Positions 1 to 33,273 of a stretch of 33,273 nucleotides of DNA are shown piece by piece (the first letter of the stretch is position 1; each line of letters starts with the position of its first letter). The notes under the pieces were generated by a model that saw only the letters and a list, made by a program, of their open reading frames with translations, was not told where the DNA came from and searched no databases. A program made the translations under genes and the position numbers. Source of the stretch: Omnitrophica bacterium RIFCSPHIGHO2_02_FULL_51_18 (GTDB lineage Bacteria > Omnitrophota > Gorgyraeia > 2-02-FULL-51-18); contig MHFI01000025.1 in the NCBI GenBank assembly GCA_001804125.1, forward strand, positions 1 through 33,273, written 5' to 3'.

Positions 1-474
1 GGGTTCGATAAGCGCGGCGAGGGTGCCCTGCGTGACGAACCCTCCCCGGGTGAGCGTGGGCTCCATAAACGCATAGGCGAAATAAACGTTGCCGGAAGCG
101 GCCGACGACTTGACGACCTCCGCATCCTCCTTTTCACGGGGCTCCACAAAGAGAATGTCAAATAGCACGGCCTTGGCGCCGTGCGTTTTTAAAACATCGA
201 TGAGTGCCGAATGATATTCGCGGCCGAAAGGCCAGGAACCGATGTTGGCAAGCGTATCATCGGCAATGTCAATCATCACGATATCCTGCGAAACGGGGCG
301 CTCACCCCTCAGCTGGCAACGTAAATCATAAGTCTGAAGCTCGTAACCTTCAAACACGCGGAAATAAGACAGGTAAACGAGGAGAAGTGCCGCCGCACCT
401 ATCAGGCAATAGCGCAAGTTTCTTTTGGAAAACAAAACGGAAGCTATTCGGTCAGGAATGAGAGCGTTTGGCAC
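1..474 (-). CDS. CHASE2-domain protein, N-terminal part (truncated by window edge); possible adenylate cyclase or sensor
   Basis: Reverse-strand translation is open from a GTG at 474 to base 1: MPNALIPDRIASVLFSKRNLRYCLIGAAALLLVYLSYFRVFEGYELQTYDLRCQLRGERPVSQDIVMIDIADDTLANIGSWPFGREYHSALIDVLKTHGAKAVLFDILF. One TM helix followed by a CHASE2-like pattern. Absent from the ORF track because it is partial. Confidence 0.8.
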   Translation of the reverse strand, partial: MPNALIPDRIASVLFSKRNLRYCLIGAAALLLVYLSYFRVFEGYELQTYDLRCQLRGERPVSQDIVMIDIADDTLANIGSWPFGREYHSALIDVLKTHGAKAVLFDILFVEPREKEDAEVVKSSAASGNVYFAYAFMEPTLTRGGFVTQGTLAALIEP

Positions 475-1153
475 GGGCCGCTTCCTGCTCAGCCCTGGCT
501 TTTAAAATTTCTTCTTTTGGCCTATTCTGGCCCTTCGCCAACACCTTCCACGGATGCCATTTCAGGTCTTCGCTGAAGTCCCTGAAGTTTTCGGAGGTGT
601 ACTCCAAATTTTCAAAAATGTCGTTCAGTTTGGGTTTATTTTCATCAATAACGCCATTGACGTTATTCGCGACCTTGCTGATGTCCTTGGCCATCTTGCC
701 GATATCGCCGGCCACTTGGGTGGCCATCTCGATCAGCTCCTCCAAACGCACGGGGTCTTGACTGAGGATTTCGTCCCCGGGCTTCGCGTATTCAGCGGAA
801 GAAGTGCCCGCTTTGATCTCGACATATTTTTCACCCATGAGCCCAAGCGTGGTGACATAGGCCTTCGAGTCCTTCCGGATCTTGACCCCTTCGTCAATCC
901 AAAACACCGTCTCAATCAGCATCTCATCGCCATAGTGAAGCACAAGTTCCCTCACCTCTCCCACATCCACACCGGAAAGGCGCACCGGCGCATTTTTTTT
1001 GACGCCGGCCGTGTAATGAAATTGAGACTTAATCACATAGCCCTTCTTGAAAAGTCCGAAATTGCCTACCTTTAAAAGCAGGGCGCCCAGCGTGAGCAGC
1101 GCCACCAATACCAAAACGCCGGTCTTTGCTTCGTTGCTGATCTTTATATTCAT
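452..1153 (-). CDS. mlaD: MlaD/MCE-family lipid transport substrate-binding protein
   Basis: N-terminal TM then MCE pattern (FHYTAGVKKNAPVRLSGVDVGEV...LGLMGEKYVEI); located next to mlaF and mlaE. Confidence 0.93.
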   Translation of the reverse strand: MNIKISNEAKTGVLVLVALLTLGALLLKVGNFGLFKKGYVIKSQFHYTAGVKKNAPVRLSGVDVGEVRELVLHYGDEMLIETVFWIDEGVKIRKDSKAYVTTLGLMGEKYVEIKAGTSSAEYAKPGDEILSQDPVRLEELIEMATQVAGDIGKMAKDISKVANNVNGVIDENKPKLNDIFENLEYTSENFRDFSEDLKWHPWKVLAKGQNRPKEEILKARAEQEAARAKRSHS

Positions 1154-1185
1154 TCGCTAAGGTCTCCTTTAAATCAAGTGAACGG

Positions 1186-2001
1186 CTATATCTCAATTTC
1201 CTCGGTTAAATGCTCTAAGTAATCTTCGCCGGATTGAACAAACGAAATCGGCCCTTCGGCGCCGCCGGTGATAAACTGCTGCACGATCGGGTTCTTCGAA
1301 TGACGGATCTCGTCGGGCGTGCCGATCTCGAGCACACGGCCCTCGTGCAGCATCACGATACGGTTGGCAATCCTGAAAACGCTGCCCATATCGTGGGTCA
1401 CGACCACCGAGGTGATATTAAGCTTCTTTGTCAGGTCCATCGTAAGCTTGTCAATGACGCCCGTCATGACTGGATCGAGTCCGGCCGTCGGCTCGTCGTA
1501 AAAAACGATTTTCGGATCCATCACGATTGCCCGTGCCAGGCCGCACCTTTTTTTCATGCCGCCCGAAAGCTGGGACGGCATCAGGTTTTCGAAGCCGCGC
1601 AGGCCCACGAGGTCCAGTTTCAGCTTAATCACGATCCGGATGATGTTTTCGTCCAATTTCGTGTGCTCCCTCAAAGGAAGCGCGATGTTCTCCCCCACGG
1701 TCATCGAATCAAACAAGGCACCCGACTGGAAAAGCATCCCGAATTGCTTCCGGATTTCATCCATTTCCATTTCATCGGCCTTCGCGATATTTTTCCCGAA
1801 CATCCATACCTCGCCCTCATCCGGCCGGAGCGCCCCTATCAAATGCCTCAGGAAGGTGCTTTTGCCGCAGCCCGAACCGCCCATGACCACGAGCGTCTCC
1901 CCTTCGTAGATATCCAGGCTGACCTCGCTTAAGATCGTGCGGCTGCCGAAACGCTTTGTGAGATTTTTAACGCTGATTACTATTTCTTTTTTATCCGACA
2001 T
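1186..2001 (-). CDS. mlaF: Mla-type ABC transporter ATP-binding protein
   Basis: Walker A GGSGCGKST, signature LSGGMKKR, Walker B IVFYDEPTAGLDP. Confidence 0.95.
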   Translation of the reverse strand: MSDKKEIVISVKNLTKRFGSRTILSEVSLDIYEGETLVVMGGSGCGKSTFLRHLIGALRPDEGEVWMFGKNIAKADEMEMDEIRKQFGMLFQSGALFDSMTVGENIALPLREHTKLDENIIRIVIKLKLDLVGLRGFENLMPSQLSGGMKKRCGLARAIVMDPKIVFYDEPTAGLDPVMTGVIDKLTMDLTKKLNITSVVVTHDMGSVFRIANRIVMLHEGRVLEIGTPDEIRHSKNPIVQQFITGGAEGPISFVQSGEDYLEHLTEEIEI

Positions 2002-2010
2002 ACTGAGCTT

Positions 2011-2802
2011 TCACGTCTTGGCAAAATAAAAAACGGCCGTTAAGACCGCATCGGCAATAATGATGAGGATAAATGACGTCACAACGCTCTGGGTGGTCGA
2101 GCGTCCGACGCCCTCCGCACCGCCTTCCGTCGAAAGACCCTGGTAACAGGCAATCATCGAAATAATCATGCTGAACACGGCGCTCTTGAAAAGCCCGGTC
2201 GTGATGTCTTTCACGGTTAAAAATTCAATCGTCGTATCCATGTATAATCCGGAACCCAGTCCTAAATTGTACACACCGACAATATAGCCTCCGAACATGC
2301 CGATAATATCGCCCATCATCACCAGGCACGGAAGCACCATGAGGAGCGCGAGAAAACGCGGGACAACCAGATAGCGTACGGGATTCAGACTTAAGGTTTC
2401 AAGCGCTTCGATTTGCTCGGTCACTTTCATCGTTGAAATTTCGGCCGTGATAGCCGCCCCGACACGGCCGGCAATAACCAGGGAGGTGAGCACGGGGCCG
2501 ATTTCGCGCGTCACTGAGACAGCCACCAATGCCGCCACATAGATCGTGGCCCCGAGTTGCTCGAGTTGATAAGCGGACTGCATGGCCAGTACGATCCCGA
2601 TGAAGAAGTTTACGAAGAAAACAATGACAAGCGAGTCAACGCCGGCAAAAACGGTCTGGACAAACAACCCTTTTCTTGAAACAGGTTTTCCACGAAAAGG
2701 TCCGACGAAAACCCAATAAACAGTTTGGACTAAAAGAGCAAGCACGTCCCTCGTCTGACGGACAAGCAAGTGCGTATTTTTTCCTACAGCTTCAACAAAC
2801 AA
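2011..2802 (-). CDS. mlaE: Mla-type ABC transporter permease (MlaE family)
   Basis: MlaE-like VTREIGPVLTSLVIAGRVGAAITAEISTMKVTEQIEAL motif; multiple TM helices; operonic with mlaF and mlaD. Confidence 0.95.
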   Translation of the reverse strand: MFVEAVGKNTHLLVRQTRDVLALLVQTVYWVFVGPFRGKPVSRKGLFVQTVFAGVDSLVIVFFVNFFIGIVLAMQSAYQLEQLGATIYVAALVAVSVTREIGPVLTSLVIAGRVGAAITAEISTMKVTEQIEALETLSLNPVRYLVVPRFLALLMVLPCLVMMGDIIGMFGGYIVGVYNLGLGSGLYMDTTIEFLTVKDITTGLFKSAVFSMIISMIACYQGLSTEGGAEGVGRSTTQSVVTSFILIIIADAVLTAVFYFAKT

Positions 2803-2817
2803 GGCTTATCCTTTAAG

Positions 2818-3144
2818 TTATTTAGCCCGGCTGACGGCTTCAGCCTGAGTATTGTAAACCAAAAAAAGTTTATCAAGTTTAGTGATCTCAAAAAGGCTCT
2901 TCACCTTCTCCGACATCCCCGCCAGTCCCAGGCTCCCTCCCTGGCTTTTCATTTTTTTCAGCATCTCCACGAGCGTGGCCAGGCCGGAGCTGTCAATATA
3001 ATTCACTTTCGCCAGATCCACGACCAATTTCTTGCCTGCGTTTTTTTCAAACACCTTTCTCAAATCCGGCGAAGTACTGATATTGATTTCACCGGTCACC
3101 TGAAGAATCGTCACGCCGTCCTGCTCAAACAATTTTGCTTCCAT
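2818..3144 (-). CDS. STAS-domain protein, anti-sigma factor antagonist-like
   Basis: 108 aa STAS fold with phosphoserine-type motif NYIDSSGLATLVEML. Confidence 0.9.
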   Translation of the reverse strand: MEAKLFEQDGVTILQVTGEINISTSPDLRKVFEKNAGKKLVVDLAKVNYIDSSGLATLVEMLKKMKSQGGSLGLAGMSEKVKSLFEITKLDKLFLVYNTQAEAVSRAK

Positions 3145-3166
3145 ACACGCCCCCCCCCGTGAGAGT

Positions 3167-3601
3167 TTAACTCCTGTTCCCGGCTTCTCTCTTCAAACGC
3201 TTCACCATTAAAATCGCGTTGCCTTTTTTATTGTAATAGACCTCGTCCATCAATTGACGAATCAGATGAACGCCGCGGCCGCGGCTTTTCAAGAGATTCG
3301 CGCTTTCCGTGCAACAGACCAATTTCCCGGGGTCAAAACCTTCTCCCTGGTCTTCAATCGAGATCCGGACTTCGCGCTCATTATACTCCACGCCCAGGCG
3401 CACCTTCAGCTCTTTTTGGAGCTTATGGCCGTATTTCATCGCATTGATGAGCGCTTCTTCCAGGCAAAGTTTGACGTCAAAAACAATACCCCCGTCCAGC
3501 TTCAGGGGCCCTAAAAACGATAAAACATCCGCGCTGAACTTCTGAACAAGCGACAAATCGCTAGGAACTAGAAACTCTTTTTTTATAGAATCTTCTTTCA
3601 T
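3167..3601 (-). CDS. RsbW/SpoIIAB-like serine kinase (HATPase_c anti-sigma regulatory factor)
   Basis: N-box EEALINAMKYG, G1 DQGEGFDP, G2 SRGRGVHLIRQLMDEV. Confidence 0.9.
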   Translation of the reverse strand: MKEDSIKKEFLVPSDLSLVQKFSADVLSFLGPLKLDGGIVFDVKLCLEEALINAMKYGHKLQKELKVRLGVEYNEREVRISIEDQGEGFDPGKLVCCTESANLLKSRGRGVHLIRQLMDEVYYNKKGNAILMVKRLKREAGNRS

Positions 3602-4592
3602 GCTTTAAATGGATCTTGTGGACGGGCGCCGAGGCGCTCAATGTTTCAAAAACTCCCATGGTTCTGAATTTTTCATAACGCGCATCCACGAGCTGATCTT
3701 TACTCATCGGCTGAAGTTCTTTCCAATATTTTTTTATTGCGGATTTGACGGCTTCAGCCGTTTCTTCGGGACCGCGGTGAGCGCCGCCGAGAGGCTCTTT
3801 AACCACCCCCTCGATCAATTTCAGGTCCAGAAGGTCCTTGGCGGTGAGCTTGAGCGCCGCCGCCGCATCGGGCGCCTTGGTTCTGTCCTTCCAAAGGATC
3901 GCCGCGCACCCTTCCGGGGAAATCACCGAATAATAGGCGTTCTCAAGCACGAGCACACGGTCCCCCACGCCTATTCCCAAAGCGCCTCCGGAGCCGCCCT
4001 CGCCGATCACAATCACAATAATGGGCACTTGCACACGGGCCATCTCACGGATGTTGCGCGCAATCGCGTAGGCTTGGCCTCGCTCTTCGGCACCGACACC
4101 CGGATAAGCGCCCGGCGTGTCCACAAACGCGACGATTGGAACGTTGAATTTTTCAGCCGTCTTCATGAGACGAAGCGACTTGCGGTAGCCTTCCGGATGG
4201 GCGCTCCCGAAGTTTCTCATGATGTTTTCCTTCGCGTCACGGCCCTTCTGGTGGCCTATGATTAAAAAAGTCTGGCCGTCGAGCTTCGCAAAACCGCCGA
4301 TCAGCGCCTTGTCGTCGGCAAAAGTCCTGTCGCCGTGGAACTCCACAAAGTCCGTAAAAATCATCTGGATATAGTCAATCGTGTAAGGGCGCTGCGGGTG
4401 CCGGGCTAGCTGCACGCGCTGCCAGGGCGTCATCTGGGAATAGGTTTCTTTTTTTAGATGGTTGAGACGCGTCTCGAGCTTTTTCACCTCCGACTGAAGA
4501 TTCAGGTTACCGTCGGAGCTTAAATTTTTAAGCTCGGCAATTTTTTTCTCAAGTTCAAAAATCGGTTTTTCAAAATCAAGCGCAGTAATCAC
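3561..4592 (-). CDS. accA: Acetyl-CoA carboxylase carboxyltransferase subunit alpha
   Basis: AccA-type sequence: ...PWQRVQLARHPQRPYTIDYIQMIFTDFVEFHGDRTFADDKALIGG...VDTPGAYPGVGAEERGQA. Confidence 0.97.
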   Translation of the reverse strand: MITALDFEKPIFELEKKIAELKNLSSDGNLNLQSEVKKLETRLNHLKKETYSQMTPWQRVQLARHPQRPYTIDYIQMIFTDFVEFHGDRTFADDKALIGGFAKLDGQTFLIIGHQKGRDAKENIMRNFGSAHPEGYRKSLRLMKTAEKFNVPIVAFVDTPGAYPGVGAEERGQAYAIARNIREMARVQVPIIVIVIGEGGSGGALGIGVGDRVLVLENAYYSVISPEGCAAILWKDRTKAPDAAAALKLTAKDLLDLKLIEGVVKEPLGGAHRGPEETAEAVKSAIKKYWKELQPMSKDQLVDARYEKFRTMGVFETLSASAPVHKIHLKHERRFYKKRVSSS

Positions 4593-4604
4593 CCTATCGC
4601 CCCT

Positions 4605-5390
4605 TTAGTCTACGATCGTCACTTCAGTGCCTGGCACGACAAACGCGTAGAGTTCTTCTACTTCTTCGTTCTTCATCCGCACACAGCCGGCCGTTATCTG
4701 CTGTCCAAGCGTGTCAGGTTCCGTCGTTCCATGGATACCATAGCCTTTCTGGGTCAGGCCAATCCAGCGCGTGCCCAGCACGTTGTCAGGACTGCCGTAG
4801 GGCACCACGGCGCCCGATTTGTACCAAGTGGGGTTGACCAATTTATCGGTCACCTTAAACACCCCTACGGGCGTCGAGTTATGAGTACCGGTGGATACCA
4901 CGTAACTCTTCAATACCTCTTCATCGCCTTTCAGAATCAGCGTATTTTGGGATTTATCGACCACAATATTGAATTTTGTATTCGTGAGTTTCAGTGTTTG
5001 CCCGATGGAAAGCTTATCGGAGGCAAGCGCGTTGATCCTCTTCAAGAGCTCGACGGTCGTGCCATGAGCCTTGGCAATGGCCGTGAGTGAATCGCCCTTT
5101 TTCACTGCGTACAGCATTGAACGAGCGTCCGGTTCCTTCGACAAAAGGGAACGAAAAAGCGGCGTGTCCCGGGTTTGTAAAAGTTCGGCTCCGGGAAGCG
5201 GCGCGTACGAAATGGCTTGTGCCGCAGTAAAGACCCCGCCCACTTGTGGTGAGCGAAGCCGAACCATAGGCGGGGTCTGCGTCGAAGGACGAAACGACAC
5301 GCTGGCCCAGGCAAATACAACCGCTCCCAACACGATTCCTGCACCGAAAATTAAAACGCTTTTTTTATTCAAAAAACCTCTACCAGACAT
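4605..5390 (-). CDS. L,D-transpeptidase (YkuD) with LysM domain
   Basis: N-terminal TM, LysM (YAVKKGDSLTAIAKAHGTTVELLKRINAL), YkuD active site GIHGTTEP...ITAGCVRMKNEEVEELY. Confidence 0.93.
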   Translation of the reverse strand: MSGRGFLNKKSVLIFGAGIVLGAVVFAWASVSFRPSTQTPPMVRLRSPQVGGVFTAAQAISYAPLPGAELLQTRDTPLFRSLLSKEPDARSMLYAVKKGDSLTAIAKAHGTTVELLKRINALASDKLSIGQTLKLTNTKFNIVVDKSQNTLILKGDEEVLKSYVVSTGTHNSTPVGVFKVTDKLVNPTWYKSGAVVPYGSPDNVLGTRWIGLTQKGYGIHGTTEPDTLGQQITAGCVRMKNEEVEELYAFVVPGTEVTIVD

Positions 5391-5847
5391 AGATCAAAGA
5401 GGCGACCACGATCCCAACAAACCCGCCGGCGAAGACCTCTTTGGGGCTGTGGCCAAACAGTTCCTTCAGGCGGTCCGGTTGAAGGCCCTTATGCTCATAA
5501 AGGTCCTCCAGAATCTTGTTCAGGGCCTCCGCCTGCTTGCCGCTCTGACGGCGCACGCCTTGCGCGTCAAACATCGTAATCACAAGCATCGCGAATACCA
5601 CCGCAAAAAGGCCCGAATCGAACCCATAAAACAACCCCACCGAAGTGGTTAATCCGCAGGTCAGGGCGACATGGGAGCTTGGCATCCCTCCGGAACCCAC
5701 AAACCACTTAAAATTAAAGCGTTTCTCACGAATAATCCCGAGAACCACCTTGATCGTTTGCGCGGCGAACCAGGACCAAAACCCCGTAAAAAATATTTTA
5801 TTGCGGTACCACTGCGCCAGAATTGAATCGGAGCTGTCAACAAGCAT
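5380..5847 (-). CDS. DUF212/YuiD-family integral membrane protein (PAP2-related)
   Basis: GSGGMPSSHVALTCGLTTSVG...VITMFDAQGVRRQSGKQA...LFGHSPKEVFAGGFVGI. Start placed at ATG 5847 because a good promoter lies just upstream. Confidence 0.88.
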   Translation of the reverse strand: MLVDSSDSILAQWYRNKIFFTGFWSWFAAQTIKVVLGIIREKRFNFKWFVGSGGMPSSHVALTCGLTTSVGLFYGFDSGLFAVVFAMLVITMFDAQGVRRQSGKQAEALNKILEDLYEHKGLQPDRLKELFGHSPKEVFAGGFVGIVVASLIYVW

Positions 5848-5878
5848 GAAGGTTTGAGTATTCCAACATAAGCCCCGT

Positions 5879-5907
5879 ATTATATAATTTAACCCCTTTG
5901 GCCGCAA
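5879..5907 (-). promoter_or_regulatory. Sigma70-type promoter for the DUF212 gene
   Basis: Minus strand TTGCGG (5907-5902), 17 bp, TATAAT (5884-5879), about 30 bp before the ATG at 5847. Confidence 0.6.
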
Positions 5908-5933
5908 GGAGTTTGCCCCACCGGTCTGGAGAG

Positions 5934-7340
5934 TTACTTTCCGATGCAAAATTGGCTAAACAGCGCCTCCAGCACATCCTCGGTGACCACTTCCCCTACC
6001 AAGGCACCCAGATGGTCCAGCGCAAGGCGAATGTCCACCGCCACAAGCTCAGGCGAGGCATTGCTATGGCAAGCGCTTTTTGCATCTTCAATATTTTGAA
6101 ACACTTTTGACAGAAGATCTCTTTGACGAACTGAATTCACCAGCGGAGTCTCTGACATTTGGGCCTGCCCGTGATTTATAAATCGAAATATTTCTTCTTC
6201 TAACTGTTTTAAACCGTCTTTTTGAACGCAGGAACAACAGACAAAACGGACGCCCGGGAACTCTTGGGTCAGGCGCGAATCATCGAGCTTCTTTGGCAGA
6301 TCGCTTTTATTCACCGCGATGATTTTGGCCTTATTTCCAATCAGCGAAAGAAGCTTCCTATCTTCCCCATCAAACGGTTGACTGCCATCCAAAACAGGGA
6401 GCACCAGGTCCGCCTCCCAAACCGCGTGCTTGGTCCTGTCAATTCCCTCTTTTTCAATCGGATGGGAAGTTTCCTGGATGCCTGCCGTGTCGACAAGCCG
6501 GATGGGAATCCCGCGTATCTGAATTTCCTCCTCCACCACGTCACGCGTCGTTCCCGGATAAGGAGTGACAATCACGCGATGGGTACGGGCAAGTTCGTTC
6601 ATAAGGCTCGATTTGCCGACATTCGGACGGCCCGCCAACACGACTTTAAGGCCTTTTTTAATGACAATCGCAAACTCGGCATTTTTGAGAACGGATTTTA
6701 CTTCCTGGGCTAGAAACCCCAAACGCACCCCGATTTGTGTCGAGGGGTGCGTCTCGGGGAAATCCTCCGGGAAATCAATAGACGCCTCGAGGTGGCTTAA
6801 AATATCGACGAGGTCCTTTTTAAGACCCTCTATCTTCAAGGAGAGCTTCCCTTTGAGTTTTTCCGAGGCCCATTCGCGTACAAGATCGGTCTTCGCCTGC
6901 ACCAGATCCAGAACCGTCTCGGCCTGCAAAAGATCCATGCGGCCGTTTAAAAAAGCGCGTTTGGTAAACTCGCCTTTGGCGGCAAGCCGGGCTCCTCTTT
7001 GGATCGCAAGCTCCAGAATCGCCCCAAGCACCGCCGCGCCGCCGTGCGCGCTGATTTCCACGACGTCCTCGCCGGTATAGCTCTTCGGCGAACGCATCAC
7101 AAGCACCAGCACCTCGTCAATGATCCTCTTTTCGTCTTGAGCCGTTTCCGAAAAAATATGGCCGTACTGCACCGTATAGCTTTTCTGCTGTTTCACGCTC
7201 CGCCGGCGCTTTGACAGGAAAATGCTGTCCGCGATCGCAATCGCGTCCTTTCCGCTCACCCGGATCACGCCCAGGCCCCCTTCACCCAGCGGCGTCGAGA
7301 TCGCGGCGATCGTGTCGTCTAAGAAATCTTTAAGAACCAT
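5934..7340 (-). CDS. mnmE: tRNA uridine-5-carboxymethylaminomethyl synthesis GTPase MnmE
   Basis: N-terminal DTIAAISTPLGEGGLGVIRVSG, G-domain GRPNVGKSSLMNEL, DTAGIQET, NKSD, C-terminal FCIGK. Confidence 0.97.
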   Translation of the reverse strand: MVLKDFLDDTIAAISTPLGEGGLGVIRVSGKDAIAIADSIFLSKRRRSVKQQKSYTVQYGHIFSETAQDEKRIIDEVLVLVMRSPKSYTGEDVVEISAHGGAAVLGAILELAIQRGARLAAKGEFTKRAFLNGRMDLLQAETVLDLVQAKTDLVREWASEKLKGKLSLKIEGLKKDLVDILSHLEASIDFPEDFPETHPSTQIGVRLGFLAQEVKSVLKNAEFAIVIKKGLKVVLAGRPNVGKSSLMNELARTHRVIVTPYPGTTRDVVEEEIQIRGIPIRLVDTAGIQETSHPIEKEGIDRTKHAVWEADLVLPVLDGSQPFDGEDRKLLSLIGNKAKIIAVNKSDLPKKLDDSRLTQEFPGVRFVCCSCVQKDGLKQLEEEIFRFINHGQAQMSETPLVNSVRQRDLLSKVFQNIEDAKSACHSNASPELVAVDIRLALDHLGALVGEVVTEDVLEALFSQFCIGK

Positions 7341-8643
7341 GGCTTGATTTGATATCTCCCAAAAGAAAAAGCGACCCCGTGACTAAAACCAAATCGGCCG
7401 AAGAAGCGGAGGCGGCGGCCTTCTGAAGCGCCTGGCAAGGATTTTTTTCAATCCGAACCTCCTTAAAACGCGCGGCGGCCTTTTCCGCGATGAGACCCGG
7501 CTCCATCGCACGCGGATTCTCCGCTTGAGTGAGGATGAGGTTCGTGCTTTCAGGCGGCAGTGCGCTTAAAATGCCGTCGAGGTCCTTGTCGGAAGACACT
7601 CCGAGCACCACCCAAAGTTTCTCATATTGAAAATGCCTGTTCACGGCCTCCACGAGACGCCGCATGCTGTCCGCGTTCTGCGCGCCATCGAGTAGAATCT
7701 TCGGAGAGTCGGAGATCTTCTCAAGACGTCCCGGCCAGCGCGCATCCAGCACTCCCTGCCGCACCGCGTCACTCGAAATTTTAAGCCTCGTTTTTTCTTC
7801 CAGGCTTTTCGCAAGCGCTACCGCCAGACACGCGTTCTCGATTTGATGCCGCCCGATAAGCCCGAGTCTCAAGTCGAAATAATTTCCGAAGGGCGCACGG
7901 ACATCGAACGTCTGAAACTCTTCGGTCCACTCCCTTTCAAAAAACCGGATTTCTTTCCCGACACGCAAAAGCCGCGCGTCCCTTTCCTCGGCCGTCCTTT
8001 GCACGACGACCTCCGCTTCAGGCACCTGCGGCGCCGACACGACGATTTCGCGGCCTTTGATGATCCCGCACTTTTGCACGGCAATCTTTGAGACGGTTTT
8101 CCCGAGTTTATCGGTATGCTCAAGGCTTATCGGCGTGATCCCGGCAACCCGGGCTTGCGCGATATTCGTCGAATCGTAAAGCCCTCCAAGCCCCACCTCT
8201 AAAACCGCGACCTGGACCTTCATTTCCTTAAAATAAAAAAAAGCGGCGGCCGTCAATAATTCAAAAAAAGTGGGGGGATTCTTCCGCCACTCGTAACTGT
8301 CCAACGTGTGTTTGAACCGTTCCATCATCGCCAAAAAACGCTGCTCACTGATCCAAAGTCCGTTGACCTGGATGCGCTCCCTCAGGTCCACGAGGTGAGG
8401 CGACGTGTACAGTCCCACCTTTAAATTTTCCATGCGTAAAATTGAACTTAAGATGGCGGCCACAGAGCCCTTGCCCTTGGAGCCTGCTATTAAAATCGTC
8501 TCGTAAGCTTTCTGCGGGTTCCCCAGTTCCTTCGCAAGCGCATGCATGCGGTCAAGCTTAAATGCCTCCGGATATTCCCAGGAAGCCGTGCGCTCATAAT
8601 TGATAAACGAATGGATGTATCCGAGCGCCTCTTCGATGTTCAT
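7330..8643 (-). CDS. folC: Bifunctional folylpolyglutamate synthase / dihydrofolate synthase
   Basis: AGSKGKGSVAAILSSILR, YTSPHLVDLRERIQVNG, Mur-ligase-type LLDGAQN. Confidence 0.94.
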   Translation of the reverse strand: MNIEEALGYIHSFINYERTASWEYPEAFKLDRMHALAKELGNPQKAYETILIAGSKGKGSVAAILSSILRMENLKVGLYTSPHLVDLRERIQVNGLWISEQRFLAMMERFKHTLDSYEWRKNPPTFFELLTAAAFFYFKEMKVQVAVLEVGLGGLYDSTNIAQARVAGITPISLEHTDKLGKTVSKIAVQKCGIIKGREIVVSAPQVPEAEVVVQRTAEERDARLLRVGKEIRFFEREWTEEFQTFDVRAPFGNYFDLRLGLIGRHQIENACLAVALAKSLEEKTRLKISSDAVRQGVLDARWPGRLEKISDSPKILLDGAQNADSMRRLVEAVNRHFQYEKLWVVLGVSSDKDLDGILSALPPESTNLILTQAENPRAMEPGLIAEKAAARFKEVRIEKNPCQALQKAAASASSADLVLVTGSLFLLGDIKSSHGS

Positions 8644-8654
8644 AAGCGGCTTTT

Positions 8655-10073
8655 TTAAGAAGCGTCTGAAGGAGCGCGAGAGACGAGAGCGCTCTGTTTT
8701 TTGAGCTCGATCGCGGCGATGAAATGGCGCACGGTTTCGGTCTCGGACCCTTTTTTCTTCGGCATAAGCCGCAGATAATCATTCAGGGCGTTGAGAGCTC
8801 CGTCATAGTCGGCCTGATCGTCCAACGCATTGGCAAGGTTGTAGTACGCTTCGGCGTTGTCAGGATCCGAGCGAATGGCTTCTCGATAACGCGCTATTGC
8901 CTCTTTCAGGTCGCCGCGGCGATAATGAATAACACCCAGATTGTTGTGCGCGTAAGAGTGGCTCGAGTCAAGGCGGAGCGCCTCTTCATATTCTCTGGCA
9001 GCCTGGTCAAACCCGCTTTTGTCCTGCAAGGAAAGCGCTTTTTTGTAATGTTCTCTAGCATTTTTCTTCCGCTCGAGCGCGTTTTTCTCAGCCGCCCGGA
9101 GGGCCTCCTGGATCTCTTTCAACTTTCGGGCTGCTTCAGCTTTTTTAAGCGCTTCCAGCTCTTTCAATTCTTTTTGCTTTCTTGATTCCTGCGTCTTTCT
9201 TTGCTCCTCCGCCTCTTTCAAAACCCGCAGTTTCTTGACTGCTTCTGCGGCTTTGCGGACTTCCAACTCTTTTTGTTCTTTCTGCTTCTTCGCTTCTTCC
9301 GCTTTTCGGCGCGCTTCGGCCTCTTTCAATTCCTTTTGCTTTTTGATGTCCTCGGCTTTTTTCAGCGCTTCCGCCTTCTTTTTGGCTTCGAGCGCTTTCC
9401 GGAGGCTCTCAGCTTTTCGCTTTTCTTCCTCGAATGTCTTGACTTGCGGCGCTTGTGACTTTTGCGGTTTTTCCGGAGCGGGTTTTGCTTCTGCCATGCT
9501 TTTTCTAGCTTTAACGGTTCTCAATTCCTCCTCTGCCCGCGAAAAATTAGGGTCAATCTTTAGAGCCGCTTCATATTCGCGCTCGGCGTCCTTCCACAGC
9601 GTCTTCCTGGAGTAAAGCGCACCCAGCGCATAGTGGGCCTCTGAAAGATCCGGCTTTAGTTTCACGGCCTCCTTGTACTCCGAAAGCGCCCGGTCGAACT
9701 CCTTGTTGGCATAATACACATTGGCCAGATTGAAATGTGCCGGTGCCAGCTTCCTGTTTATCCTGACGGCCTCTTCATAGGATTTCATCGCCTCAACAAG
9801 CCCGCCGTTCTCAAAATAGGCCGTTCCCAGATTATTGTGGAAATCGGCATCGCCGGACTTGAGCCTAATCGCTTCCTTATACTCCTTAATGGCCTCTGTC
9901 GAAGAACCCTGGCTGCAAAGGGCATTGCCGTAATTGTAGTGCGCCTCGGCGCTCTCCGGGGATTTCAGCGCCGCTTCCCTGGCCTTCTCCAAAACACCCG
10001 AGTCGGCCGCATAAGCGAAGCGGCCCATGGCGAACAACGCACAAACCAAAAAGTAGGTGGATCGTCTCATCAA
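8655..10073 (-). CDS. TPR protein with central Lys/Glu/Ala-rich coiled coil
   Basis: Signal peptide, N-terminal TPRs (AEAHYNYGNALCSQGSSTEAIKEYKEAIRL...), long KKAEALKKAEDIKKQKELKEAEARRKAEEA-type segment, C-terminal TPRs. Confidence 0.9.
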   Translation of the reverse strand: MMRRSTYFLVCALFAMGRFAYAADSGVLEKAREAALKSPESAEAHYNYGNALCSQGSSTEAIKEYKEAIRLKSGDADFHNNLGTAYFENGGLVEAMKSYEEAVRINRKLAPAHFNLANVYYANKEFDRALSEYKEAVKLKPDLSEAHYALGALYSRKTLWKDAEREYEAALKIDPNFSRAEEELRTVKARKSMAEAKPAPEKPQKSQAPQVKTFEEEKRKAESLRKALEAKKKAEALKKAEDIKKQKELKEAEARRKAEEAKKQKEQKELEVRKAAEAVKKLRVLKEAEEQRKTQESRKQKELKELEALKKAEAARKLKEIQEALRAAEKNALERKKNAREHYKKALSLQDKSGFDQAAREYEEALRLDSSHSYAHNNLGVIHYRRGDLKEAIARYREAIRSDPDNAEAYYNLANALDDQADYDGALNALNDYLRLMPKKKGSETETVRHFIAAIELKKQSALVSRAPSDAS

Positions 10074-11617
10074 TGCCTGAAGTGCCTTACCCCTGTAAAC
10101 ACCATGCTGATTTTCGCCCGGTTACAGGCCTTGATTACCTGCTCGTCTTGAATCGACCCGCCCGGCTGGATAATCGCGCGGATCCCGTGCTTTTTTGCGA
10201 GCTTAATCGAATCGGGCTTCGGAAAGAAGCCGTCCGATGCGAGCACAGCGCCGCGCGCGCGGTGCCCTGCTTTCTTAAACGCCGTCTCGCAGGCATCCAC
10301 GCGCGAAGGCTGTCCCATGCCCAGGCCCAGCGTCATCCCATTTTTGGCGACGACAATCGCGTTGGATTTCACATAACGGCACACTTTAAACGCAAACAAA
10401 AGATCCCGGATCTCGGAGGGTTTCGGCGACAGCTTTGTGACGCATTTAAGCGACGACGGCAGCGGGTTCTTCAGGTCCCTGTCCTGCAGGAGAAGCCCGC
10501 CCCTCACTTTTTTAAAATCGAGCGCTTCACCGTGCTTTTCCCCGGAAACCGAAAGAAGTCTTAAATTCTTCTTTTGCTTTAAAAGCTTGGACGCCGCGCG
10601 CGTGAAACCCGCCGAGACGATGCATTCGATAAACCCGCTTCTTAAGATTTGACGCGCGGCGTTTTCATCAACAACGGTGTTGAACCCGATGATCGATCCG
10701 AACGCCGACAACGGATCACAGAGATAGGCGTTCCTGAAGGCGGTCCGCGCGTTCTTCGCAACCGCAAAACCGCAGGGGCTCGTGTGTTTGATGATTGAGC
10801 ATGCCGGTTCTTCAAACGCTTCCGCCATTTCAAGCGCCGCGTCCAGGTCCAAAATATTGTTGAACGACAACTCCTTTCCGTGAAGCTGCTTGGCCTCCAC
10901 GACTCCGGAAGCTCTGACTCCTTTTTCACGGTAAAGCGCGCCTTTCTGATGGGGATTTTCCCCGTAACGCAGATCCTGCACTTTTTCAAAATCAAGCGTC
11001 ATGCGTTCCGGCAACGCATCCTTTAAAGATGCGCTCCCCTCAAAATACTTCCCAATCAGACTGTCATAATGGGCGGTGAGCTTAAAAACCTTGGCGGCCA
11101 GACGCTTGCGCGTCGCCTCGCTTAAGCGTCCCTGATTCTGGGTGATTTCTTTCCTGACCGGCTCATAATCGGCAGGGTCCGACACCGGGGCCACAAACCT
11201 GAAATTCTTCGCCGCGCTCCGGAGCATCGCCGGGCCGCCGATATCGATCATTTCAAGGATCTGGCGCTCGTCCGTCTTTGTTTGGACAGCCTCCCAAAAA
11301 GGGTACAGATTTACGACCAAAAGATCGATCGGCTGAATCTTATGCTTTTGGATCGTTTTCACGTGTTTGGGGTTATCGCGGATCGCCAAGAGACCTCCGT
11401 GGATCTTGGGGTGCAGCGTCTTCAAGCGGCCGTCCAGTATCTCAGGAAACTTCGTGACGCTCGAAACCTCCCGGACCGGTACGCCGGCCCTTTTCAAAAG
11501 CTCCGCGGTGCCCCCCGTGGAAATAATCTCCACTCCTTTTGATTTTAAAAACTTCGCGAAAGGCACGACCCCGCTTTTATCATAAACGCTCACAAGCGCT
11601 CTCCGGATCTGATTCAC
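10070..11617 (-). CDS. purH: Bifunctional AICAR formyltransferase / IMP cyclohydrolase
   Basis: N-terminal RRALVSVYDKSGVVPFAKFL...STGGTAELLKRAGVPV; LRYGENPHQ; KHTSPCGFAVA; GTG start. Confidence 0.97.
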   Translation of the reverse strand: MNQIRRALVSVYDKSGVVPFAKFLKSKGVEIISTGGTAELLKRAGVPVREVSSVTKFPEILDGRLKTLHPKIHGGLLAIRDNPKHVKTIQKHKIQPIDLLVVNLYPFWEAVQTKTDERQILEMIDIGGPAMLRSAAKNFRFVAPVSDPADYEPVRKEITQNQGRLSEATRKRLAAKVFKLTAHYDSLIGKYFEGSASLKDALPERMTLDFEKVQDLRYGENPHQKGALYREKGVRASGVVEAKQLHGKELSFNNILDLDAALEMAEAFEEPACSIIKHTSPCGFAVAKNARTAFRNAYLCDPLSAFGSIIGFNTVVDENAARQILRSGFIECIVSAGFTRAASKLLKQKKNLRLLSVSGEKHGEALDFKKVRGGLLLQDRDLKNPLPSSLKCVTKLSPKPSEIRDLLFAFKVCRYVKSNAIVVAKNGMTLGLGMGQPSRVDACETAFKKAGHRARGAVLASDGFFPKPDSIKLAKKHGIRAIIQPGGSIQDEQVIKACNRAKISMVFTGVRHFRH

Positions 11618-12486
11618 TAAATCTCCTTTTTTTGTTTGATAAAATCCTTGAAATGTTTCCGAAGCATTTTTGTCACGGGGCCAGGAACGCTGCCTGCGAT
11701 CTTACGCCCGTCATAAACCGCCACGGGCAGCACCTCCGAAGAGGTGTTCGTGATGAAACACTCGTCTGCTGAATAAATCTCATGCCGTGTCAGGGGCTTT
11801 TCAAGCACCCGAAGGCCTATTTCCCCCGCGAGCACTATCACGACCTCGCGTGTGACCCCCCTTAAAATACCGGAACTGACAGGAGGTGTCAAAATTGTTT
11901 TTCCGGAAGCCACAATGAATAAATTGGAAACTGTGCCTTCCGCTACGCACTGGTCCTGGCTCAGAAAAACAACTTCATGCGGAAGAGAGCCTGAGAGGTC
12001 GAGCGACGCCAAAACGCCGCTCACGTACTGCGAGGATTTAATCTGCGGGTCCTGCGCCCTTAAAGTCCAGCGGCGGTTGACCGCCGTTTTGATCCCGATG
12101 CCCTTTTCGTAAATCTCGTCGGCGTAAGGAGCAAAATGTCTGGCGATCGCCACCACGCGGCCTTCGCCCGCGCCGTCCCAATGGACCGAAACCCTTAAAA
12201 GCGCGTCCTTAAACCCGCTTCCTTCAAGCACTTCCCTGATCCACCGGCGTATCCGGTTTTTTAAAAACGGGAGCGGACGGCCCAGCGTATGGCATGACTC
12301 CCAAAGACGATCGACATGCGCGCCAAGGCAAAAGAGCCGGCCGTCATAGGCCCTCAGGCTTTCGAAACAGGAGATCCGGTCAAGATACGGGAGACTGAGC
12401 CCGGCACCCGGCAAAGAACGCGTCGATCCTTTGTTCCCCGAAAACAGCCTTGAGAACGGCCTCTGCTTTATAAAGGGTTTCATCAT
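11617..12486 (-). CDS. pabC: Class IV aminotransferase, probable aminodeoxychorismate lyase
   Basis: FESLRAYDGRLFCLGAHVDRL, IKSSQYVSGVLASLD, EGTVSNLFIV, GILRGVTREVV; adjacent to a pabB-like gene. Start codon uncertain. Confidence 0.85.
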   Translation of the reverse strand: MMKPFIKQRPFSRLFSGNKGSTRSLPGAGLSLPYLDRISCFESLRAYDGRLFCLGAHVDRLWESCHTLGRPLPFLKNRIRRWIREVLEGSGFKDALLRVSVHWDGAGEGRVVAIARHFAPYADEIYEKGIGIKTAVNRRWTLRAQDPQIKSSQYVSGVLASLDLSGSLPHEVVFLSQDQCVAEGTVSNLFIVASGKTILTPPVSSGILRGVTREVVIVLAGEIGLRVLEKPLTRHEIYSADECFITNTSSEVLPVAVYDGRKIAGSVPGPVTKMLRKHFKDFIKQKKEI

Positions 12487-13924
12487 ATTCCTTCCCTGGG
12501 ACCGAATCCGCCACGATCCCGGCCCCGACCTGTAAATACGCTTTTTTATCTTTTACCACAAGACTGCGGATAATGATATTGAGATCCATATTGCCGTTGA
12601 AGCCCAAGTACCCCAGCGAACCCGTATAAGGCCCCCGCGTCACCGGCTCAAGCGCGTCCAAAATTTCCATGCACCGGATCTTGGGCGCCCCGGTGATCGT
12701 CCCGCCGGGGAAAAAGGCCCTCAAGACGTCCACCGCGCTCAATTTTTCACGAAGCACGCCGCGTATATTCGAGACGATGTGCTTCACATGCGAATAGTCC
12801 TCGACGACCATGAGCTCATTCGCGCCCACGGTGCCGTACTCAGCCACACGGCCCATGTCGTTTCGCTCAAGATCCACAAGCATGATGTGCTCAGCCCGCT
12901 CTTTCTCATCGAGCAACAGATCCCGCGAAAGCCAGCGGTCTTCCAAAGGGTTTTTCCCCCGTGAGCGCGTCCCGGCAATCGGGCGTGTTTCCATCAAACC
13001 GTTTTCCAGCTTTACAAGCCGCTCGGGAGAGCCTGAGACGATTTGAAAGCGGAGCGCGTCCAAATACCCAAAAAACGGCGAAGGATTCATGGTTTTCAGC
13101 TTTTCATAAATCCGGAAAGCCGATCCTTTCACGGGAAAGCTAAAGCGTTGGGACAAATTCGCCTGAAAAATATCCCCTTTTCGAATCGAGTCCTTTATCT
13201 TCATGACTTTCCCGATAAAATTCCGCCGCGTGAGGTTGCTCTGTATACCGAGCGCTCGGTGCACGCCGGCGTTTCCCCGGCCGGCCGCCGGCCGCCTCCG
13301 GGGACGGGCGGTCTGGCTTCTAAAACGCGCTTCGAAAGCATGAATTTTCTTGAGCCCCTCCTCATAACTTCTTCCAAGATCCCGGCCCACGCGCACGTTG
13401 GAAAATAAAAAAATGCATGAGTCCTTGTGGTCTACGACAACGCCTTCATCAAAAAAAAGAAGATAGATGTCAGGCAGTTGCAGATCATCCCTGGCTTTCC
13501 GGGGCAGCCGGGGTTCGATCAGGCTTTTTACTTCATAGCCGAAATAACCGACGGCACCGCCGGTAAAAGGGAGAAAAATTCCCGACGGTGAAGAATAGCG
13601 GGAAAGAAGCTCTTTAAGTTTTTCGAGCGGATCTGTCTCAAAACACTCGGCGGCGCCATAGGCGCTCAACCGGACCCGGCCGGCCTTGGATTCAAAAACC
13701 AAAAAAGGATCTTTGGCGATGATCGAATAACGGCCGGTGCCTGATGAAACTCTGGCGCTTTCAAGCAGTACGCTCGGCGATTTAAAATCAGCCCAGCGTC
13801 TGTAAAGCGCCGATGGATTCTCGAAACCGTCAATTTTTTTTACGAAAGGGAAATAAGAACCTGCTGATGCGCGCGCTTTAAACGCGGCAAAAGACGAAAG
13901 ATCCCGCATGACTGACCTTTGCAT
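12380..13924 (-). CDS. pabB: Chorismate-binding enzyme, aminodeoxychorismate synthase component I / anthranilate synthase component I-like
   Basis: GDIFQANLSQRFSFP, ETRPIAGTRSRG, ERAEHIMLVDLERNDMGRVAEYGTV, FPGGTITGAPKIRCMEILDALEP, QVGAGIVADSVPGKEYDET. Family is secure; PabB versus TrpE substrate assignment is less so. Confidence 0.85.
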   Translation of the reverse strand: MQRSVMRDLSSFAAFKARASAGSYFPFVKKIDGFENPSALYRRWADFKSPSVLLESARVSSGTGRYSIIAKDPFLVFESKAGRVRLSAYGAAECFETDPLEKLKELLSRYSSPSGIFLPFTGGAVGYFGYEVKSLIEPRLPRKARDDLQLPDIYLLFFDEGVVVDHKDSCIFLFSNVRVGRDLGRSYEEGLKKIHAFEARFRSQTARPRRRPAAGRGNAGVHRALGIQSNLTRRNFIGKVMKIKDSIRKGDIFQANLSQRFSFPVKGSAFRIYEKLKTMNPSPFFGYLDALRFQIVSGSPERLVKLENGLMETRPIAGTRSRGKNPLEDRWLSRDLLLDEKERAEHIMLVDLERNDMGRVAEYGTVGANELMVVEDYSHVKHIVSNIRGVLREKLSAVDVLRAFFPGGTITGAPKIRCMEILDALEPVTRGPYTGSLGYLGFNGNMDLNIIIRSLVVKDKKAYLQVGAGIVADSVPGKEYDETLYKAEAVLKAVFGEQRIDAFFAGCRAQSPVS

Positions 13925-13934
13925 AGGTAATAGG

Positions 13935-14492
13935 TCAGTAATTTAAAAAACCGGTTTTTTGTTTTTTGAGATGTATTCGAAGCTTCAAGTCCTGGATTTC
14001 CTCTTCGAGTGGCTTTATCTTCTCGGACAAAATCAACAGCTGCTCTTCCCATTTTTTCTTGTCGGCCGGCGTAAAATCAATGCCCTTGCCCCCCTTGAGC
14101 ACTTTTTGAATGTCGGCAAGCGTTTTCTGATAGCCGTCCAGACGGACCGCTTTCTCCGAAAGCTGTCGGGCCGCGGCGCCTATGTCGATTTTAAGCCGGT
14201 CGCGATTGGCATCGACCACGGCCCGAAGTTTCTCTATTTTCAAGTTCTGCGCCTTCGCGTAAGTATCGTATTCCTTGCGCAATTTATCGATCTCGGCGTC
14301 CATCGTCTTTTTCCTGCCCAAGAGGTCTTCCCTGATAAGCTGCGCACGGGCCTTTGCCTGGCCGCGCTGAAGGATCATTTGCTTGAAAACGGGGTCTTCT
14401 TTCGTAAGACGGTCCAGCTCTTCCGGGGAATTCATGTTACAGCCGGCCAACATAAGGCCAAAAATAAGCGTGGGTAGAAATCGTCTGCGCAT
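13935..14492 (-). CDS. Hypothetical coiled-coil lipoprotein
   Basis: Internal ATG start gives a lipoprotein signal MRRRFLPTLIFGLMLAGC then predicted coiled coil. The ORF-track start at 14534 would run through a terminator-like hairpin. Confidence 0.75.
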   Translation of the reverse strand: MRRRFLPTLIFGLMLAGCNMNSPEELDRLTKEDPVFKQMILQRGQAKARAQLIREDLLGRKKTMDAEIDKLRKEYDTYAKAQNLKIEKLRAVVDANRDRLKIDIGAAARQLSEKAVRLDGYQKTLADIQKVLKGGKGIDFTPADKKKWEEQLLILSEKIKPLEEEIQDLKLRIHLKKQKTGFLNY

Positions 14493-14505
14493 TGGACTGA
14501 CTATA

Positions 14506-14545
14506 ACACAAAAGGCGCGGAAAATAAATTCCACGCCCTTTGTGT
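14506..14545 (-). terminator. Hairpin downstream of the TM-helix channel-like gene
   Basis: acacaaaaggcgcgg / ccacgccctttgtgt. Both stem mismatches become G-U pairs only in minus-strand RNA, supporting transcription from that strand. Confidence 0.55.
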
Positions 14546-14561
14546 AAACGATAAATCCGGA

Positions 14562-15245
14562 CTATTTTTTGGCCCGAAAACTCTCCACGAACTGATTCAC
14601 ATGCTTCGAAGCCAGGTCTTTGCAGCCGAGCCCGATCGCAAGACCCACGCCGAGCGCCAGCGCGAAGATGATACCCTTGAGGATCAAATCCACGAGTGAC
14701 GTGTCAATCCCCAGCTGTTTCAAAGCCTCCACAAACACCAATATGGCAATGATGAGTTGTGTGGCTTGCCCCAGGGACCTGGCCTGCCGAATACCCGCAT
14801 TGGCAGCGGTTGTGCGGACCGTGTTTGCCACGATCGTGGAAAAAAAGATACCGAGCACCAGAATGAACACGCTGGCGATCACGTTCGGGACATACAACAC
14901 CACCTTATTCAGCAAGTCAGCCGCAACCGTGAGCTGTAACGCATTGAGCGCCGACAAAACCACCACAAGCGCCAAAAGCCAGTAGATCAGAACGCCTATG
15001 ATCTCGGAGAGCGTGTAGTTGATGTCTCCCTTTGTAAGCACGTTCGCGATCCCTGTCTTTTCACTCACGGTATCGAGCCTTGCCAACTTCAAGAATCGGG
15101 TGACTACTTTTTGGATAATGGATGCCAGCATGCACCCCAAAAGAAGAATAACCAGTGCGCCTATGAGGCTGGGCATAAAATTCAGCACCCGGCGCCCCAT
15201 TTCTTCAAATGGACCAACCACAGTTGTTTGGAAATCCACTCGCAT
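14562..15245 (-). CDS. Conserved TM-helix-repeat membrane protein, mechanosensitive-channel-like
   Basis: Repeated FLPSLIGALVILLLGCMLA / YVPNVIASVFILVLGIFFSTIVA / GIIFALALGVGLAIGLGCKDLASKHV segments typical of the TM_helix family; no MscS beta domain. Confidence 0.8.
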   Translation of the reverse strand: MRVDFQTTVVGPFEEMGRRVLNFMPSLIGALVILLLGCMLASIIQKVVTRFLKLARLDTVSEKTGIANVLTKGDINYTLSEIIGVLIYWLLALVVVLSALNALQLTVAADLLNKVVLYVPNVIASVFILVLGIFFSTIVANTVRTTAANAGIRQARSLGQATQLIIAILVFVEALKQLGIDTSLVDLILKGIIFALALGVGLAIGLGCKDLASKHVNQFVESFRAKK

Positions 15246-15302
15246 ACTCCTTTCAGCTACTTAAACGACTAGCTTTATGAGATAACCGCATTTTCCAGAA
15301 GT

Positions 15303-15331
15303 AGACTATCAAGAATCGCTACTTCTGTCAA
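15303..15331 (-). promoter_or_regulatory. Candidate promoter for the TM-helix channel-like gene
   Basis: Minus strand TTGACA (15331-15326), 17 bp, TAGTCT (15308-15303). The -10 is weak, and it overlaps an 8-bp hairpin agaagtag/ctacttct (15297-15326). Confidence 0.35.
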
Positions 15332-15381
15332 GTTTTTACTATTCTATAACAATTGTTAGTTAATAGAGTAAATAGTCTGAA

Positions 15382-15996
15382 TTAGGTAAGCTCTTTTTTA
15401 GAAAGGATCTTGAGGCCGAGGTCGAATTGATAGAGGAGTGGAACGCCTGTGCCCAAATTAAGTTCGAGCACCTGGGCCTTCGTAAGTTTATCCAGGTGCA
15501 TCACAATGGAACGCAGGCTATTGCCATGAGCCACCACCAGGAGGTTGGTACCCTTCTTTAACTCGGCCATAATCTTGGATTTAAAGTAAGGCAGGGTCCT
15601 GGCCGCCGTGTCTTTCAAGCTCTCGCCGTTTGGCGGCGCGATGTCGTAAGAACGGCGCCAAATCTTCACCTGCTCTTCGCCGAATTTCTTGGCGGTTTCG
15701 GCCTTGTTCAGGCCCTGCAAATCGCCATAGTGCCGTTCATTCAGCGCTTGGTCTTCCTCAATCGGAATATTTTTTTGGCCCAAAACCTTCAGGATGAGCT
15801 CCAACGTTTTCTGCGCCCGCTGCAGAACAGAGGTGTAGGCCTTATCAAAATGGATTTTCTCATTTTTTATCTTCTCCCCCGCGTCCCGGGCCTCCTGAAT
15901 CCCCTTTTCTGACAGAGGCACATCCACCCAACCGGTGAAGCGGTTTTCAAGATTCCACTGGGACTCCCCGTGACGCACCAACACCAATGCAGGCAT
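15382..15996 (-). CDS. gpmA: 2,3-bisphosphoglycerate-dependent phosphoglycerate mutase
   Basis: MPALVLVRHGESQWNLENRFTGWVDVPLSEKG, ERHYGDLQGLNKAET, VAHGNSLRSIVMHL. Confidence 0.95.
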   Translation of the reverse strand: MPALVLVRHGESQWNLENRFTGWVDVPLSEKGIQEARDAGEKIKNEKIHFDKAYTSVLQRAQKTLELILKVLGQKNIPIEEDQALNERHYGDLQGLNKAETAKKFGEEQVKIWRRSYDIAPPNGESLKDTAARTLPYFKSKIMAELKKGTNLLVVAHGNSLRSIVMHLDKLTKAQVLELNLGTGVPLLYQFDLGLKILSKKELT

Positions 15997-16017
15997 AAAA
16001 ATCACGCTCCTATTAAA

Positions 16018-16102
16018 GCGTTAAGTGATAAGCGTTAAGCGGTAAGAAATAACAAACCAATGGAAGGACTTTGCTTATCGCTTAACGCTTACCACTTAAC
16101 GC
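16018..16102. repeat. Palindromic repeat: 29-bp arms, 27-bp spacer
   Basis: Left gcgttaagtgataagcgttaagcggtaag (16018-16046); right arm (16074-16102) is its reverse complement with 2 mismatches. Each arm holds two GCGTTAAG sub-repeats. Confidence 0.9.
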
Positions 16103-17833
16103 TCAGTTACAGATCACCAAATGTTTATCCTGAGGCAGCTGGTCTGAAATCGTCTTCAGCACCTCACCCCTTAAAAGCCTTTCCAACGCGCCGCGGCGGG
16201 TGGACCCGATCATGACAGTGTCCAGACCCAAATCCTTGACCGTTTTCACGATCAATGCGCCCGCATTTTCCCCCAGATTCCAGAGCGGCATGGCCGTGAT
16301 GCCATTTTTCTCGAACTCCTGCACCGCCCGGTTTAAAAGTTTGACCGATTCATGAGACGGTTCAACCTCAGTCGGGTAAGCCCATCCCGGCGGCTTCTCC
16401 TCGACAAACAACGCGTACACCACCTGCTCGCCTTTTCCCTTCACATGGATCGAGGCTTCTTCCACCAGCGACGGACTGACCGATTTGATGGCCACGAGCG
16501 TCGATCCCTTGTAAAGCGGCATGAGGTCTTTGGCCTCTTCGAGCGTCAGTACGTTGATTCCCAATACTTCGGGCACAGCCACTCTTATTTGGTACACAAA
16601 CTTGCCGACGCCGCGGGCGATCAGCCCTACCGTCAAAACGCTCAAAGCAAAAATCACCGCATTGTGCTTCTCATAGATGATGGTGAGCTCCACGAGCACC
16701 ATGACAGCCCCGGTCAGGCCCAAAATAACGCGCTCATATTTCTTGATATTAATGTCGAAATTCGTGCAGCAAGCCAGAAGGTTAATCATAATCGCGCCCA
16801 CCACGCCAATCGCGTAGAGCGCGGCCAAGTGCACCACGTTATTTTCGAGGCATAAAACAAATACCGGAACGCTCACGGCGACGAGAAGGCCAAACCAGGG
16901 CATGCCAAATCGGTTTAGACTGCTAAAAAGAGGCGGGAGTTCTTTGTCCTTCGACATCAAAAACGTGACACCGATAAGACCCATGATAGCGGTGTTGCAG
17001 GCGGACAAAAGTAAAAGACCAATCAAAAGCGCAATGAGCTTCCCAAACCAGGGGCCTATATAATGATCTCCGATCACGCGAACCATATCTTCGGTGTGGT
17101 TCGTAAGGCCCGGAATATTGTTCATCGCCGCGCCCAATATAAGCGAGATCACAACCACTTCAGCCATGACCGGCAAGATCGCATATTTGGCTGTCCGGCC
17201 GACCGGCCGCACCATAATGCCGGTCACATTGGCAATCGCCTCGACACCTGACAACGCAAGGATGATGCCCACAAATTTCGTCCAATTACCGAAAAAGGGG
17301 CCCTGAGGCGCCGAAAATTCGATGGATTTTATGTGCGGCAGACAAACAGCCGCAAGCACGGCCAGGAAGAAGGCCACGAGCACTGCTATCAGCGAGGCGA
17401 TATTTCCGCTCTTTGTGGGCCCGAGAATGTTGATCACCCCTATCACAATCAAGGAGCCTATGGCCCACAGTTCGGGGCGCGCAAACCCAAGGTAATGAAA
17501 CGCATCCACACTGCTCAAAGCGGCCGTGACAACATAATCCGCAACCAAAAGCAGCGCTCCTATCACAGCGAGAGTTTTCGAGCGGCTCTTTACGGAAGAA
17601 TACACGCCGCCCCCGTCGGGGTAGGCCTTGCTAATGATGATGTAACAGAACCCTACGACGGCCGTCAGCACGCTCATAGCCGTCAAAAAAAACATCGACG
17701 CGTGGCCCGCGATCGCAAACGCAATCCCCAGCACGTAAACCTTCGAAGTGCCCCAGTCGCCGTAAAGCATTGCCCCGGCCTGGTACCACTTAAGTTCCCT
17801 GGGCCTTTCGACTTTTTTCAAAACAGGTGCCAT
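16103..17833 (-). CDS. APC-superfamily amino acid permease with C-terminal UspA-like domain
   Basis: About 12 TM helices (LKWYQAGAMLYGDWGTSKVYVLGIAFAIAG...) followed by a UspA-like soluble domain ending GSTRRGALERLLRGEVLKTISDQLPQDKHLVICN. Confidence 0.9.
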   Translation of the reverse strand: MAPVLKKVERPRELKWYQAGAMLYGDWGTSKVYVLGIAFAIAGHASMFFLTAMSVLTAVVGFCYIIISKAYPDGGGVYSSVKSRSKTLAVIGALLLVADYVVTAALSSVDAFHYLGFARPELWAIGSLIVIGVINILGPTKSGNIASLIAVLVAFFLAVLAAVCLPHIKSIEFSAPQGPFFGNWTKFVGIILALSGVEAIANVTGIMVRPVGRTAKYAILPVMAEVVVISLILGAAMNNIPGLTNHTEDMVRVIGDHYIGPWFGKLIALLIGLLLLSACNTAIMGLIGVTFLMSKDKELPPLFSSLNRFGMPWFGLLVAVSVPVFVLCLENNVVHLAALYAIGVVGAIMINLLACCTNFDINIKKYERVILGLTGAVMVLVELTIIYEKHNAVIFALSVLTVGLIARGVGKFVYQIRVAVPEVLGINVLTLEEAKDLMPLYKGSTLVAIKSVSPSLVEEASIHVKGKGEQVVYALFVEEKPPGWAYPTEVEPSHESVKLLNRAVQEFEKNGITAMPLWNLGENAGALIVKTVKDLGLDTVMIGSTRRGALERLLRGEVLKTISDQLPQDKHLVICN

Positions 17834-17854
17834 GAGATAACCTTAAGTACACGT

Positions 17855-17885
17855 AAAAAGGGAGCCTATCAAACGATAGACTCCC
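17855..17885 (-). terminator. Rho-independent terminator of the BI-1 gene
   Basis: Minus strand gggagtctatcgtttgataggctccc followed by ttttt; the one mismatch is a G-U pair on the minus strand. Confidence 0.8.
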
Positions 17886-17961
17886 TTAGGAGGAAAATTC
17901 AACTGCGGCCCGATTATAGCATTTTCAGTCTAAAAGTAAAGAACCGCTTTTAAGCCGGCCT

Positions 17962-18666
17962 TTAATTTCTCTGCCTTCCAAAAATTCTTAAAAGATTCAG
18001 GAAGAGGTTTACAAAGTCAAGATACAGCGCGAGCGCTCCCATGATTGCCATCTTCTTCCGGACATCTTCATCCTGAAACCCCATCGCGTGCATGGCTTTT
18101 AATTTCTGCGTGTCATAGGCAATCAAGCCTAAAAATACCGCGATCCCGATAAATGTGGTGACCCACATGAGTGCCGGGCTTTTCAGGAAAATATTCACGA
18201 CGCTGGCAAGAATGACTCCGATAAGCGCCATCACCGCAAAGGCACCGACTGAAGTAAGATCGCGCTTCGTGGTCATGCCGTAAAGGCTGAAGAAAAGAAA
18301 AGTTCCGGCCGTCACGGCAAACGTCGTCATGATCGAAGCGCCCGTATAGATGAGAAATACCGGGGTGAGCGTTGCGCCGTTCAGGAACGAATAAACGCAG
18401 AACATGACGGTCGCAGCGAAAGCGCTTAGACGCATCAATGCGGCCGAGAGTCCGATCACCAGCCCAAGCTCCGCGATGATGAGCCCAAAAAACAGGACTT
18501 TATTCGTCACGACCGCCTTCAAAAGCTCCGGCTGTGACAAAAGCCAAAATGACGCCGCAGCCGATAAAAACAACCCGCCGGCCATCCAAAGGTATACCTT
18601 GGAAATGAAACTTGATTCCGAAACCTGGCTTGGAGATCCGACAATCGCTCTTGGGTCCATTCTCAC
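17962..18666 (-). CDS. Bax inhibitor-1 / YccA family membrane protein
   Basis: Seven TM helices; FIGIAVFLGLIAYDTQKLKAM...ALALYLDFVNLFLNLLRIFGRQ. Confidence 0.93.
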   Translation of the reverse strand: MRMDPRAIVGSPSQVSESSFISKVYLWMAGGLFLSAAASFWLLSQPELLKAVVTNKVLFFGLIIAELGLVIGLSAALMRLSAFAATVMFCVYSFLNGATLTPVFLIYTGASIMTTFAVTAGTFLFFSLYGMTTKRDLTSVGAFAVMALIGVILASVVNIFLKSPALMWVTTFIGIAVFLGLIAYDTQKLKAMHAMGFQDEDVRKKMAIMGALALYLDFVNLFLNLLRIFGRQRN

Positions 18667-18690
18667 CCTCCTGACAAGCTGCTACGCGCC

Positions 18691-18721
18691 ATTATACACC
18701 AAAATCAGGCGTTATTCTCAA
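18691..18721 (-). promoter_or_regulatory. Candidate promoter for the BI-1 gene
   Basis: Minus strand TTGAGA (18721-18716), 19 bp, TATAAT (18696-18691), about 25 bp before the ATG at 18666. Confidence 0.5.
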
Positions 18722-19817
18722 TAGGAATTTTGATTTTCGTGCCCTGCTTCGGCCGGTCTGGATTCTGGATCACGTCCTTGTTAAACTCGTAGATCCGCTT
18801 CCACTGCCTGCCGTTGCCATACTCTCTTTGCGCAATGCCCCAGAGCGTATCGCCTTTCTGAACCACATAATCCTTCGTGTCCACGCGAACCTGGCTTTCG
18901 AAAACCTTCTTCTCCTCAATCAGCCTGTCTTGATACAAAGCCGCCTCGGAAGCGGGAATCATCACTTCCTCCACTTCGGCAATCATAAACTGGGCATTGC
19001 GGTCTTTCTGCATCCCCACGATATCATGGGTGGGTGCCATTGCATCCAGCTTGCCCCGGCTCAAGATCTTAATACGGTCTTCCGGAACGCTCTTGCCCAG
19101 CAGGTATTGTTTGAGCGACGATGCGCGGCGCTCTCCCAGCTTCTCGTTGTACTGCTCGGAACCGCGCAAGTCACAATTTCCCGTGATTAAAACGTCGGCG
19201 CTGGGATTGCGGCCCAGTGTATAAATTGCCTTCTCGAGCGTTGCAATTCCGTCGTCTCTTAAATCCGACTTGTCATAGTCAAAATAAATCTTCACGTTCT
19301 TCAGGATGCGCTTGATGACGAGCGACGGCTTGATTTCACCGGCCTCTGACTTGTAATCGAAAATAATCTTACGCACGTAGATGTAGCCCTGGTTTCCCCA
19401 CGGACGCTGTTGTCCCGGCTGGTCCGGCCACCACCAATAACCGCTGCGCTGTTGGTCTTTCACGGGAGCCGGCTTGGAGTCCGTCGGCCACCACACGAAC
19501 TTATGCGCAAGCTGAGCATCGGAATCGCTTTGCACCTTCGGAAAATCAAGCCCTGACGGATTCGGCTGGGGGCTTTTGGCCATATAATTCTGTGCCGCCG
19601 GCGCTGCGGCGAGCGGCGCTGTTTCCATGCCGCCGAATTGCTGCCTCGTGGAGGAAGGGTCTTGCCGACTCATGGCGGGCTTGCTCTGGGCATCTTCCTC
19701 GACGGTGGTTTTCTCGTCCGGCAGGCCCGCATCCGCATACGCCGGGGAACAGGCCGCAAGAGCCGTCAAAATTGAAATTCCGAGAATTGGTTTGGCTTGA
19801 TTTAATAATTTTTTCAT
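18705..19817 (-). CDS. Lipoprotein with OmpA-type peptidoglycan-binding domain and C-terminal LysM
   Basis: MKKLLNQAKPILGISILTALAAC lipobox; OmpA-like VKIYFDYDKSDLRDDGIATLEKA...GNCDLRGSEQYNEKLGERRASSLKQYL; LysM YVVQKGDTLWGIAQREYGNGRQWKRIYEFN. ATG 19817 is preceded by a gaggat RBS. Confidence 0.9.
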   Translation of the reverse strand: MKKLLNQAKPILGISILTALAACSPAYADAGLPDEKTTVEEDAQSKPAMSRQDPSSTRQQFGGMETAPLAAAPAAQNYMAKSPQPNPSGLDFPKVQSDSDAQLAHKFVWWPTDSKPAPVKDQQRSGYWWWPDQPGQQRPWGNQGYIYVRKIIFDYKSEAGEIKPSLVIKRILKNVKIYFDYDKSDLRDDGIATLEKAIYTLGRNPSADVLITGNCDLRGSEQYNEKLGERRASSLKQYLLGKSVPEDRIKILSRGKLDAMAPTHDIVGMQKDRNAQFMIAEVEEVMIPASEAALYQDRLIEEKKVFESQVRVDTKDYVVQKGDTLWGIAQREYGNGRQWKRIYEFNKDVIQNPDRPKQGTKIKIPIENNA

Positions 19818-19853
19818 AAAAATATCCTCGAGTAAAATTTGAACACTTGTCAT

Positions 19854-19882
19854 AGGATACTAGACGAACCTGAATGCGTCAA
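19854..19882 (-). promoter_or_regulatory. Sigma70-type promoter for the OmpA-LysM gene
   Basis: Minus strand TTGACG (19882-19877), 17 bp, TATCCT (19859-19854), upstream of ATG 19817. Confidence 0.65.
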
Positions 19883-19939
19883 CTTGAAATGAAAATAATC
19901 GATGAGCGAAAATAATCATTTTTAAGCCCTTCTTAACAA

Positions 19940-20968
19940 TTATCCGCTTGCGGAATTTAAAACGTCGATCAGCTGGCGCAGGCGGCTGTAATGGGTGCGG
20001 TTAAAATAAAAAACGATGCGGTCAAGCTTGGGGTCCCGGATGTCATCCTGGGAGATGTCTGGCAATTTTTCAAAACCGCCCCGCGTGACCAGGTCCTTGA
20101 ATTCGCGGTTAATGCGCTTGAACACCTTAGGCGGCAGAGGATTGTTGAGCCGCACCAGGTATTGGTCTTTGAAAAATCGTGACGAGTGATAATTGCCGTA
20201 GAAACCCGCGATCTCCTCGACAGCCCTGTCCGCATCCTGGAAATGGCGCATCAACGACAAATCACCCGGCGAAATAAGGCCGCCGCCTTCCATATTTTGC
20301 TTAAACAGTTTCAGCGTGGACCGCCAGAAAGAACTGCCCGGAGGGTCCATCAGGACGATCGGCCGCGGCTTGGCCTTCCCGGTCTGGACCAGCGTGAATG
20401 ATTCAAACCCCTCATCAAAAGTCCCGAAGCCTCCCGGGAAAAGCACCGTCGCTTCCGATTCCTTCAAAAACATGAGTTTCCGCGTGAAAAAATATTTGAA
20501 ATAAATGAGCTTTGCGTTGCCCTTGATCACGGGGTTAGCGTCCTGCTCGAACGGCAAAAGAATGTTCAGGCCGAAGCTGTTCACGGCGCCGGCGCCAATC
20601 ATCGCCGCCTCCATGATGCCGCTGGCGCCGCCGGTGATGATCATCCAGCCTTTCTTGGCCAGTTTCCTGCCGAACTTTTCAGCGAATTTAAAGCTTCTGT
20701 GATGGATGGGCGTCCTCGCCGAACCGAACACCGCCGCTTTCGGCACCGCGCGGTAAGGCTTAAAGACTTTAAGCGCGTACCGCAGCTCCTTAAACGCCGT
20801 GTTCAGGAGACGGACTTCCACTAGATCCAGATTTTCCTGGCGAAGCCGGGCGATATTGAAGAGCATATCCTGGTAGAGTTCTTCGAAAGTCCCTTCGGAA
20901 AATTGTCCTTCGAGGATTTCGGACAAGTCCTTGCGGAACTGCGTGAAGTCCTTTTTAAAATTACGCAC
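19940..20968 (-). CDS. LOG family / TIGR00730-like Rossmann-fold protein
   Basis: AAVFGSARTPIHHRSFKFAEKFGRKLAKKGWMIITGGASGIMEAAMIGA; FPGGFGTFDEGFE (PGGxGTxxE motif). Confidence 0.92.
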   Translation of the reverse strand: MRNFKKDFTQFRKDLSEILEGQFSEGTFEELYQDMLFNIARLRQENLDLVEVRLLNTAFKELRYALKVFKPYRAVPKAAVFGSARTPIHHRSFKFAEKFGRKLAKKGWMIITGGASGIMEAAMIGAGAVNSFGLNILLPFEQDANPVIKGNAKLIYFKYFFTRKLMFLKESEATVLFPGGFGTFDEGFESFTLVQTGKAKPRPIVLMDPPGSSFWRSTLKLFKQNMEGGGLISPGDLSLMRHFQDADRAVEEIAGFYGNYHSSRFFKDQYLVRLNNPLPPKVFKRINREFKDLVTRGGFEKLPDISQDDIRDPKLDRIVFYFNRTHYSRLRQLIDVLNSASG

Positions 20969-20985
20969 GGGAGGCCGGAAAAATT

Positions 20986-22008
20986 TTATTTCCCGAGCAC
21001 GTAGTAAAAGATGAGCGGCGCGACGATTGACGCGTCCGACTCAATCACAAAGCGGGGCGTGTCGGCATCGAGCTTGCCCCAGGTGATCTTTTCGTTGGGC
21101 ACCGCACCGCTGTAGGAACCATAGGAAGTCGTGCTGTCGGATATTTGGCAAAAATAGCCCCAGAGCCTGCATTTTTCTTTCAGGTCCTGAATGATGAGCG
21201 GCACGACACAGATCGGGAAGTCTCCCGCGATGCCGCCGGCGATCTGGAAAAATCCGATCGATTCATTTTTTGAATTCTGCTTATACCAGTCAATCAGCGC
21301 CGCCATCTGTTCCACGCCGGATTTCACCACCTGAAAATTCGACACGTCTTTGCGGATCACGCTCGCGACAAAAATATTTCCGAGCGTCGAGTCTTCCCAG
21401 CCCGGCGTAAAAATAGGGATTTTTTTCTTCCAGGCGGCGACCACCCAGGAGTCCTTGGGGTCTATCTCAAAATACGGTTCGATCCATCCGGTCTCCAAAA
21501 GCTGGTAAATGTATTCGTACGGAAGGCAGCGCCTACCCTCTCTATCGGCCTTTTGCCAGAGCTTCAGGACCTGCCGCTCGATGCGGCGCATCGCCTCCTC
21601 TTCCGGAATGCAGGTATCCGTGACGCGGTTCATGCCGGTGTTGTGAAGCTCAAGCTCCTCTTTATCGGTGAGATTGCGGTACTGCGGGACGCGTTTGTAA
21701 TGCGTGTGCGCGACGAGATTAAAAATGTCTTCTTCGAGATTGGCGCCGGTGCAGCAGAGGCCGTGCACTTTATCCTCACGGATCATCTCAGCCAAGGAAA
21801 GCCCGAGCTCTGCGGTACTCATGGCGCCGGCGACCGTCATAAACATCTTGCCGCCCTTACCCAGATGCTTCACGTACGCTTCGGCGGCGTCCACGACAAC
21901 GGCCGCGTTGAAATGGCGGTAATGGTGTTTTATAAATTGCTTGATGCTCGTTCCTTTTCCGCCTTCATCGGCGATTCTGGGCTTAGCCACGTTCGTTTGC
22001 GTCGGCAT
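20986..22008 (-). CDS. Deoxyhypusine synthase-like protein
   Basis: MFMTVAGAMSTAELGLSLAEMIREDKVHGLCCTGANLEEDIFNLVA; C-terminal ITWGKLDADTPRFVIESDASIVAPLIFYYVLGK, containing the DHS-type WGK motif. Confidence 0.9.
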   Translation of the reverse strand: MPTQTNVAKPRIADEGGKGTSIKQFIKHHYRHFNAAVVVDAAEAYVKHLGKGGKMFMTVAGAMSTAELGLSLAEMIREDKVHGLCCTGANLEEDIFNLVAHTHYKRVPQYRNLTDKEELELHNTGMNRVTDTCIPEEEAMRRIERQVLKLWQKADREGRRCLPYEYIYQLLETGWIEPYFEIDPKDSWVVAAWKKKIPIFTPGWEDSTLGNIFVASVIRKDVSNFQVVKSGVEQMAALIDWYKQNSKNESIGFFQIAGGIAGDFPICVVPLIIQDLKEKCRLWGYFCQISDSTTSYGSYSGAVPNEKITWGKLDADTPRFVIESDASIVAPLIFYYVLGK

Positions 22009-22037
22009 ACGGCTTTTCCTATGTGATTCTAAAATGT

Positions 22038-24305
22038 TTATAGCACATTTCTCATCAGATTCAAAGCACTGCCGGCCTTGAACCACTCTATCTGCTCGGA
22101 GGTAAAGGAGTGGGCCAGTTCGACGGACTCCGTGGATTTATCCGCGTGCGTTACCGTCATCCTAAGCGGTTTGTCCGGAGATAATTCTTTGAGACCCCGG
22201 ATCGTCACGCGGTCATCCTCCTTTATCTTGTCATAATCGGAGGGAGTTCTGAATTTTAAGGGAAGAATTCCCTGCTTCTTCAGGTTTGTTTCATGGATTC
22301 TCGCGAAACTCTTGGCAATCACGGCCCGGCATCCTAAAAAGCGCGGCGACATCGCCGCATGCTCGCGGCTGGAACCTTCGCCGTAATTTTCATCGCCGAT
22401 CACTACCCAACCCAATCCCTTTTCTTTATAGTCACGCCCCACCTCGGCCGCAGTCGCCATCTTTCCGCCCTCGAGCCAATTTTTTACCATTCCGGGCTTG
22501 TCTGAAAAAACATTATTTGCTCCTAAAAACAGGTTGCCGGAGATTTTATCCAAATGCCCGCGGTATTTGAGCCAAGGCCCTGCCGGGGAAATATGGTCGG
22601 TCGTGCACTTGCCTTCGGTCTTCAAAAGCACGAGGCAGTTTTCAAAATCCCTGCCGTCCCATTTTTGAAAAGGCTCAAGTTTTTGAAGGCGCTCGCTGGC
22701 AGGGTCAATGAGCACGCCCACTTTCGTTCTTTCACCGGAAGGCAGAGGCGCTGTGAAACCGCCCTCGCCGTGCGCAAAACCGCCCGCGGGAAGCTCGGGC
22801 GCCGAGGGAGCGGACAAACGCAATTCCTTGCCGTCGCCGTTTTTAAGCGTGTCCGTGAGCGGGTTGAAATCGAGGCGTCCCGCAAGCGCAAACGCGGTGA
22901 CGATCTCAGGAGACGCCATAAAGGCCAGCGTTTCGGTGTTGCCGTCGTTTCGCGCGGGAAAATTGCGGTTAAACGACGTGAGGATCGAATTCTTCTCGCC
23001 TTTTTTGATGTCGTCCCGTTTCCACTGGCCGATGCAGGGTCCGCAGGCATTGGCCAAGACCGTGCCGCCGATATCCTCGAACTCTTTAAGCTGGCCGTCG
23101 CGATGGATAGTATTTTGAATCTGGTCGGAACCAGGGGTGATGAGAAAATAAGTTTTCGCTCTTAAACCTGCTTTTTTGGCCTGAGTGGCGACATGGGCCG
23201 CGCGGCCGATGTCTTCGTAGGAGGAATTCGTACAGCTTCCGATGAGCGCGGCTTTAAGTTCGACCGGATAACCACCCGCTTTTACGTCCCTGGCCAGCTG
23301 TGAAATGGGCCTGGTCAAATCCGGCGTGTGCGGCCCCACGACGTATGGCTCAAGGCCCGAAAGATCGATCTCGATTACCTCATCATAGTATTTCTTCGGG
23401 TCTCTTTCCACTTCGGGGTCCGCGATTAAATTTTCTTTGTGTTGGTCGGCAAGCTTCGCGATCGCTTCGCGCTTGGTGGCCTTTAAATACGATGTCATTC
23501 GCTCGTCGTATGGAAAAACAGAGGTTGTCGCGCCAAGCTCAGCGCCCATATTCGTGATCGTGCCCTTGCCGGTGCAACTGATGGATCTTGTACCGGGCCC
23601 GAAATATTCGACGATCTTATCCGTGCCTCCTTTGACAGTCAAAATCCCGCATAGCTTTAAGATCACATCCTTCGCCGAGGCCCAGCCATTCAAACTTCCT
23701 CTTAAATGGACACCGATGAGCTTCGGGCATTTCACTTCCCAAGACAATCCCGCCATCACATCTGCCGCGTCCGCACCCCCAACGCCGATTGCCAACATCC
23801 CAAGCCCTCCCCCATTCGGAGTATGGGAATCCGTGCCAATCATAAGTCCGCCCGGAAACGCGTAATTTTCCAAAACCACCTGGTGAATGATGCCCGCCCC
23901 CGGCTTCCAGAAACCGATCCCGTAGCGCTTGGCCGCTGACTCTAAAAAGTCGTAAACTTCCCTGTTGGTATCAAGCGCGGCCTTGGTGTCCCGGACAGCG
24001 CCCGCGCGCGCGAGGATCAAGTGGTCGCAGTGGATCGTGGAAGGGACAGCGACCGCGTCGCGGCCGGCCATCATGAACTGTAAAAGCGCCATCTGCGCGG
24101 TCGCGTCCTGCATCGCCACACGGTCCGGCCTTAAGGATAGATAGCTTGTGCCGCGCGCGAAGTCCTGGGTCTTTAGGTCCGTGACATGTAAGCCCAGGAT
24201 TTTCTCGGCAAGCGTGAGCGGTCGGTCGAGTTTTTTCCTAAGCGCCGCGGCTTTCTCGGGCAATGAAGAATAAAGTTTTTGAATAAAAATATCTTGTGAG
24301 CCCAT
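22038..24305 (-). CDS. Aconitate hydratase
   Basis: [88 protein letters not shown]. Start at ATG 24305 avoids overlap with nrdJ. Confidence 0.95.
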
Positions 24306-24331
24306 AGCGGTGAATAGGGACAGTGCCCTTT

Positions 24332-27300
24332 TTAAGAGCACCCCATCGAGTTGCCGCAGTTTAAGCACTTGTAACAGGCGCCGCTCCGCACAGTCACGTG
24401 GCCGCACAGCGAGCAAAACGGCGCATCCCCCATCATCCTGCCAAGCTGTTCACTGAGCGCATCCTTAAGCTCGGCTGAAAGTTTGGCTGTCGGAACTTCA
24501 GCAATCTCGGCGCTTGAGGAATGCGCAGGCTCAGCGTGCCTATGCGGCTTGATTGTCGACGGCGGCAGTGTCACATCCGTCGTGGCCCCCATCGGCGGCA
24601 CCTGCACCAGGTCATGCCGCCCGAGATACTCCATCGCAAGGAGTCTAAAGATGTAGTCCACGATGGACGTCGCGAATTTGATATTCGGGTGATCCACGGG
24701 CCCCTGCGGCTCAAAACGCGTGAACGTGAACACGTCCACGTATTCCTGCAAAGGCACGCCGTACTGCAAACCCAGCGACACCGCGATCGCAAAGCAGTTC
24801 ATCATGCTGCGGTAAGCGGCTCCCTCTTTGTGCATGTCGATGAAGATTTCACCGAGAGCGTGATTTTCATATTCGCCGGTGCGCACGTACACCTTGTGCC
24901 CGCCGATACGTGCTTCCTGCGTGATTCCGGTGCGTTTCTTCGGAAGCCGATGCCGGCGAGGAGCCGTTTCGACCCCTTCGGCCTTATCAGCCGCAACGCT
25001 TGAGCCCGATCTGGAAGTGGAATTTAGAGGCTGTGAAAGCTTGCACCCGTCGCGGTAAAGCGCCGCGGCCTTCAGTCCGAGTTTCCAGCTTTCGACATAG
25101 ATTTTCTCGATGTCCTCGACCGTAACCTCGTTCGGAAGATTGACGGTTTTGGAGATGGCGCCCGAGATAAATGGCTGTGCGGCCGCCATCATGCGGATAT
25201 GACCCATCGGCGCGATAAACCGCTTGCCGTATTTCCCGCACTTATTGGCGCAGTCAAACACCGGCAGATGTTCGGGCTTGAGGCCCGGCGCACCTTCCAC
25301 GGTCATGCGCCCGCAAATCACGTCACTGGCCTCGGAAATCTGCCTCGGAGTAAACCCGAGCGTCTCGAGCATGTTGAAAGCGGGATTATTGTATTCCTCT
25401 TCCTTAAATCCGAGGCGCTTCAAAACTTCTTCGCCCAGCGCCCACTTATTGAACGCAAAATGCAGCTCAAACACGCCGGGGATATTGGACTCTATCTTTT
25501 CAATATCCTCATCGGTGAATCCACGTTCTTTAAGCGTCGCGGTGTTGATGTGCGGCGCGCCGTCTAAAGTCATCGTGCCCGTCACGTAAGTCACGATGTC
25601 ACGCCTCTGGTCGTCGCGGTAGCCGAGATTCTTAAGAGCTCTCGGAACGGACTGGTTCACGATCTTAAAGTAGCCGCCGCCCGCGAGCTTCTTAAACTTC
25701 ACGAGCGAAAAGTCCGGCTCGATGCCGGTCGTATCGCAGTCCATCAGAAGCCCGATCGTGCCGGTGGGCGCGATCACGGTCGCTTGCGCGTTTCGGTAAC
25801 CGTATTTTTCACCCAAGCGAACGGCTTCATCCCAGTCTTCCCGCGCGGCCTTCAAGAATTCCGGCGGACAAATCTTGTCATTTATCTTATAGGCGGCGTC
25901 CCGGTGCTTTCTCATCACGCGAATCATCGGCTCCTCATTCGCCGCATAGCCAGGAAACGGCCCCCGGTATTTGGCCATTTCGGCGGAAGTACGATAAGCC
26001 TGTCCGGTTGTGATGGCCGTAACGGCCCCGCAGATCGCGGACGCCTTTTCGGAATCATAGGGAATCCCTTTCACCATGAGAAGCGTGCCGAGATTTGCGT
26101 AGCCAAGACCGAGCGGCCTATAATCATGGCTGTTCTGGGCGATATTTTGGGTTGGGTACGAAGAATAATCCACGAGAATTTCCTGCGCCATTAAAAAAAT
26201 CCGGCAGGCGTGGCGGTAGCCTTCAATATCGAAATTGCCGTCCTCATCCAAAAACTTCATCACGTTGATTGAGGCCAGATTGCAGGCGCTGTCGTCGAGG
26301 AACATGTACTCGGAGCAAGGATTTGAGGCGTGAATCTTGTCCGTATTCACGCACGTGTGCCAATCGTTGATTGTCGAATCAAACTGAACACCCGGATCCG
26401 CGCAGGCCCACGCCGCATACGCAATTTGGTGCATGAGATCACGCGCTTCATGCGTGTCACAAACCTCGCCGGTCGTGCGCATCCGCGTCTGCCACGGCCG
26501 GCCTTCCAGGTAGGCCTTCATGAAATCGTCGGTGATACGCACGGAATTGTTTGAGTTTTGCCCCGACACCGTGTGATACGCCTCGCCGTTGAAATCGCAA
26601 GGATAGCCGGCCGCGATCAGCGCCGCCACTTTCTTTTCCTCCCTCACCTTCCAATTGATAAAATCCACGATTTCGGGATGGTCCATGTCGAGACACACCA
26701 TCTTCGCCGCGCGGCGCGTCGTGCCGCCGGATTTTGTGGCGCCCGCGCCGCGATCCAACACCTCAAGAAAAGACATGAGCCCCGAGGAAGTCCCGCCGCC
26801 AGAAAGCTTTTCCTGTCGCCCGCGGATCTTGGAGAAATTGGTCCCGGTGCCGGAACCAAACTTAAAAAGACGCGCTTCATTTTTGATAAGGTCAAATATC
26901 GACATCAAATCATCTTCGACTTTTTGAATAAAACAAGCCGAGCACTGTGGGTGGGAATAAGAATCCTTGGTGAGCGCGGATGTTTCTTTCCTGAAGTCCC
27001 AGGTCCAATTCCCGCCGCTGCCCGTCCGGATGCCGTAAGCTTCGGCCAGCCCGCAGTTAAACCAAACCGGGGAATTAAAAGCGCCTTTTTGGGTGATCAA
27101 AAAATGAGAAAGCTCCGCTTCAAACGCGTCCGCGTCCTCACTAGAACGGAAATAGCCGCCAAACTCTTCCCCCGCACGGCGGATCGCCTTCGCGATCCTC
27201 TCCACCACCTGTCGCGCGCTTGATTCGAACCCAGAGCCGGGCACTCCCGCTTTGCGAAAATATTTGGATACGATAATATCTGTGGCCAGCTGCGACCACG

Positions 27301-27508
27301 ATTTTGGAACTTCGGCGTTTTCCATTTTAAATACGGCAGAGCCATCCTTGTTGGTGATGGCAGAACTGCGTTTCTCGTACTGGATCTGGTTCAGGGGATT
27401 CACGCCGGGCTTGGTAAAACGACGCTCTATCTTCAGGCCTTTTTTAATTTCGTGAGAGAGAGAACTGTGAGCTTGGGAGATACCTTTCGCTTTCGAGCCG
27501 TTTTGCAT
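24332..27508 (-). CDS. nrdJ: Class II (adenosylcobalamin-dependent) ribonucleoside-diphosphate reductase
   Basis: [79 protein letters not shown]-terminal zinc ribbon [25 protein letters not shown] 27508 preferred (aggaga RBS); the 27607 start lies at the predicted transcription start. Confidence 0.95.
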
Positions 27509-27618
27509 GGTGGGATTTTCTCCTGTTAACTTCCTAATTGCGATTAAAATTGCAGAGACGAAAAAACGGATCGCCGATTTACCTTTCTTCGGCGGCTCCG
27601 TTTTCAACCTCGAAATTC

Positions 27619-27647
27619 ACTATAATCCCGCCCTTGTGGTTTGTCAA
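27619..27647 (-). promoter_or_regulatory. Sigma70-type promoter of nrdJ
   Basis: Minus strand TTGACA (27647-27642), 17 bp, TATAGT (27624-27619). Confidence 0.75.
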
Positions 27648-27664
27648 CCCATTTCTTAAAAAAA

Positions 27665-27680
27665 ACACAATATTTTGTGG
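27665..27680 (-). promoter_or_regulatory. NrdR-box-like palindrome upstream of nrdJ
   Basis: acacaatattttgtgg, close to the known NrdR box form acaCwAtATaTwGtgt; about 18 bp upstream of the nrdJ -35. Confidence 0.6.
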
Positions 27681-27691
27681 TTTTTTGACCC

Positions 27692-27890
27692 CTTGCCCCA
27701 AATGCCAACGGGTCCTGCCACCTTCGGAACATTATTTTCCTCAAAACTCAAGAGATCCTTAGTGAATAAAAGCGTGTGGACATGCTAGTGATTGCACGCA
27801 CTACGACTGTCAGTGGAAAAAGGTGTTTCTTTGAGGAAAATAATGTCCCTCGGTGTCACCCGTTGGCATTTGAGTAATGTCTGAGGCAAG
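27692..27890. repeat. Long imperfect inverted repeat I; candidate structured RNA or palindromic element
   Basis: cttgcc/ggcaag; aaatgccaacgggt (27700-27713) / acccgttggcattt (27858-27871); cacc/ggtg; acattattttcctcaaa (27729-27745) / tttgaggaaaataatgt (27830-27846); about 84-nt apical region with smaller hairpins. Confidence 0.85.
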
Positions 27891-27899
27891 CCCAATCCC

Positions 27900-28061
27900 T
27901 TTTCTTCGCATCGCCGCGCTTGTGGTTTCGACATAAATCATAAGGGAGACGGCTAAGAGAAAATTGTCCGAGGCGCCGTTTGGCTAAACGGCGCCGAGTT
28001 ATTTTCTATTAGCCGAGGGATCCCATGATTTATGGAGAAACCACGCGGCATAAGAAGAAAA
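27900..28061. repeat. Long imperfect inverted repeat II; candidate structured RNA or palindromic element
   Basis: Nested stems: ttttcttc/gaagaaaa, gccgc/gcggc, gtggttt/aaaccac, ataaatcat/atgatttat, ggga/tccc, ggctaagagaaaat/attttctattagcc, apical ggcgccgttt-ggct-aaacggcgcc. Confidence 0.87.
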
Positions 28062-28076
28062 CGAGACTAGTTCACG

Positions 28077-28105
28077 GTGACAGGGGTTATAACTTATGCT
28101 AGAAT
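28077..28105 (+). promoter_or_regulatory. Sigma70-type promoter for the plus-strand membrane protein
   Basis: GTGACA (28077-28082), 17 bp, TAGAAT (28100-28105); followed by aaaggag RBS and ATG 28132. Confidence 0.65.
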
Positions 28106-28131
28106 ACCGAAAATCAAAAGGAGATACTATC

Positions 28132-28758
28132 ATGTCAGAAGCCATCTCGTTAGACCCAGCCACCCTTGTGCTTTTCTCCCTGCGTTGGATTCACTTTATC
28201 TTTGGGATTGCTTGGATAGGCCATCTTTACTTCTTCAATTTCGTGAATGTGCCCTTTGTCAAAACAATGGACGCTGAAACCAAGAAGAAAGTGGTGCCCC
28301 AGCTCATGCCAAGAGCGTTGTGGTGGTTCCGTTGGTCCGCGATGATTACGTTCCTTTCGGGCGTGATCTATATCGTGGGCAAACTTCATTTGAATAACAC
28401 CGGTATCATGAACGGTCTTTTTGGGTCCACTTGGGGCCAGTGGATCAGTTTGGGTTCGCTCCTTGGGAGCATCATGTGGTTCAACGTGTGGTTCATTATT
28501 TGGCCGAACCAAAAGAAGATAATTACCTCCGTGAAGACAGGCCAAGCGCCGGCGGATCTGCAAACGATCACACGACAGGCGTTTTTGGCCTCAAGACTCA
28601 ACACTTACCTTTCGGTGCCGATGCTTTTCTGCATGGGAGCCGCGAGCCACTTGCCTTCATTCAATATTTGGATCATTCTGATCGTCGCCGTGATCAGTGT
28701 CGCGCTTGTTTGGCACTTAGTGGAAAAAGTGGCGCCTAAGGCTGGTTCTAACTTTTAG
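28132..28758 (+). CDS. Urate-oxidase-N-terminal (PuuD)-like membrane protein
   Basis: TM protein starting SLRWIHFIFGIAWIGHLYFFNFVNVPFVK..., conserved His/Trp positions (IWPNQKKII, ASHLPSFN); start ATG 28132 has a strong RBS. Confidence 0.75.
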   Translation: MSEAISLDPATLVLFSLRWIHFIFGIAWIGHLYFFNFVNVPFVKTMDAETKKKVVPQLMPRALWWFRWSAMITFLSGVIYIVGKLHLNNTGIMNGLFGSTWGQWISLGSLLGSIMWFNVWFIIWPNQKKIITSVKTGQAPADLQTITRQAFLASRLNTYLSVPMLFCMGAASHLPSFNIWIILIVAVISVALVWHLVEKVAPKAGSNF

Positions 28759-28763
28759 TTTCA

Positions 28764-28850
28764 CGTCATCCTGAGCCCGCCATGATTTAAGGCGGGCGAA
28801 GGATCTCATCTTTTGAGATTCTTCATTCACTTCGCTCATTCAGAATGACG
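28764..28850. repeat. Palindromic intergenic repeat between convergent genes
   Basis: Outer arms cgtcatcctgag...ttcagaatgacg; internal hairpins gcccgcc/ggcgggc and gaaggatctc/gagattcttc. Confidence 0.85.
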
Positions 28851-28852
28851 AG

Positions 28853-29659
28853 TTACTGGAATCTAAATTCGACTTCTTTCGTCTCTTGGGATCCGATCGT
28901 GACTTTTTGCGATTGGGTCCCAAATTTTTCGTGCCACGCCTCCACGAGATATTCGCCCGGCGGTAAACCCTTGAGCTCAAAACTCCCGTCTGATTTTGTC
29001 ACGCCAAAATAAGGATGCGGCAGCACTCCCACATACCCGAGCATCCAGGGATGGACGTCACACTTTAAGGAAACCATGACTTCCGGCGAGGAAAACTTCT
29101 TCGTCTGCTTCATGCCGGCGAAAGGAAGCCCGAGATTGAACGGTTTCGAGTTCTTCGGGAACGCGTGAACATTGTGGAGCGTCGAATCGCTGTTTAAAAA
29201 AACGAGGGGTTGATCCACCTGCGCCCCCGTCACGTGGGGAACATACACGCAATTTTTATTGTCAATTTCGATCGCTTCGCTCGGCGCCGAAAATGAATAC
29301 CCCTCCAAGCCTTCCTTTATATAGACGAACACGTTCTGCAATCTTCCGTCCTGAACCATGATTTCCTCAGGAATAATTTCGCCGTTGTGGTGCAAAAGCG
29401 CGCACTCAGGGTTGCCTTTGACGGAAATGACTCGGGGCTGGGGAACTTCCCCATCAAAAAACGCGGTGCCTTTTAAGGTGCCTGTGGCGGCTGGGTCCAC
29501 GGAGCGCTTTTGCTCGGAAACATCGGAAAATGTTTCTACGGAACCATCCGGGGCTGAAACTTCTTCCTGTTGTTGTCCGCACCCGGCAACAAGAATCAGT
29601 AAAAGCGGTATCAAAACATACGTCATTCTGACGGATAATGGAGACCATTTCGTTTGCAT
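28853..29659 (-). CDS. Cupredoxin-like lipoprotein with C-terminal carboxypeptidase-regulatory-like domain
   Basis: Lipobox LILVAGC; copper-site-like HNVHAF...SLKCDVHPWMLGYVGV; DGSFELKGLPPGEYLVEAWHEKFG beta domain. Confidence 0.82.
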   Translation of the reverse strand: MQTKWSPLSVRMTYVLIPLLLILVAGCGQQQEEVSAPDGSVETFSDVSEQKRSVDPAATGTLKGTAFFDGEVPQPRVISVKGNPECALLHHNGEIIPEEIMVQDGRLQNVFVYIKEGLEGYSFSAPSEAIEIDNKNCVYVPHVTGAQVDQPLVFLNSDSTLHNVHAFPKNSKPFNLGLPFAGMKQTKKFSSPEVMVSLKCDVHPWMLGYVGVLPHPYFGVTKSDGSFELKGLPPGEYLVEAWHEKFGTQSQKVTIGSQETKEVEFRFQ

Positions 29660-29667
29660 GATGAGTA

Positions 29668-30330
29668 TCACTCCACCTTAATTGTTAAAATAAAATCCCC
29701 CGGATGATGGCAGGCGGGGCATTCGGCACCTTGCTGCGCCAGACGCAATTTTTTGCCGGAGCTGATCCCGGCGGGAATCTTCACGGTGATCTTCTTGCCG
29801 CCTTGAGTCGTAAAGCTCACCTCTCCGCCTTTTTGCGCCCTGGACTTTGAAATCTTAAGCGTCGCATGCAGATCGGATATTATTTCCTCAGGGTTTTCTT
29901 CTTCACCCGTAAAACCCCGCCGGCCGCCGCCTCCGCCGGAAAAAAGATCGGAGAAAATATCCTCAAAACCCCTGGCCGATCCGCCAAAATGAAAACTGGT
30001 CCGCCGGCCGCCGCCCCCTTGCGCGCCCCGAAAAGCCCTTAAGATGTCCTCATAATTGAAGCCCTGCGCCCCCTGAAAACCGCTCCGGCGCCCATAACCG
30101 CCGCTGAACCCGGCTTTCCTGTAATCATCGTACTCCTGGCGCTTTTTGGGATCTGAAAGCACGTAATAGGCTTCAGATATCCCCTTAAATTTCTCCTCAG
30201 CTGATTTGTTATTGGGATTGGCATCCGGATGGAATTTTTTGGCGAGACTGCGATAAGCGCTCTTGATTTCATCGGCGCCCGCGCTCTCCTTCACACCGAG
30301 AACCTGGTAGTAGTCCTTGTTTGACGCCAT
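29668..30330 (-). CDS. Short DnaJ-domain protein
   Basis: [41 protein letters not shown], Gly/Phe-rich linker, one C-terminal substrate-binding-like segment. Confidence 0.9.
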
Positions 30331-30352
30331 TATTTGGTGAAAGCCCAGTAAA

Positions 30353-31396
30353 CTATCGGCTGACGGCCGTTTTGACCTGAATCTTGTCCCGGCCGCCGTA
30401 TCTCGCGTGCCAGGGCCTGGCACCTTTGTCGAGCACCGCGTTGAGCGCCCGGATGTTTTTAACACCGCGATCCTCGAGCCAGGCTTCCAGGGCTTTTACA
30501 CCCTCTTTGGCGTAAACAGGGATCCCGTCCTTCCAGGTGGCGCGGCCGCAGAGAACGCCCGCAAAATTCACGCCGGCATTGATCGCCAGCTCCAGGCTTT
30601 CTCTGAAGGTATCGTCGTCCACGCCCGCTGAAAGATAAATAAAGGGTTTCTTCGTGCAAGCGTCCTGGCGTTTAAAAATGGCCCTTGCCTGGTCAAGATC
30701 ATAGGCGGCCTCTTTTCCGTTAAATGCCTTTGAGCCCTTTAAATATTTGACATCAATCGGGATCTCCACTTTCAGGACATCCACTTTGTACTTGTCCTTT
30801 GAAAATTCCTCCATGCTCTTGATGACCACATCAGGCTTTATCTTCGCGTAGGCCAAATCCTTGGCATCACCGCCTTTGGGATCATAACCCACGAACTCCA
30901 GGAAGAAAGCGATATCGGCATCTTCGCATTCTTTCCCGATACGCCCCATAATCTCGTGTTTTTTCTCATTCACTCTAAGATCGTCAAAGGGTGAGTAATA
31001 CAAAAGCACTTTGACGCAGTCCGCCCCTTCTTCCTTGAGCCGCCTGGCGCTGTAGCCGTCCAGGAAAGTCGGAATCCTGCCCGGCCCCGTCGCGTCATAG
31101 CCGGTCTTTTCGTAAGCCAATAACAGCCCCGCGTTTTTTGACCGCGCTTTCGAGGCGGGAATTCCAAATTCGGGGTCCAGGAGAATCGCGCTCGCATAGG
31201 GCGTCAGCACTTTGGTCACCGCGGTCTTAAATTCGGACATCATCGCCGGCGTAACCTCTTTCTCGCCTACGCCCTTGGCCTTCGCGATGGATTTTTGCAA
31301 CGACCCTCTCTGGTCCATCGCCGCCGCCCGGATAACCCCATTTTTATCCGAAACCGCATCCAAACTTTTTAACTTGCTCTCTGAAATCGTGACCAC
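30353..31396 (-). CDS. lacD: Tagatose 1,6-diphosphate aldolase-like (LacD family)
   Basis: [80 protein letters not shown] start at 31396 with ggag upstream fits family N-termini. Confidence 0.85.
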
Positions 31397-31460
31397 TTCT
31401 AAACTCCTTGTTGATAGGGTTTCTATTGTATCTAACCTCATGAAAAGTTCAACCAAAATG

Positions 31461-31494
31461 GAAAGGAGCCGTCTTTCGAAAAGACGACTCCTTT
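31461..31494 (-). terminator. Terminator-like hairpin after the DUF378 gene
   Basis: aaaggagccgtcttt / aaagacgactccttt; the mismatch is G-U in minus-strand RNA. Confidence 0.55.
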
Positions 31495-31514
31495 AAACCA
31501 AAACCGAACGAAGT

Positions 31515-31733
31515 TTACTTTTTACAGGTGGGACAAACCATGAAGAAACTCGCCAAAAGCGCCAAGCCCGACAGACCCACCAGCCCATAAACAACTCGTA
31601 AAGCCATCGGGTATTGGCCGATCAGATTCTCCACGAAATTGACCTGGAATAGAGCGATCGAGCCCCAGTTGAGCGCCCCGACAATCGCCAGAATTCCCAC
31701 GACCTTGCACAGAACACACGCCTTCATTAGCAT
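31515..31733 (-). CDS. DUF378-family small membrane protein
   Basis: KVVGILAIVGALNWGSIALFQVNFVENLIG...VVYGLVGLSGLALL with Cys pairs at both ends (CVLC, CPTC). Confidence 0.85.
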   Translation of the reverse strand: MLMKACVLCKVVGILAIVGALNWGSIALFQVNFVENLIGQYPMALRVVYGLVGLSGLALLASFFMVCPTCKK

Positions 31734-31783
31734 GCAACCCCCCTTGGTTATGGAATTTCTCTTTAGGCTTATTGTAACACATC

Positions 31784-32881
31784 TTACACGCTAAACCTAA
31801 AGTGCATGACGTCGCCGTCCTGAACGACGTACTCCTTGCCTTCCAGCCGGAATTTTCCCTTTTCCCTGGCGCCCTGTTCCCCACGGTACTGCACGAAGTC
31901 ATTGTAACCGACAACTTCCGCGCGGATAAAACCCCTTTCAAAATCCGAGTGGATCTTGCCGGCGGCCGCAGGCGCCGTCGAACCTTTTTCGACGTTCCAA
32001 GCGCGGTTTTCGGTCTCTCCCACGGTAAAAAAAGTGATCAGATTCAGGAGTTTGTGGCCTTCTCTCGCCAGCTTGTCCAATCCGGACTCTTTCATATTCA
32101 TTGCCTTGAGAAAATCCTCCCGCTCACCGGGATCTAGCTTTGAGATCTCTTCCTCCACTTTTCCCGAAATCGTCATCATGGCCGAGCCTTCTTCGGTTGC
32201 TTTCTTGCGAACGTCGGCCACACGCGGACTATCCGGCTTCCCGAGCTCTTCTTCGGCGATATTGGCCGCATAAAGTACCGGTTTATCCGTCAAAAAGCGC
32301 ACCTCCCTTAAAAGTGCGCGCTCTTCCGGCGCAAACGCTGTCTCGCGCCCGGTTTTTCCCTCGTTGAACCCTTTTTCATAGCGGTCAAGACACGTCATGA
32401 TTTGCGCCGCTTTCTTATCGCCGCTTTTAGCGGCCCTTTCGCAGCGCGTCTTGTGTTTCGACAGCGTCTCAAGGTCCTTCAAAATGAGTTCCGTATGGAT
32501 CACCTCGATGTCACGCAGCGCGTCCACGCTTCCGCTCACGTGCACGATCCCGCCGCCCTCAAAACAACGCACCACCTCAATAATCGCGTCGACTTCCGCA
32601 ATGTGGCTTAAAAACTGGTTGCCGAGCCCTTCGCCTTTTGAAGCGCCCTCCACAATTCCCGCAATGTCCACGATCTCTACCGTCGTCGGCACCACTTTCT
32701 GCGTCGGCACGATCTCTGTCAGCACTTTAAGACGAGCGTCCGGGACCGGCACGATTCCCACGTTCGGGTCAATCGTCGCGAACGGATAGTTGGCCACGAG
32801 CGCCGAACCGCGCGTCAACGCATTAAAAATAGTGGACTTGCCCACATTGGGGAGCCCCACAATGCCGCATTTAAAACCCAT
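31784..32881 (-). CDS. ychF: Redox-regulated ATPase/GTPase YchF
   Basis: MGFKCGIVGLPNVGKSTIFNALTRGSALVANYPFATIDPNVGIV; C-terminal TGS-like GFIRAEVVGYNDFV...KEYVVQDGDVMHFRFSV. Confidence 0.97.
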   Translation of the reverse strand: MGFKCGIVGLPNVGKSTIFNALTRGSALVANYPFATIDPNVGIVPVPDARLKVLTEIVPTQKVVPTTVEIVDIAGIVEGASKGEGLGNQFLSHIAEVDAIIEVVRCFEGGGIVHVSGSVDALRDIEVIHTELILKDLETLSKHKTRCERAAKSGDKKAAQIMTCLDRYEKGFNEGKTGRETAFAPEERALLREVRFLTDKPVLYAANIAEEELGKPDSPRVADVRKKATEEGSAMMTISGKVEEEISKLDPGEREDFLKAMNMKESGLDKLAREGHKLLNLITFFTVGETENRAWNVEKGSTAPAAAGKIHSDFERGFIRAEVVGYNDFVQYRGEQGAREKGKFRLEGKEYVVQDGDVMHFRFSV

Positions 32882-32902
32882 TAATCACCTATCTGATACG
32901 TC

Positions 32903-33060
32903 AAGCACGAAGCACGAAATCCGAAATTCGAAACAATATCGAAATCCAAAGGATCAAAATTCAAAACAGGTGTTTCGGTCATTGAAGTTTTTGTCATTCG
33001 GATTTGTTTCGAATTTCGATATTCGGATTTCGTGCTTCATGGTTTGTGTGCTTCGTGCTT
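32903..33060. repeat. Long palindromic repeat (aagcacgaagcacgaaatccgaaattcg family)
   Basis: 13-bp perfect terminal arms aagcacgaagcac (32903-32915) / gtgcttcgtgctt (33048-33060), then diverged inverted blocks gaaatccgaaattcgaaaca / tgtttcgaatttcgatattcggatttc. Confidence 0.88.
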
Positions 33061-33273
33061 AATTTGGAGTGGTTTTACATAACGCTTAAAAATATCCTCC
33101 CCGTTTCCCTCTTCCGGGATATTACTCTTGGCACGCGCCAAAATCCTTAAAAAAGGCCCCTCGATCTCTTTCTTATGATACGGCTGGACCAACTCCATCG
33201 CGCGAAGCGCAAATTTCATGACTTGCACGGGCTCAATACCCGAAAGTTCATCAAAAAACCAGCCGCAGCTTGT
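33037..33273 (-). CDS. C-terminal end of a DUF3536 / GH57-like protein (truncated by window edge)
   Basis: Frame stays open to the window end: TSCGWFFDELSGIEPVQVMKFALRAMELVQPYHKKEIEGPFLRILARAKSNIPEEGNGEDIFKRYVKPLQ; resembles the DUF3536 C-terminal region. Confidence 0.65.
   Translation of the reverse strand, partial: TSCGWFFDELSGIEPVQVMKFALRAMELVQPYHKKEIEGPFLRILARAKSNIPEEGNGEDIFKRYVKPLQIKHEAHKP

Follow-up and report, generated by a model that had tools for sequence, protein, structure and literature searches.

A nested hairpin between two divergent genes of an Omnitrophica bacterium is probably one copy of a dispersed mobile DNA element with exchangeable modules

The window analysed here, a stretch of 33,273 nucleotides from Omnitrophica bacterium RIFCSPHIGHO2_02_FULL_51_18, contains a large inverted repeat with a branched apex. 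Does this repeat encode a structured RNA, or is it a palindromic DNA element? The original prediction left both readings open. The conserved structure is real, but it is the structure of a mobile repeat family. A DNA element is favoured over a one-off structured RNA gene because copies are dispersed, sites are empty in relatives, and one 5-bp duplication is clear. The feature is probably a member of a dispersed family of mobile, non-autonomous DNA elements that form a nested imperfect hairpin over their whole length.

The inverted repeat was recovered with the predicted bounds, which are given exactly by the outermost CTTGCC/GGCAAG stem (Table 1). The two main helices were also found: the outer arms are complementary at 15/15 positions, and the inner arms at 19/20, with 17 bp consecutive. 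The inner arms enclose 84 nt, in agreement with the predicted apex of about 84 nt, and the main stems contain no G-U pairs, as had been noted. The minimum free energy of the element is -80.9 kcal/mol, versus -51.8 ± 4.2 kcal/mol for shuffled sequences (z -7; 0/200 dinucleotide shuffles as low).

Table 1. Features of the hairpin element in the window (strand left empty where none is assigned).
Feature	Positions	Strand	Basis or remark
Nested hairpin element, whole	27692..27890		Bounds set by pairing; copies in own genome
Core GGGTCCTGCCACC...GGTGTCACCC, family orientation	27710..27861	+	Minus is the strand predicted to fold
Outermost short stem, 5' arm CTTGCC	27692..27697		Fold centroid
Outermost short stem, 3' arm GGCAAG, past a 12-nt unpaired stretch	27885..27890		Fold centroid
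Outer arm, 5' side CAAATGCCAACGGGT; locus-specific outside GGGT	27699..27713		Complementarity, compensatory changes
Outer arm, 3' side ACCCGTTGGCATTTG	27858..27872		Complementarity
Conserved asymmetric loop side GGGTCCTGCCACC, CCTG unpaired	27710..27722	+	Alignment of copies
Conserved opposite side GGTGTCACCC	27852..27861	+	Alignment of copies
Inner arm, 5' side	27726..27745		Complementarity
Inner arm, 3' side	27830..27849		Complementarity
Apex domain of long form	27746..27829		Conserved GATCC-TTAGTG-ATAAAAGCGTG and ACGCAC

The element is flanked by two divergent genes, one RNR-like (class II) on the minus strand and one for a membrane protein with a Urate_ox_N domain on the plus strand. The promoter scan recovered both predicted promoter-like sites, 27647-27619 (minus) and 28077-28105 (plus); two sites were found versus 0.9 expected, and both are consensus matches only. 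The window copy lies upstream of both predicted promoters; the original prediction likewise placed it in neither gene's leader. Gene orientation, context and promoter position gave no evidence of a function for this copy.

Several further features surround the element. The plus-strand gene (28096-28758) encodes 220 aa, and its match to the urate oxidase N-terminal membrane domain (PF06181) lies chiefly in the C-terminal part of that domain. Immediately after the element comes a second dispersed palindromic repeat, 27890-28062, with arms at 27922-27941/28025-28044 and a terminator-like hairpin at 27972-27995. The genome contains five copies of this second repeat, whose identities to the others are 93, 82, 81 and 75%, and at the C47 locus both repeats are present in the same order as in the window. 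After the plus-strand gene, 28764-28851 contains a repeat-like sequence, CGTCATCCTGAGC...GAAGGATCTC...GATTCTTC...CATTCAGAATGACG, which resembles CGTC-tagged palindromes.

When the own genome (1.53 Mb, 69 contigs, 92.5% complete) was searched at the DNA level, diverged copies with 71-85% identity were found on many contigs and in both orientations. A covariance model, built from nine copies, found 13 full-length copies, and an exact pattern found four short ones, giving about 17 in total at unrelated loci. Re-oriented by the apex, the copies align cleanly as GGGTCCTGCCGCC...TTTTCCTCAA-[apex GAGATCCTTAGTGGATAAAAGCGTGGGC..GAGATTACGCAC]-TTGAGGAAAA...GGCGTCACCC. The model matched in 10/13 genomes of the family, a count that includes the own genome; the relatives carry mostly shorter forms without the long-form apex, e.g. 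16 matches in G011. Among the 118 class genomes searched, the long-form apex was found in the own genome and in none of the other 117; the viral contigs searched gave 0 matches to it. In G086, five contigs (C2, C18, C23, C28, and C35) end at an element copy or within about 150 bp of one. The repeats therefore probably break assemblies, and copy numbers are probably underestimated. One G011 copy, L191 (C85, core ~1013-1099 after orientation), is situated close to the start of a gene for a TlpA-like lipoprotein, where it keeps the reading frame and is translated along with the gene.

The shorter relatives share the common ends GGGTCCTGCCGC...GCGTCACCC. Their pattern is present in 46/392 genomes of the host's class, with 0 matches for the reversed-pattern control. 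In GTDB genomes, the pattern GGGTCCTGCCGCN{50,80}GCGTCACCC matched at least 117 stretches. Among the matches listed, the majority were in Omnitrophota and Patescibacteria MAGs, the latter including Roizman-, Sacchari-, Gottesman-, Davies-, Uhr-, Kerfeld-, and Doudnabacteria; other listed MAGs were from Deltaproteobacteria, Melainabacteria, Nitrospirota, Planctomycetota, and Bacillota. Single MAG matches could result from misbinning. The matches in GC-rich isolates (Streptomyces, Nocardiopsis, and Peteryoungia) survive the loose fold filter; judged by their interior sequence, they look like chance.

Covariation, which had been suggested as a check, is strong in the stems. In nine long copies, 18/40 stem pairs have double changes versus 9.2 in shuffled alignments, the covariation is 0.348 versus 0.135, and paired cells amount to 93.7% versus 81.2% (0/500 shuffles in each case). 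When the partners are slid, the pairing falls to 40-50%. The stem changes are chiefly from one Watson-Crick pair to another. Kinship of the sequences can inflate covariation counts, but the large effect and its spread over both main helices argue against an artefact. Isolated in-helix mismatches on the GGGTCCTG strand of 138 de-replicated cores are 26 of A-C type versus 4 of G-U type (p = 6e-5), a count that omits a single conserved T.G position (G[T]GCTC/GCGCGC) and looks balanced with that position in. The A-C excess on this strand indicates that the complementary strand tolerates wobble, as expected if the complementary strand folds. The folding strand, ssDNA or RNA, would be the minus strand in the window.

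Within the element family, whole modules have been replaced. The copies L050, L191, and L192 (G011) and L044 (G012) have cores that are 100% identical over 86 nt and outer arms that are unrelated. These unrelated arms are palindromic (GAAAAGATTCGAC/GTCGAATCTTTTC, CCTCCAGCCAC/GTGGCTGGAGG, and CCAATTTAGC/GCTAAATTGG), with 10-15 bp, and only 5 bp in L192. In 162 elements, an arm complementarity score of 10 or more was reached by 15%, versus 0.1% with shuffled partners. The outer pairing is short in some genomes: it covers 3-4 nt in G367, and a direct (C/T)TCG repeat takes its place in the G097 group. Long outer arms are thus not universal. The interior varies as well. The copies between trpC and trpF have common flanks, GGNGCTCG on the left and a CTTATGGTGTTAATATG-like sequence on the right, which indicates one ancestral insertion; their inner hairpins are radically different between species. 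In three copies (on C34 of the own genome, L288, and L306), unrelated small palindromes are inserted at one point, GGGTCC^TGCC.

Members of the family have inserted at junctions between genes, and in sister species these junctions are empty. Between mrdA and rodA (names assigned from the translated gene ends), G011 carries a copy; in G012, the two genes share an ATGA overlap, and neither the element nor a palindrome is present. The G011 insert is about 145 bp, and both outer arms arrived with it. It is flanked on both sides by (T)ATGA, and a 5-bp TATGA duplication is probable. Within the G097 genus, four genomes (G097, G400, G284, and G191) carry an insert between trpC and trpF; the junction is empty in most aligned congeners (...GGGTTGGTAAAA...), nine of which provide empty sites, where no palindrome is present. 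TGGTA...TGGT(A) flanks the insert in G097, G284, and G191, a 5-bp duplication at the best-documented site. The duplication was read at these two loci; the candidate empty sites L248 and L249 have diverged too far for their boundaries to be located. At mrdA-rodA and trpC-trpF alike, the junction is one of overlapping genes, so the duplication may also be selected. On the two sides of the conserved core, the insertion ends lie 8 and 21 nt away at one locus and about 25 and 36 nt away at the other, in unrelated sequence. The empty sites come from these relatives, with none known for the window copy. The family is mobile, and its hairpin is maintained.

The covariation and the wobble tolerance on one strand would also fit a family of structured non-coding RNAs, whose members (paralogous RNA genes or cis-regulatory elements) would have been copied to many places in the genome, and so would the conserved internal loops. 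Against this, the Rfam covariance models gave no match at the gathering threshold or in a permissive search. The loose likeness to 6S RNA noted in the original prediction found no covariance-model match either. The orientation of copies relative to co-directional flanking genes is unbiased (26 vs 36), and the gene contexts (17 convergent, 18 divergent, and 62 co-directional) reveal no preference and no enrichment at convergent ends. Copies at unrelated loci keep no conserved genomic position or orientation to genes, unrelated interiors occur at one orthologous site, close relatives have empty sites, and the window copy lies outside both predicted transcripts. An RNA family is therefore improbable, though individual copies may have a transcribed role. 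The outer arms are palindromic yet locus-specific, which might point to a mobile core inserting alone into pre-existing palindromes, such as bidirectional terminators, with the outer arms belonging to the target; some REP dimers do lie within palindromes (Di Nocera 2013, PMC3733652). But the empty mrdA-rodA and trpC-trpF sites have no palindrome, the mrdA-rodA arms came with the insert, and the gene contexts show no excess at convergent ends. The empty sites and gene contexts led to rejection of this terminator or target-palindrome explanation, whose chance of being correct appears minimal.

Two explanations invoke known transposition systems. The family might be a conventional MITE that arose from a DDE transposon by deletion and is moved in trans via its TIRs, in which case the palindromy would be a by-product of long TIRs. 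The 80-180 bp cores without an ORF or coding capacity, the inverted terminal arms, and the 5-bp duplication at trpC-trpF (probably also at mrdA-rodA) agree with this. But the insertion ends, 8-36 nt outside the core, carry unrelated sequence and no conserved terminal inverted repeat, and ordinary TIRs explain neither the unrelated but complementary arms on identical cores nor the covariation of the interior. No autonomous transposon with the same ends was seen next to the RAYT genes or in the phages, plasmids, and viral contigs searched. The core gave 0 matches in viral contigs and none in phages, and the only plasmid match to the element, of 42 bp, was spurious. A conventional MITE is thus rather unlikely. 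A REP-like element moved by a Y1 HUH transposase (RAYT/TIRYT) would be in line with the hairpin repeats, the strand-specific folding, and the Y1 genes in the own genome. Yet the RAYT genes of the own genome differ in their TIRs and have no element next to them, and Y1_Tnp is no commoner in the positive genomes (32/46) than overall (304/392). It is absent from the copy-rich, near-complete G030, G086, G062, and G169. The aligned copies also lack the GTAG tag, and target duplication is not expected for Y1 enzymes. Adjacency and co-occurrence led us to reject Y1/RAYT as the mobiliser; it is unlikely to be the mobilising enzyme of this family, and the REP-like reading as a whole has very little probability. 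The two RAYT/TIRYT-type genes of the own genome (L182 on C17 and L184 on C36) have the TIRs GGGACAGTTCACTTATTAAT and GGGGACACTATACTTAATT. In some long copies, GGGACACTAT is also the start of the inner stem, which may be coincidence or relation.

Several points also count against the preferred reading of a mobile DNA element: its mobilising enzyme was not found, a clear duplication is seen at a single site and a probable one at another, both at junctions of overlapping genes, long outer arms are missing from some genomes, the covariation and wobble tolerance would fit RNA as well, and the window copy itself has no known empty site. In the preferred reading, the substrate would be a folded single strand, which reads GGGTGACGC...GCAGGACCC and corresponds to the minus strand of the window. 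A putative trans-acting enzyme would read the conserved asymmetric internal loops, CCTG opposite GTCA, which would serve as recognition and exchange points. The modules, namely arms and inner hairpins, would then be exchanged either through insertion or recombination at the loops or through fold-back (template-switch) synthesis. Matching arms around an identical core could arise by fold-back synthesis as well as by recombination between copies. The window copy itself would sit passively between the two divergent genes. More tentatively, the family may represent a hitherto undescribed class of mobile ssDNA hairpins with exchangeable layers across many candidate phyla, for which a dedicated non-Y1 recombinase recognises the asymmetric loops, inserts or swaps palindromic modules, and makes matching arms at each move; this is possible, but we hold it with reserve.

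Dispersed palindromes are known in cultivated bacteria, and what moves the CGTC-type and similar repeats is an open question. The present family spans several candidate phyla and has insertions with empty sites. Identical cores with unrelated palindromic arms and swapped interiors are a direct signature that makes the copying mechanism testable. The copy-rich genomes without a Y1 transposase (G030, G086, and G062) are natural starting points in the search for the enzyme. Literature searches with the exact motifs returned only unrelated papers among the matches listed, and searches of the non-subscription literature on repeats in these phyla turned up no description of the family. The family in its exact form, its spread over candidate phyla, the exchange of modules at one orthologous site, and the absence of a Y1 association are apparently new.

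Integron attC sites are imperfect hairpins with conserved ends and a variable centre, and their bottom strand is folded. The present family is likewise an imperfect hairpin with conserved ends and a variable centre, and one strand probably folds. Unlike attC sites (R'' RYYYAAC / R' GTTRRRY), it has the conserved ends GGGTCC and TCACCC, lacks AAC/GTT boxes, and is dispersed singly, not in cassette arrays. Organelle double-hairpin elements and the small dispersed repeats of Nostoc are likewise small hairpins that can lie inside one another and carry compensatory changes; compared by description, they are shorter than the present family and have other hosts. Rickettsia palindromic elements (PMC10969869) are palindromic repeats of about 100-150 bp that sometimes lie in frame in genes, as L191 does here. 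The present family is mostly intergenic, and the likeness is one of description. MITEs such as RUP, NEMIS, ERIC, and QMITE (PMC10969869) are also small, non-coding, and mobile, with inverted ends and target duplication (here at one or two sites). In contrast, the present family has no fixed TIR at the insertion boundary and no autonomous partner found, and its hairpin covaries over the whole length. Small palindromic repeats, their nesting, and complementary stem variation were already known (PMC3733652, PMC10969869). The CGTC REPs, likewise without a known transposase (Di Nocera et al. 2013, PMC3733652), have a terminal CGTC, an 8-9 bp stem, and a CCA tail; here CGTC is internal (GCGTCACCC), the CCA tail is missing, and the stems differ. 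REPs in general are 20-40 bp, with a terminal tag and a short loop (PMC3733652). The aligned copies are longer, without a terminal GTAG, the repeat was seen next to none of the RAYT genes examined, and Y1_Tnp is no commoner in genomes that carry it. The GTAG- and CGTC-tagged REPs/BIMEs share with the present family dispersed hairpin repeats and complementary stem variation, and some are nested in other palindromes (PMC3733652). The present family differs from them in its length of 80-180 bp, its several stacked stems with conserved asymmetric loops and no terminal tag, its exchangeable inner and outer modules, and its occurrence in other phyla.
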